Shown piece after piece: positions 1 to 64,000 of a stretch of DNA of 64,000 nt; the first letter of the stretch is position 1; every line of letters starts with the position of its first letter. Under the pieces are notes generated by a model. It did not search any database. It worked only from the letters and a program-made list of their open reading frames with translations, and was not told the origin of the DNA. The DNA is taken from NCBI GenBank assembly GCA_027923505.1, contig BROI01000011.1, positions 496,001 to 560,000 on the forward strand, in the 5' to 3' direction. The DNA is from Mayamaea pseudoterrestris (Eukaryota > Bacillariophyta > Bacillariophyceae > Sellaphorales > Sellaphoraceae). Both the position numbers and the translations under genes were made by a program.

Positions 1-1643
1 CCGTGAATGCTCCCAGTGCCTTGCCGAGCAAGGTTCCAAGCGCCCAACCAGCCGTGAATGCTCCCAGTGCCTTGCCAAGCAAGGTTCCAAGCGCCCAACC
101 AGCCGTGAATGCACCCAGTGCCTTGCCGAGCAAGGTTCCAAGCGCCCAACCAGCCGTGAATGCACCCAGTGCCTTGCCGAGCAAGGTTCCAAGCGCCCAA
201 CCAGCTGTGAATGCTCCCAGTGCCTTGCCGAGCAAGGTGCCAAGCGCCCAACCAGCTGTGAATGCTCCCAGTGCCTTGCCGAGCAAGGTGCCAAGCGCCC
301 AACCAGCTGTGAATGCTCCCAGTGCCTTGCCGAGCAAGGTTCCAAGTGCCCAACCAGCCGTGAATGCTCCCAGTGCCTTGCCTAGCAAGGTTCCTTTGCT
401 GACAATTCGACCCACTGCGCGGCAACAGCCTACGCGCAAACCATTGGCGAGTACCATGTCAATGAATATGAATATGGGAGGCAGTGGAGTACCAACAAGA
501 CAGCCCGTTGCACCGTCTTTAACCAAAAAACCAACAACCAAGCCCATCAAGATACCGAGTTCATCGCCACAGGTAAAGACTCCCACAGTGGAGGGCATGA
601 AAATGGGCATGAGTAATCCAACAGCTACTCCGGCTGCCTTCAGTAAAGGTAATGGAAGCAAGGCAGGAGGAAAGGGTGGAGTTAGCAAGCTACCAGTAAA
701 AGGCGGCAGCAACGCTGGAAAAGCTGGAGGTGGCAATTCAGAAGGAAAGGGCAGCAATAGCAGCTTAAGCAAAGGCGGTAGCAAGAGCACTCCAAAAGGA
801 CCATGGAAAGGAAGCAAAAAGGTTGCTGAAAGTAAGATGATGAAAGGAGGCTCAGGAGGTGTTGTCAATAATTTGGGAGGAAAAGGCAGCAAAGGTAATT
901 CGATAGAAAGTGGCAACAAAAGCTTTTCGGTGGGAGCGAGTAAAGGAAAGACAAGAGATGGTGGAAGTAAGAACGCAAAAGGATCGAAAGGAGATGGAGG
1001 AACAAGCGCCACGGTTACAAAGTCATTAATTCAGTCAATCATTGACGGCAAGAATAATTGGGACGGAATGGCTAAAGGCAAGATGATGTTCACTGGAAGT
1101 AAAAACGTTAAACGTGCAACCGGGGGAGTTGAAGACGCAAGAACGAAGATTACGAATTCAGTAATCCAGTCAATAGTTGGCAACATGAACATACGACCAA
1201 TTAAAAGTGCAAATAACTATGCACAAAAAGGAAAAGGTGTGAAAGGTTCCAAGGCAAATACATCGAAAGGGAGTGCTGTGCAATATTTTGCTGGTGTTTA
1301 TATTGTTCCAGAGAATAGACTTGCCTCGTCTTCAGCACTGAAGCCGCCGGTGTCAATCGTTCCGAAACCATCGAAAGATCAGTCTCCCGCTAAAGTGGCG
1401 ACAAATTCGCGCGAACGAGGCCGCGAGCAAGCAGAGTCCACTCGAGCCACCAACTATTCCTCTGCTTCGTACGAAGACAGCAAAAGCACCATTGCTGGAT
1501 ATCAGTCCATCTTGGTTGCACTTGCAAGTGTTTTTGGCGTGCTGAGCGTTGCATTGTGGCGCAGCCATCGATCGCACAACGGCAAATGGAAGCGCCAGGC
1601 TTCACGCAAGCGCAAGGCTGTCCAGTCCGTTTACCTAGAGTAA
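1..1643 (+). CDS. Repeat-rich surface protein with C-terminal membrane anchor (5' partial)
   Basis: The frame is open from the left edge, so the start is outside the window; it ends with TAA at 1641-1643. The visible 546 residues begin with seven full copies and one partial copy of a 17-residue unit (NAPSALPSKVPSAQPAV). A Met/Pro/Thr stretch, then a long Gly/Ser/Lys-rich region (about residues 210-330), follow. Near the C-terminus is one hydrophobic segment (ILVALASVFGVLSVALW) and then a basic tail, so I infer a type I membrane protein exposed outside the cell. Pro-Ser repeats of this kind are common in diatom wall- or surface-associated proteins. No enzymatic domain is visible. Two short segments containing IQSI (about residues 345 and 395) are similar to each other and may be an internal duplication. 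Function unknown. Confidence 0.75.
   Translation, partial: VNAPSALPSKVPSAQPAVNAPSALPSKVPSAQPAVNAPSALPSKVPSAQPAVNAPSALPSKVPSAQPAVNAPSALPSKVPSAQPAVNAPSALPSKVPSAQPAVNAPSALPSKVPSAQPAVNAPSALPSKVPLLTIRPTARQQPTRKPLASTMSMNMNMGGSGVPTRQPVAPSLTKKPTTKPIKIPSSSPQVKTPTVEGMKMGMSNPTATPAAFSKGNGSKAGGKGGVSKLPVKGGSNAGKAGGGNSEGKGSNSSLSKGGSKSTPKGPWKGSKKVAESKMMKGGSGGVVNNLGGKGSKGNSIESGNKSFSVGASKGKTRDGGSKNAKGSKGDGGTSATVTKSLIQSIIDGKNNWDGMAKGKMMFTGSKNVKRATGGVEDARTKITNSVIQSIVGNMNIRPIKSANNYAQKGKGVKGSKANTSKGSAVQYFAGVYIVPENRLASSSALKPPVSIVPKPSKDQSPAKVATNSRERGREQAESTRATNYSSASYEDSKSTIAGYQSILVALASVFGVLSVALWRSHRSHNGKWKRQASRKRKAVQSVYLE
3..392 (+). repeat. Tandem 51-bp coding repeat, seven full copies plus one partial
   Basis: A 51-bp unit repeats head to tail in frame and encodes the 17-residue Pro/Ser/Ala unit of the surface protein. 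Copies differ at only a few, mostly third-position, sites, so the array was recently expanded or homogenised. It continues to the left edge and its full length is unknown. Confidence 0.95.
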
Positions 1644-2656
1644 CATTGTTCATGTTATACATATTTTACAAATAATATCCTGTACATAATCATATAAACA
1701 ACATGCTGTATTAACAATATGGTGCGTACTATGTAAAGTCGACGGTTTTAGTTGATTCTGCAATGTGCTTGCTTGCTAGTCGACAACCGAGGACGAGGCT
1801 CTTGCGTGTCAAAAAGAACCTACGGCAAGGTGCATGGAAGAGTTTGATTCACATTTTAAGGTCGTTTTTGGCTCTCGTTCCGTCCATTCGCGAGCATTGC
1901 GGATCGCCAAACGATCCAGTCAAAGAGTTTCTTTGGTACTTAAGTTGGCGACCATTTCCCCCCGTGATTTTGCAACAAGCGAACGAATGCTCCGCCGCTC
2001 CACAACGAATATATAGTTCCATCAGGCTAATTTCGACTTTCTACGTTAAAATGGATACGGAAGGTAAAAATTGGAGCATATACTACCGCTAATTACGCGA
2101 AGTGACAAATATGATCTACAGTCGACGCATGAGCCATTTTTTGGCGATTGCACATCAGGTCCATGTCGTTGGTCGAGAATGCCAAGACGTCAGAGTCAGT
2201 GCAATATAGGGCCAGTTTATTCAGCGCGAGTTTGCCAATGGTCTGGATTATCGAGCGAAATAACGACGCAGCTGTGTATAATAGCAGTTTAGCATTAATG
2301 GCGCGAACGAGTGAATGCCAGCAGCCCGGATGAGAGCGTCCAGCCCACATGGATTGAAGCAAGAGGTGTAGTTGAGGCAGCAATCTACTACTCCTTGTGC
2401 TTTTGGCGAAGCGCTTGAGTCATGCGGCTCCTCTTGAAGGGCTTTGCCGATGAAAGACGACCAGCGATTGAGCGACGAGCAGTCAAACGAATTGGAACAA
2501 GTACCAAAGTTATGAGCGCTATGCTCAACTGCATCCTGTACTTCTCTTGCAACACTTCTCCCAAATGCGTTCATGCAAAAGTCATCAGTATGCAGATCAC
2601 TACTTTTGCGATCCGACAATGTCTATCGTTGTCAAAAGATCATAAATGCAGCATTA
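1644..2656. other. Intergenic, no supported gene
   Basis: This lies between the end of the surface-protein gene and the convergent end of the guanylate cyclase gene. Open frames of up to about 120 codons exist on both strands, but none shows a recognisable domain, and most lack an ATG near the start. I see no RNA gene. Confidence 0.5.
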
Positions 2657-5600
2657 CTACATCCTTTTAACCTTAAAATGGCGCTCGTGACCAGCATTTG
2701 CAAGCATTAGCGCTGATATGGCGGTGTTTGACATTGAGCGGGTATCAACTCCATCAATCTCGCAAACGATATCCCCCACCGCAATATGCTCTCGAATGGC
2801 GGACGTGTGATGCACCTGGTAGACGCTTGGAGTCCCAGTGCTGGTGTCCAGAACGATTCCAAGCTTGCCTGGAGGAGCCACGAACGAAACAAATCGCGCC
2901 TCGCTTGCTGCACTTGGTGCCCCTTCGGGCACAGCTGCAGCGACACGCATTTCATCCATGCTCGTAGTCTCTGCAACAGAAGCTAAAGACTCTCTTGACG
3001 TGGTTGCACCAGAGTATGTCTCTGATTCACTCTTGACAGCAAAGTCTTCGGAGGGTTGTTCCGCGGTAAACTCGGCGGATAGATTTTCTCGGACGGATGC
3101 TAAATTTCTTGATGAAAGCAATCTGGCTTCAGAACCATCTCGAGACATGCGCCGCTTGCCTACACCCTCGTTGACCCACCACGTCCTCATTTCACCCTTG
3201 CCCTTGATCTTAATTTTGCCACGGTTCTGCAAGCGCATATCTGGGCACTGCTCCTTGAGTATTTTAGCAGCTGCATCTGAACAATGGATTCGATTCTCTC
3301 TTGAATTACTTTCCATGCGAGAAGCCGTATTGACAGCGTCGCCGAATAAGCAATATCGCATGTTGCTCGTTCCCACAACGTCTGCAACGACTGGTCCGCA
3401 GTGGAATCCGACACGTATGTTTACGTATCCTTTGCTTGGGTTCTCGTCGTCAATCAGAGTCTCATTTGCAGCAACAATGGCGTCAATGGCAAATTCAGCA
3501 ATACGTCTAGCATGATCATTGGGCTGATCTTTAACAAGATTTGTTACAGCTGATATAAGCGAAATCATGTTAGACAAGTATATAATGGCCGGAATTTCAG
3601 CAAACCATGACACGTACCAACATAAGCGTCACCAATGGTTTCAAGCTTGAAAACCTCATGGGTTTGAGATAGATTGTCAAACTTGGTATACAACCGACCG
3701 AGCATGGAAGCAACTTTCCTGGGGTCCAAAGTAGCAGAAATGTCTGTAAAGCCGACAATATCACTAAAGAAAATGGTAACGACATCACGATGCTCTGCTT
3801 CAACTGGCCGGCCATCTCGTAATGCTTCAGCAATGTGCCGAGGAAAAATATCAAACAACGAGACGGAGCTCTTTGTGTTGCTACCGTCGACATTCACTTT
3901 CTCAGCGTTGACTCGTTTCAAACGGGTGTCCAGTTCTTCGAATGAAGGTCGAAGCATCGGAGAATCATCAAGGCAGTCGATCATAAGTTGTTTAACCTGG
4001 TCACACATACTTTTTGGCACTGGAGGACGTTTCTGGACCGAGTCATCAATGACTCCCATAATAACAGTTTTTGGGTCTTCACCTTCGTAGGGATCGCGGC
4101 GCGAGTACACTTCGTACAGTATGATCCCAAAGGAATACACATCTGTCGCAGCAGTGTTTGTGCTTTCCTTGCGCAACAACTCCGGTGCCATCCAGAATGG
4201 TGTGCCCGTACCTCCCTTCTTCTGAGACAGTCCAAAGTCAGCAACCTTGGCACGAAATCTGTTATCGACAAGAATGTTTGCCGCCTTCAAGTCGCCATGG
4301 ATGACTTGAGGAACTGCAGAGTGAAGAAACCTTACACCTTGAGTAATATCCTTGAGAAAATTTAATAACATGTCGCCTTCCAAAGCCACAGTCTCGTTGT
4401 GAAGCAGATCGTAGAGCGAGCCATGGTCCATATACTCCATAATCATCATGGGCTCCTCCTTGTCTACGACGGCACCCATAATTGTTGTCACACAAGGGTG
4501 ACGAAGCTTTGACAAATATCTCATCTCGTCAAGAAACTCCTGACGCAGTCTCCTTCGCCAAGCGAAATCACTCTCTCGTCTCTGTGCCATTGGAGTGCTC
4601 AAGTGTCCAGCATTATTTCCGCTCTTGTTGAAACGACTTGTCACTGCTGTAGACGCTGTCGCAAGCGATAGTGAAGCGCCGCCCCAAGAACTTCTGCCAA
4701 ATCCTTTCACAGCACCCATTTCTTCGTCATCCGAGTGACTTGCGTCATTGTCCGTCGAGCGCGAGTGGTCAGTATCATGGTGTGACGACGAAGTTGTCCT
4801 GTCACACTTGCGTCGTGGAATCACATGCTTCACTGCTACTTGCGTGCCTCGGTACTCTGCGAGAAGGACCGTTCCAAAGGTTCCTTGACCAATAACGACG
4901 GGTGGTTCACTAAACTTGAGCTCGCCCCTGTCAACTTTCCACACTGAATCGTTACGTCTTCTTTTACTTTCGAGCCATATAAAGGCTCCGACGCCGAGAA
5001 TGAACGCCAGGGCAATGGGAAGTGCTACAGCGAGTGCAAGATTCGCATCCTCTGGAGGAGGAGCAATGTCAAGTGGAAGTTGAGTTGTTCCATCGTTGAA
5101 TATGTACGCCTCGCGCTGCTCCCAAATTCCATCCACAAATAGCGTCGATACAATTGGTTGGAATGTCACCTTGCTTTCACCAACGTCTTGCTTGATCCAG
5201 TTGGTCACGCGATACAGCGTGCTTGTAGGAAGGCGCGTACCACTGACCGGATCAAACGCCACGGATCCACCGATCCCCGTAAAGTTGGTCTTCCGAAAGG
5301 CTTTGTACTGCTGCCTGCCTGTTATTGACAACGTATTCAGTTCCGCTGCTTCGCAAGCGGCTAGCCCAAGCCCAATGGCCGCTTCATAGTGGAAAGGAGA
5401 ATACGTGTTGGTGACTGGGCTTAAAAACTCCTTTTGAAATATGAACGGATTCTCCTTGTAAGTGGCAGGATAGCTGGGATTGTTGTGCTTGGGAAGAAGG
5501 CTTCCAACGTAATTCAAGTCGGTTGGATTTTTAAGCTTCAACATTTGCGACGCGTATTTGTCAAACCCCTTCATGCCCGGCAAACCACCCGAGGCTTCCA

Positions 5601-6864
5601 CCAAACCGATTCCTTGATACGCCTTGGCCAATACCGAGTCTTTTGAGAACTGACGCCCCTGCAGGTAATTGGCGAATGAATCACCAAACAGCCAATTCGT
5701 CACTCCATTTCCGGCCATATCATTCTTGTACGCCTCCAGCAACAATGCATCGTTCGTTTCAGGCGTAAAGACAATACAGAAAATGAAGCGGTAGTTTGTT
5801 TCTTTGACGCTTTGTATGACTTGCTGAATGCTTTCGTCCGACTCGTCGTTCAACGGAAACTGCCGAATCTGCATGCCGGGCGCATGCACCAAGGCAGCAT
5901 CCCGGAGACTACCAACAAAGGCATTTCCAAAGGCGTCATTCACGTTAATGACAGACAAATATTTCAGTTTGAGTACGTCATGCATGAATTTTATGATTGG
6001 AATGGCATTGCCTTGATCCGATGGAATGGTTCGTCCAAAGAGCGGATACTGCGAACGATCATCCAAGTCCACGCTCGTGGCGTAGGCGGACACTTGCGGA
6101 TACCCCAGGAAACCAGAAACAATGGAGGTTGGAATGGTAATGGAGGACAGTGAGTTGCCAATAAAGGCGCACGGCAACGGCGCCGGGAGTGTTCGCGCCG
6201 TTTGCTCAACCAAATGGCGCAGCGCCTCTCCGCCCTGGCCTTGGTCGTCGGTGAATTCGGCTGTGAAGCGAATCTTGCATCGTTGATTCAACCCGGCAAC
6301 TTGCGGAACAATACTTCCATCGCCCGTATTCAAATGATGCAAGGCCAAGGCAATCGAGTATGTGTCCTCGAGGCCGTCCAGTTGCGGCACAAAGTCGCCG
6401 TAGGTGAACGATGTAATGAGGCTGACGTGACAGATTGCAATCGTTTCATTTGTTTCCGGCAGCGTCAATAAATCGACATTGCTCGTATCCTTGCGTTGGA
6501 TTGTAGTAGTATTGTTGGAGGAAGAGGTTGATGAAGCAACGACGCTCAATTTACGAAGGGCGTCGTAGTATCGGAGCGAAGTGAGAAAGCCGTCGTCGCC
6601 ATCTAAGACTTGGTTGCTGCGTAGTAATGTTCCGTTGTTGACATTCCCATTTGCAAGAGAATCATCATTGTTAACAGTAAGATCATCGTCGTCATTATTC
6701 CCATTCGTGCTCGTTACCGCCAACGTTGGAGCCGTCGTTTCTTCGCTAAATGTCACAGCCGTCGGACCAGCCGTTGATGCTCGAAGGTTTGGCGTGGGAG
6801 CTTCCGTAGTCGCAACGGCTGGCGTCGGCGTGACTCCAAAGACCGTATCGTCAAAGAGAGACAT
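2657..6864 (-). CDS. Receptor guanylate cyclase: ligand-binding, kinase, cyclase and PDZ-like domains
   Basis: Two exons (6864-3618 and 3549-2657) join across a 68-nt GT-AG intron to give 1379 residues. The splice restores the cyclase motif GDAYVAVTNL. Order: acidic Ser/Thr/Asn-rich N-terminus (1-140), ANF-receptor/periplasmic-binding-like domain (about 145-560), membrane segment (about 608-631), kinase domain (about 655-985) with a Ser-rich insert near 685-770, class III cyclase domain (about 1028-1215), then a C-terminal PDZ-like domain with a GKLGIVLD loop. Guanylate preference is inferred from Glu in KLETIGDAY and Cys in RYCLFGD. Kinase residues VAVK (Lys679), HGDLKAAN and DFG are present. 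It should make cGMP at a membrane on ligand binding. No signal peptide is visible: the ATG at 6864 is preceded by an in-frame stop, so either an upstream exon is missing or targeting is unusual. Confidence 0.9.
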
Positions 6865-7794
6865 GACTTATGATTGTCAAGTGAACAAGTGCTATAATAG
6901 AAGCCTGCCGCTGTTACTTGATCCGATAAAGACCATCTCGAATTTTGAGACTCCGTCTCGTGCCATGGCCAAGCAAAATGCAAAATGACCGGAGATCCCG
7001 CATGACTTCAACATATTTATGCCTGGTGTCACGGGCATATATCAACGAAACAGCTTGGCGTCACTAGGCCCGACAGTAGCCGTTTCGTTGCATGTTTCGG
7101 CCCCGGGCCCCGGGACCATCACAATCACTCAAGGAGGCGCTGACAATCTGTGCAGATTCTACAAAAAAATATTTGCTAGCGCATAGAAAGCAATTTTAAA
7201 GCTAAAGATGAATGAACAGGATCGACGGCGAAGCTCCGCCTTGCTCCTTGACTCCTCGGCTCCTCGAACCTGACTCCATGACGGCGTCGGCGACGGCAAC
7301 GGCAAGCCCACAAGCATCAAGCTTTTGTGGCTGAGCATGCAATTGCGACCCTGTTTAGTTGCTTAAAGCAAAAGTTGAAACCAAGACACGGACAAAAGGT
7401 AGCAACTGCAAAAGGTAGCTAAAAAGGTGAAACACGGTGCGACACGTGTCACTATGCGACATTTAAAGCAGGCATAATTGTTTTCACAATGACCGCTGAA
7501 CCGCGACTGGGTTACGCCACGAAGGCTTCTCGTCACCATGTTCCTCGTCAATCCCAACAACCCTGCCGCTTGCTTGCCTTTGTTGCTTGCTTTTATACCG
7601 CCGAGTCCTTTCGAAGGACGCGAGTAAAACAACATAGTAATCGCTGTGCCTCCTTGTGAGTGAAGCAGAAAAGGCTTCTCGTTGGCGTACGTTTGGGCGA
7701 GCGAGAAAGTCACGACAGCATTTGAATCAACATTTGAATCATACGGAACCACGGAAACATACCGACAAAGCAAACCAAATAAAAAATATATACC
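6865..7794. other. Divergent promoter region
   Basis: This separates the guanylate cyclase gene (-) from the BRO1 gene (+). A GC-rich palindromic run of CCCCGGG units lies near 7100-7115. A reverse-strand open frame starting inside the BRO1 gene extends in here but looks like a shadow. No gene is supported. Confidence 0.5.
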
Positions 7795-10700
7795 ATGGAT
7801 AAACATATACAGCAACCAAACAACAATTCTCCTCAGCGACTCTTGCTGTGCATGTTTTCCTCCTTGCGAACATGCCAATCCGTCGACGAAGCAGCCTTTG
7901 AATCCTGCACGCAGCACGCGCAACTGACTCGCAATAACCAGAAGGTTTCGCTGTACAGTCTGCGAAACGAGATTCAAGCGGCTCTGCAACACAATAGTTA
8001 CAGGACTGCACTCGACGCGTTTCCGTCCATGCAAGCGTACGTGGCGGCCGTCGGCGCCTTGCCCAATGCGCGGATTGAACTGAAATGGAAGGCGGCAGCA
8101 GCGAATGGCCAGCCCGAAGTCTTTGGGTCGCTGCACTGGGATCGCTGCAACATGCTGTGGAACATGGTGGTGCTGCTGGCATATCAGAGTACTACTACTG
8201 CATTGACGAGTAATAATGCTGCGAGTCAAACAAAGGCGTCATCGCAACAGCAACAGCAACCATTTTGGTACCTGCAGGCAGCTGCCAGTCTATGCCAAAC
8301 ACTGCGAAACGAAGTGCAGGAGCTATTGAGTGTTTCATCACCATCTACAAAACACGACTCGACTAGCAGCAACACTAGCTTGGAACTATCACCCATCTTT
8401 CTCAAGGCGTGGCAGGAGCTACTCTTGGCGCACGCGCAGCGATCAACCTACGAAACCTTTCGCCAGTTGCAACTGGCGCAGAGGCAGCCCCGCCACTTTT
8501 TGCTCGCGCAGCTGGCGTCCGCGGCCGTCCCACTCTTTGGCGCGGCGGAAGCGTCCATTGAAAAGGTGCTGCAGAATGAGCACGTGTTGGAGCAGGCGGA
8601 GCAACAACAAGCAGCAGCGAGTAATGGAGTCTTGTCCTTTTTTGGTTTGATGGATGTTTGGAACCAAGCGACGCAAGCCTGGGGCATGTACTTGAACAGC
8701 ATGGCGGAGTATCATGAGGCGCTCAAGCACAAGCAAACGAACACGCAGCAGCAGCAACAATCTACGCAAACCAAGTCATCTTCAAATAAGGCGCCAGCAA
8801 CTGTCTCACCCATTCATTTGGCCCGACTGCAGGCTGCCATTCGATACGCCGAACTGGCGCAAGTATTTTTGGATCAAGCCGATGAAGCGAGTGATCTTTC
8901 CTCGAGCTTGTCGTCGGAAACGCAACGACTCGATGCACTGGTGCGCGACGCGTTGGAGCAAATGCAAAACGACTTGGTGCTACTGGTGCCAGACCAAAAT
9001 GCTGAAGAATCAGCGCCCTTTCACGATGATGCGTACGAGCATCCGGCGCAAAACAAGCTACAGGAGGAGTTGCCGGCGATTCGGCCGCAGCAAACAGTCA
9101 AGCTCATGCAAATGCCGGAAGGTAAAGTGTTGCCATCGCTCGAGCAGCTCAAATACACCATGAGCATGAGCGACGCATCAGCCGAGTCGCCGCTATTATT
9201 AAACTCTTCCTCGCATCGCACGCCACCATCCTCAAGTCATCATTATCCACCCATGACAATGGTCATGAGCAATCGGCAGACACCGCCGTCCGTCTTGTCA
9301 TCGCCGGCTGTTTCGGCCGGCTTGACTTTGGGAGCGGGCGGAATTAGCAGCACTGGCAGTAGTAACCTCAGTCCGTCAACCTTTCAGCGCTACCGACAGT
9401 CCTTTTTGCATCAATTGATGGATTTGCATGAGGAATTGACTACATTGGCGCAAACAAAGACGGAAGCAGGTCGACAAGCGCTCACAGCAGTCGATTTGCC
9501 ACAATCGCTGACGGCATATCATCGCGAGCAACAGCAACTGCAGCAACTACGAGAGCAACAACAACATGAAAAGATGAATACTGCCTACGCCCGACGCCAT
9601 ACTGGTAGACTGCCACCGCAACTTTGGGCTCGCGTCGCAACTTTGCAGCAGCAACGGAGCGACCCGTATAGTCCGTCGTCAAGTTCTTCTCGTCGGAATG
9701 CGGAAACTGACCATGTTGCTTCGTTGCAGCAACAATTATGGGAGCTTCGCGATTCAGCCGACGTGGCGCGAGGCTTGCTCAAGCAAATGGACCTGCAGCT
9801 ACAGGAAGACTTGGAAATGGATCGCACCTTTCGACAAGACGCGAAACATGCCGAATTTGCTGGTCACGATGTGCTGGAAGTTCAGCGGGCGGTTCGAGAA
9901 AATTTGTCGCACTATGCCGGCTTGTTGCAGACGGCGCAAGAAAGTGACGATGTTTTGTGGGAACAGTGCCAGTCGCTGGATACGGATCCTAAATTCCAGC
10001 TGTTAAAGTTTGATAAGGAGCAGCTGGAACATTTGATTGAACCAATGCCAAGTCATGTTCCTCCTCCAATGATGGATGGAGGGGCCGAAAGTCGGAACAA
10101 ATTGATGGTTGTCTCGAATTTGAGCAAGCACTTGGTGGAGCTATCAGCTCTATTTGAGATGCGCGAGTCGAACCTGCAGACCATGCATCGGCGGATCAAC
10201 GATTTTCCATTTGAGGAGGAGCTGCTTGGTTTAATAACAAGCGGTGTTCGTTCAGAGCAAGCGCTGAGTACGGCCGTTGAACAAGCCAAGGAGGTAGTGC
10301 AAGTCTTTGTCGACAAGGTTGAAGCGAGTATTGAGCGACAAGCCGATTTGCTGCGCAATATTATGCAGGACAACGAAGAGTTTGTTCGCATTCGTGAGGC
10401 GTCACAACCCATTGAAGGCGGCAACTGTATTGCCAAGTTGGAAGATGCGCTTGACGAGATTGACGTCTTTGCTAAGCACTTGAAGGAAGGTAAGGACTTT
10501 TACGATGTCGTCATTCCCAAGCTTGACCGACTCAAGACGCAGGTAGAAGATGTGAGCGCACGATTGACGATTGAGCGAATGGAGTACGAGGACCGCATCG
10601 CCATGTCTCGCCAAGAAGCTGACGATGCTCGCATGGCGGCTCGTTTCGCTGAACAACAGCAGCAGCAACAGCAACAGCCACAGACTGGGCCCACGAATGG

Positions 10701-10998
10701 TGCACCACCTACTACATACACACCTTCGCAACCTTCGCAGCAACGCATCTCCAACTCCTACTACGGAGGCAATACGAGCACCAACAGCAGTAGTAACATT
10801 GGAAACGTTCCTCGGCATGAACCTGCTGGCCATCCTGGAGTGGAGCAAGTGGATCACATGTCGCCCATGGTTCGCGTCGATGATTCCAAGGTGGCCACGC
10901 TCATGGCCATGGACTTTGATCCGGACAAGGTGGTTGCCGCTCTTCGTTTGTACGACAATAACTTTGATCAGGCTTTGAATGCGCTCTTGTCGGGGTGA
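7795..10998 (+). CDS. BRO1/ALIX-like protein with C-terminal UBA domain
   Basis: A single-exon protein of 1067 residues whose ATG has a good context (ACCATGG). The N-terminal part (about 20-380) matches the BRO1 fold: a helix like HWDRCNMLWNMVVLL is followed by FWYLQAAASLCQTLRN and further amphipathic helices. In ALIX and yeast Bro1 this domain binds the ESCRT-III subunit CHMP4/Snf7. The middle (about 520-970) is helical and coiled-coil-like, consistent with the V domain. The tail is Gln/Pro-rich. The last 40 residues (VATLMAMDFDPDKVVAALRL and following) are a UBA-type ubiquitin-binding domain. The likely role is endosomal sorting or membrane scission in the cytosol. Poly-Gln runs punctuate the protein. 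The BRO1 assignment is by helix pattern, so moderate; UBA is clear. Confidence 0.8.
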   Translation: MDKHIQQPNNNSPQRLLLCMFSSLRTCQSVDEAAFESCTQHAQLTRNNQKVSLYSLRNEIQAALQHNSYRTALDAFPSMQAYVAAVGALPNARIELKWKAAAANGQPEVFGSLHWDRCNMLWNMVVLLAYQSTTTALTSNNAASQTKASSQQQQQPFWYLQAAASLCQTLRNEVQELLSVSSPSTKHDSTSSNTSLELSPIFLKAWQELLLAHAQRSTYETFRQLQLAQRQPRHFLLAQLASAAVPLFGAAEASIEKVLQNEHVLEQAEQQQAAASNGVLSFFGLMDVWNQATQAWGMYLNSMAEYHEALKHKQTNTQQQQQSTQTKSSSNKAPATVSPIHLARLQAAIRYAELAQVFLDQADEASDLSSSLSSETQRLDALVRDALEQMQNDLVLLVPDQNAEESAPFHDDAYEHPAQNKLQEELPAIRPQQTVKLMQMPEGKVLPSLEQLKYTMSMSDASAESPLLLNSSSHRTPPSSSHHYPPMTMVMSNRQTPPSVLSSPAVSAGLTLGAGGISSTGSSNLSPSTFQRYRQSFLHQLMDLHEELTTLAQTKTEAGRQALTAVDLPQSLTAYHREQQQLQQLREQQQHEKMNTAYARRHTGRLPPQLWARVATLQQQRSDPYSPSSSSSRRNAETDHVASLQQQLWELRDSADVARGLLKQMDLQLQEDLEMDRTFRQDAKHAEFAGHDVLEVQRAVRENLSHYAGLLQTAQESDDVLWEQCQSLDTDPKFQLLKFDKEQLEHLIEPMPSHVPPPMMDGGAESRNKLMVVSNLSKHLVELSALFEMRESNLQTMHRRINDFPFEEELLGLITSGVRSEQALSTAVEQAKEVVQVFVDKVEASIERQADLLRNIMQDNEEFVRIREASQPIEGGNCIAKLEDALDEIDVFAKHLKEGKDFYDVVIPKLDRLKTQVEDVSARLTIERMEYEDRIAMSRQEADDARMAARFAEQQQQQQQQPQTGPTNGAPPTTYTPSQPSQQRISNSYYGGNTSTNSSSNIGNVPRHEPAGHPGVEQVDHMSPMVRVDDSKVATLMAMDFDPDKVVAALRLYDNNFDQALNALLSG

Positions 10999-11294
10999 TG
11001 GCCCTGTAAAGAGTTGCCTATGTTTACTTTAGTATTGCATTAATGCATACTTTAAGCTCCTACTCTATGTGGTCTATGTATGCAATGATGATTACAACCT
11101 CTTCGGTCGTCGCTACAAAGAAAAGACCATTGTAATAAGAAAATTGTCGTTATATTATAAGTCAATACTTGAATAATTCTAAAATGTTTCTCTTCGAAAT
11201 GTTGAAATAGAAAGTGATGTTGGTGAAAATAGTGTGATATGTGAAAGTGTTGTTCCAAGTGGCGCTCTCCAGCAACTTGATGCAGCAAGCCGCC

Positions 11295-12437
11295 CTATCC
11301 CTTGCGAGCCCACCAACCGCCAGAGTCCCAGCCCTTCTTCTGATGATAGTCCGACAGATGCGTGTAGGCTTGCTCCGCTTCCGTCGCCGAGTACGAGCCC
11401 GCCGCCTGCGCCGAAGTGGCAAAGGCAGCCAAGTCGTCATCGTCTTCAGTGCCATCATTGGCCTTCTTGTCGTCATCGCCCAGCGAGTTGACTCGCTGAC
11501 GCTTCATCACGCCGGCGTTACCGTCTTCGTCTCCAGTATCCTTTGCGTTCGCCTTGACGTTAACGCAATCTTGCTGCAATGCCTGCGCCTTGGCCAGACG
11601 CTTGGCGTAGGTACTCGCGGACATTTTGCTCACAGCATCAATCCGTCCATCGCCAACGACCAGCAAGCTGCGAATACTAACAATGACACTCTCAATGTCA
11701 TTGACAGGGTTCCATCCATCCTTGGTCAATAGTTCCATGCACAAGGCTCCATTCATGACAAAACCAGTTTGCTTTTTGAATCGAGGACACGAGACGCGCA
11801 CAAAGGGCGGCTCGAACGGATAATGCTCCGGAAAGCTCATGTTCAACTCAATCGCGTCAATTCCCAATACAAGCATGTCCTTGGCCAAATTCGAGTCTTG
11901 ATCAAACTGAAACAGCTTAATCGTCCACTGCTCCATCGAGTCTTCATTGGTTGGTTCGAGTGAAAACCCCGCCGCCTGCGTATCTTGGTTCATAATGCGG
12001 TACAAGTCCTGCGCCAAGCGACGCTTGCTTCCATTCTTCTCCTTTTCGGCGCGCAGACTCATGTCCACGGCCTGGCGGGTTGGTTCGCGCCATTTTGTTG
12101 CGGCCGCCGGCTCATCCTCAATGGTGGCTGGAGTGGTAGTAGTACTAGTCGCCGATGTCTTGGCCGCCGCCGCTTCGTTACTGCTCGCCGTATTTTGCAA
12201 AAAGGAGGAAACGTATCCTTCATCGTCGTCTTCGTAGGAATAGTCCGAGTCTTCGCCGATGACTTCATCCTCCTCCACATTGGCCGGAACGGAAGCCGCC
12301 TGCTGTAAGTAGTCATCGTCGTCGTCAATGTTTTCAATCGTCGCCGCCGCGACTAAAACGTTATCGTTTAAATGGGAGGGCAACTCAAAGTTTTCATCTT
12401 GATTCGCCGCGGAAACAGTGCGGACGGAAGGCTCCAT
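11295..12437 (-). CDS. Ubiquitin-conjugating enzyme E2, UBE2Q type
   Basis: 380 residues from the ATG at 12437; the frame is open further upstream to 12554 but has no ATG there, so an upstream exon cannot be excluded. The N-terminal 140 residues are acidic and low-complexity. The UBC fold follows: DLYRIMNQ, then ELNMSFPEHYPFEPPFVRV, then the active-site region NGALCMELLTKDGWNP with the catalytic Cys, and IESVIVSIRSLLVVGDGRID. The spacing and the phrase CMELLTKDGW are typical of the UBE2Q subfamily. It should accept ubiquitin from E1 and pass it to substrates or an E3. A Lys/Asp-rich tail follows. The gene ends 296 bp from the convergent BRO1 gene. Confidence 0.9.
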   Translation of the reverse strand: MEPSVRTVSAANQDENFELPSHLNDNVLVAAATIENIDDDDDYLQQAASVPANVEEDEVIGEDSDYSYEDDDEGYVSSFLQNTASSNEAAAAKTSATSTTTTPATIEDEPAAATKWREPTRQAVDMSLRAEKEKNGSKRRLAQDLYRIMNQDTQAAGFSLEPTNEDSMEQWTIKLFQFDQDSNLAKDMLVLGIDAIELNMSFPEHYPFEPPFVRVSCPRFKKQTGFVMNGALCMELLTKDGWNPVNDIESVIVSIRSLLVVGDGRIDAVSKMSASTYAKRLAKAQALQQDCVNVKANAKDTGDEDGNAGVMKRQRVNSLGDDDKKANDGTEDDDDLAAFATSAQAAGSYSATEAEQAYTHLSDYHQKKGWDSGGWWARKG

Positions 12438-13016
12438 GTTAGAAGTGACTCGCGGAGAAACTTGCTGGTTGGTGGGTTCGCTAGCGTGGGGTTGCGAAGC
12501 AAGGAATGGACAGCAGAAGCGAAATATCTTTGCTGCTGCTTTGTGAATAAGCAATACTAGGTACTAGACGAAGCGCTTGATGCTTCTGCTATTGAATGTA
12601 TTGGTATACCGGTATGCTTCAGCTTTAACAGCTTCTCCAGCAAGGCCCAAAGCGTATCGAGCGGAAGCAACCGAGTCTTCGGTTTTGGAGTGTTGCGGAA
12701 GCCCGTTGATGCACGCAGCGCCAACGAAACGACTTGCCGCGGAAAGTGACGTCATGACGGGCAATGACTGCGTTCAACGGTGCGACATTATTTTCATGAT
12801 TGCTTATCATTTCATTTCGAAATGCTGCGATCCTTATTCGCACGGAACATCCACAATACTATCCCTCTTGGTCCCGTCTCCTGGTGAGCAAAGGGAAAAC
12901 ATCACACGTTTGAAGACTATAGCATCCGACTGCAGATAAATTTTTAGACTATTGATCGTTTTCTCGTCGTTCCTCGAGATCAAGCCTGCCTTCATCGCCA
13001 GCAGCCAGCAGCTAGC
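12438..13016. other. Divergent promoter region with two palindromic 8-mers
   Basis: This lies between the E2 gene (-) and the unknown gene at 13017 (+). It carries TACCGGTA (12607-12614) and TGACGTCA (12747-12754), both of which recur in other intergenic stretches of the window. No gene is supported. Confidence 0.5.
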
Positions 13017-13580
13017 ATGAAACTGCTTGGACCGGAGCAAAAGGTGCCGTTGGACAAGCACTATCACGTTTCGACGCGCCACAATAGTCAATACAAGTGG
13101 CAGCAGCATGCGCATCGTAACGTTGTCATTGTGGGCGCGCTGGAAGTGCCGTCGGAACCATATTTGAATATTCACGCGAGTCAATACTTCGAACGGCGCG
13201 TTGAAACGGAGAAGTCGAATGATGATCAGCAGCATACTGATAATGACCAAGTATTCGATCACGCATTAGAGAATTGGAAGAGACTCAAGCTCCACCAAGA
13301 CTTTGTGAGTGCCGCCCAATCCGTTCCTGTCGAAACCTCCTGCTGCGGATTGGTGGCCGACGATGACGCTACACTACGCACGCTGGTGCCGCATTTGAAC
13401 GAAACTTGGATCGTCACGGTGAATGAGCGACTCTCACGAGAGAATGCTGGCTTTCAGTTGGACGTTTTTCTATGGAACTGGTCCAACGTCATGGGCAAGA
13501 GTCAAACGAATATTTTGCTCATTCGATTCATGCGGTTTGCCAAGGAGAACGGTACTGGAGCTGTAGAAGCAAACGAGTAG
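13017..13580 (+). CDS. Unknown protein, 187 residues
   Basis: A complete ORF from ATG to TAG with no intron. I do not recognise the family. It has no signal peptide or membrane segment. Visible features are a basic, His-rich N-terminus, a strand-like stretch RNVVIVGALEVPSEPYL, a polar insert rich in Asp/Gln (about 65-80), a CCGLVADDD turn, and a C-terminal half with regular aromatic spacing (WIVTVNERL, DVFLWNWSNVMGKSQTNILL). The globular look of both ends suggests a real small soluble protein. It is followed 206 bp later by the transporter gene on the same strand. Confidence 0.6.
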   Translation: MKLLGPEQKVPLDKHYHVSTRHNSQYKWQQHAHRNVVIVGALEVPSEPYLNIHASQYFERRVETEKSNDDQQHTDNDQVFDHALENWKRLKLHQDFVSAAQSVPVETSCCGLVADDDATLRTLVPHLNETWIVTVNERLSRENAGFQLDVFLWNWSNVMGKSQTNILLIRFMRFAKENGTGAVEANE

Positions 13581-13786
13581 ATGATAATTGTTATCGCGTA
13601 CTGGAACAGCGACTGCAATGATGGTTAGCTTGGCGAAGGAAAAGGCGACGAATAAAATGTCGCAGTCGGTCCCGCTCAGACACATAAGTCGACTGACGTT
13701 TTTTCGTCGCGCGAGATCCATCGATTTGTTCGATTGAAGTGTTCTTCCGCAGTGCACGACAAGTCCATCACTGTCTTCAAAGCACC

Positions 13787-14990
13787 ATGGCGCAACGACA
13801 AGGACTGATTGCTGCGTCTCTAGTAGCATGCTGTCTACTGGTATCGAGTGTTTCTGGATTCGCGCCGCCGCAGCATCTTTCACAAGTGTCTCGACGACGG
13901 ACAAGCATTGAGAATGCAGGAGCGCGGCGGATTCACAGTCCGCATGTTCCGACGAAACATCATCTGCCACAAAATGAATTTAAATCATTATTATCAAACC
14001 AACCAGCAAGCAAAACAAGTCTGTCAATGGTGGCGCAGCCTGGCGTTGCTCTAGCAGCCATTACCGGAGCACTGACGGCCGGTTTTGTTTCGGGGGGCCT
14101 TCACGCGATTGCAGGTACGTGAAGACGAGAAGATTGCGTTGTACGAACGGCACTTGCGAATGTATATTTGAATTATATATGCCTGGGACGTACAGTAACA
14201 TGCGTCAAGCATCGACTTACATAACCCTTCTGTTTGACTGTTGAGGATTGATGATTGATGTCTTTAATCGTCGTAATAAATGTCACATTTATCTTTGTGA
14301 CTCATATTGCATCTCCTCTTCACTTTTAATAACACAGGCCCCGACCACTTGGCGGCGTTACTTCCTCGATGTTGCGGACAGCGATGGTACAAGGCTGGTC
14401 GCGTGGGTGCCCTGTGGGGCATGGGCCACGGCGTTTCGGCGACACTGATTGGCATTTTGGCCTTTGCCTTCAAATCAACCATGCATACTCGCATGAATGG
14501 CAATTCCGCTTCCAAACTATTGACGAGTTTAGGACAATTCACCGAAGTTGCTGTTGGAATTAGTCTACTGTTGATTGGCGCCATGGGTTTGCGCGAGGCC
14601 CGCGAGTGGAAGGAGGAGATCGCCACGCCGCAGCCGCAGTCGCTCAGTGCCGCCGCGTCGGATCATGGAGGTTTGAAGACGGCGCAGAAGCGTGCCGTGA
14701 TATTCAATGGAATATTGCATGGGTTTAGTTGGGATGGTGCGCCGAGTTTGGCGCCGGCGATTGCTGTCGCAACGTGGAGTGGAAATTTGGCGTTTCTGTC
14801 GGCGTATGCACTTGGCACAATGAGTACCATGGCGCTGGCGACTACGTTGATTGGTGAAGGCACGCGACGGGCGGGTGAAGTCTTTCAACGACCGGATATT
14901 CCGCAAAAACTCAGTTTCTTTTCGAGTATTTTGGCCATGGCAATTGGTGGACTGTGGTGTGTATTGGCCATTACAAAGCATGGAGCATAG
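13787..14990 (+). CDS. Plastid-targeted NiCoT/UreH-type transporter
   Basis: Two exons (13787-14114 and 14338-14990) join across a 223-nt GT-AG intron to give 326 residues. The ATG at 13787 (ACCATGG) starts a signal peptide ending SVSGFAPP, an ASAFAP-like cleavage motif, followed by a Ser/Arg-rich transit peptide; together they indicate import into a complex plastid. The mature part starts near SMVAQPGVALAAI. The splice produces GGLHAIAGPDHLAALLP, a His/Asp signature like that of the nickel/cobalt transporter and UreH-domain families, and a second motif GHGVSATLIGILAF follows. About six membrane segments are visible. Plant chloroplasts carry relatives annotated as high-affinity nickel transporters. 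The substrate here cannot be read from sequence. Confidence 0.85.
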
Positions 14991-15321
14991 TATTGGTGTA
15001 TGCAGGCAGTGCAAAACGAAGCCTTTTGCATAAGATTTGGGCAAGGGCAGGAAACTCAGTAGAGCGCACCGGTCCGAGCACTAAAGTCGCAACTGGACCT
15101 GCTGATTGTAATTCATAGTTTAATCTTGATTTATTATCGACAACCGCGAGCTGCAGAATATAACAGAATGGTAGTGTAGTTAAATGTTACATAATTGTTT
15201 ATGTACATTGACAGTTCTATGTTCTCTAAAGTTCGCGCCGCTCAGCTGTACAAGTTCATGGCGCCGAGCCAACACTATTTCCCCTTGTGGCAAAGTGATG
15301 AAGAATGAACTACATCTGCGT
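14991..15321. other. Convergent 3' ends, no gene
   Basis: This lies between the transporter gene (+) and the desaturase gene (-). It presumably holds both 3' untranslated regions. Nothing else is recognised. Confidence 0.5.
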
Positions 15322-17517
15322 TCAATCGATTTTGATCGCAGACGCCGCTTCCTGGGCGTCTTCTTCTATAGCTAGCTGATGTAACCAGTCCAGCGTCGCT
15401 TGCATGATTTCACTCCAGGTATCGTAGCATTTATATGTAACGCCAAACTCTTTGCAGGTTTCCTTGACAACCGGCGCAATGAGATGCAAATGACAGTGGT
15501 TCAGACCGGGGAACAAATGATGTTCAATCTGGTAGTTGAGCCCGTTGGATAAAAAGTGCCATAGAGTCGACTGACTCGCAAAGTTGTTGGAGGTTTCAAT
15601 TTGCTGAGCTGCCCATGACTCGGCCAACAGCTTTTGACGCTTTGGGTCGCTCGAAAAATCTTGCTTCTCACTCAGATCAAGCGAAGCTTCATTCAAGTGG
15701 TTTATTTGCGAGAATATGGCAAAGATGAGACCCGATGTGGAAACGTGCACTGTCACAGCCGCCCACGCCGAGAGCCATGTTGCGTGGACAAAGTACGGCA
15801 ACACCATGATGATTCCCACGTAGGCAATCACATGAGCAACAAAGCCAAAGTATCGCAGAGGCCTCGACTTGTCCGTCCACTGCACCATGCCATATAAGGA
15901 CGCGCCGTCTTGAAGCATACCCCATGGAATGTAAAAGCAAGTGCCAAAGACCACAAACATGTACGCAAACATGACATACAACCAATGTTGTTGCCACGAA
16001 TGAATGTTCTTCCTCTGAAACCTGCGATGTACCCGCAGCAACGTTTCAAAATGATGCATGTCCGGATCTTTGTAAAAGTCGTTTGTGTGACTATGGTGCG
16101 CATAGGTATGCTGATGCTGCCACAGCATGGGGTTGCACAGCAAGGACATGGCCCAGACGCCAGCATCGTTGATCCACGGAACGTGCGAAACGCAGTAGTG
16201 ACCAGCGTCGTGGCCGAGTGCACCCAAGAGCCAACCAAAGACGGCGAACAGAAAGCTGCCCCATATGCTTCCCTGCGTATTGTACGATGCATGGACGAAA
16301 CAAGCGTGAGTGAGTGCCCATTTAGAGAGCATTTTCATAGTGATCCACCATTCAACAACAACAAGACGTACCTTGCAATGAGCATATCCACAAACAATGA
16401 CACACAATGCAACGACTCCATAGTAGAGCGTTCGTTGCGTGGTCGCCACGCGGTCGCGCATGGGGTCAATGTGATGGCAACGTAGCTTTGCCTGCACTTT
16501 TTGCGCAAGGGTTGCGTAAAACTCGTCGCGCGGCGGGACAGTATCATTCTCACTCGCCAATGTTGAATTCTTGTCAACGCGATACTTGTTCAACACTTGC
16601 ACATGCGACTTGGAAAAGGGATGGTAGGATTCAAAGAGGGCCGTGCAGTCGCGCGACTGGCCCAAAAGAATGGCTTCTTTTCCGCCCGGATGTTTGTCGA
16701 CGTAGTCGTCGAGTCGATAGGCCACGCCGTGAATGATCCAAGTGTTATTGTTGTTACTGTCGCTGACAGGTTTGCCGTTGGTGTCTTTGGTTGCAAGAAG
16801 TTTGTCCGCAAGAATTGACGGTGACGGCGCGCTCACGTTGCAGGAGGTTGCCGAGTCTATTGATTCGTCGTCGAAACACTTGATTGTTGGTGAAGCGTTC
16901 GCCTCGAGATGCAGCCACAGCGACTGCCAATGCTGCACCAGATCGTAGACCAGATACGCTGCGACCACTAGCCAAGCGTTGTCTTGGTAGTCGGCGGTGA
17001 CAGTTGTTGTTGACGATGATGTACTTGTGGCTCGCTCCGTCGTTAAATTTGCCAAGAGTATGACGGAGCAGGTCAACGTCACGGCATCCTGGACAGTGCG
17101 CCGCAGCGGCTTGTGCAGCTTTTTCAGCGCCACGAACCAATGGTCAAAGGCAAGGTATCCGGCCAAGATCGAGTAGCAATGTGATGGAGATGAAGACGTT
17201 TGAACGAACAAGGAGATCGATAGGGCAATGACGGCAATGCCGTGCTGCACAGTCACTGCGTTTCGATGAGACGCATGAAAGGTGGAACTTGTATTCCTTT
17301 GCTTATTCAGTCTCCGCAGCAGCAGCAAAAGTATTCCAGCCACCAACCAAGACACGGCAAAGGAGTAAAAGACGTGAATGTAGTGCGGCTTGCGCGACAC
17401 CAAGGAGGTGCACAGGAACAGCCACATGACCGATAGAACGTGGTCCAACAGTCGTGGTGAAAGTGATGATGATGAATTTGGCATGAGCGAGTCAATGGTT
17501 TTTGTTGTCGTCGCCAT
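15322..17517 (-). CDS. Cytochrome b5 fusion front-end fatty acid desaturase with extra N-terminal membrane module
   Basis: 731 residues from the ATG at 17517; an open frame continues upstream without an ATG. Cytochrome b5 domain at about 258-315 with the haem motif HPGG (276-279). Three histidine boxes follow: HDAGH (436-440), HTYAHH (470-475) and QIEHH (663-667); the Gln in place of the first His of box 3 is diagnostic of front-end (delta-4/5/6/8) desaturases. Such enzymes insert double bases of unsaturation between the carboxyl end and an existing double bond of polyunsaturated acyl chains, in the ER or plastid membrane. Regiospecificity cannot be told. Family members are usually about 430-500 residues; here 250 extra residues precede the b5 domain, with roughly four to five hydrophobic segments and two similar motifs (LAGYLAFDHW, VAAYLVYDLV) faintly like TLC-domain proteins. 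Confidence 0.92.
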   Translation of the reverse strand: MATTTKTIDSLMPNSSSSLSPRLLDHVLSVMWLFLCTSLVSRKPHYIHVFYSFAVSWLVAGILLLLLRRLNKQRNTSSTFHASHRNAVTVQHGIAVIALSISLFVQTSSSPSHCYSILAGYLAFDHWFVALKKLHKPLRRTVQDAVTLTCSVILLANLTTERATSTSSSTTTVTADYQDNAWLVVAAYLVYDLVQHWQSLWLHLEANASPTIKCFDDESIDSATSCNVSAPSPSILADKLLATKDTNGKPVSDSNNNNTWIIHGVAYRLDDYVDKHPGGKEAILLGQSRDCTALFESYHPFSKSHVQVLNKYRVDKNSTLASENDTVPPRDEFYATLAQKVQAKLRCHHIDPMRDRVATTQRTLYYGVVALCVIVCGYAHCKVRLVVVEWWITMKMLSKWALTHACFVHASYNTQGSIWGSFLFAVFGWLLGALGHDAGHYCVSHVPWINDAGVWAMSLLCNPMLWQHQHTYAHHSHTNDFYKDPDMHHFETLLRVHRRFQRKNIHSWQQHWLYVMFAYMFVVFGTCFYIPWGMLQDGASLYGMVQWTDKSRPLRYFGFVAHVIAYVGIIMVLPYFVHATWLSAWAAVTVHVSTSGLIFAIFSQINHLNEASLDLSEKQDFSSDPKRQKLLAESWAAQQIETSNNFASQSTLWHFLSNGLNYQIEHHLFPGLNHCHLHLIAPVVKETCKEFGVTYKCYDTWSEIMQATLDWLHQLAIEEDAQEAASAIKID

Positions 17518-18141
17518 GCTGATGATTTTGATTTTGCAGATGATGTTGATGAATGATCGGCAGATGGAAAGTGCCGATGAAATGATGGATCGGAATGCGT
17601 ACAGAAAATGCTGGTAGATTGAGCCTTCAAGGGTAACAGACTGTTTGATCAAGCTTTCTATTCAATCTTCTTAGTCAAAATAAATCGATACTGTTCATGC
17701 TCGTTGGATGTTCCTACAGATTCTTGACATGAAGCCTCCGGTTTCGTCCTGACTGACTCGACTGCTCGAGCAACAATTGCATTGTTGCGCCAGAAATGAT
17801 CGTGTTCTGGCATTAACAACGTGCGTGTTTCATGAATACGAAAATGTCACATAAGCCTCTCGTTTGAATCAACCAATCAGAAGTGACTGGGAGTGACGTA
17901 CTTGGCGCGCCACTCGTGCCTGCCGACGAGCATCCTGTTCCAGCGCGACGCAACCCTTCCCCGACGACGCAGTTTTGAAACGACGTGTTCCTCCTTGATC
18001 CTGCATCACAATAGAGCCAGTAACAAAAGGTATAGCAATCAAAACACTACTCCTAGAACCAAACAAAGGATCTTGAAGCTTTGAGCGAGAGAAAGCAGGA
18101 CGCTCATTTACATTAACAACCAGGCATTGAGATTTGCCATC
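17518..18141. other. Divergent promoter region of two lipid-modifying genes
   Basis: This lies between the desaturase gene (-) and the cyclopropane synthase fusion gene (+), so the two could share control. A CRE half-type site TGACGTA sits at 17894-17900. No gene is supported. Confidence 0.5.
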
Positions 18142-21100
18142 ATGACGACGACGCCTCCAACGAGCAACGCGCCTCAAGCCAGCAACGAGCCTTCAAAGCA
18201 TCCATCTTCCTCTGAGAAGAAACAAATTGTCGCCGTCATTGGCGGCGGCGTGGCCGGTCTCTCCGCCGCCTGGCACTTGCACGTGAACTGCAACGACTAC
18301 CAAGTCTATCTATATGAAGCGTGCGACCGGCTTGGAGGACACGCCTGGACGGTGCCCGTCGTGGACGAAAACAACAAAGCAGTCGACGTGGACATTGGCT
18401 TCATGGTCTTTAATCAAGCCAAATATCCCAACATGGTCGAGTGGTTCCAGGCGCTGAATGTAACAGCCGAAGATTCCGACATGTCGCTCTCCGTCAGCTT
18501 GGATCAAGGCGAATCGGTGGAGTGGTCGTCAAACGGATTGTTTGGGCTACTGGCGAAACCGACGCAACTGCTGCAGCCGTCCTTTTACATGTTCTTGCTG
18601 GACATGGTGCGGTTCAATGCGCAGGCGCCGCAGCTGCTGCTCTTGCCAAACGACGATCCCCGCAAGCATGCCACCACGGCGCAGTACTTGCGCACGCACC
18701 ACTACAGCCAGGCGTTTACGCAGTACTATTTACTGCCAATGATGGCGGCCCTGTGGAGCGCGTCTCTGTCAGACGTCTTGCAGTTTCCGGCCGCGCAGCT
18801 GATTGGTTTCCTGTGCAACCACCGCATGCTGCAACTGTTTGACAGGCCGCTGTGGAAGACTGTGCAGGGGCGGTCGCAAATGTATACAAACAAGTTGCAA
18901 CATGAAATATTTGATCCAGCGCAAGTGTTTGTGTCGGCAAGTGTGCAAGCCGTGGAAAAATTGGAGAGTGGGCAGTATCGCATTGTAACGAATAAATCTG
19001 GTGCCAATGGTGACGGTTTAGTGGTTGATCATGTGATTTTCGCCTGCCATCCGCCCACGGCGCATGCCATTTTGAAGCGAGGCAATGCCAAAAGCAACAA
19101 CTTTGATTCTGTAGCTAACTTAGAGCTGCTCGACTGTTTGAGCAAGATTGACTACGCCGACAATGTGATTTACGTTCACTCGGACCCAAAGCTAATGCCA
19201 AAGCGCAGGCAGGCGTGGGCCTCGTGGAACTGTCTTGGCAAGAGTGAGCATTTGAACATGACCATGGAGAGTCAAAGCAATGCCAGCAAGGGCTCCTTTG
19301 AAGGCGCGGAAAGCGGTTTCGGAAATACACTCGAGCAAGCGAATGGAAACGACAATAACTCGACAGTATCGCTGGAAGGTGCCGATGGCCGCATGAAGGC
19401 CGTATTCGTGACGTATTGGCTCAATCGTTTGCAAAATTTGGAGACTGACAAGAACATTTTCGTATCGCTCAATCCCCACGAGCCACCGGCGCCAGAGTTG
19501 ACGCACAAGCGCGTCATTATGGCCCATCCACAATTCGATCCAGCAACATTGGCTGCGAGAAATAAGATTGAACAAATGCAAGGCCAACACAACATTTGGT
19601 TCTGCGGCGCTTGGTCTGGATATGGCTTTCATGAGGATGGATGTCGATCGGGTTTCCAAGTGGCGACTGCTCTCAGCGAAACGGCTCTTCCGTGGGCGAA
19701 ACAAGCAGATCAGCCGGTCTTGGCGCCGCCCGACCTGTCGCTGGCGTCGGCGCAGCAAGGGGGATTGCTGAAAGTACTCATGGCAGCACATCAGCGTCTG
19801 ACATATGATTGGCCAGTGTCAATTTGCAGGCGGTTCGTCTATCATTTCTTAAAGAGCGCAGTGCAGCAAGGGACTTTCCGGTTGCGACTCAATGACGGGA
19901 CAATCAAAAGCTTTGGCGATGGAACTCCCTGCGGATGTGACGATCATCCTGTGACGCTTCGAGTGTTTGTAAGTATCACCTACTTGTCAAAAAATTATCG
20001 CTGCCTCAATATGTGAGCGAAATGCTAACACTGAATGCTCATCCAATGCAACATCCAGGACGAGTGGTTCTTTGTCAAGGTGGCACTTGAGTACGACCTG
20101 GGTCTGGCTCGATCGTACATGGCTGGGCATTTCGTCGTGGAGCCTCTAAAGGATAGCAGCATGTATCACCAAACCATGAAGCCAAGCGGAGCGCGAGATG
20201 AGACAAATCTTACACTTGGAGATCCCATCGGACTAACTCGACTTTTTCTCCTGCTTGTTGGCAACCGTGATCGCGCTGGAGGCATTCATGTTCCACGCAA
20301 ATCAGGTCGCGGTAACACATATTCGAATGCGTTGACAAATGCATCGGGCCTGATTCTCGCAAAGATTGGTTCACTCTTCAATTACGTTCGCTACAAGCTA
20401 ACAATGGACAATTCAGAGCGTGGAGGAAGTTTGCGAAATATCCACGCACATTATGATCTGAGCAACGATCTTTTTACGTCATTCCTTGACAAGGAACATC
20501 TCATGTATTCTTGTGGAATATGGGACGCCATACCAGCACCGACATCGAGATCAGGCTTGATTTTCCGTGGAACATTAGAAGAAGCACAGACTCGCAAGCT
20601 GGATAATTTGTTGGAGCGAGCGCAGGTGAAGCCTGGTCAAACTGTCCTGGACATTGGCTTTGGCTGGGGCGGATTGAGTATTCGAGCAGCAAAGCGATTC
20701 GGCTGCAAGGTAACAGGCATTACATTGTCAGTCGAACAACAGGCTTTAGCCGAGAAGCGAGTGAAAGAAATGGGTCTCGACCATTTGATTACATTTGAGG
20801 TAGTCGATTATCGCACCTTTGCTCGACGATTAGAGAACAAAGGGAAGTTTGACCGTGTGCTCAGCTGCGAGATGATTGAAGCTGTCGGCCATGAGCATCT
20901 CGGCGAATTCTTCTGGGCGGTGGAGCAACTTTTGAGTCGGGACGGTGTGCTTGTCATGCAGGCGATTACTACACCAGAGGAACGATATGAAACTTACCGA
21001 CGATCAACTGACTTCATCAATACCATCATTTTTCCTGGCTCGTGTTGTCCGTCGCTTCACGCTCTGACTGTTGCCATGTATAGAGAATCGACCCTTTGTT

Positions 21101-21399
21101 TGGAGCACATCGATAACATTGGTCTACACTACGCTGAGACGCTGGCTGAGTGGCGACGCAGGTTCAATGCGAATGAAAGCATTGTTCGAAGCCTTGGTTT
21201 TGATGATGTGTTTCTCCGCGCCTGGAACTACTACTTGACGTACTGTGAAGCAGGATTCTTCTCGCAAACCGAGAATTGCCTGCAGCTCGTATTTGCTCGC
21301 CCAGGATGTCGATCGCTCGTTCCGCTCTGCGAGACGAGGTCGGTGAAGCAGGCCCCTTTGCTGACTAAAGGAGAGATTCAGAATTGGATTAACGCTTAG
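18142..21399 (+). CDS. Amine oxidase / cyclopropane fatty acid synthase fusion protein
   Basis: Two exons (18142-19968 and 20059-21399) join in phase 0 across a 90-nt GT-AG intron to give 1055 residues. The N-terminal half is a flavin amine oxidase: FAD-binding GGGVAGLSAAWHLH near residue 35 and a distal FAD motif in WFCGAWSGYGFHEDG. The C-terminal half is a cyclopropane-fatty-acyl-phospholipid synthase: NIHAHYDLSNDLF, the SAM-binding VLDIGFGWGGLSI, GITLSVEQ, and CEMIEAVGHEHLGEFF. Plants carry the same fusion order, and the synthase half transfers a methylene from SAM to an unsaturated acyl chain. What the oxidase half contributes is not established. The intron falls close to the domain boundary. 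The neighbouring desaturase could supply unsaturated chains, but that link is inference. Confidence 0.92.
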
Positions 21400-21452
21400 T
21401 CTTGGAGACAGAGGAAGTTTGTTTATAAATTTTTCTATTGCAACATACACTT

Positions 21453-24400
21453 CTAAGCTATTGCTTGTACTTTGGACTCTGCAAAGGATGTTGCAGTTTC
21501 GATAACGCTCTCGATTGATTGGCATTCCTGTGCCTGACCCTGCGCATTGTTTGGTCTTCCGCCACCGCGTCCACCGCATGCCTCAAGCGCTACCCGAACC
21601 CATTCGTCAGCTTTAAACCCTACGTCAACTAATTCATCAGGCACGCATGCAAAGGCAAGTACCTTTCCGCCACTTCCAACCTCCTCTTCGCTCAATCCAA
21701 AAAAGGCCAAGTCAGGTGCCAACTCTTTGATGGTATTTGTAACGCGCTGAGACGCTTTCGAGTCTGCGCCTATGTCCACGTTTAATACCAGTGACTTTTT
21801 ACCAGCAGCATTTGCCGCTTCGACCTCGCGTCGAACATCATTGAGACACAAGTCAACTCGTTGTTGCATTTCCTTTTTCTTTGCTTCGCTGGCGTTCTTT
21901 TGTATGCCTTCTATTTTTCCTCTTAGTTCAGCTTTTATTGTCGTTGCAACAAAAGCCGCATCAAGGTCTTTACGAACCGCGCCGGCTTTCTTGTCAAGGT
22001 CGGATGTGGTGGCTGGTATTTTTTCAAGTTCGTTAACAAGCTCGACAAATCGTTGACCTTCCGCAATCGCCTGCTTGGCAGCACCCTTCGTGACGGCACT
22101 TATACGGCGAATTCCCTTAGCAACTGCTGTCTCTTCAACAAGCACAAAGGCTTCTGCTTCAGCAGTGTTCGACAAATGCGTCCCGCCACAGAATTCTACG
22201 GAAGTCTCGTCACCAACTGTCACAACTTTGACAGGATCAGGATAAACCTCGCCAAACACAGCCCGTACCCCATTTATTTGCTTCGCCTCATCAAGAGGCA
22301 TTACCTGGCTAATGACTACCTGCTTCTTCTTGACAACATTCTGGCAGTAATCTTCGACAGCTTTGAGTTGCGCCGGCGTCAACGCCTTCTTGTAGCTGAA
22401 ATCGAAGCGAAGTTTCTCTTCATTACAAAGGCTACCTCGCTGGTCGCAATCAGCTCCGAGAACTTGTCGCAGAGCAGCATTCAGTACATGCGTCATGGAA
22501 TGGTTCGGAGCGATGAGGCGGCGGCGTTCATAGTCAACTTTGCAATTGACTGCCTGGCCCACTCGAAGCGAACCTCCTTCAATAACACCCTTGTGAAGAA
22601 TAAAGCCTGCATACACCTGAGAGTCTTTCACGTTAAATTTGCCAGACACTGTCTTGCTGTCGTTCCAAATTTCAACAATGCCAGTGTCAGCGACTTGTCC
22701 ACCAGATTCGGCGTAGTAGGACGATTTGTCGAGAATGACACCAACAAAATCGCCTTCTCGTGCTTCTGCACCGTCCTCGAGAAATCCATCCTCGCTGAAA
22801 ATTGCCATGACTGTCGCTGGAAGCTCCACGTCCCACTTATATTTAAAGCTGTCATCCGTTGGTTCAACATCATTGTCTGCCAACCAAGCCGTTTGTTCGG
22901 CAATCAGCTCCAACGCAGGCGCGCCACCTGCTCGAGCAGCCTTTTGCGCTTGTCGTGAGCGATTCTTTTGCTGTTCCATTTCAGTCTCAAATCCCTTGAC
23001 ATCCAGTGACATGCCCGCTTCCTGCGCCATGAGTTCGGTCAAATCAATGGGAAAGCCAAGCGTGTCGTACAAGTAGAATGCTCGACTACCAGAAACCACC
23101 GTTTCACCCGACTCCTGCAGCTCATGCTGCATGTCGTCAAAATACTTGATACCTCGCTCCAACATGCTGCTGAATGCTTGCTCTTCCTCTTGAATAATTT
23201 CCGTAATTGTGGATTGCGCTGCCTTAAGCTCTGGATAAAATTCGCCAAACGTTTCCACCACCACTGGCACGAGCGTTGCGAAAAAGCCCGGTTCCGCCTT
23301 TAGTATTTGCTGTCCATATCGCGTGGCTCGTCGAAGAATGCGCCGCAACACATAACCCCGCCCTTCATTGTTTGGCACGGCGCCATCGGCAATGGCGAAC
23401 GACAGTGTGCGAACGTGATCGGCAATGGCGCGGTAGGCCGTATCCTTCAAGTCGACATCGTCTTGGCCAACGCGTCCCTCGTAGGCTCCAATCTTGCTGT
23501 GCTTGGCGAGTTGCGCAAAGATTGGTTGAAAGACGTCAATGTCATAGTTGGAAGTCTTAAGCTGCAGAATGCTCACCAGTCGCTCCAATCCCATGCCCGT
23601 GTCAATATGTTTCGCGGGTAGCAGCTGCAAACCCTTTTCGTCGCGATTGTACTGAATGAATACAATATTCCTGTCACAAAGAGCAGTGTTTGTGAGACAA
23701 GAACGTGTAACAGCATGATCACCATTCAATCACAACAACAATAATATCATACATACCATATTTCAATCACATTGGGGTCATCCGCGTTGACCAAGTGTCG
23801 CGCGTCTGGTCGTTCTCCACTACTATCATCAATACTACGCCGATCGTAGTGAATCTCGCTGCACGGCCCGCACGGCCCCGTGTCACCCATTTCCCAAAAG
23901 TTGTCGCGCGCGTCGCACGCAATGACCCGCGATTCCGGCAAGTATTTCAACCAGCAGTTTCGAGCATCAACGTCCTCGTCGACTTGATCGTTGCCGTTAA
24001 AGTACGTGGCGTAGATTCGCTCCGGATCAAGTTTGTACACATTGACGAGCAAGTCCCACGCCATGTCAATGGCTTTTTCTTTAAAGTAGTCGTCAAACGA
24101 CCACGTGCCAAGCATTTCGAAAAACGTGTGATGATAGGTATCGCGGCCCACATCCTCCAAGTCGTTGTGCTTGCCGCCGGCGCGAATGCACTTTTGCGCG
24201 TTCACCACTCGTTTCAGACGCGCCAGTGGACTCTGCGGATCCACTTGGCCTAAAAAGATGGGTTTGAACTGGTTCATGCCGGCGTTGGTGAAGAGCAAGG
24301 TGGGATCGTTGAGGGGAGCGCAGGCGCTGGAGGGTTGAAAGACGTGATGGTGCGAGTCTTGAAAGTAGTTGATAAAGGTGGAGCGGACCTTGTCCGTGGA

Positions 24401-24604
24401 CCAAGTGATGTCACTGTTGTTTTCGTCATTGCTATTGCTAGTGTCGGATGCTGAGGTAGAAGCCGTCATGAAGCGCAAGGTGCGTGACATTCCAAACTTG
24501 CGACCATGGTGGTAAGGGACAAAGGCGAAGGCTCGTCGCCAGACGAGAGCACCACCAATAACAATCATGGCCAATTGGCGAGAGGATGAAGCAGCAAGAG
24601 GCAT
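21453..24604 (-). CDS. AARS: Alanyl-tRNA synthetase, probably organelle- and cytosol-targeted
   Basis: Two exons (24604-23757 and 23670-21453) join across an 86-nt intron to give 1021 residues. Catalytic core: [54 protein letters not shown]. The splice gives [15 protein letters not shown] and the core ends with [11 protein letters not shown]. The editing domain shows [12 protein letters not shown] and the zinc motif EFCGGTHL; a C-Ala region closes the protein. It charges tRNA-Ala. The N-terminus has a hydrophobic stretch ([12 protein letters not shown]) then RRAFAFVP, an ASAFAP-like plastid signal. Later in-frame ATGs at residues 39 and 46 lie before the catalytic core and could give forms without the signal, as is known for dual-targeted synthetases. 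A CRE-like array lies upstream. Confidence 0.95.
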
Positions 24605-25017
24605 AAGGAAGCTTGGAGTTGACGTAAATTTCGTTCCTTGACAGAAAATTGAGTGATGGCAGCTTGTCGGTCGATCGTAGAACGATTCGGGCAGCTAAAA
24701 TCAAGCGGCAGAAGAAAAATCTTCTCAATCTTTTTCTAGTGCTTTTGCAAGTATTGAAGCTTGGCAGCAGGCTCGTAGGTTGCTAGTGACAAGTCGTCGC
24801 GTCAGCAGTCACACGGATTCTATCCCCATGGTCCAGTCGTTCGTTCGTTGACGGATGGAACGAGGATGACGTACAAATGAATTGCGTTACGACACTTTCA
24901 AATGTCGCGAGTGAAAAGGTATATCGATGGCGTCAAAGTGTACCGATGACGTCAGAATGTACCTAACGATGACGTCAAAGTGTAACGATGACGTCGGGCG
25001 ACGAGCAACCATTCGGG
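24605..25017. other. Promoter side of AlaRS, up to the retroelement
   Basis: It contains a CRE-like array (listed separately) and a further TGACGTAC at 24867-24874. The Ty3/gypsy element starts a few bases after the array, so it may have separated the array from whatever lay beyond. No gene is supported. Confidence 0.5.
24928..24996. promoter_or_regulatory. CRE-like array: four spaced copies of TGACGTCA or near-matches
   Basis: TGGCGTCA at 24928, TGACGTCA at 24947 and 24970, and TGACGTCG at 24989 lie 19, 23 and 19 bp apart in a degenerate tandem repeat (unit about CGATGACGTCAAAGTGTA). TGACGTCA is the palindromic bZIP/CRE site; CRE-like elements are known in diatom CO2/cAMP-responsive promoters. 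The array starts about 320 bp upstream of the AlaRS ATG. A function here is inferred. Confidence 0.55.
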
Positions 25018-25022
25018 CAGGC

Positions 25023-25248
25023 TGTGCTATCTGACACGATTCACATGCACCGGCCCAGCCTCAACGGCGAGCCGGACAGTCAACGGACACGCCCGTCGGG
25101 TATTAGCGAAGATGGGCGATCCTGTTGCGACATCTGCGATCCTCGCCAGTAAAAGAGCGATGGCTCGCCATGGAGGCAATCTTCAATTGCAGTCTTTAAA
25201 ATACCATCATAATTTCCATTTACATATCATCCTACGATAGGTACTTCA
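25023..25248 (+). repeat. LTR 1 (5' outer)
   Basis: A 226-bp long terminal repeat beginning TGTGCTATCT and ending CTTCA. Preceded by the target-site copy CAGGC. Confidence 0.95.
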
Positions 25249-25816
25249 CTTTGAATTCAAAATAGACAACTGTCTATCGAAAACGGAAACGAAACAACAT
25301 GTTGATTAGAGGAGTCGACGTCAAGATCCCTTTGGTGCCTCGCGTCAAGTTTGAGTCGCTACCGAAACAAGATCTCACGTTCACCAAGCAAGATGGATCC
25401 AAGCACAAGCGCAAGATACAGATTGCTAGTGATGAAGACGTCGTGACCGTCCTTCGTGTCATCGGGGAGGTGATTGGTGCAATGGAGCAGCTCGCCTTTG
25501 ATGGACAGGCAGCCCATCGCATGAGGGTCCGCAAGGAATCCTTTCGCCTTTGTCTCCTTGGAGCGCCTCGTGATACTTGGGATCAATCAGTTCTACCAGA
25601 CGATACAATCGCAGCGTGGAACCAGTCGCTCAAAGCTTTCCTCTCCAACCTCATGGTCGTCGACGATGATTTGCGTCGACAGAAAGAGTACCTCAAGAAT
25701 CTCAAGTTGCCTGACGGCTATACGGTTACCCAATCAATTAGTTTGTTGCGCAATATGTTCAAGTTGATGGCTTATATGCCGCAAGAAGACGAGGCGGTTT
25801 ACCCAACGGCGGTCCA
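25249..25816 (+). mobile_element. Incomplete leading internal copy of the gypsy element
   Basis: 568 bp nearly identical to 26043-26610 of the full internal region, covering the leader and the first part of gag. It is a broken derivative lying between LTR 1 and LTR 2. Confidence 0.95.
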
Positions 25817-26042
25817 TGTGCTATCTGACACGATTCACATGCACCGGCCCAGCCTCAACGGCGAGCCGGACAGTCAACGGACACGCCCGTCGGGTATTAG
25901 CGAAGATGGGCGATCCTGTTGCGACATCTGCGATCCTCGCCAGTAAAAGAGCGATGGCTCGCCATGGAGGCAATCTTCAATTGCAGTCTTTAAAATACCA
26001 TCATAATTTCCATTTACATATCATCCTACGATAGGTACTTCA
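25817..26042 (+). repeat. LTR 2 (internal)
   Basis: A 226-bp copy of the LTR, directly followed by the full internal region, for which it is the 5' LTR. Confidence 0.95.
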
Positions 26043-26055
26043 CTTTGAATTCAAA

Positions 26056-26071
26056 ATAGACAACTGTCTAT
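26056..26071 (+). repeat. Perfect inverted repeat just after the LTR
   Basis: ATAGACA-AC-TGTCTAT, 7-bp arms with a 2-nt loop, starts 14 bp after LTR 2; the same hairpin follows LTR 1 at 25262-25277. It lies where a primer-binding site is expected, but no TGG-initial match to a tRNA 3' end is seen there. Confidence 0.6.
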
Positions 26072-26092
26072 CGAAAACGGAAACGAAACAAC

Positions 26093-27190
26093 ATGTTGAT
26101 TAGAGGAGTCGACGTCAAGATCCCTTTGGTGCCTCGCGTCAAGTTTGAGTCGCTACCGAAACAAGATCTCACGTTCACCAAGCAAGATGGATCCAAGCAC
26201 AAGCGCAAGATACAGATTGCTAGTGATGAAGACGTCGTGACCGTCCTTCGTGTCATCGGGGAGGTGATTGGTGCAATGGAGCAGCTCGCCTTTGATGGAC
26301 AGGCAGCCCATCGCATGAGGGTCCGCAAGGAATCCTTTCGCCTTTGTCTCCTTGGAGCGCCTCGTGATACTTGGGATCAATCAGTTCTACCAGACGATAC
26401 AATCGCAGCGTGGAACCAGTCGCTCAAAGCTTTCCTCTCCAACCTCATGGTCGTCGACGATGATTTGCGTCGACAGAAAGAGTACCTCAAGAATCTCAAG
26501 TTGCCTGACGGCTATACGGTTACCCAATCAATTAGTTTGTTGCGCAATATGTTCAAGTTGATGGCTTATATGCCGCAAGAAGACGAGGAGGTTTACCCAA
26601 CGGCGGTCCAGTATACGGACGAGGACATCAAGGATCTCCTGCTCGCAATGGTCCCTACTTGGCTGCAAAGCAAGTTTGAGGAGCAATCTTTAACGAGTCG
26701 CCTTGCAGACCTTTCTCTGATTCAATTTGCTTGTTGGTTGGATAACATGATCAATCTAAAAGCAAGCAACAGGACTCCAGTCGACTCGAACGACAATGGC
26801 GGCAGCCGTCGGAGCGGCAAACGCTCGCGTCGCAACGGTGGCAACGGCGGCGGCCAAAACAACGACCATGGGAATGGATCGAGAAAGAAGCATAAAGCAA
26901 ACAACGATGCCAACGTGTGCAAATACCATGGCGGCCACACTTGGGAGCAGTGTTTCGGCAACCCCAAGGGCCCGCGCTACAAGCCGGGTTTCAAACTCGA
27001 CAAGTCGAAATTGAAAAAGAAAAACAACAATGGAGGCGGCAACAATGGAGGCGGAGCTGCTCAAGGAGCTGATGAAGACCAGCACATGATAGTGGATGTT
27101 ACAACAGAGGAACCAGCGCCAGCGCAAGAGCAAGAGAGCGAGTCGGAGGTTGATTGGGATCAAGCAATTGGAGCGGTCTTTGAAGAATGA
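26093..27190 (+). CDS. Gypsy element gag
   Basis: A 365-codon open frame of the retroelement. The first two thirds are helical and capsid-like; the tail is Gly/Asn/Lys-rich with a Cys/His knuckle (CKYHGGHTWEQC) suited to nucleic-acid binding. It gives the structural protein of the particle. Confidence 0.85.
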   Translation: MLIRGVDVKIPLVPRVKFESLPKQDLTFTKQDGSKHKRKIQIASDEDVVTVLRVIGEVIGAMEQLAFDGQAAHRMRVRKESFRLCLLGAPRDTWDQSVLPDDTIAAWNQSLKAFLSNLMVVDDDLRRQKEYLKNLKLPDGYTVTQSISLLRNMFKLMAYMPQEDEEVYPTAVQYTDEDIKDLLLAMVPTWLQSKFEEQSLTSRLADLSLIQFACWLDNMINLKASNRTPVDSNDNGGSRRSGKRSRRNGGNGGGQNNDHGNGSRKKHKANNDANVCKYHGGHTWEQCFGNPKGPRYKPGFKLDKSKLKKKNNNGGGNNGGGAAQGADEDQHMIVDVTTEEPAPAQEQESESEVDWDQAIGAVFEE

Positions 27191-27681
27191 GATACGGCGG
27201 CGGTCTCAGCGGCAGCCAGTGCGACGGAAGACGCTCTTGTAGCGGACGAAGTTAATCAACAAGCTACTAGCGACAAAGTTACGGATTTCATTCCTGTTGT
27301 ACTTATTGTCGTTGGTAAAGCTAATGGCAGTCGTTGCAAACGCACGCTTACCGCCCTTTGCGACTCAGGAGCCTCGACAAGTTGGATTAGCCAAAGAGCG
27401 GCACATGGATTGCCTCAGTGCAAAGCGCCACGTTTAGTATCACAGACTGCAGTTGGCAAATTGGAGAGCTCTACCAAGATTGATTTTGCCGAGTCGTTCC
27501 TTCCCGAGTTAAGTACTTCAAAAAGGATCGGCGCCTTTCCAGTGCGAGTCTTCCAGCAGGATATAAGGTATGACATGCTGCTGGGGCGAGACGTCTTAAC
27601 GGCGCTCGGATTGACCATTGACTTTGGAGACAAACAAATCAATTGGGGTAATCAATCGACTCCAATGGTGACGATGGAGGA
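27191..27681 (+). mobile_element. Gypsy element protease region
   Basis: The segment between gag and the reverse transcriptase frame encodes an aspartic-protease-like stretch with the motif LCDSGAST and, later, YDMLLGRDVLTALG. This is the usual place for the protease in Ty3/gypsy elements. Confidence 0.75.
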
Positions 27682-30600
27682 TTGAGCAACCGGCCAAAAC
27701 AAATCAGAGACTCTTTGATTGAGCGGTTTGTCCTTTTCTCTGATACTGAACCAGACCTGCATACAAGCGAGGAGATTTTATCAGCTAAGTATAACAAAGT
27801 GTCGACTGATGAGGTTGCAGACCAATCGACTCATTTAAATGAGAAGCAACGTACCGATTTAAAACGCCTCTTACGACGCTTTCCCGCTCTCTTCTCAGGC
27901 AAGCTTGGCAAATACCCACACGAGCTAGTCCACATTGACATTGATCCACAAGCTAAACCAGTCCATAAAAGACATTATCCAGTGCCTCGAGTGCATGAGC
28001 AAACCTTTAAGGAAGAGCTTGATCGACTCGTCGAACTCGGTGTACTTGAGCCTTGCGGCCGCAGCGAATGGGCGGCGCCCACCTTTATTATACCAAAGAA
28101 GGACAAGACTGTACGCTTTGTCTCTGACTTTAGAGCATTGAACAAAGTAATCAAGAGGCGCACGTTCCCGATGCCGCGGATCCATGAACTGCTGGCGAGG
28201 CGCAGCGGATACAAGTTCTTTACCAAGCTTGATATTTCAATGCAGTATTATACCTTCCAGTTGGACAAGGAGAGCAGCAAGCTCTGTACAATTGCAACGC
28301 CGTTTGGTTTGTTTCGATACTTGCGTTTGCCAATGGGCGTCAATCAAGCCCCCGATATTGCTCAAGAGGTGATGGAGAAGGTTTTACAAGGATTGCGCGA
28401 CGTTGAAAAGTACCTTGATGACGTCGGTTGCTTTAGCGACACTTGGCAAGAGCATTTAAAGCTATTGGAGTCTGTTTTAAAGCGACTCGAGGATAGCGGC
28501 TTTACAATCAATCCAAGCAAGTGCGAATGGGGCGTCAAGGAAACCGACTGGCTTGGGTACTGGCTCACGCCGACAGGCCTCAAACCCTGGCCCAAGAAAG
28601 TCCAAGCAATTGTGGATATGAAGCCTCCTACCAATCTCAAGCAGTTGCGCTCATTCCTTGGTCTTGTTACTTACTATCGCACCATGTGGCCTCGTCGGTC
28701 GCACATGCTTGCTCCGTTGACGAATCTCGTTGGCAAAAAGACCTTTCAATGGGGCGCGCCTCAACACAAGGCATTCGAAGAAATGAAAGCTGTTGCAGCA
28801 AGCGATGTACTCCTTCGCTATCCTGATCATAACAAGCCATTCGTCATCAAAACGGATGCGTCTGATTATCAACTCGGCGCCGTCATCCTTCAAGATGGCG
28901 TGCCGGTGGCTTACTTTTCGCGCAAACTCAATTCCGCCCAAGTCAATTACACAACCATTGAAAAAGAATTGCTAAGTATTGTTGAAACGCTCAAAACGTT
29001 TCGTTCGATGCTGCTTGGAGCGCGTTTGCAAATCCATACGGACCATAAAAATCTCACCCACGATTTGACCGCCTTTCAAACACAGCGCGTCCTTCGCTGG
29101 CGCCTGTACTTGGAGGAGTTCGGGCCCGAGTTCTGTTACCTCAAAGGGGAGCTAAACACTGTTGCAGACGCTCTTTCAAGGGTGCCAACAGAAAGGGAAA
29201 CCTCTCTAGTGGGGGAGAGCCCTGTTGATGTTTTGAAACAACGACAGGAAGCGCAAAAGGCAGCAATGCCCATGCGACAATCGCTACCTTTGCGACAGAA
29301 TTCCCATCACGATGACAACTTACACGGTGTCAACGATGGCCATCACGATGGCGGCGTTCTTGCACATTCAAACGAATCAACAACAAACGACCATGGGGAA
29401 AGGCAAATTGAAGAGCTATCAATTGCTAATAATGAAGGTTACTGTCTCCTACGGGACGAACCAGAGCTTGCAGAGTGCCTGCTCCTCCATCCGGAGTTCG
29501 ACGAACAAGGGCGATATCCCCTGTCGTATTCAACCATTGCCGAGTATCAACAAGAAGATGCAACGCTAATGGCCGCAGTCCAAAACCAAGACGCGGCAAC
29601 CATACAATACAAACAACTTGGAGACGTTCAGATTGTTGTATTCCAAGCAGACGAACGCTGGCGAATCTGCATCCCCAGTGCGATCCTCGATCGCTTGATT
29701 CTTTGGTACCACCTCTCAATGGCCCACGCTGGAATGACTCGCCTCACAACGAGCATCAAACAGCACTTTTACCATCCTAAGCTCAAGCAGCGCGTCGAGC
29801 ATCTTGTTGGTGCTTGCGATACTTGCCAACGCAACAAAGGAGGCAGCCGCCAATATGGAGAGCTGCCAGCGAGAGACGTGCGCGTCGCTCCTTGGTATGA
29901 AGTCCACGTTGACCTCATCGGCCCATGGAAAGTATCAGTGAACGGCATTGACTGTTATTTCAGAGCGTTAACGATGATTGACCCAGTTACTAACCTCGTC
30001 GAAATTGTTCGCTATCAGGACAAGTCGGCGTATCATATCGGCCGTCTCTTTGAAGACACCTGGCTCTCTCGTTACCCTCGACCAATGCGACTCATTGCAG
30101 ACCAAGGCAGTGAGTTTAAAGGGGCATTTGGAACTATCCTTGAATACAATGGGATTGATTGGCATGCCGCTTCGGCCAAGACGCCCACCGCTAACAGCAT
30201 TTGCGAGCGCTGTCACCTCGTTATTGGCAACGTGCTTCGTACACTTGTACACGCTCATCCGCCCGAGGATTTGATGGAAGCTGACGATATAATCGATCAA
30301 TGCCTCGCGACAGCAATGCATGCAACACGAGTTGTATCAAGTGGAGCTCTTGATAACCTTTCTCCCGGCGCCGTCGTCTTTCAACGCGACATGTTCTTGG
30401 ATATACCTCTTGTTGCCGACATTCTAGCTATCTCTGTTAAACGAGAAGCGATTGTCAATGAACGTTTGCTCCAAGCGAATCGTTCGAGACTGACTCATGA
30501 CTTTAAAGTTGACGAGCAGATCCTCAAAAAGGTATACGACCCTAACAAGCTCGAAGAACGATGGATCGGTCCTTATTCAATTGAACAAGTCCACGTTAAT

Positions 30601-30684
30601 GGAACGGTTACCATTCGCCTCTCGCCTATGGTGACTGACCGAGTTAATATTCGACGTATCAAGCCGTACCGGCAAGACGTTTAA
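27682..30684 (+). CDS. Gypsy element pol: reverse transcriptase, RNase H, integrase
   Basis: A frame of about 1000 codons. Reverse transcriptase with [20 protein letters not shown] and the catalytic YLDD; RNase H with [14 protein letters not shown] and a conserved Glu in TTIEKELLS; integrase with an HHCC zinc finger ending CDTCQRNK and the D,D,E residues in [15 protein letters not shown] and ICERCH. The tail ends [15 protein letters not shown] and I see no chromodomain. Domain order is that of Ty3/gypsy. Confidence 0.95.
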
Positions 30685-30829
30685 GGTTTGCGCAGCTCCC
30701 TTGTTCGATTCATCAAGATCGAGCTAAATTACGGCACCCTGTACGACAGGAAGGCCGCTGCCACTTTACAAACAAGAAGGACGACATCTTACCCCAGCTA
30801 CCCTCATGGTCACTCTTAGTGTGGGAGAG

Positions 30830-31055
30830 TGTGCTATCTGACACGATTCACATGCACCGGCCCAGCCTCAACGGCGAGCCGGACAGTCAACGGACACGCC
30901 CGTCGGGTATTAGCAAAGATGGGCGATCCTGTTGCGACATCTGCGATCCTCGCCAGTAAAAGAGCGATGGCTCGCCATGGAGGCAATCTTCAATTGCAGT
31001 CTTTAAAATACCATCATAATTTCCATTTACATATCATCCTACGATAGGTACTTCA
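30830..31055 (+). repeat. LTR 3 (3' outer)
   Basis: A 226-bp LTR copy ending CTTCA and followed by the target-site copy CAGGC (31056-31060). Confidence 0.95.
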
Positions 31056-31290
31056 CAGGCTGCACGCAATGAAGTTGGAAAGGTTCATTCGAAAGTACGT
31101 TAGGGTCAGGCTGCAGTACATCCTCTACACGTGGATACACAGTGCCGGTAAGACTTTGGTGCACAATTTTTATCGTTGCAAATGGCTGTTAGGGTCTGGC
31201 TGCAGGTACGAATGCTGAAAACGAAGCACAGTTCACTCTTGGCTGCACACAATGAACTTGACATGTTCGTTCGAAAGTCAGGCTGCAGAG
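31056..31290. repeat. Degenerate local repeats around GGCTGCA
   Basis: Two blocks share the order GGCTGCAC-CAATGAA-TTG, then TTCGTTCGAAAGT or a close variant, then CAGGCTGCAG (about 31058-31112 and 31240-31287); GTTAGGGTC-GGCTGCAG occurs twice as well. The retroelement inserted at the edge of this block: its target CAGGC is part of the repeated word. It lies in the stretch downstream of the orphan gene. Confidence 0.55.
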
Positions 31291-31405
31291 TGTTGTAAAA
31301 CAAAATTGAACCATGCATTAACTGTAAAGTAGTTCACAGCAAATTCATTCATAACTTCATTCCAAACTAGTTCATAACAGATTCATATTTCAACATGTAT
31401 ATTTG

Positions 31406-33232
31406 CTACTTTTTGTTTTCAGATAGCTCTAAAGCTCGCAAAATGCTAGACGTGGCCATGCCGTAAGCTCCATTTCCTTCCAAGCCTTGGACTTGCTTTT
31501 CCATGTACAAAAAGCAATGAAGAACCCAATCCAACTCTAGAACACCATCTGAAAACTTGTCCAGTGCATCAAAAAGTTGGTCTTTGGCAAAAAAGTACTT
31601 ATTGTTTCCCAAAAATCTGAGAGCCAAGGTCTCCATTTCCTGCCAAATACCAAGCAATAAAGGCTTCAATGGAACAATGGCAGATGGCAAAATGCTAGTG
31701 CTGCTACCACTGACATCTAACTTGCCAACAGAATTGGATTCCTCCGATTCTTTCAAGTCAGAGATCTTGCGCTTCTTGGCATTTTCAACATTTACAGAGC
31801 TGCTTGTGCTTGCAGAGCCAGCTTGTGAGCCTTGGCTGCCTTCACAAATGCTCAAAAGAGGATTTACTTGATCCTGCTGCACGACTCCTGCTGTAGCTTG
31901 CTTCTGTCCAGCAAGTGTTGCTGTAGAATCACTTTTGTGTATGGAATGAACCAAAATTCCCATCCCAAGTTTCAGAGAGAAATCCAAAGGGTGCATTTCC
32001 GCCTTGGCTGTGGCATCATTCTCCAACTTGAAAAACCGATACAACAGATGCTTGACAAACCACCTACAACTGTTGATTTCAATGGGGGTCCACCCAAGAG
32101 TCTGGAGCTTACCTGCAAATGGTGCTCCATTGTAAAAACCTTGACCGAAGTGCACAGTATGGTAGCCAGCTGAGTCCGACAGAAATTGGTACATAACAAG
32201 GGCACTCATTGCAGCAAAGGTTGATTTGTTCTTTTTGTTCTGGTTGAGAAAATTTTTGAGGCCTAGCTTCTGCTGCATCATTTTCTGGATGTTAAGATCT
32301 GCAGATACATGCTGAAAAACATTTTTAGCAATCCATGATTATTCTGAAATACATTCAGGACATGAGTGTACTTACCGTGCTTTGATAATGCCCAAAAATT
32401 ATTTGAGCCATGGACTGGAAAGCCACTCGCATAGCCTGCATTTCACGCTTTGAAGATGGATCAAGGAAGGCCTCAAAGTATGAAGAGATGCAACTGTGGG
32501 GATCCTTGCGCCCATTTCTTGACAGCTCACTTTTTGGAAGCACCAAAACAGCTCCAATGATGACCAAAAAAGCCATGAGATTCTTGTAGGATGTAATGTG
32601 ACAAGATTCTTTCTTGCCTGTCTCCATGGTTTCTTCCTTGACAGTGGCATAAGGAATGAGACTGCCAATATTGTCAAAAACAAACTCTCCCTGCAGCTCA
32701 GTGACCCACTTATGCAAAATGCATGCATATTCCTTGAAATTTAAGTTGTTTTGCTGCGACAGGCCATGCAAAACTGAAAACAAAAATGAGTTTCACTGAA
32801 ATTGCAGCACTTTTCACCAAAACACCAAAACTTACCAATTACTTTGCGAAGCAGCATCATCAAATCCTTTCCTCCCTTGGTGACCTGAATCAGCTCCAAA
32901 TCAAGGGCTTGGCAAGCAAAGACAGTGGATTTGGTGAGCTCAGCAAGCATGCCATAGAATTGCTTGCCAACCTCACCATTTGCAAAAGAGAAAAGTGCAT
33001 CAAGTGCTATTGAGCTTGAGAGATCAGCCTCTTGAATGTTAGTGACCTTATTGACAACCTCCTTGATGATGTTTTGGTACTTTAATAGTTTTTGCTGGAA
33101 CTCTTCTTTGGATCGCAGGTTGAGCAAGGCGGGCCTATCTTGATTGGCATGAATAATGTCTTGCACCAGCTTTTCAATGGCTTCAATGTGAGAAGTAGAC
33201 ATGGCTGATGTTACATTGATTGGAAAAGGCAT
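31406..33232 (-). CDS. Unrecognised CpG-depleted gene, three exons
   Basis: Three exons (33232-32836, 32773-32376, 32311-31406) joined by GT-AG introns of 62 and 64 nt, both with TTTTCAG acceptors, give 566 residues with one open frame. I do not recognise the family. The protein is helical, with no signal peptide or clear membrane segment; a Ser-rich loop and a basic patch (NAKKRKISDLKE) lie near residue 430. Two Met codons (33232, 33202) could start it. The DNA is unlike the rest of the window: I counted 19 CpG in 31381-33300, introns included, against several per 60 bases in neighbours. That points to long-term CpG methylation, or origin in a CpG-poor genome. The intact frame and splice sites argue that it is or was recently functional. 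Confidence 0.7.
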
Positions 33233-33537
33233 GGAGTGGCGAATGCTGTGTTCAAAATCTGTTTTTGTGGCTGCAAAATATCCTGTGTGCTGTCACTTCA
33301 ACAGTGAAGATTTGACGGTCAGTGATGCTCGTCAGTTTGTCGGAGGGTATCAGCTCATTTCAGTTACTATGGAGTTTCATGTGCTATTATAACCGCTATT
33401 AAACGGTATTTGCGACAATGGGTACACTAGAAACCATACTCACAGTCGATCGATGCTTCGCGGCAAACACCATCCGTTTTTCCGTTTTTCAAGTTTGATG
33501 TGCGATACAAACTTGCACTTTGGAGCGTATTTCCAAC
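33233..33537. other. Divergent promoter region
   Basis: This lies between the CpG-poor orphan gene (-) and the rhodanese gene (+). CpG frequency recovers from about 33310 onward. No gene is seen. Confidence 0.5.
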
Positions 33538-35463
33538 ATGAAGGAGTCAAAGAAGGAGAAACGAAAGGACGAAAAGAGAAAGGCTAAAAAGGAAAAGCGA
33601 CGATCACTTGATAAAGACAAGGACGACAATGCAAGCATTGACTCGGATAATGATGATGATCGCCGCGCTAAGAAGAAACGCAAAATGGAAAAGAGAAAGC
33701 GAGAACGAAAATCTCAAGAGAATAATGATTCATTCTCGTCCTCCCTGTCGCCGTCAAAAAATGACGCTGCTACTGATGATTCATCCTTGAGCAAGCAGAC
33801 GCCTCCATCTGCCGCAGCGACTGCCGCTCCAGTTGCATTTACGGTGGAGTCTCCTCGTCCCTTTGTCGAGTCATCGGCTCTCCAAGAAGTCACGAGCAAG
33901 CCGCAAGCTGAAACTGACTGCAATACATCACTGCTGCTCTTTTACCAATACGTCGAGCCCGCATGGTCGGCGCAGTACTACAGCAAGACGGTCAAGCCAA
34001 AGGTGCAGGAGATTGCATCGCAGGCTGGCGTCAAGGGACGCATGCGCGTCGCTCGGGAAGGCTTGAACTGCACACTGACTGGCACCAAACGTGCCATTCA
34101 TGACTTTTGCAATCATCTTCGTCAATGGCAGCCCGAGCTGTTTTGCAGCACGGAATTTAAAATGACGCACGACTTGCCGCAGAAGCAAGCTTTTGGCGAT
34201 TTGAAACTCATTCCAGTGACGGAGTTGGTAAACTATGGCTTGCAGGACGGCACGGCTTTGGCGCAATACGGCGGCACGCACTTGGAGCCGCGCGACTATC
34301 ACGCGAAACTCGCGCAACCCGAGACGGTGGTCATTGACGTGCGCAACCATTACGAAACCAACATTGGTCGGTTCACTCCACCGGGTGCAACGTGGCTGGA
34401 TCCGCACATGCGCAAGTCGACCGAGTTTCCAGTCTGGCTCAATGATCCAGAGACGCAGCAGTCGCTCAAGGACAAGACGGTGCTCATGTATTGTACCGGT
34501 GGTATAAGGTGTGAGCGGGCGAGTGCGCTGCTCAAGTATAAAATGGAAACGGATCCAGCGGTCAAGGATTTGAACATCAAGGGTGTGTATCAACTGCAGG
34601 GTGGTATTGACAAGTATTTTAAAGAGTTTCCCGATGGTGGATATTGGAAGGGCAAGGTGAGTGGTCACTCCTCGTTTGGTATGCGCAGCGACATGTTTGA
34701 TGATCGCATTTGCTGACATATCATCATTCTTTTCTCGCAGAACTATGTATTCGACAAGCGATTTGCTCATTATCCACCTGTGCAGCAAGCTGCTGCATTG
34801 TCAAAGGAGGAATCTGCATCCACTTCCGCGTCCTCGCAACCTTTGGATTCCGACTCGAACGTGTCAGCCATTGATTTACAGCCATTGGGCAAGTGCGAAG
34901 CCTGCGACAAGGCCTGGGACATGTACCGCGGCAAGCGCCGGTGTCCGACCTGCGGTGTTCCAAGCCTTATTTGCCGAGACTGTTGGAAGGCGCACGAGGA
35001 GGGCATTAGAGTTATTGATCGATCCGTCCGGTGTGACCTTTGCGTCCAGCAAAACATTCAATCGAAGCATGAATTGCGAGAAAAGGAGCAACATGATTTG
35101 CAAGAATACGAGGCGACGTTGCTGGAGAAAGGTTTGCTGTCGTCAAAGGGCGAGGAGTGGGTTTCTGAAGCGAATCCCGACGGCATTACGCGGCTCTTTT
35201 TGCGAAACATGTGCCGCAAAAGTATGACGGATGAGCTCTTGATCCAAACGCTACCTGGCGTGACGCACATTGTTTGGCGAATGGATCGCAAGACTGGCGA
35301 ATTCTCCGGTCAAGCGTGGGTTGAAATGGAGTCTGCTGAAGCTGCTGCTCTTGCAGTGGCGAAGAATGGTGTCAAGGTACTTGGTCGACCGATGTACATT
35401 GAATACCAGCTAGCTGATGGAAAGGATGCGTGGCCTCCACCGTCTAGTGCAGTCGGGAGGTAG
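33538..35463 (+). CDS. TrhO/TSTD2-type rhodanese fused to zinc-binding clusters and an RRM
   Basis: Two exons (33538-34656 and 34741-35463) join in phase 0 across an 84-nt intron to give 613 residues. Residues 1-60 are Lys/Arg-rich, like a nuclear or nucleolar signal. About 130-373 is the UPF0176 fold: an N-terminal acylphosphatase-like part (GLNCTLTGT) and a rhodanese domain with active Cys319 in MYCTGGIRCERAS; the second conserved Cys325 is present. Bacterial TrhO (YceA) hydroxylates wobble uridine of tRNA; human TSTD2 is the eukaryotic relative. Then come paired Cys motifs (CEACDKAW, CPTCGVPSLICRDC, CDLC) and, at about 522-598, an RRM with RNP-like LFLRNM and FSGQAWVEM. A role in tRNA or rRNA modification is inferred. 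The start was set at the first ATG. Confidence 0.88.
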
Positions 35464-35489
35464 TTAAAGTCAGTCGACCAATCATTGTA

Positions 35490-35870
35490 TTAATATCCTT
35501 TTTCCCCTTGTCTCTCGTCTCGTCCCTTCTCATTCAAATTCATCCTGTCACTTCGCCAGATCAGATTGTACCGACCATGATTCCAAAACGAGGTTCCGCA
35601 AATAATCCTTTTGGAAACGCGCACCATACGTGTCATCGGCAGATCAATGAGAGCGTGGGAATGCTTCGAGTCGCTCCCAAGTGAGTGGCAATGTCCCAAC
35701 CTCATCAGCGTCCCAGCAAATGGAATGCAATCTTCTTTGTGCGCTATCCAGTGATCCCTCTGGCGGTCCTTGCTATAGTAAGCCTTCTTCTTGCACCGGC
35801 TGCAACATTGAAACTTAACGCTTGTTAGTGTATCGCAGTAGGAGCAAGTGAATGGATGAGAAAAGGACAT
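35490..35870 (-). pseudogene. Decayed copy of the neighbouring MYND-finger gene
   Basis: The first 45 codons match the MYND finger of the gene at 35976-37010 (CSYCDTLTSVKFQCCSRCKKKAY), but a zinc ligand is lost (AYYSK where the neighbour has AYCTK) and another Cys is replaced by Asp. After the finger, similarity continues in a different frame: the +1 frame reads GTLPLTWERLEAF, matching RLPLTWEQLEEF of the neighbour. So a frameshift separates the two parts. It also lacks the N-terminal half. It is a tandem, partial duplicate on the same strand, probably nonfunctional. Confidence 0.7.
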
Positions 35871-35975
35871 AATTGAGCTTTCCTGACAGGAGAATGATTT
35901 GCAGTCTACAATTACAGTAGTACTTGCAACAATAAAAAGTAAGCAGCACAGATTACAACATTCTGTTATATTTCT

Positions 35976-37010
35976 TCATTTGATTCGAATGTTTACCAAG
36001 TCTTCCTCCTCGATTCGGGCGCCCGAAGATCCATCCAGGAAACCATGGAACCGTGGATTCTTCCAGACCAACACCTTGCCCGTTGTGAAACCGGGAATCG
36101 TTCGACTCTCCGTGTAGGCGGCGACTCGCTTGCAAATGCCTGCACGATCCTTGCACAAGGCGATCAATCGCAAATGTGGTTCTTGATGAATAAAACGAAC
36201 TTCCAAGCTCTTGCCAGGGGCGACGCCAAATTCCTCCAATTGCTCCCATGTCAATGGCAGGCGCTTGGTATCCTCCTTGCTCAACTCTTCGATCGAAATA
36301 CACTCCTTCTTGTGCGCCTTCCAGTGACTAACCTGGCATTCTTTGGTGCAGTACGCCTGCTTCTTGCACCGACTGCAGCACTGAAGCCTGTGTGTCGTGA
36401 CTTTGCGACAAAAAGTACACGTGTGCGGATCAACCGAAATGTCTCGCTGCGCCGACGGAGGCTCGGCAATAAATTGCTCGTACACGCGCTGCGCCTCGGG
36501 TCCGTCCCACGTATCATCATCAGTAATTGGCCCATTCGATTTAAGCTCCTTCACCAGTCGAGCAATACCAGCTCTTGCTGCAGTTGCAGGGCTAACTTCA
36601 CCCCTGTCTTTCATAGCTTTTTCAAATGCAACTCGTTCAGCTTTCATCGTCAAAAGCTTGTCCCGCTCCTTGCAAAGAGCGTCATTTATCTCCAAGCCCC
36701 TGCCTTGCTTTTCCAGTATATGTAGTTCAAGATGTACATCCAACATTTCCTCCCGCTGCTTCTCGCCAAAGTAAGACTCCCAATGCGCTCGAGCCTCTGG
36801 ACTCTGGACGGACAAGCTCGCAAAACTCTCTTCCAGCAACACTTTGCGCTCCGCTAGTTCTTCGATGCGCGTCGGAGGCCGACGCAATCTTGCTCGCTGC
36901 TCGGCCATGCGGTTCGGCATGTCGAAGCTCATGCAACATTCGTTGCAGTGCTCGCGACGATGAGGCTCGCAGAAACAGCGTCCAATGCTGTCGTTGTATA
37001 CAGATGGCAT
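35976..37010 (-). CDS. MYND zinc-finger protein
   Basis: 344 residues from the ATG at 37010; the open frame begins upstream without an ATG. A Cys/His cluster near the N-terminus (CFCEPHRREHCNECC) may bind zinc. The middle is helical and rich in Glu/Lys/Arg. A canonical MYND finger lies at about 210-250 (CTFCRKVTTHRLQCCSRCKKQAYCTKECQ split by spacing C-X2-C, C-X2-C, C-X3-C, H-X3-C), a protein-protein interaction module. The C-terminal 90 residues form a small domain with LTWEQLEEFGVAPGKSLEVR. No catalytic domain such as SET is seen. A TGACGTCA site lies 232 bp upstream. A decayed copy lies directly downstream. Confidence 0.8.
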   Translation of the reverse strand: MPSVYNDSIGRCFCEPHRREHCNECCMSFDMPNRMAEQRARLRRPPTRIEELAERKVLLEESFASLSVQSPEARAHWESYFGEKQREEMLDVHLELHILEKQGRGLEINDALCKERDKLLTMKAERVAFEKAMKDRGEVSPATAARAGIARLVKELKSNGPITDDDTWDGPEAQRVYEQFIAEPPSAQRDISVDPHTCTFCRKVTTHRLQCCSRCKKQAYCTKECQVSHWKAHKKECISIEELSKEDTKRLPLTWEQLEEFGVAPGKSLEVRFIHQEPHLRLIALCKDRAGICKRVAAYTESRTIPGFTTGKVLVWKNPRFHGFLDGSSGARIEEEDLVNIRIK

Positions 37011-37721
37011 GATAATGTGGAGAAGAAGAGGAAACAAATTAATGGTTGGTCATCATCTATTTTGATTGCAACGTCGAATGCCATCTGCCGATGATTGTGA
37101 TGGTCAACATTATCGCCAAACGGTCATTTTTACAATCGCACCGGTTCTGCATTAAAGCTTCTACACTGTGGCTCATAGTGCAAAGCTAAACTACACCCCG
37201 ATGCTGAGTATTTTATTCAATTGGCCCAGAGACGCTCTTAATGACGTCAAAGTGGTCTTTCGCCCCACACAACATGGCTACAGTGTTTTATTCAAAAGCT
37301 TGGAAATGATCCTTTTTGCCCACCCCCTTTGGCCGACTGACGAGCATCTCCTGCTTCTTTTGCCTCTCTACGTTGCTCTTTTGCTCTATAAACCTAGTAA
37401 ACAAGCATTTATCATTTACTTTGGACAAGCAAGTCAGTCTCTAACTAGTCGCCGCTCACTCGGAGCACCCCAAGCTTCAAATATGATTCCACGATACGTA
37501 CACTACCTTAATCGTATATGAGTACGGTAGAAGTTCATTGACGAGAACAACAGCAATGCTACAATAAGACATATATAGGTAGATCTATAGATGCTGCATG
37601 TTACCCAAATCGAGTCGCATCTATACCCGGCATCTTGCATAGAGCTAGCCATTGACGCTCGAGGCAGCGTCGTTACGAATGATCCGTCATTGTTCGCCGT
37701 ACCCACCAAGCGGCCCAACTG
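37011..37721. other. Intergenic with a CRE-like site
   Basis: TGACGTCA at 37242-37249 sits in a 14-base word (ATGACGTCAAAGTG) identical to one in the array near AlaRS. An open frame from about 37168 to 37521 (+) starts with GTG, has no recognisable domain, and is not called. Nothing else is supported. Confidence 0.5.
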
Positions 37722-38417
37722 CTAGACGTCCTCATTCGCCGAGGCTGCCTCGTCATGCTCACTAGATTCACCTCCAGTCTCGCCCCGCGTCACATTCTCG
37801 ATAGGCAGAGCCGCACGTCCCTCCGTATGAAGTGTCTCAATATGATTGCGGTATATGAACATCATATGCGTTAAATGTTCCTGGCGCAGCTCGAGATTGG
37901 CCAATTGTTCAAGACTAACATTGTACCTTTCGTGCAACTCGTTCCGCGCCCGTACGATAGTGGTTAGCTCAATCTCGCGCGCCGCGTCAAGACGCTCCGA
38001 TTGCAGAAGTTGGCGTTGCAGCGATTGCACTTGATTTCGCTTGGCGTTCAATTCCGCCAAAAGAAAGGGCACCATGAGAGCGAGAGAAAGTTCATGCTCA
38101 TGCTGCAGGAGAGTCGGCTGCTCATTGACGTCAATTGGTTCTACAACGTCATTGACAGAGACGGGAGCATCTTCTTGGTCGCGTGGAGCAGACATGATAT
38201 TGACAGGATGAGGGGCATGTAATGTAGGTGCTGGAACCAGAGCTGCAGTAGGCGCAGCAGTCGAAGGATTGTTTGTGTTGACGACCAATGCCATTTTGCC
38301 ATCGAGGCGCGAAGCGGCAGCTCGGTGAATGGTGGAGCGACGCAGCTGAAATGTCGCATCACGAATGAGGCTTCGTCGAAGGCGCGCCGCGCCGCGCCAT
38401 GTGCCATGGTTGACCAT
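37722..38417 (-). CDS. Coiled-coil protein, unknown
   Basis: 231 residues from the ATG at 38417. I do not recognise it. The N-terminal 75 residues are basic then Pro/Ala-rich. About residues 115-200 are predicted helical with heptad-like spacing (LLAELNAKRNQVQSLQRQLL, ELHERYNVSLEQLANLELRQ), consistent with a coiled coil. The C-terminus is acidic. The next gene starts only 50 bp away on the opposite strand, so the two share a promoter or one start is misjudged; later Met codons (residues 42 and 75) are alternatives here. Confidence 0.6.
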   Translation of the reverse strand: MVNHGTWRGAARLRRSLIRDATFQLRRSTIHRAAASRLDGKMALVVNTNNPSTAAPTAALVPAPTLHAPHPVNIMSAPRDQEDAPVSVNDVVEPIDVNEQPTLLQHEHELSLALMVPFLLAELNAKRNQVQSLQRQLLQSERLDAAREIELTTIVRARNELHERYNVSLEQLANLELRQEHLTHMMFIYRNHIETLHTEGRAALPIENVTRGETGGESSEHDEAASANEDV

Positions 38418-38467
38418 GAGAGATTCGCAGTCAAGGAACAGCGTCAAGCCACCATCAAGACCTCAAT

Positions 38468-39838
38468 ATGACTTGTAGTAGTAGCGTCCCTCCTCCACAG
38501 CAAACACTATTATGCATCGGCCAAGACTTGTTTTCAATTGACAATTACGTGCGCGAGCAGTATAACTACAGTCTCCATCATTCCGACAATCATTTCCATC
38601 GGCATGCCAACAAGCACCATCAAACGCATGCTGCGCTGAGCGACTACGTTCCAAATGTCGTCATGTCATACACTGACATTCAGACGTTAACGGGTCTCGA
38701 GTCGCCGGCAGATTACGGCAGTGGCATTGAGTATGCCAACATGTTGGACGATCCAAACGGACTATGGAGGAGTCTTCGAATGCGCCAAGACGACGAAGAC
38801 GTTCCTCCGCCGGCGCTCCAACTCGGCCTTTGGCTCAATGGATCGCGAGGATGTCGCGATGTCATCAGTGGCAAGTTGCAACACAATGTCCATCGCCTCT
38901 TTCGCTTTCTCGCCAGCCGATCCTTTCACACGTACTTGCGCATTGGCTACGAGTTTGACAATCCCTCCTTTGGGTATGTCAATGATCCGCAAGCGTTCCA
39001 ACGCGCCTTTAGAACCATGGTAAACTACTGTCGCAGCCGTGTCACGCATTGCCGCACTAAAGTTTCCTTCGTGTGGCACTCGTGGGCAGCGTCGGACGTG
39101 AACCTGGAGCAGTTCTATCCGGGCGACGATTACGTGGATTGGATTGGAGTGAGTCTCTTTCTGCAGCTTCGACGCGATGTGACGAGTAGCATTACGAATA
39201 GTAGCGCAGCAGCTGTTGGCAACTCCATCAACACCGTGGTACGGCGCGTCTTGGACTTTGCCAAGCGTCGCAACAAGCCAATCATGATTGCCGAGTCGAC
39301 TCCCTTTGGCGGCCTGAGTAACATGTTTGATCCATGGAACGAATGGTTCGCACCACTGCTGAACGTCATTGACGACTACAGCGTTGGCATGTTTTGCTAC
39401 ATACACTGCGACTGGGATGCGCAACCAATGTGGCACAATGTTGGCTTTGGCGATACGAGGCTTGCGACGAATGATACAGTCATGCGATTGTGGCGAAAGC
39501 GAGTTTTGAGTAATCCAAGGTTTGTTAGACAGTCAAAGATAGTATCTTGCGATGAACGTGCAGACGTGGAGGAAGAGGCGTCGATGCTCGGTACAAGCTT
39601 TGGCGATACGTTGTCGCTGTCGAGGTGCAGGCCCAACAATTCGACGATAAGAACTTTTGCGTCTGGGGGAATGCTTCTCTTCGGTGCGATGCTTTTGACT
39701 GTCATCCGCCGACGAATGAAGCGACGTGCTATTGCGTCGGAGTCGGAGTCGGTGCGGCTGGAGCAAGAAAATGGCAGCGGCGACAATCTTGAGCATGAAC
39801 GGCAACACTTGGGGTACGGGTCTATCGTAGTACCATAA
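38468..39838 (+). CDS. GH26-like glycoside hydrolase with C-terminal membrane anchor
   Basis: 456 residues from ATG to TAA. The fold resembles GH26 (beta-mannanase-type) enzymes: YLRIGYEFDNPSFGY with the presumed acid/base Glu162, YVDWIGVSLF, and KPIMIAESTPFGG with the presumed nucleophile Glu276, then a WNEWFAPLL helix. Near residues 399-413 is one hydrophobic segment followed by RRRMKRR, so the enzyme is probably membrane-anchored with the catalytic part outside. No signal peptide is visible at this ATG and an in-frame stop lies just upstream, so a first exon may be missing. Substrate unknown; beta-mannan or related wall polysaccharide is a guess from the family. Confidence 0.75.
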   Translation: MTCSSSVPPPQQTLLCIGQDLFSIDNYVREQYNYSLHHSDNHFHRHANKHHQTHAALSDYVPNVVMSYTDIQTLTGLESPADYGSGIEYANMLDDPNGLWRSLRMRQDDEDVPPPALQLGLWLNGSRGCRDVISGKLQHNVHRLFRFLASRSFHTYLRIGYEFDNPSFGYVNDPQAFQRAFRTMVNYCRSRVTHCRTKVSFVWHSWAASDVNLEQFYPGDDYVDWIGVSLFLQLRRDVTSSITNSSAAAVGNSINTVVRRVLDFAKRRNKPIMIAESTPFGGLSNMFDPWNEWFAPLLNVIDDYSVGMFCYIHCDWDAQPMWHNVGFGDTRLATNDTVMRLWRKRVLSNPRFVRQSKIVSCDERADVEEEASMLGTSFGDTLSLSRCRPNNSTIRTFASGGMLLFGAMLLTVIRRRMKRRAIASESESVRLEQENGSGDNLEHERQHLGYGSIVVP

Positions 39839-39956
39839 GACTATTTGTGATAACATGATAAATTAGATAGATACAGCAACGCAGACATGAAAGACTGAAA
39901 GTGGTTTGTCACCAGCCAAATAGGACAACTCCATTCACCAGGACGACATATATTCT

Positions 39957-40397
39957 TTAGCGAACTCTGCTCAACACCTTGCAAAGAAGTGACCGGTGCC
40001 GGCTAATGCGGCTCTGGACAGGAACCACGGAGGAAGTCTTTTGTTGTTTTCGTTGCTTCATTTTTCGTCGTTCCTCCACGGTGCTGGTGAGGCACGTGAC
40101 AATGACGCTGTCGCCATCCTCCACTTGATGAGACGATCCGTTCCATTCGACGTTGTGTTCCTCGCACCACATTTCAATGCGAAACTGCAGCGCATGGTTG
40201 GGCACCAAATTGGAGGCATTCAAGGGCGCTCGCGTCAATGGACAAGTGTTGCCATGGTGGACGAGCCATTCAAGAATGGCGGTTCGGTCAAAGCAAAGTC
40301 CAGATCTGGTCATCATTGGAGCGATCATAATGTCGGATGTAATGGGACAGAGAAAGGCGTCGGGAATCGATGCGGAGGCTTGTTTGAGTGGACTCAT
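39957..40397 (-). CDS. U-box domain protein (probable E3 ubiquitin ligase)
   Basis: 146 residues from the ATG at 40397. The U-box spans about residues 13-85: IPDAFLCPITSDIMIAPMMT, then GLCFDRTAILEWL and NTCPLTRAPLNASNLVPNHAL. U-boxes are RING-like folds without zinc that bind E2 enzymes and promote ubiquitin transfer. A basic tail follows and no substrate-binding repeat (ARM, WD40) is present, so it is a short member. It is convergent with the GH26-like gene, with 118 bp between them. Confidence 0.85.
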   Translation of the reverse strand: MSPLKQASASIPDAFLCPITSDIMIAPMMTRSGLCFDRTAILEWLVHHGNTCPLTRAPLNASNLVPNHALQFRIEMWCEEHNVEWNGSSHQVEDGDSVIVTCLTSTVEERRKMKQRKQQKTSSVVPVQSRISRHRSLLCKVLSRVR

Positions 40398-41516
40398 GGC
40401 GTTTGGCAATGCTGGGAAAATGAGATTGTGAGATCGAGTGATGGATCAAAAAGTGAGGCAATCGTGGGGGCAATGGTGAAAACGGGCGGTGAAACTACTC
40501 GTTCGAAAGTGATCTTCGGTCACAATGATGTCACTGTTTCCGCAGATTCGACATGATGGCTGCGTCGCCAAGCGGAACATTCGACATGACAGGGCCATGG
40601 ACAGTTTGTTAAGATGCACGTAAGTATTGCCTTTTCTTAATGACACTTCCTTGTCATTAGCCACATGCGATTCTTTTGTGACCATTCAGGTATGGACAGC
40701 CAAGGGAATTCTGAAAGAATAGCCTGCGGAAGGCCTTGGCAATACCGCAATTATGGCCGACCATCGACGTAACAAGGTTGACACCTTCCCACGATCGGAA
40801 CCTTTGGCGCCACAGAAGCGAAAAACGTTCCCACTGTCGTCTAATCGTGCGACGCCTCGAGGAACACTGGTGCAGCGATACTGCACGCCGTCGAGTCGCC
40901 TTCCGTTGTTGTATCCATTGACGACCAAATTACCTGGTCAACATGTACTCGAGGTCTGCTCCACGACGAAGCAAGCATGCATTCTCTTCGAATGGATGCT
41001 TCTCTTGAATTCTCGCTCATCGTAATTTGTGATGGGTTGATTCTCTTGAATTCTCGTTCCTGAAGATTGTGACACGGCATGCAGTTTCGCTCTTCGGGAC
41101 CGAGCTGACTAATGATTTGGCATTGGACGAGCCATTGCATTTGAAACTTAGGCATTTGCTTTCCTGTTCCACAGAAGCAAACTGTTTAGACGGTAGATTC
41201 GCCGCCTACTTGCAGAAGCTGCTACCAGTACCCCTTCAGCAATGCGCCTCTGACAATACCTTACTCTTGACAGGAACAAGATTTACAACAACACATGTGT
41301 TGCTTTGTCTTACGTTAGTATAGTCGTAGGGTACTCCTGTATCGCAGAATGTGTTTCGTTTTCAGACGTGCATGAAAACAGCTGAGCGCGCCGGCCGTAG
41401 CTCATGACGTCACAATTGGAGGACGATTGCGGGTTTCGCGGCATGCCACAAAACATCCGACATCAAAACGCTTCTTGTTGACCTCCATTTTTTTAATCCC
41501 GCTCCTACTGTATATT
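40398..41516. other. Intergenic with a short duplicated word and a CRE site
   Basis: TGACGTCA (41405-41412) lies 112 bp before the helicase ATG. A word TTCTCTTGAATTCTCG occurs twice about 40 bp apart (near 41000 and 41041). A 90-codon frame at 40753 is listed separately with low confidence. Confidence 0.5.
40753..41025 (+). CDS. Possible small basic protein
   Basis: A 90-codon ATG-to-stop frame whose first half is basic and polar (MADHRRNKVDTFPRSEPLAP). No family is recognised, and its 3' end runs into the short duplicated word, so it may be chance. A comparable frame lies on the opposite strand. Confidence 0.2.
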   Translation: MADHRRNKVDTFPRSEPLAPQKRKTFPLSSNRATPRGTLVQRYCTPSSRLPLLYPLTTKLPGQHVLEVCSTTKQACILFEWMLLLNSRSS

Positions 41517-44138
41517 ATGACTGAGGTGAATCATGCAAGTAACAAGAGACCAGGTCAAGACTTGGAGGAAGAAGATGAATCATGGATGAATGTAGTCGTG
41601 AACAACCACCATGCAGCAGCAGCAGCAGCAGCGTCGTCGTCGTCACCATCATCCCCCATGGATCTTTCGCATCACGAACATTCGACGCCGCCTCGCAAAC
41701 GGCTCTTTGTAGACGCAAACATCAAACAAGAAAGAGCAGATGATGACGGAAGAGAAGAAGAAGTAAAGGATGAGGAGGAGGAAGCCATGGCGGATTTATT
41801 AGAAATCAAACAAGAGGACGCAGAGCACGACGACGACGACTACTGCAGCTACATTCCACCTGCTCTTTCATCCGTCACCTTGACCAAGGAGCAGTTGAGT
41901 ATCTTAGCCTCCTGTCCGCCTCCCACAGCCGCAACGAGACCACGCCGAAAGGCCCAGCTCTTTCGCATCACCGCCGCCGCCGGCTCCGGCAAGACCACCA
42001 CGTTATTGCACTTGGCCGTGCAAGCCTATCGCAAGGGCCATACGCACATTACCTACTTGACCTTTGGCAAGGCGGCCGCCGCGGAAGGACGGAACCGCAT
42101 CCTGCAAACGTTGGCGGAGCAAGGGTTGCTGCAGAATAACGTGACGATTAACGCGCGGACGCTTCACTCGGCCGCCCACATGCTCATCGCCAACGACTTA
42201 AAAAACGAGTCGGACGAGGCCCTCGTCCAGTGGGACGAGAAGCGACTCAAGCGCTATATCTCGGAAGTTTGTGCGTCCGATATTGATAACTTTATTGACC
42301 GCGGCTGTCGCGCATTTATCATGAAAACATATCCAGTGGCGCAGCACAAGGAAGCGCTCAACAGGGCGCGCAACCAAGTGGAAACGTTTATCTTCAAGTC
42401 CTTGCAGCACTTTTGCCAGTCGGCCTGGTCGCTCCCGGAATACTTGACTGGCGTGAGTGCATTGACTGGCCAGGAAATATTTGGTCGCGACTACTATCCC
42501 GCCGCGCTGTTTCACGCGGGTTCCAAGTGCAAGAACGACGAGGAGAGACGCCACATGATTTTTCCGATACACATTTACGCCAACATGGTGGACTTTTACG
42601 CCCAGCAGGCGCACAAACTATTCGTCACTGCCATGGAGCAAAAGCTGTTTACGTTCGACTTGTGCATGAAGCAGGCGCAGCTGTCGCAATTTCAAATTCC
42701 CGGAAGCATTATACTGCTGGACGAGTCGCAGGATTTGGACGGCTGTCAGGTGGACTGGGTGGCGCGAATACAGGTGCAGAGGCATGGCACGCACGTTTAC
42801 GTGGTGGGTGACGCGGCGCAAACCATTTACGGCTTTCGTGGCGCCAAGTCGCAGAATTTGATGAATTTGAACGTTGACAGAAACTTGTCGTTGCTGGGAA
42901 GCTTTCGGTTTGGTAAGGCGATTGCGAATATTGCGCAGTGCATCTTGTTCGCCAAGGAAGTTTCGGATCAAACGTCGCAGATTTGTGATAGATCTGCGTC
43001 ATATGATAAACGATATCGGGACAAGGTCTGGTTGCCCTATCAGATCCATTCGGCCATTGACAGAGAATGCTTTGCCATTACAGAGTCCTTGATTCCCCGC
43101 TGGCGTGACAAGAAATTTACTCTAATTGGACGACGCAATTCGAGCTTGGTTTCCGCTATACTCACTGCCTTTACGCGCCGCACGTTAAAGGACGAGGATG
43201 ATCCGGAAGGACCTGCTGACTTTTTCTTTGACGCTGGCAGTATTCCCAAGATTCATGTTGCTGGAGGTTCCAATTCTGGTGCCAAATTGTTTTCGTCAGT
43301 GTTTAAAAGTATTCATTGCCTCATGGATCTCTACCAAGGCAAGGTCTCGTCACTGCCCGACAAGGATTTTCCCGAGTTTGCTGGCAGCAAGAATTTGACT
43401 TGGGCAAGCTTTTGTGAAGATGCGCATGCGCGCGAAATCAACAAATATATATTTCCAGTTGACTTGATTGAACTATACCAGGAAAATACAATGGAGGCGG
43501 TCGACTTTTTCAAGTCGCAAATATTGGACAAGCGCATCACGGCCGAGGACGCTGACATTATCCTCACCACGTGCCACACGGCCAAGGGACTGGAGTGGGA
43601 CAATGTGCAGCTATGTGACGACTTTATATCCCTCGACAAGGAAGCCAAGCAAGACTCTCGCAAGCTGCACGTATTGAACGGGTATCGTTGGGATACTGTA
43701 AATACTTACGGAAAGTGGCTATTCGATCTCGGCATATTTCCCGATGACATTAACCTCTTGTACGTGGCCTGCACCCGCGCCAAGCACATCTTGTCCGTCC
43801 CGCCACGGCTCGTGACTTTTTTAGACAAACTGGATGACATGTTTCGCGAGCGCCGCCACGGCATCAGGGATGCGCAGCTGTTCAAGTCGCTGGTGTGGCC
43901 GCTGCGCCAGCGATTGGGTTTGTCGATGGACGGCAATGATTTGCTCAAGGACTTTTTGCTCACGTCAAACTACTTTGGTGAAGCAGAGGCGGAGTTTGAA
44001 GATGATGCAGACGACGGCAATGGCGAGGAAGACTACAATGGCGACGAAGACGAATTTGACAACGACATGAATGCGCTACCTTCATTGCCTATCGTGACGC
44101 AGTCCATACCAGAGGAGGCGATTCCAATGTCGCTCTAA
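41517..44138 (+). CDS. Superfamily 1 UvrD/Rep-type DNA helicase, FBH1-like
   Basis: 873 residues from the ATG at 41517, no intron. The first 130 residues are acidic with a poly-Ala run and a small basic patch (PPRKRLF). SF1A helicase motifs follow in order: Walker A AAGSGKTT (about 154-161), YLTFGKAAAAEGRNR, Walker B region IILLDESQD, motif III VVGDAAQTIYGFRGA, motif IV LGSFRFGKAIANIA, motif V TCHTAKGLEWDNV and motif VI LLYVACTRAKHIL. This set unwinds DNA 3' to 5' in repair and recombination control; the VVGDAAQTIYGFRGA form and eukaryotic setting suggest FBH1, which removes RAD51 filaments. No F-box is seen at the N-terminus. The tail is strongly acidic. A CRE-like site lies just upstream. 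Confidence 0.9.
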   Translation: MTEVNHASNKRPGQDLEEEDESWMNVVVNNHHAAAAAAASSSSPSSPMDLSHHEHSTPPRKRLFVDANIKQERADDDGREEEVKDEEEEAMADLLEIKQEDAEHDDDDYCSYIPPALSSVTLTKEQLSILASCPPPTAATRPRRKAQLFRITAAAGSGKTTTLLHLAVQAYRKGHTHITYLTFGKAAAAEGRNRILQTLAEQGLLQNNVTINARTLHSAAHMLIANDLKNESDEALVQWDEKRLKRYISEVCASDIDNFIDRGCRAFIMKTYPVAQHKEALNRARNQVETFIFKSLQHFCQSAWSLPEYLTGVSALTGQEIFGRDYYPAALFHAGSKCKNDEERRHMIFPIHIYANMVDFYAQQAHKLFVTAMEQKLFTFDLCMKQAQLSQFQIPGSIILLDESQDLDGCQVDWVARIQVQRHGTHVYVVGDAAQTIYGFRGAKSQNLMNLNVDRNLSLLGSFRFGKAIANIAQCILFAKEVSDQTSQICDRSASYDKRYRDKVWLPYQIHSAIDRECFAITESLIPRWRDKKFTLIGRRNSSLVSAILTAFTRRTLKDEDDPEGPADFFFDAGSIPKIHVAGGSNSGAKLFSSVFKSIHCLMDLYQGKVSSLPDKDFPEFAGSKNLTWASFCEDAHAREINKYIFPVDLIELYQENTMEAVDFFKSQILDKRITAEDADIILTTCHTAKGLEWDNVQLCDDFISLDKEAKQDSRKLHVLNGYRWDTVNTYGKWLFDLGIFPDDINLLYVACTRAKHILSVPPRLVTFLDKLDDMFRERRHGIRDAQLFKSLVWPLRQRLGLSMDGNDLLKDFLLTSNYFGEAEAEFEDDADDGNGEEDYNGDEDEFDNDMNALPSLPIVTQSIPEEAIPMSL

Positions 44139-44334
44139 TAAGTAGTGACGAGTGGGCGAGGCGGGGTGGGTTCATTTCTTATACATGTTTCCATTTTGTA
44201 GTTTCAACTACAAGCTGAACTACACGCTAACTATGTATGTATAATAAACTTTTTGCGTTATCCATTTCTTTATCAAGTATGCTGAAAGAGCAGCAACCTC
44301 GCCATACATCTTTGTGAGCACCCTCTCTACTGCG

Positions 44335-45330
44335 CTACTTCCGACACGTTTCGTAATGTTCCACAAACCAGTCCACACTCTTACGAATACCCTCCTCCAT
44401 GGTCGTAAACTGGTAGTCTGGCTTGAATCGCCTCAACTTGGTGTTGGAGGCCGTCTTTTTGAACTGCCCATCCGCCTTGGTCTTGTCAAACACAATTTCG
44501 CCGTTAAAATCCATCGCCTTGGCCACTGCCAGGGCCACTTGCTTGATGGAAACTTCCATATCCTCATCCACCGAGAGTGTAATGGGATTGGGATCGTCAT
44601 TGTAGTCGCGCAATACCCACACGGTGAGCTCCGCCAAGTCGCGACTGTATATAAACTGCCGCAGCGGCGTGCCGCTGCCCCAAATGCAAAATGGAGTGTT
44701 GTGGAGCTTGGCCAAATAGCACTTGTGAATGAGTCCCGGCACAACGTGACCATGATCAATGCTGAAATTGTCGTTCGGCCCGTACACGTTGGTGGGAATA
44801 ATGCTGGTAAAGTTGCACTTGTATTCCTCGAAATAGGCGCGATTCATCGTGTCAATGAGTCGCTTGGCGTAGGCGTAGCCTTCGTTGGACGAGTGCGGCG
44901 GCCCGTCGTGCAGCATGGTTTCGTTTATGGGAAAGGTGGTTTCGTTGGGGAAAATGCAAGTCGACAAGAACGAAACGAGCTTGGTTACCTTGTAAATGCG
45001 GCAGCACTCCATGACATTGTCGTTAATCAAAATGTTTTCGCGAAAGAATTCCACCTTGTGCGCCATGTTGGCGAACAAGCCGCCCACCTTGGCGGCCAAG
45101 TGAATCACGTGGGTCGGTTGGTGCTTTTGGAATATAGCTTCCGTGGCGGCGCGGTTTCGCAAGTCGCCGTCGGAGCTGCCCAAAAAGATCCAGCGTTCGT
45201 TGGAGCTGCTCGAGTCGGTGGTGGAGTCAATGTAGTCCTTAATGGCGGCTCCAACGAGTCCCGTTCCTCCAGTCACCAAGACGATCATTTCGTCTGGCTT
45301 GTCGTTATTGGTGCTAGTAGGTTCGCTCAT
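44335..45330 (-). CDS. GFUS: GDP-L-fucose synthase
   Basis: 331 residues from the ATG at 45330, close to the roughly 320 of human TSTA3; an in-frame ATG at 45423 would add 31 residues. Extended short-chain dehydrogenase fold: NADP-binding VTGGTGLVGAAI, HLAAKVGGLFANM, the catalytic Ser in FLSTCIFPNETTFP, the YxxxK pair in GYAYAKRLID, and TNVYGPNDNF. It converts GDP-4-keto-6-deoxy-mannose to GDP-L-fucose in the cytosol with NADPH (3,5-epimerase and reductase), supplying fucose for glycoproteins and wall polysaccharides. Convergent with the helicase gene, 196 bp apart. Confidence 0.96.
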   Translation of the reverse strand: MSEPTSTNNDKPDEMIVLVTGGTGLVGAAIKDYIDSTTDSSSSNERWIFLGSSDGDLRNRAATEAIFQKHQPTHVIHLAAKVGGLFANMAHKVEFFRENILINDNVMECCRIYKVTKLVSFLSTCIFPNETTFPINETMLHDGPPHSSNEGYAYAKRLIDTMNRAYFEEYKCNFTSIIPTNVYGPNDNFSIDHGHVVPGLIHKCYLAKLHNTPFCIWGSGTPLRQFIYSRDLAELTVWVLRDYNDDPNPITLSVDEDMEVSIKQVALAVAKAMDFNGEIVFDKTKADGQFKKTASNTKLRRFKPDYQFTTMEEGIRKSVDWFVEHYETCRK

Positions 45331-45634
45331 GGTGAAGGAATGGGTCTGTTTGTAGTTTGTATAGCACAGCTTGTGCTCCCTCCAAAGAATTATGCGGCGC
45401 AGAGGCGTGGAATCGCTGGTCATTTTGGCGAGGGCTTTCCATGCACACACACGTCACGCTTTTCAAAATCCGTAAATTTGGTGACGGTCAGGCGGCTGCG
45501 AGCTAGCTACCCGGTAAGTATCTATTACTCTTATAACTCATACAAGCTACCGATATTATCCAAACAGAACATGTAGACATTTATCACCATATAATTATAT
45601 CTAAGCCTATTGCACTTGCATTGCTCACATTTAT
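45331..45634. other. Intergenic, no gene seen
   Basis: The region is upstream of the fucose synthase and downstream of the secreted-protein gene. No feature is recognised beyond the upstream ATG at 45423 noted for the synthase. Confidence 0.4.
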
Positions 45635-47623
45635 TTATACACTCGGCGCAGCCGACAGTGTTGAATCAATCGCCGTGGGACTGTTGGAAGTGCTGCTTGG
45701 CAATGACGCGACACTGGGTGCATCGCTCGGCCAGGGACTACTAGCAGAAGTAGTGGCGGTTTCTGAAACTGGAGCGGTTGCCGTTGGAAACTGCGTGACG
45801 GGAGCACGCGTGAGAACGGGAGTACTCGTTGGAGCAACCGTGTCCATCTTCGACGGCATTGTCGAGGGAGAGCTAGTGTCCATCGCAGCAACTGCCGCCG
45901 TTGGAGCCTGCGTGCTAGTTGCTTCCGTCATTGTCGCGGTCGGAGACGCGCTGGGTGATTTCGTTGGAGCGGTAGTGGGAGATGCGCTTGGCGATTTCGT
46001 TGGAGCCTTGTTTGGAGACAAACTTGGCAAGTCTGTTGGAATAGAGGATGGAGTGGCAGTGTCCAACTTTGTCGGAACTGCCGAGGGAGCGGCAGTGTCA
46101 ACCGCTACGGCCGCAGTTGGTGCGTCCGTCGTAATCACGCTCGGCGTCGAACTAGGTGACTGGGTTGGAGCGTTTGTCGGCGACGAGCTTGGCGACTTGG
46201 TTGGATTGCCTGTTGGAGCAGTAGTCGTTGGTTCCTTCGTTGGAAGGGGACTTGACTCGGCCACAAACTGAATGCTTGGAGCGTCACTGGGCGAGAAACT
46301 GGGTGACGGACTTGGCAAGCTGCTGGGGCTTTTCGACGGCCGGGCCGAAACGGAAGGCGAGGCTGATGGCGAAACACTTGGCGAAAGGCTTGGCAAGGCA
46401 CTCGGAGACTGACTTGGCTGGCTGCTTGGTGATGTCGATGGAGCTGCACTGACCGTGGGCTGGCTGGAAGGACTGCTTGAGGGGCTGGTCGATGGCATGC
46501 TTGAAATGGTCGGAGCTGCACTTGGACTGCTGCTGGGACTAGTTGATGGCATGGAACTGATGCTCGGCGCACTGGACGGTGAGTCAGATGGAGCTCCTGA
46601 CGGCATGGCCGAAATAGTTGGAGCTGCACTGGGTGTTTCTGATGGGGCGCTGCTTGGAGCCGCCGAAACTGAAGGTGACGCTGATGGCAAGCTGCTCGGA
46701 GCAGATGATGGCGTGCTACTTGGAGAAACACTAGGCGAGGCAGACGGGGATGCGCTGGGTGCAGCCGAAGGCAAAGAGCTGGGAGACGCACTTGGCGATG
46801 AGCTCGGTGCTGATGACGGAGCAGCACTCACCGAGGGTGCAGGTGAAATAGTGGGCACCGGTGACGGTACATCGGATGCGGGAGCTGTTGTGTCCACCGA
46901 CGCTGCTGGTGCCTTGGTATCAACTTGAGCGGTGAAGACTGGTGCTGTTGTCAATGTCGATGCGGCTGGAGCAGCCGTGGCGGGTGAAGCGGTCACTGGG
47001 GTCGTCGCTGTCTCAACCTCGGCCAAGCTGAATCGAATCCAAGCCTCGCTCAATGTACCTCGCGCGACAAAATCAGCCTCTCGCAAGGTGTAGCAAAAGT
47101 CCTTGACGTAAACCTTGTACCATGCCGTGTCTTCGGTAGCAGCAGAATCCCAGCCATCGTACCACACAACGCCAGAAAAGTTTGGATTCGCGACAACTTC
47201 GTCGCTGTACGGAAACCCAGTCGTTTGGATCGACTGCTGGGTTTGCGCGCATTGAATGCCAGCTCTAGAGCATACAATCTCTCCAATAGTGGATGAACCT
47301 GGTGGACTTATGCACACATTTACTCCAGCCTGTAGCGCCGCACCAGAAGCGTCGTCGTAATACAGTGTTCCGCTACCATCGGCGACAGCGCCAATACTCT
47401 GTCCATCCAAACTCACTACCCAATTAGAAACCGAGTCTGGCGTCAGGTCTGTCGTTGAGCCTTGATTGTTTTCCCACATGTAGTGGTTGGCGTCCAAAAA
47501 GATTCGCACCTGTAGGCCCTTGGACGATGTTTGCAGCTGACGCCTCCTCAAGCCGCGCAGCAAGCTATAGTCGGCCGAAGCCTGCTGCAAGAGGAGCAAA
47601 CCGAATACGTTGGCAATCTTCAT
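45635..47623 (-). CDS. Secreted protein: unrecognised N-terminal domain plus long PSxxPS tail
   Basis: 662 residues from the ATG at 47623. A signal peptide (IANVFGLLLLQQASA) is followed by a basic site LRGLRRRQLQ that could be processed. Residues 35-205 form a compact domain with several Cys, shared with the protein at 56033 (details in that entry): matching segments include NWVVSLDG, LQAGVNVCI, GVVWYDG, WYKVYVKDFCYTLRE and EAWIRFSL. The rest is low-complexity Pro/Ser/Ala with four-residue periodicity (PSxxPSxx), then Thr/Ala-rich to the stop. There is no C-terminal anchor. Such tails are common in diatom secreted, wall-associated proteins. I do not recognise the domain. TACCGGTA lies 181 bp before the ATG. 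Confidence 0.82.
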   Translation of the reverse strand: MKIANVFGLLLLQQASADYSLLRGLRRRQLQTSSKGLQVRIFLDANHYMWENNQGSTTDLTPDSVSNWVVSLDGQSIGAVADGSGTLYYDDASGAALQAGVNVCISPPGSSTIGEIVCSRAGIQCAQTQQSIQTTGFPYSDEVVANPNFSGVVWYDGWDSAATEDTAWYKVYVKDFCYTLREADFVARGTLSEAWIRFSLAEVETATTPVTASPATAAPAASTLTTAPVFTAQVDTKAPAASVDTTAPASDVPSPVPTISPAPSVSAAPSSAPSSSPSASPSSLPSAAPSASPSASPSVSPSSTPSSAPSSLPSASPSVSAAPSSAPSETPSAAPTISAMPSGAPSDSPSSAPSISSMPSTSPSSSPSAAPTISSMPSTSPSSSPSSQPTVSAAPSTSPSSQPSQSPSALPSLSPSVSPSASPSVSARPSKSPSSLPSPSPSFSPSDAPSIQFVAESSPLPTKEPTTTAPTGNPTKSPSSSPTNAPTQSPSSTPSVITTDAPTAAVAVDTAAPSAVPTKLDTATPSSIPTDLPSLSPNKAPTKSPSASPTTAPTKSPSASPTATMTEATSTQAPTAAVAAMDTSSPSTMPSKMDTVAPTSTPVLTRAPVTQFPTATAPVSETATTSASSPWPSDAPSVASLPSSTSNSPTAIDSTLSAAPSV

Positions 47624-48604
47624 TCTCGTATCGTTTGATTATTTGTAATTGTTGCGGAGGTGAAAAAGCGAAATGAAAGAATAATCTGTGTCGGTTGTAG
47701 TCCGGTTTGAAATTTCCGCCAGCGAATGAGCGATGCCATCGCTCGCCGAACGAGTACCGCTCCGACTCTGAACATCAGCTACCCGTCATGTCCTGCAACG
47801 TTGTACCGGTAGATTGTCCCGGTAGATTGTCTTGTAGCTCCATGCCATGAATCAAACAACAAACACAATTACGGGTAGTTGCAACAAAGAATATCATAGC
47901 TGTTCTGAGATGCAGGATGTGTGGCAGGTCAAGCGAAATCTAGCGGACGCGTTCAAAAGCTCAACCGTTTTGGCGGGTATTCATGCAGGTGTGCAGCGTT
48001 TGCGTGAATCAATCGCCTTGCATATTTGATGCTGACTTTAAAGCCCTTCTACTATCGACACAAAACCTCAATGTGACAGACTTGTGCCACATACTGTTCA
48101 AACGTGTGTCATGCTCATTCCATTCTAGTACAAGCTCACAGTCAGTTGATGTTAACGTAGCTGCGCAGCCAACGGCCAGCAAATCGTGTCTCCATGAAGC
48201 AAAGTCAGCAAGTATTGCATGCAAGTCTATCACACTCGTCTTGAGCAGTCGCAAGTGGCACAAATGGGTACCGGAAAGACGCGTGTAACGATACGACAGT
48301 ACACGGTGCGGAGACCGTCAAAACTGCAATGATCACCATGAATCGCAAGATCATTTTTAGTTTTGCGTGAAACAACTCGACTACAAACCAACAAATACAG
48401 AGGAGAAGGGATATAGAGTCGCTATAAAGGCGTTGGCGATAGCTAGGATGTGAAACCGGTCAGACACTGTCACGCGTGCGCCGCAAGAAAACGGCTGCTT
48501 CACGCAACAAACCGAGTCCGTCAAAACGTCTCAAACTTTATACTAACTTCAAAGCCCAATCGCAATTATACGCGCTAACATTCAGACAAAGAAGTCTATC
48601 TACA
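47624..48604. other. Promoter side of the secreted protein and of the LRR-like gene
   Basis: TACCGGTA at 47804-47811 is part of a short direct repeat (CCGGTAGATTGTC twice). The frame of the LRR-like protein is open back to 48443 and encodes a basic, NLS-like stretch (RRKKTAASRNKPSPSKRLKL) but has no ATG there; an upstream first exon is possible. No other gene is supported. Confidence 0.5.
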
Positions 48605-50071
48605 ATGACGCTCATCTTTTGGAAGAGTGGGAAGAATCTTGGTGACTTCCTAAAGGAGCTGAAGGGCATTGACAGCACTCGAGGTTGCCTTAGTATCACG
48701 CAGCGTTTCATCGACGCTTCCGTGTCTCTGAACGCTGAGCCTTTCGAAGAGCTTTGTAAAGCCATGAAGACTTATTGCATTCCGCTTCTTAAACTCGACA
48801 ATGATGTCACCGCTTATTTTGACAGGAGCTCCACCCGAGCCCTGTCGACTGAGCAGCGGAGGGCTCGCATCGAACATATCTGCGCGGCACTTGGCTCAAA
48901 TGTTTCGTTATGCAAATTCTCCATGCCATTAATGAGATTTGAGTTTAAGCTAGCCGGCATCTTGCTTCGCAGTCTTCGACAGGTAGACAAGCTCGAGCTC
49001 CGCGAAGACGGTTTCCCAACGAATTCTGACCTTGCTCGTTTGCGAGATTTACTCGAAAGACATCCGTTGATATCGGAGGTAGAGCTTGCCATCAGAACAC
49101 GAAACTATCGAACCGTTCTTCCAGTCTTGTCGACGTTTCCCCTGCTGTCAAAAATTAAATTTCATCATATTTACAACGATATGCCGCGAGTTGCAGTTGC
49201 ACCTGAGGACGGGCAGGCTGTGGGAGAGTTGATTGCTGGTAAACGTACACTGCGAGATGTGTCGTTCAATTATCTTATTTTTGGAGATGGAGCATCGTGT
49301 CACTTTGTTTGCGACGGTCTTCGGAATTCGCGAATAAGCAGCATGGAGATGAATTTTTGTGAAATTAACGATCAAATGCTTGCCACTGCGCTCACCAATT
49401 TACCATTGCGCACAATCAATGTGGATAATATGGGAGTGTTGTATTTATGGTCGACCACGCTTTCAGAAAGCCAAGCCCGTTACGATGTGGAGATGGTCAG
49501 AGTGACAAGAGTCCCTATGGACGAGCGCTTTGTGAACATCATTCTCCAGCTCACACATTGTCCAAATCTGAAGAAACTTGTTCTCGAGACGAGACAATAT
49601 TCCGATGGTATTGATATCGCTCTGGCGGAATGCGTCGACCGATGTCCCAAATTGGCCACTATTTATATCGGTTTCCCGAACACGTTGCCGGGGTTCCCCA
49701 ATATGTTTTCATGTCCCTTGCCGGCTCTTTTCAAGAGCATCATGTCCAACTACACTATTCAGGTGAACTTTGGGGCATCGCACCAACCCCAAAACGGAAC
49801 GGTTGCTGATTCAATTGAGCTTTTACAAATGGTATCAAGCCTCAACCAAGCAGGTCGCATTTACCTTGCAGAAGACCCAAACAACCAGCGCAAAGGTTTC
49901 GCCGTGCTCGGCGAGGTGAAGGACAATTTGAACAGTTTATTCTTCCACTTGCGCGAGAATCCCCTGCTTTGCCGACGCGGATCTGCTTTGGAGGCCATTA
50001 CGGGGCAAAAGCGACAAGCAGCGGCGGCTGCTGTAGATGAGCGCCCCGCGACTCGTGCGCGGTCCACGTAA
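48605..50071 (+). CDS. Leucine-rich-repeat-like protein
   Basis: 488 residues from the first in-frame ATG at 48605. Irregular LRR-like segments recur through the body (HPLISEVELAIRTRNYRTVL, NSRISSMEMNFCEINDQML, LTHCPNLKKLVLETRQY), resembling ribonuclease-inhibitor-like folds, which bind proteins. The C-terminus has LFFHLRENPLLCRRGS, a signature also recognisable in decayed form in the second LRR-like gene at 53953 (FALLRGDCYGCRD), and ends in a basic Ala/Arg tail. The open frame continues 54 codons upstream without ATG and codes for a basic stretch similar in position to the start of that paralog, so the true start may be in an upstream exon. Function unknown. Confidence 0.7.
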   Translation: MTLIFWKSGKNLGDFLKELKGIDSTRGCLSITQRFIDASVSLNAEPFEELCKAMKTYCIPLLKLDNDVTAYFDRSSTRALSTEQRRARIEHICAALGSNVSLCKFSMPLMRFEFKLAGILLRSLRQVDKLELREDGFPTNSDLARLRDLLERHPLISEVELAIRTRNYRTVLPVLSTFPLLSKIKFHHIYNDMPRVAVAPEDGQAVGELIAGKRTLRDVSFNYLIFGDGASCHFVCDGLRNSRISSMEMNFCEINDQMLATALTNLPLRTINVDNMGVLYLWSTTLSESQARYDVEMVRVTRVPMDERFVNIILQLTHCPNLKKLVLETRQYSDGIDIALAECVDRCPKLATIYIGFPNTLPGFPNMFSCPLPALFKSIMSNYTIQVNFGASHQPQNGTVADSIELLQMVSSLNQAGRIYLAEDPNNQRKGFAVLGEVKDNLNSLFFHLRENPLLCRRGSALEAITGQKRQAAAAAVDERPATRARST

Positions 50072-50144
50072 TGGTGCTTTATAAATTTGCTCAGCCGCTA
50101 GCGCGGCTCACATAATGGAGGTTTATAGATAATGCTCAGCCGAC
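50057..50144 (+). repeat. Tandem duplication of 44 bp across the LRR-like stop codon
   Basis: Units 50057-50100 and 50101-50144 match at most positions (GCGCGGTCCACGTAATGG against GCGCGGCTCACATAATGG; both end in GCTCAGCCG). The first copy contains the last codons and the stop of the LRR-like gene. Confidence 0.75.
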
Positions 50145-51111
50145 ATATAGTTTATATGATTTAAAAGTCTGTAAACTATGCGTGGCTTCATTGTCCAATA
50201 AATTTTCAACAATCGAAAGCCAACGTTTCTCCAATGCGTTTTGCTCCACGCCTACATTTTTCTTCTTCCACCAGCGTCCAAGCACTTGTAGTACTACTAG
50301 CTGGTAGCAATGTTTCCGCAAGTACATTGTATTCACTGGCACATCTTGACTCATTCAAGCAGGGCCTCTGGTCGAAGAGATGAACATGTGAAGCAACGGT
50401 GTGCTTGTCACTACTAGAAGGCTGTCATATATATTACATGAACAATTCTGGAATAATTAGGTCATGTATTCCGCGCGAATTCTCATGCAGCCAACGTTAC
50501 CGCAACACTACACTACCGCAGGAGCGTTTGGCGTGGGTGGGCTGATTTAAGATAGCTGACATTGCTAAATGACGTCATACAAAATATCGCTCCGGTACTC
50601 GATACCGCTCTACTAGAATCACCATGGAACGAAGATGAAGCCCTCATCGCGGTTGTGTTTCAACTCAGTGATTCGAAGGGTACGTGACTGCCTCTGCTTT
50701 GCTTAGGCTTGCTGTGAATGAACGATACTAGACGAGAAGATTATATAGCGGAGAAATAGTAGCGCTCGATACTTGCGACAAAATGCGTTGCGCGCCTCAA
50801 TTCGAGCGGCGAACTTGGAGCTGTTGCATGCGCTGCAAACGTGCAGCTCGAGCATGGGAAAGGCTCCTCATCGCGCGCGAATAAATCAAGGGAGCTCGCA
50901 AAATATTGTACTGCAGTTTTGCATTGCCGAGTGCGCTCGAGTCGAGTCGAATGATGCGCGACGAAGCGTATCGATGTGCACGTTTGTTTCGTTTGCGTCT
51001 CGTACGTCTGGATCATCGTTATCAGCTCTCCTTGATACTCACCTGCATTTCTTCACTAATTTATAACAGAAAATTCACTTCATTAATATATTCAACTAAA
51101 CAAAATAAATC
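50145..51111. other. Promoter region of RPL10
   Basis: It holds a CRE palindrome TGACGTCA at 50571-50578. A 72-codon reverse-strand frame (50354-50136, ATG start, Trp/Lys-rich) has no recognisable relative and is not called. Confidence 0.45.
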
Positions 51112-51765
51112 ATGGGTCGCCGTCCAGCTCGTTGCTACCGCTACCAAAAAAACAAGCCCTACATCAAGTCTCGCTACTGCCGCGGCGTGCCCGAGAGCAA
51201 GATTCGCATCTTTGACTCGGGCGCCAAGAAGGCTCCCGTCGACCAGTTTCCTTTCGTTGCGCACTTGGTCTGCGACGAAAAGCAGCAAATTTCCAGTGAA
51301 GCGCTCGAGGCCTGTCGAGTTGCCATTAACAAGCACTTGACCAAGAACATTGGCAAGGACAATTACCACATTCGCATTCGCGCGCATCCCTTTCATGTGT
51401 TGCGGGCGAACAAAATGTTGTCGTGCGCCGGCGCCGATCGACTGTCGTCGGGAATGCGTCACTCGTACGGTAAGCCGATTGGAGTGGCGGCGCGTGTGGA
51501 TATTGGACAGATTCTGTTGAGCGTGCGCTCCAAGGATACGCACGAGCCGCACGTTATTGAAGCGATTCGTCGCGGCAAGTTCAAGTTTGCGGGGCGGCAA
51601 AAGATTCTCAAGAGTTTGAAATGGGGTTTCACGGCGTATCCGCGTGAGGAGTATGTTAAAATGCGACGCAACGGAGAGTTGTCGGCGGATGGAAACATTG
51701 TCAAGGTTCACAACAGACGTGGATTGTTGGAGAAGAGTGCCTTGTATCAGGCTGGACAGGAGTAA
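51112..51765 (+). CDS. RPL10: Ribosomal protein L10 (uL16)
   Basis: 217 residues, full length for eukaryotic RPL10/QM. It begins [17 protein letters not shown] and contains [37 protein letters not shown], the loop [14 protein letters not shown] that reaches towards the peptidyl transferase centre, and [11 protein letters not shown]. It is a core protein of the 60S subunit, added late in assembly. No intron interrupts the coding part; ATG context is ATCATGG. Confidence 0.98.
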
Positions 51766-52180
51766 ATTGGAAGGTGACCATTGCATTGGTGTTTGGAAGG
51801 AGTAGAAGGAAGAATTGATGCGGGAGGAGGCTTGTTCGTTCACATCGATCCAGCAATTAATTAGACTTTGTTACCCTATATATTTTTTGACTTCCTCATG
51901 TAGCATATACTTTGTTACTTGTACTTCCTCGTGTCGCGTAACTGTCGAGTGCTACGTTTACACAGGGTGGTGCGACGTGGCCATGCCAGCTGCCAGGGAG
52001 TTCTCGTTTAGCAATTTGTCATGTGTTTTTCAAGTTTGCAACTCGTAAAAATGTGAAATCCTTCGTCCATGGACTTGCTCTAATATCCTAGTCCGGACCT
52101 GCATCAAATTTACAAGGTTAAGTGGTAATCACGTCTAGTTAAAACTAGCTACTTTCTATCGGTGAACCAAATGAGCCCCG
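51766..52180. other. Convergent 3' ends of RPL10 and the BMT5-like gene
   Basis: AT-rich sequence with no recognised feature. Confidence 0.4.
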
Positions 52181-53605
52181 TCACTCAACTGAAGCATGAT
52201 GCTGCGCACATTTATTTTCGTGCTGCAACCTTGCTCTCTGATCGCCAAAGTTTTGTTTACAGTAGGAGCAAGCATGAACGGATGGTATCGGCGCGCCGCT
52301 GTTTAGTGAGCTCGAGGGAAGAAACGTCGTTTCGTGCGCCAGCAGCTCGGATTCCGTCGCAAACACCTTGTCGCAGACGGAGCACTTGCCAAAACTAGCC
52401 TCTAGTTTGTCGTGACAACTCTCCTCTACTGTATTTGCAGCCATCTTTGCGGAGATACTCCAGTCAGGTAATATCTTGGTGTGAGGCCCGGAATGCTTGG
52501 CCAAGACATGCTCCGCCAAGGCATTTTCAGACGAGTAAGTTCGTTTCGTTTCGGATGGACAATAAGAGCAAGTCAGTGCCGGTTTTTTGCGGGGCCTCAA
52601 GTCGGCATCGTCGTCGTCGCCAACATGTTTGGCTAGTAAATGACTGTTGAGTGAGCGCTCCTCGCGAAACGACCTGGAGCAGTACTGACAGGTAAATGCA
52701 GCAGGCGTTGCAGCAGAATCGCTTGACGACGGCGCAAAAGAATACCATGGTAACGGATGAGACAATGAAGTCACTGCATCATCATTTTCGCTCTTGTCGC
52801 CGTGAGTTGCCTTCAATGCAAAGGTCAGTGTTTCACTTGGACCCGCCACTCGATTTCCAAACGATTTTCCCGTCTGATGCCGTCGTACTTGGTAGTAGCT
52901 TGGTTGGCCATGTTTGGATAAGGGAGGCGACTGAAACGTGACTCGATGTACAAGGTGAAATCCATGTCTTTCCGCCGCTGCCAAACACTTCCATCGATGT
53001 GCCTGCTGATGCGCCAATGTCACGTGCAAGTAGCAACTGCAGTCACTGTCAATGAGCCAGCGCTCTCGACAAGCATGAAACAAATGCGACAGAAACTGAT
53101 AATGTCGAATGCAGTCCTCCGTTCCCAAGTGCGGATGATTGAAAATCACGTGGTGAGCCTTTTGTATTTGATCGTCGGACGCGACGTCGTCGTCGTAATC
53201 GGATGCGACGGCATTGACGCCATGGCGAACGTCAATCTGAAGCAACGGAGTGGAGCATTCCCGCAGTGATTTGAGTATAAAGGGACTGTCCTTATATTTT
53301 TGCTTCAGTTCGGTGAAGGAATCGAAACCAGTGGCAATGAGATGGATTCTTGCAGACGACAATTGAATTGTAAGTGAATGTCGTTGCTGAAACTCTTGAT
53401 GTTGCAGATAACGCGCCAAATCCAAAGAAAATGTAAAATCGCCGTCTCCGAGAATCAAATAAGTCAATACTGATTCATTGCGATGCTCTAATGGAGCCGC
53501 CATGGTCGATAACATGAATGGTACTTGTAGTAATGAGTAATGAGCGATATTGGTGAGAAACGAGTGATTCCAGTTTTCATACGCGCGGCATGAAGTATTC
53601 ACCAT
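52181..53605 (-). CDS. BMT5-like rRNA methyltransferase domain with C2H2-type zinc fingers
   Basis: 474 residues from the ATG at 53605; ATGs at 53515 and 53503 are closer to the domain and may be the real start. About residues 45-260 match the BMT5-like (DUF2431) domain: YLILGDGDFTFSLDLARYL, IHLIATGFDS, VRHGVNAV, a motif HHVIFNHPHLG in place of the usual FNFPH.G, and LLxHLFHAC-type helix. Yeast Bmt5 methylates N3 of a uridine in 25S rRNA using SAM. The C-terminal 170 residues add three or four Cys/His fingers (CQYCSRSF, CSYCPSETKRTY, CSVCDKVF, CSYCKQNFG, each with a downstream His). The fusion suggests RNA binding by the fingers. Activity on rRNA is inferred from the family. Confidence 0.8.
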   Translation of the reverse strand: MVNTSCRAYENWNHSFLTNIAHYSLLQVPFMLSTMAAPLEHRNESVLTYLILGDGDFTFSLDLARYLQHQEFQQRHSLTIQLSSARIHLIATGFDSFTELKQKYKDSPFILKSLRECSTPLLQIDVRHGVNAVASDYDDDVASDDQIQKAHHVIFNHPHLGTEDCIRHYQFLSHLFHACRERWLIDSDCSCYLHVTLAHQQAHRWKCLAAAERHGFHLVHRVTFQSPPLSKHGQPSYYQVRRHQTGKSFGNRVAGPSETLTFALKATHGDKSENDDAVTSLSHPLPWYSFAPSSSDSAATPAAFTCQYCSRSFREERSLNSHLLAKHVGDDDDADLRPRKKPALTCSYCPSETKRTYSSENALAEHVLAKHSGPHTKILPDWSISAKMAANTVEESCHDKLEASFGKCSVCDKVFATESELLAHETTFLPSSSLNSGAPIPSVHACSYCKQNFGDQRARLQHENKCAQHHASVE

Positions 53606-53952
53606 GCGTGCAAGATCGGAGACTTCCCGGAAAGCTCCCGTCGTGTATTACGGCCGCACTAACTTGTTGTACCATAAATTATTATGCTATTTGCCATAAT
53701 CGACACGAACAACTACAAGTAACTCTTTTTATATAAGTGGTTTGTCTTGAAATACTTGTACTAACTGTAAAGGGCAAAAACATTTTATGAGGTAGAAGAA
53801 GCGCGAATCGCCAATTAGAATAAACGTTTTCGGCTGCCAATACACCTGCAGTTTCCAAATTATTTCACGAGATCCATTGTAATCGCCGCGGAGAAACCCA
53901 AAGTTATATAAGACAAGCACAGTTGGGCAAGAAAAAAGCTCGAGTCGCCCAG
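53606..53952. other. Intergenic including an LRR-gene remnant
   Basis: The stretch just past the LRR-like gene stop contains a decayed copy of its last exon end, listed separately. Nothing else is recognised. Confidence 0.5.
53823..53906 (-). pseudogene. Decayed duplicate of the 3' end of the LRR-like gene
   Basis: Reading on the minus strand, TTTCTCCGCGGCGATTACAA and CTGCAGGTGTATTGGCAGCC mirror the end of the adjacent gene (CTTCTCCGCGGCGATTGCTA, CTGCAGGTGCAGCGGCAGCC). The translated word FLRGDYNGSREII matches LLRGDCYGCRDMI. It lies about 135 bp downstream of its source, a short tandem copy that has drifted. Confidence 0.65.
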
Positions 53953-55680
53953 CTACAAATGGCGTTCCTCGGCTGCCGCTGCACCTGCAGTCTCCAGAAT
54001 CATGTCGCGGCAGCCGTAGCAATCGCCGCGGAGAAGCGCAAAGCGCGCAACACTGTCAAGCGGTGCCAGGGCTTGCGCAAGTTTGGTGCGGCGCGCGTCA
54101 GCGTCAGTCTCTTGTCGAGCCAGCTCGAAAGATGGACCATGAATGCGCTTGAGACGATTGACGTTATAAAGCGTCGCCTTTTCAATCATCGCTAGCCCAT
54201 TACTAGTCAAAATGCCCGAAAAGTCAATTTCGTCGATACAGCCTGTCCCCGCGCTGATAGCCTCGAGTAGAGCGTTACGAGGTTCCTTGGCAGCGCCTTG
54301 AGCGCAAGTCACTTTGAGATTGCGCAAGTGAGTCGTCGCAGCAATCATCTGGGCGAGAGCAAGTTCGACATTGTCATTCCAGTGTTCCGCTTTCAATGCA
54401 AGAGTCAGCTTGCAAAGTCTCCAGCTGGAAGAGTCTTGCAACAGCGCAAGGATACAGTTTGTGGCTTGCAACGCCGGGAGGTTGCCGCAAGCATCAAATG
54501 TAACAGTTAGATCTTCAACCACAACGCTAGGCGAATCGCGTAGTCCATTGTTGAGACCCATAAAGAACTCCACAGAGGACAATCCAGCATGACACTCAAG
54601 GTCGAGGGCGAGAATTTTGCTTCCAACGATTGCCTCGGCCAAACTAGATCCCTTACTCTCAGGAATGGTCAACGCCAAGGCCTGGAAACGCTGAACATTG
54701 GAGTTCCTGAGTCCCTCACAAAAAATGTCGGTTGCCTCCTCCGTCATGAAAGCAAGTTGGTTCATGGTCGCACTCGTCAAAGTCTTGACCATCAGACCAC
54801 TGCCGAGCACAGCAGCGCCTTCCACGGTGGACACAATTACATGGCTACCATCATGGAGAAAATTTACGACATTATCATCGAAATATTTCTTCACGTCGAG
54901 TGCGTTGACTGTTAACTTTCTTAGACGCGGTAAAGAAAGAAGTGGGCGAAGAGCAGCTACCAGCGGGCCAATCACTTCCGTAGAATGAAATGCGACTTCT
55001 TCAACTGTGGAGTTGCCTTTCAATGCATTGGCAAAGATTTGAAGTGATTCAATTCGTTCATCTTCCCATTGTACCACATGAAAAATCCCGGTGACGTCCA
55101 TCGCCAACTTTTTGAGATTCAGGCAATAAGGCAAGATATGCGCGAAGGCAATGGCTGGGTTCTGTGAAGGAGAGTCATATAACTGAACAATTCCCTCTTC
55201 AAGCATAGGCAAGCAACACGCAACCTGTCCAATTTCGATAGCTGCTTTGATTATCTTTTCTCGTGGCGGAAGATTCTCAAGTCGTTCTTCGTTGCCATCA
55301 AAGGCTTGAAAAAATAAGCTTTTTACAGGTGCAATGCCTGTGGAGCGTGTAAGTAATGCTTCCAGCCAGCGTTGGAGAGAATCTGGACGAAGGGCCATGA
55401 CAACCAAATCAATAAAGTCGACGCGTCCATGGATCGAAGCTATATTCTCATCGAGATACCGTTCCTGCCCGTCCAACCATTCTTCTAATGGAATGACTTC
55501 AAAATCCTGCATCTGTGGCAAAGGGTCCCAATGATCGAGTGGAATCTCGGAAATTCTTTTAGCAATCGCAACCGCTTCCATCGCTGTCAAGGGGTTAGGG
55601 GGGCGAAGAACGAGTCGCGGAGCTTTTCCTGGCTCCTCGTTTTCGCTCGCGGCACTTCGTTTTAAAAGACTGTTACTCAT
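53953..55680 (-). CDS. Leucine-rich-repeat-like protein, second member
   Basis: 575 residues from the ATG at 55680. It opens with a basic/Pro stretch (GKAPRLVLRPPNPL), then a helical region, then irregular LRR-like segments (LPYCLNLKKLAMDVTGIF, LLSLPRLRKLTVNALDVK, NSNVQRFQALALTIPES, TTHLRNLKVTCAQGA). The end reads LAPLDSVARFALLRGDCYGC and then an Ala-rich tail, a layout like the gene at 48605. Probably a protein-binding repeat protein; function unknown. It starts 353 bp from, and divergent to, the secreted-protein gene at 56033, so the TACCGGTA pair between them could serve either. Confidence 0.72.
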   Translation of the reverse strand: MSNSLLKRSAASENEEPGKAPRLVLRPPNPLTAMEAVAIAKRISEIPLDHWDPLPQMQDFEVIPLEEWLDGQERYLDENIASIHGRVDFIDLVVMALRPDSLQRWLEALLTRSTGIAPVKSLFFQAFDGNEERLENLPPREKIIKAAIEIGQVACCLPMLEEGIVQLYDSPSQNPAIAFAHILPYCLNLKKLAMDVTGIFHVVQWEDERIESLQIFANALKGNSTVEEVAFHSTEVIGPLVAALRPLLSLPRLRKLTVNALDVKKYFDDNVVNFLHDGSHVIVSTVEGAAVLGSGLMVKTLTSATMNQLAFMTEEATDIFCEGLRNSNVQRFQALALTIPESKGSSLAEAIVGSKILALDLECHAGLSSVEFFMGLNNGLRDSPSVVVEDLTVTFDACGNLPALQATNCILALLQDSSSWRLCKLTLALKAEHWNDNVELALAQMIAATTHLRNLKVTCAQGAAKEPRNALLEAISAGTGCIDEIDFSGILTSNGLAMIEKATLYNVNRLKRIHGPSFELARQETDADARRTKLAQALAPLDSVARFALLRGDCYGCRDMILETAGAAAAEERHL

Positions 55681-56032
55681 TTGTGTAATTGTTTGAGCGG
55701 TTCAGAGCTTGCAGCAAGATAAGTTCTAGCGCCTTGGATTTCTGCGTCTCCACGATTTTTATGTACGTACCGGTAGTACCGGTACTACGAGTTGCGTGTC
55801 AAACCGGATGTATTTGGACACATGACTGGCTTACTCGAAGATACTACTTGCTGGCTTGTTATCGTATATAATAATCCGTCATCGAGCAAGCCGGTCACAC
55901 ATTCTTTCGCTTCGCCAAGTCCCATCGCCCAAACGCGAAATGGCGAGGACGAGCGTATTCATTTTCAAATGACAAAAATTTCGAACTGAAAAAGGCACTG
56001 GAACCCTTTAACAACACCATCCTCCACGCATC
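55681..56032. promoter_or_regulatory. Divergent promoter with two TACCGGTA palindromes
   Basis: TACCGGTA occurs at 55768-55775 and 55777-55784, one base apart, between the LRR-like gene (-) and the secreted-protein gene (+). The same word lies upstream of the paralogous secreted-protein gene at 47804. A regulatory role is inferred from position only. Confidence 0.45.
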
Positions 56033-56881
56033 ATGCCAAACACACTTTTGCCGCTCGCTCTGGTGCTTTCATGCTTGTCATCAGCGACGGCAGACGCACA
56101 ATGGCATCCCCTTCGAGGAGGTAGAGAAAGAAGAAGCATTCGAGCACTGCAACAAACCACTCGCGGTCTGCGCGTCCGTGTTTTTAACGATGTGAACCAC
56201 ATCATGTGGGACAAGAACCAAGGAGCTGATACTGACCTTACTCCAGCCAATGTGAACAACTGGATTGTCAGTTTGGACGGAGTCGACGTTGGAAGTACCA
56301 TGGATGGCACCGGATTGGTCTTCGAAGAAGCTAGTGGCAATCCACTTTTGCAAGCGGGTGCTAACGTTTGCGTGCGACCGCCATCCACCAACGTTGCCAA
56401 TGAAGCTTCCTGCGCAACTGTCGGCATTGACTGTGAGCAGACAAAGTGGAGCATCAATGCAACGCAATTTCCCTATCGCGATGAAGTGGTGGACAACCCC
56501 AACTATGACGGCGTCGTTTGGTACGATGGACCAGATTCTGAAGCTGGCACGGTCGAGACATGGTGGAAGGTATATGTCAAGGACTTTTGCTATACGCTGC
56601 GAGAGACGGATTTTATTACGCGAGATTTGTTGGATGAAGCTTGGATTCGTTTCAGCCTCGTGCAAGGTCCGGTCGTCATTGCTACCAGATTCCCCACTGG
56701 CAACCCGAGCGACTCTCCGTCTATGACACCATCGGATGTTCCCTCTTTTGCACCATCGGATGTTCCTTCGGCCTTTCCGTCGGATGCGCCGTCACTTTTG
56801 CCGTCGGCTGTTCCTAGTGATGCTCCAAGTTTGAGCCCTTCGGACGTCCCGTCTCGGGCTCCAACCCTCGTGACTCGATAA
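56033..56881 (+). CDS. Secreted protein: same unrecognised domain, short PSD tail
   Basis: 282 residues from ATG to TAA. Signal peptide (NTLLPLALVLSCLSSATA), then a basic linker with RGGRERR, then a domain at about 45-215 that aligns along its length with the protein at 45635-47623: VRVFNDVNHIMWDKNQGADT (against VRIFLDANHYMWENNQGSTT), NNWIVSLDGVDVGS, LLQAGANVCVRPP, FPYRDEVVDNPNYDGVVWYD, WWKVYVKDFCYTLRETDF, EAWIRFSLV. Conserved Cys, Trp and Asp suggest a beta-rich extracellular fold. The tail is about 60 residues of Pro/Ser/Asp repeats (PSDVPSFAPSDVPS). I know no name for the domain. Probably wall- or matrix-associated. Confidence 0.85.
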   Translation: MPNTLLPLALVLSCLSSATADAQWHPLRGGRERRSIRALQQTTRGLRVRVFNDVNHIMWDKNQGADTDLTPANVNNWIVSLDGVDVGSTMDGTGLVFEEASGNPLLQAGANVCVRPPSTNVANEASCATVGIDCEQTKWSINATQFPYRDEVVDNPNYDGVVWYDGPDSEAGTVETWWKVYVKDFCYTLRETDFITRDLLDEAWIRFSLVQGPVVIATRFPTGNPSDSPSMTPSDVPSFAPSDVPSAFPSDAPSLLPSAVPSDAPSLSPSDVPSRAPTLVTR

Positions 56882-57818
56882 GCTGACAGGCAAAACCATG
56901 ATACGAATGGCCCATTGCATATCTCATAGTAGTATTTATATATAACAGGAAAGTTTTAGATTCAGAAGCTGTATGAGTAATCTACGCGACGTTATCTGTA
57001 GTAACAAAGCGACTGACATCCAGGCCCCGTTCAAACACCGTCGCACCGCAATCTTGTCTCTCCTCTGAGAAAACTAAGTCGATTGGAACGTGAACGTATC
57101 GAAGAAGAGTGATTTGTATTGGAACATGCATTGCAGTGTGTTGCAGGCAGTTCAGCCCACTGTGGGTCTGGGTCTGGGTCTGGGGGCTCGCCTACCGTAG
57201 TATCGTCAAGCTCACTGATGTTGCAAGCGCAGTTCCATGTTATATATCAACGCCAATTTGTATTATCTTTTAACGCCTCCATCGTTTGCGTAATGGAGTT
57301 GTAAGGATTTCAGGTTGGGTTACCCTACGGCAGTCTTGCAATCTCGAAATGACGGATATCATCAAGCACTAAAACGTATATGAATCGACCTAAATCGCTA
57401 TGCCTATTTTAGCGTTGTGCATGCACCCACATCTAAAATACCGGTAGTATGTAACTATCGAAACAAACTACCGGGAGTTTGTCCATAGCTAAACGCATTG
57501 GAAGCTGTTCCTATTCGCGTGGCACGGCGCACCCATAATTGGACACGCGGACAGAACTCTTCCGTGACCCAAATTCTGCGGGCAGTTTGACCATGATGGC
57601 CTATCGCCAAGTTCTTGCTTGCTTCGCATCGTGCGAGCCCACGTGGAAGGAAGCAAAGAAATTTTTGCACTACGAAGCTAATCGCAAAGGATAAGGTAGA
57701 TATAGTAAACTTATGATCATTTTCATTATGTACAACTCGTTATGACTAAATTAAAATTCGAGTACAGCGACCGCGCTGCAATAAACTGCTGCTGCGTGTC
57801 GCAAGATGTTCCGTAGCT
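56882..57818. other. Intergenic; small microsatellite and one TACCGGTA
   Basis: A short GGGTCT array (about 57163-57185) and a TACCGGTA site (57439-57446) are visible. No coding feature is supported. Confidence 0.45.
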
Positions 57819-58605
57819 TTATGCGAACGAAAAGGCCGGAAGACGACGCTGGGTGGCCGGAAAGGCACTGCGGCGCTGCCGCATGGGGGTGGGAACAACC
57901 TTGGTCGGAACGACAACTGGCCTAGACTGGATGACAGGAGCAACTTCCTCCATGATTGGAAGCGAGTGGTTGGGGTCCTTAAAGTCAACCTCAAGCAATA
58001 GCTGAATCTTGTGTTGCATACGTGGTGCTAGTGTAGTTGTAGCTTTCGACTGCTGTAGCGCGAGCATGCACTTTTTGACAATGGCAATCTCTTGGTCAAT
58101 CTGTTCCAAGCGGCGACGCGCCTCCTGATGGATCTTTTCAACTGCCCAGTCCGCCATGCCGTTTTGAATGGGCTTTTGAGCACGCTTGAAGCGTATTTGA
58201 TGAGTGATGCGATGGGAATAGAGAATTCTCATGGTCTCCTCCAAAACACTGAGAGCATTGTCTGGCAACTGAAGTGCAGCAAAGGGGAAGGTGAGCCGAC
58301 GGAATCGTGCTGTCTGAAACAGGGACTGATTTCAAACGTCGACGTACCTTCTTGAGTTCCTTGCGATCCGCGTTCCTCATGCGGATAATGGCAGTCATGC
58401 TTTCGACTGGCATTTCCTTCGGTTTAGAAGGGACGGTTGAAGTTGTTGCTGTTGTTGCAGCTCGAGTGCTGCTGGGAGCGGCAGGAGCAAGTGTAAATGC
58501 CGTTGTCGAGCTGTTGGAGCGCTGGAATACAAACGACAAAAAAGCGAGAGACAACACTCGCATGACACGTGATACGACTTGGTTCGACAATGTTTCCATC
58601 TTCAT
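57819..58605 (-). CDS. Small plastid-targeted protein, unknown
   Basis: Two exons (58605-58348 and 58268-57819) join in phase 0 across a 79-nt intron (AAG|GTACGT ... TTCAG|TTGCCA) to give 235 residues. The N-terminus has a hydrophobic core (RVLSLAFLSFVF) then STTAFTLAP, an ASAFAP-like site, and a Thr/Ser/Ala-rich stretch: a bipartite plastid presequence. The mature part has a helix pair around the splice (TAIIRMRNADRKELKK / LPDNALSVLEETMRILYSHR), a helix rich in Glu/Arg (IHQEARRRLEQIDQEIAIVK) and a basic Pro-rich end. A nearer acceptor would add out-of-frame sequence and is less likely. No family recognised. Confidence 0.68.
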
Positions 58606-59302
58606 GACTGAGAAGGTATAACAAGAGGAAGATCTTTGAGGTTGGATATGTTGATTCTACTTTTTTGAATTTGTGAGAACGCTGCTCGAGTGAGGGAATT
58701 CGAATTGGCCTAAAATGGACGACGATGGAAAGGCGGAATCGAGGATCCCGGATTCCTGGTTCCTTTGAGAGACGTCGATGGAAGCGTTTGCGCAAATTCC
58801 GATTCCGTATGCCGCGTCGTTGTGCGTCATGTGCTGCTTGTATGCAGCATCTGCAAGCCATCTGTGCAGGATAGTTTAACCGCATGACGCCATGCTTAAA
58901 GAACAGCACATGTAACTTATGTTAGAGATGCTCCGAGACGAGTAATAAGAATGCGAAGAAGGACGGTCGGAACTTCGTCGGAGCAACTTGAGTCGATGAT
59001 GAGTCGATCGTTCGGAAACCGCACGTTTCGCCAATTTTAAAGAGCTTGAAAGCAAAAGACACCCTCGACGACATGATTCTTTGCGAAAGAGGTAAGCAAC
59101 TTTGGTGCTCGTGTAGAAACGATCCTCATAGGCGTGTGCATACAGGTGCCTAGATCGAAGCCGTCGCATGCGCCCTGCTTTGGGATCGGTGCTGGCAATC
59201 GCCTATCGATAAGACAACTATTATCGGCCATAAGCTACTGCAAAGAAGTCAAGCATGCGTTCCTACCATTATCTGTAGTTCTATCCGTCTGAAACTATGA
59301 AA
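58606..59302. other. Intergenic, no supported gene
   Basis: Reverse-strand frames of 97-161 codons overlap this region but read through the plastid-protein exon in another frame and show no domain. Confidence 0.45.
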
Positions 59303-59975
59303 CTAACCGAGAATCATGTTGACATAGTCCTTGTAGGCAATCATACCATCGCCGACACTCTTTTCCACTTCCTCCCACTCCTCCGGCGAAAACTTTTCTC
59401 CAAGATTGGTCAAAATATTCTTGAGCTCCGCCGTTGAAATGTATCCTTGCCCGTCCTTGTCAAAGATGCGAAAGCACTCCATGAGGTCCTCGGCCTTGTC
59501 GGGTGGATCGGCTGCCTTCTTTTCAATGACTTTCATAAAGTCTTCAATCTTGGCCTTGTCGGAAATCTGGTCAATGATAGTATACAGCATTGAGTGTAAG
59601 ATCGTACATGTATCTTTCAACAGCAGTAAATATAACAGCCATGTTTGACTTACTCCTTCCTTGATGGTCGCAACTTCCTTCTCCGACGGATTAAAACCGC
59701 AGGCTCGAACAGCCTTGATAAAGGTTTCCTTGTTGACAAAGCCTGCATCGAGTGAAGGAATGAGACAAAAGTTAGACTCATGCGTAGCGCTTATGCACTT
59801 GAGGCCACCAAGCCATGCACTTCGCATCGTTTTGGTCGAACGACGGCAATGGACGAGCAATGAGCCGACAAGAAGCAAGCAACGTCATCGTACCTATATC
59901 ATTTCCCTCCTTGTCCTTTTGGTAGGCATCAAAGATTTCTCGAAAGTCCTTTTCCTGTTCCTCGGAGAGTCCCAT
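59303..59975 (-). CDS. Calmodulin-like EF-hand protein
   Basis: Three exons (59975-59894, 59742-59654, 59566-59303) with introns of 151 and 87 nt give 144 residues, about the size of calmodulin. It starts [20 protein letters not shown], as in the calmodulin/light-chain family. The first EF loop, formed across the first splice ([12 protein letters not shown]), lacks several acidic ligands. The third hand, [20 protein letters not shown], is canonical and should bind calcium. The fourth ([15 protein letters not shown]) is short of ligands. This pattern, one good site with degenerate others, is more like a myosin essential light chain or calmodulin-like regulator than calmodulin itself. Confidence 0.88.
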
Positions 59976-60264
59976 GATGTCTATATGATGTAATGTAGCA
60001 CAAGTTTTAGGCAAAGCAAGGCGACGATGGCTTGTTGCTTTTCGTCGTTGTCGTGACGGGTCATTTTCGTTGGCGCGCGCGGACATTTTCCGATCTCAAG
60101 ACCGCATGACTTTGCGTTAGCGCGAATGAAAACCGTCTCTACATGTCGCATAATCACTCGTGCACGTTCGACCGCGACGTTCATCCGATTCACAGTCAAT
60201 TCATCATCCATCCTGTTGCACTCTCAACGAATCACATTGATTATAGCTTTATTAGCACTCACTC

Positions 60265-61230
60265 ATGGCGCATGCCCTTCCGTAAGTGTCAGAGTGTTTG
60301 GAGTTGCGGTCTTGCCGAAATCGCCATGCAGTGCTGTCGATTTGGCCGTAGAAATTTGAAGCGTTTCATGCTTGCTTTTTCGCTGTCTGTCGACAATCAT
60401 CGAGAATGTCTTGGCCCATTACCTCCTTTTTTGGAAATCATTGCGAGAGTTGTTATAAGCTTAAAAAGTCAATGGTTGCATGTCAAATATTTCATGGTGA
60501 TGCCTCGTTGATGTGACTCACATTGCTGCAACGTTTGCTGCTGTCATACTTTCACAGCCTCGCCAAACTCGGCGGCTTGCTCATCAAAACACTCGCCAAG
60601 CCCCTCTCCAAGCGCGTCAAGCATGAATTCTCGCGGTCACCCTTTACGCAAAACATTTTGGTCGCCATTGGCCAAGGCACGCATCAACTGACGAGTCGCA
60701 TGACCATTTGGAGCGCCGGCTACAAGGTGCGCAGCATTAAACCGCTCGAGGAGGAGCAAGCCATTAAGCAGGGAGCCGAGTTTGTGGGAGAAGGCTTTAT
60801 ATTGACAGTCAGTATTGGTGTATTAATGTATGAATACAATTCACAAACGACAAAGGCGCGAGAGAAGGATTTGCAGCAAAAGGCCAAGGCGCAGGCCGAG
60901 CGAGATGAACTGCAAACCAAGCTGCATGCGTTGGATGTGAGACTCAAGGCGCTGGAAGTTGTTGTCAAGAACAACTCCAATAGCTTGCTAAACGTGATTG
61001 GCAAAAAGTACAAGCAACCCGAGGAGGCGGAACTAGTGCCGATTGAGCTGCGGCCGATTGAAGAGGTTCAGGCGACGGATCCGACAGCAACCACACTTGC
61101 TGCGGCTAGTAATGAAGCAGATGCGTCAATCGGACGCGAAACTGGTAGTTTGACTGCATCCGAAACTGACAGTTTGACTGTCGATACAGCATCGAGCGGA
61201 TCTTGGCGAAAATGGTGGCCATGGAGTTGA
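60265..61230 (+). CDS. OPA3: OPA3-like mitochondrial membrane protein with 17-nt first coding exon
   Basis: Exon 1 is only 60265-60281 (ATG GCG CAT GCC CTT CC), followed by GTAAGT; the 276-nt intron ends TTTCACAG and exon 2 is 60558-61230, giving 229 residues. Joined, the start reads MAHALPLAKLGGLLIKTLAK, which fits the OPA3 start (short leader, then AKL, then KPL). Without the microexon the long frame has no ATG before the family domain. The OPA3 region continues with KPLSKRVKHEF, WSAGYKVRSIKPLEEEQAI and a hydrophobic segment FILTVSIGVLMYEY, then a coiled coil (about 115-155). Human OPA3 sits in mitochondrial membranes and affects their shape. The acidic Ser/Thr-rich tail is variable. Confidence 0.88.
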
Positions 61231-61344
61231 CATGCCGGTGCCGTCACGCACAACACTTTCGCAGTACTGCTATCCGATTCACACTATATATCGGTTCCGT
61301 TCTACACAAACAAGCTTTGCATTTACTGCCAACATAACAATAAA

Positions 61345-64000
61345 TTAACTTACGTACAGACTAGACGCGAATACGATATCCCGCTTGATGGCGACACTGG
61401 CGGACTCAACCTTGCGGTAAAGGGTCGGATTGCCGATGACTCGAGCGCAATTCCTGACTTCGCGCAGCAACTCGTCTAGCCTCGTGATTGCTCGAACAAT
61501 CAAGCCTTCCTTAATGTCGGTCAAAGCGCATATTTGTTTAAACTCGACTCCCAGAGCCCATTCATAGATGACATGGACCAACCCGAAATTCATGCTTGCG
61601 TCGCAATACTCGCCAGGGTCAACTTTGAGTCCTTGTTCCTTCTGAAGTAAGCCTAGGTTCGTGGCGATCTGTTTCATTTGGTTGCAGCAAGTCACCAAAT
61701 TTTCGGGAAGCTCCATATCCAGCTCTTCGTCCGTAGAACGACCCTGAAACACAAGCGCGCTCAACACTGCTGCAATCTCTTCGGGCTCGAGCTCGTCGAT
61801 GATACCTTCAAAGATCATTTCCGTCAATATTAGTTCCTCGGTCGAGTTGCACTCACAGGCTACTCGACCCTTGACCGACACGGTCTCATTTTGCTCAATG
61901 TAGCCAAGCTTTCGCAAGACACTCTTCTTATTCATAAAGTCTGGGAAGAGTGACAGACTTTCATTGGACAATAGGTGCTCCAAGGTCTTGACGTGGGCGC
62001 GCAAGGTCTCCTTTCGCTCCAGCTCGCCAAAGTACTTTTCGAGGTTTGGGCTGTATTGAGACGAGTTAGACCGTACTTGTGACAACAACTCTTTGGCGTG
62101 GGCGCAAACTTGCTGAATCTCGACTGCATCAGCGCCTCGTTTGACAAAGCTGCTCAAATCGAGCATTGGCAAGCCGGAATCCCGACCTTGCTCGGCCTTC
62201 TCCGAGTCAATCAAGCAACTCATGCTTTTGCTTAGCTCCTCGTCGCCTTTTGCTGTTCCGCGATGACTAACGCTAGATCCCATATCCATCTTCTTCTTGC
62301 CAATGGCTGTCATGCTAGCGAACGGATCACTTGGGCGGCCAGTCGACTTCATTCCCGCAAACGGGTTCGCCACGGCCGTCGACCGAGGCGCGCTGACAGC
62401 AATTGAGGCACTTGCGCCTATATCCTCGACGAAAAGACTCTTTGTATCAATCTTACACTTCTTTGCCGAGACCACCAACACCTGATCCATTCGAATGCTG
62501 GCAGTTGTGTAATATCGCTCTTTGCAAGTGCCCACATACCCCAACCGTAGCGGTTTTCCTATGTTCTTGCCGTCTTTCAATTGAAAACTTGCTGGTAAAA
62601 GAAGCAGGCATACCAATGGTCCATTTTCGTGTGCATCGGGCGACGCAGACGTTGCTCCGATGGCCGAAAACGCATTCCACTTGAGAATAATAGCAGGCGC
62701 TCGAACACACTCGAGTTTTCGTGCGGCTGACACGAGAATGATGCGTCCGGGGCAACAAATGTCACTTATAAGCTCTGGCGCAGACATCGATACAAAATCG
62801 AGAATCTCAGCATTGGCACGTGTCAGTTGCAAGCATGTATTGTAATACGCTTCAAGGTCGTCCAACCCGACGCGATCAATGGCGCCCTTCTTAAATTCGG
62901 CCTCCAGCTTCTCCAAAGTTCGTGTACCCCGAACAAGAAGCCGCGGATATTCTTTAGCCGTCAATGCGCGCTGAGTCGCAAACTCCGAAAACGACCTGGC
63001 GATCATCGACTCCACGCTCATTTCTTCCACTCGCAGCAAGTTTAAGATCATATTATACGTCAAGCGAAATTGACTCGACAACAAGGTGGATGATCCTGTG
63101 AGCATTTGCTTTAATACCTGCTGTGGCGAAGGCTCTTCTCCAAAGCAACACATGATCACCGTCCCCACCTTGTCGAGACCCCGTCGTCCCGCTCTCCCAG
63201 CCATTTGCGTATACTCGCCTGGCTCAAGTACGCGGAACTTTGTTCCGTCGTGTTTCCGAATGGAGTTGAAAACAACAGCTCGAGCGGGCATATTGACCCC
63301 CATTGCCTAAATAGAAGATCAGCAGGGTTAGTTTTAGATGTTGCTCAAAGCGGACATATCACAGGTAAACTCACAAAGGTTTCGGTGGCAAATAGAACTT
63401 TGATGAGGCCCTTGCCGAACAAAATTTCGACCACCTCTTTTAGTAATGGCAAGAGACCACCGTGATGTATGCCAATTCCCCTTTCTACCATTTCACAAAC
63501 AGCAATGACCTGCGGTAAGCTAGCATCATTCTTTGAAAGACGCGCCATGGCCTGCAGACAAAAGCCTTGTACAGCCGAACGTTCCTTTGCAGTATTTAGA
63601 TCCAACGATCGGAGCATCTGAGCAATCTCTTCGCATTTCTTCTGAGAAAAGGAAAACACCACCGTTGGCGTCAAGAGCTCTCTGTCAAGAAACCTGACCA
63701 GCGACATCCAGTTCTGCTTGCTTCCCTGCGCTTGCCACGCTAAGTGTTTTGATCCAGTAGCGTGCGGCTTGGGGGCTTTTGGATCCGCCTTTTTCTTTGG
63801 ATCTTTCGCAGATGGCGGAAGGAGGGCGCGAGTTGCCGCCTTGTACCCTGCCTCGATAAAGCCTCCTTTTCCTTCCATGATTTTGTGGAGCTCCAGGCCC
63901 GCCCAAAGGTGATGCGACAAGGGAACGGGTCGGTAATCCGTCTTGACGACGTGAATTGGCTTTCTCTTGGTACGTCCCACCCAGTCTGCAAACTCTAGCG
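61345..64000 (-). CDS. SKI2: SKI2-type exosome RNA helicase (5' partial)
   Basis: The frame is open to the right edge; the visible part is exons 64000-63375 and 63306-61345 around a 68-nt intron, about 861 residues. The splice restores FATETFAMGVNMPARAVVF. Motifs: FADWVGRTKRKPIHVV and RPVPLSHHLW, VVFSFSQKKCEEIA, GIGIHHGGLLPLLKE, motif VI YTQMAGRAGRRGLD, then the arch-containing region and the C-terminal helical DSHCT domain (RAITRLDELLREVRNCARVI). Wording around RPVPL and the sequence KRGADAVEIQQVC favours SKI2 over MTR4. SKI2 is the helicase of the cytoplasmic Ski complex that feeds mRNA 3' to 5' into the exosome. The N-terminal helicase domain with Walker motifs lies outside the window. Confidence 0.93.

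Follow-up and report, generated by a model that had tools for sequence, protein, structure and literature searches.

Why has one gene in this stretch of DNA lost most of its CpG dinucleotides, and does its host still use it? We call this gene H, and the whole stretch that was analysed, 64 kb in length (C11:496001-560000), the window; it belongs to a genome of 30.6 Mb in 41 contigs, to which names such as C11 and C2 refer. Ten silicon-transporter matches (9 above cut-off, three in one 1,445-codon frame) and 53 chlorophyll-binding matches make the host very probably a diatom; silicon transporters are also present in a few groups besides diatoms. Far from H, the window also holds a long frame on the minus strand (3565-6867) that by eye looks receptor-like, with ligand-binding, kinase and cyclase parts.

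The initial annotation had counted 19 CpG in 1920 bp, against about 80 expected, and a recount of 31381-33300 bears this out, with 19 CpG for 86.2 expected from base composition (observed/expected ratio, O/E, 0.22). It had also read 566 open codons with clean splice sites and a depletion that covers exons and both introns and ends near 33310. Both readings hold: the 566-codon frame and its two GT-AG introns are verified, and the depleted segment maps as follows.

31273..33315, no strand: CpG-depleted segment, 19 CpG against 97.8 expected at the window background rate
32836..33232, minus strand: H exon 1 (start codon ATG at 33232), preceding intron 1 (phase 1)
32376..32773, minus strand: H exon 2, preceding intron 2 (phase 0)
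31406..32311, minus strand: H exon 3 including the stop; the protein has 566 amino acids

The depleted span thus takes in the entire H gene, introns included, together with about 83 bases before the ATG and about 133 after the stop. O/E is 0.17 in exon 1, 0.22 in exon 2 (computed without the CpG at 32376, the full exon counting 5 CpG) and 0.23 in exon 3, and not a single CpG occurs in either intron or in 31273-31405. On the side facing the next gene O/E stands at 1.31 (33316-33540), and in the other flank (31059-31272) at 0.76. Among 1,920-base windows slid in steps of 60 and starting outside 29600-33400, the minimum O/E is 0.77. The TpG/CpA ratio in the low-CpG stretch is 1.51, versus 1.20 across the remaining window.

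For comparison we assembled a background sample of 225,053 bases in 422 overlapping 1-kb windows, drawn from the 64-kb window, 10 further stretches and 26 loci (loci inside stretches already counted being omitted); this sample is non-random, lies mostly around family hits and gives no genome-wide rate. Its median CpG O/E is 1.12, and O/E falls below 0.55 in 13 windows confined to five places: 4 over H on C11, 3 over H on C2, 2 on C5, 3 on C15 and 1 at the window start. This last one (1-1000, O/E 0.50) lies over a repeat that is coding-like by eye. At the other extreme, C2:2336-2356 kb reaches O/E 1.41 and 1.52 across 20 kb, well above the sample median. The CpG depletion at H is a real and strong anomaly.

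It is not an effect of the amino acids encoded, because H has 4 CpG at codon junctions, while 300 shuffles of synonymous codons give 35.0 +/- 4.3, with a minimum of 24. Codons of the NCG type make up 6/116 of NCN codons in H on C11 and 4/113 in the C2 copy, versus 51/219 in a paralogue on C8; for arginine, CGN codons number 8/12, 6/11 and 25/30 respectively. Synonymous sites of H have lost more CpG than its arginine codons have, the arginine numbers being small.

What is this gene? The initial annotation had called its family unrecognised, which holds within the libraries searched: the protein has no match in Pfam or PDB, its best PHROG hit (E 0.44) is no usable relative, and pattern-based scans of viral contigs, prokaryote genomes and plasmids returned no relative of H. 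The family is without a name in these libraries. A structure predicted from the C11 protein by itself is mainly helix (mean pLDDT 36.5, pTM 0.23). The protein contains a KKRK stretch, which we take to be a nuclear motif and from which we infer that it may be nuclear; together with the genes that neighbour the family, this lets us guess at a nuclear or chromatin role.

The same annotation had described H as an orphan, and this is wrong. In fact, copy number shows that H is not single copy: a second, intact copy lies at C2:2325324-2327232 (91% DNA identity, O/E 0.24), and distant paralogues exist besides. The C2 copy belongs to a 5.4-kb dispersed inverted duplication that carries H, a rhodanese gene and part of a MYND gene.

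31384..36772, no strand: duplicated block, inverted at C2:2321840-2327236, 93.4% identical over 5,418 aligned columns
33316..33537, no strand: CpG-normal stretch that separates H from the divergent rhodanese gene and presumably contains the promoters of both
33538..35463, plus strand: UPF0176_N + rhodanese gene, CpG-normal, with Pfam matches on 33538-34716 and a 3' end set by eye
35976..37049, minus strand: zf-MYND gene (Pfam), part of which is reached by the duplication

Since one end of the block falls within the MYND gene, we take the C2 copy to be probably the younger of the two. Divergence between the two copies is patchy: leaving the edges aside, 200-base stretches differ by 0 to 14%, and 400 bases of the rhodanese gene are identical, which looks like local gene conversion. 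In exon 1 of the C2 rhodanese copy a stop interrupts the frame near codon 49, whereas C11 has an open frame.

Distant relatives are reached in steps. The C11 protein finds C5:73548 (E 0.003) and C5:75625 (E 0.16), and the protein from C5:73 kb in turn finds C11 (E 0.001), C8 (0.002), C2 (0.03) and C12 (0.10). The C8 protein matches C20, C5:403 kb and C5:413 kb strongly and C12 more weakly; C11, C2 and C5:73 kb are not found in its search with E up to 10. Aligned as profiles with hhalign, C11/C2 and C8/C20 match with probability 72.9 (E 3.1e-5, 121 columns) without the bridging C5:73 kb sequence, and with probability 95.8 (E 7e-9, 128 columns) once it is added. From these profiles we take H on C11 and C2 to be homologous to the C8, C20 and C5:403 kb genes, the single-sequence links being weak. 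At C5:412.7-415.6 kb lies a near copy of the C5:403 kb gene whose frame jumps often, a sign either of decay or of an error in the assembly.

These relatives show that low CpG is not a property of the family. Over coding sequence, O/E comes to 0.23 in both C11 and C2 and 0.65 at C5:73 kb, while the undepleted paralogues on C8, C20 and C5:403 kb stand at 1.18, 1.14 and 1.13, and the matched stretches on C12 and at C5:413 kb range over 0.94-1.11 and 1.02-1.15. The loss therefore belongs to particular copies and not to the protein type. At C5:72.4-82.1 kb the pattern is intermediate: seven gene segments pool to O/E 0.62 versus 0.97 for seven intergenic ones (Fisher p 0.0017, on CpG versus TpG+CpA counts), the exceptions being one low intergenic stretch (0.45) and one gene segment with just a mild reduction (0.82). 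In the C8 cluster genes have O/E 1.20 and intergenic DNA 1.28, so coding alone does not lower CpG.

Is H still in use? Comparison of the C11 and C2 copies gives dN 0.067 and dS 0.149 (dN/dS 0.45, p 5.8e-5), and leaving out codons that touch CpG gives dN 0.061 and dS 0.127 (p 0.0006). Exon 3 carries most of the signal (dN/dS 0.30, p 8.7e-5); exons 1 and 2 taken singly are non-significant (0.55 and 0.59, p 0.11 and 0.12). All 3 coding indels between the copies are multiples of three, versus 0 of 3 in introns. Both copies thus appear to be under purifying selection, with a weaker ratio of about 0.72 by YN00 (0.076/0.107, no test attached). Since protein-changing substitutions are suppressed, H would still be in use at some time of the life cycle.

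How, then, did a gene under selection come to lose its CpG? The initial annotation had offered two options, long methylation under selection or recent arrival from a CpG-poor genome; our analysis favours the first and disfavours the second. To explain these results, we propose that H would be a host gene of a multigene family whose body has long been CpG-methylated in the C11/C2 lineage. Its 5-methylcytosines would have deaminated to thymine, turning CpG into TpG or CpA, and the CpG that remain would either be kept by selection, for example in arginine CGN codons, or be new. The mark would not have reached the promoter side or the adjacent genes, and the gene would go on functioning during some part of the life cycle. 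We consider long-term methylation of the H body with deamination, in a gene still selected, the likely explanation; that methylation is the cause, and that it is restricted to the body, we infer from base composition.

The balance sheet of dinucleotides is one ground for this, alongside the purifying selection between two intact copies, the confinement of the depletion to the gene and its recurrence in gene segments on C5. At window background rates, H on C11 misses 78.8 CpG and has 80.2 TpG+CpA in excess; for the C2 copy the figures are 76.8 and 73.5, and for the C8 paralogue -7.6 and -2.9. Over 120 background 2-kb windows the TpG+CpA excess averages 0.5 (sd 18.4), with a maximum of 59.5. The C11 and C2 values are as expected from deamination of methyl-CpG, and a looser match is seen in the C5 cluster (132.8 missing, 107.0 in excess) and in an array on C15 (94.9 and 126.6). 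In fact, H combines several traits looked for in a gene with a methylated body, namely CpG decay in the body, gain of TpG/CpA, a spared promoter side and a protein under constraint.

Turnover of CpG between the two copies points the same way. Among sites that are CpG in either copy, 20/30 differ in H (13 by a change from CpG to TpG/CpA), versus 20/150 in the rhodanese gene (13 of this kind) and 15/82 in the MYND part (9). The CpG-normal intergenic DNA at 33311-33540 also turns over fast (9/20 sites, 4 from CpG to TpG/CpA), and because overall divergence is itself higher in H than in the rhodanese gene (8.4% vs 3.6%), we regard this as supporting evidence and not as decisive. Methylation machinery is possible, as the genome has three DNA_methylase (cytosine-5 methyltransferase) Pfam matches, one of which we presume to be DNMT2-like from a motif; the 8 MBD domains above the Pfam cut-off also count in favour. 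The C15 array lies at about 295.7 kb (2,250 bases) and consists of tandem arrays without long frames (176-base units in 6.6 copies, 170-base units in 3 copies), with O/E of about 0.2 beside CpG-rich coding-like DNA. Its depletion suggests that a CpG-loss process exists elsewhere in the genome. Family membership alone does not draw the mark, given the undepleted H paralogues on C8, C20, C5:403 kb, C5:413 kb and C12.

The alternative that H was transferred from a CpG-poor genome and then duplicated would account for its distance from the nearest paralogue (27% identity in the alignment) and for the sharp borders of composition around it. Host-like codon use speaks against it. With CpG codons included, the distance to the host mean is 0.070 for C11, inside the range of host genes (0.036-0.082), and 0.096 for C2, above it; without them, C11 (0.029) and C2 (0.044) compare with 0.030-0.067 for 8 host genes. 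H therefore shows no foreign codon use beyond the CpG effect, although the measure is blunt and a donor with similar preferences would pass it. Gene structure and kinship weigh more than codon use here. Six modelled genes (C11, C2, C5:73, C8, C20, C5:403) allow a reading with two introns, the first in phase 1 and the second in phase 0, so that H has its intron phases in common with the C5, C8 and C20 genes, and intron 1, the only one inside the profile alignment, falls in the same profile column. The sites on C11, C2 and C5:73 kb were chosen by eye and the phases on C8, C20 and C5:403 were imposed by script; the open frames of 835-845 residues that result support shared phases and are no independent proof of them. 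A half-depleted relative on C5 also sits in the same genome, and scans of viral, prokaryote and plasmid collections gave no relative of H. We therefore regard transfer as unlikely.

Could selection or a local mutation bias have removed CpG without any methylation? H is unusual in its own genome, and methylation is read from sequence, which leaves some room for this. TpG and CpA, however, replace CpG almost one for one, the introns and the 3' flank are as depleted as the exons, and the paralogues of H are CpG-normal. An avoidance of this kind seems to us quite improbable.

Since H sits in a dispersed duplication, one may also think of C-to-T mutation triggered by duplication, as in RIP, and the available part of PMC9998398 raises the possibility that DNMT4 of diatoms groups with RID, the enzyme behind RIP in fungi. 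Such a process should not spare neighbours in the same block, and yet the rhodanese gene and the MYND part have O/E near or above 0.8 in both copies (their minimum in 1-kb windows on C2, 0.83, falls at the block edge). The H frames are intact and constrained on both contigs, with a stop only in the C2 rhodanese copy, and both H copies are depleted equally, so that the depletion most simply predates the duplication; we think RIP very unlikely. That H is a silenced, decaying relic, methylated over promoter and body alike, is just as hard to believe: methylated genes of C. cryptica did have lower transcript levels (PMC5124317, in the portion consulted), but H is under purifying selection, keeps its frame open and its introns GT-AG in both copies and is CpG-normal on its promoter side.

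A transposon next door does not explain the loss either.

25023..31055, plus strand: LTR retroelement, with LTRs at 25023-25248 and 30830-31055 that have one difference

The initial annotation had seen a young retroelement abutting H, and the youth stands; the contact does not, as about 220 bases separate the end of the element, at 31055, from the depleted part. It is flanked by a 5-base target repeat (25018-25022 and 31056-31060), encodes reverse transcriptase, RNase H and integrase zinc-binding domains and is putatively of the Ty3/gypsy type, with putative exact ends. Being CpG-normal (3' LTR O/E 1.11), it is a young bystander to the depletion. Within it, 300 bases from the 5' LTR start are repeated exactly 794 bases further on (25023-26116), an internal tandem duplication.

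Gene-body methylation in invertebrates and land plants leaves a pattern of CpG O/E like that of H, with a depleted body, a normal promoter side and raised TpG/CpA. There the mark is broad over constitutively expressed genes, according to the part of PMC12344493 available to us, whereas here 13/422 windows in five places are low. The same part of that paper groups diatoms with lineages that lack gene-body methylation and in which methylation is repressive, and describes methylation in P. tricornutum as restricted to transposable elements; this grouping counts against a gene-body reading of H. Methylated diatom genes are nevertheless already known as a class. In the portions at hand, PMC5124317 finds diatom methylation mainly at CpG. 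It counts 139 methylated genes (1%) in T. pseudonana and a share of 23% in C. cryptica; of the methylated C. cryptica genes, 47% are without a known match versus 20% overall. PMC4247016 has methylated coding genes of P. tricornutum targeted by small RNAs. The methylated non-transposon genes of these three species thus share the CpG context of H, as far as these portions go. Those genes were found by methylome, whereas H was found as a sequence scar, in a gene with a selected protein and a spared promoter side.

As a diatom gene without a known domain, H resembles MRP3, the mating-type gene of Pseudo-nitzschia, whose monoallelic expression is reportedly tied to methylation, by the title of a preprint. 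MRP3 is intronless in the accessible part of PMC6261938, whereas H has two introns, and we dropped the idea of H as an MRP3-type mating gene, gene structure alone setting the two apart. Viral genes silenced by 5mC, mentioned in the part of PMC12344493 seen, are like H in that methylation falls on unusual genes; H differs in having no viral relative in our scans and in belonging to a family with introns. Among titles and abstract openings of the literature on diatom or algal CpG depletion and on stramenopile or diatom MBD, we found no account of the H locus or its family.

The family keeps distinctive company. Clusters of H, a small gene S and MBD-domain genes lie at C8:396-411 kb, C5:72-82 kb and C5:403-435 kb; they combine a highly conserved S with a fast-diverging H. 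The S gene on C8 is 95% identical to those on C20 and at two loci of C5, identity dropping to 65% at C5:81 kb, and S stands tail to tail with H at 4/5 S loci. Searches with S of viral contigs (pattern-based), Pfam, PDB, prokaryotes, plasmids and PHROGs gave no usable relative. The genome has ten MBD matches, 8 of them above the Pfam cut-off; H at C8, C5:73 and C5:403-435 kb has 5 of those 8 in its neighbourhood. The three C8 frames score 31.9, 22.5 and 20.8 for a cut-off of 21, the third thus falling short, and two C5 frames without a Pfam match are called MBD-like by similarity alone. One further frame in the C8 cluster has DUF6570 above and Helitron_like_N just below cut-off. With E up to 0.01, the window and 50 kb around the C2 copy contain no S or MBD-like match. 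We can envision a gene system in which a fast-evolving H, a conserved partner S and clustered MBD genes act together, one H lineage being epigenetically gated by persistent gene-body methylation while selected, perhaps for mating type, self-recognition or chromatin control, and the family's MBD proteins may read the mark. We put this forward as a long shot; if true, it would be a gene system of the alga undescribed so far.

Our likely reading, long-term methylation of the H body, has consequences of its own. If it is right, the alga can keep a gene methylated over the long term and yet select its protein, and this history is visible as a scar in the sequence. Functional gene-body methylation in diatoms, which is disputed, would then become testable at two loci, with the undepleted paralogues serving as controls.
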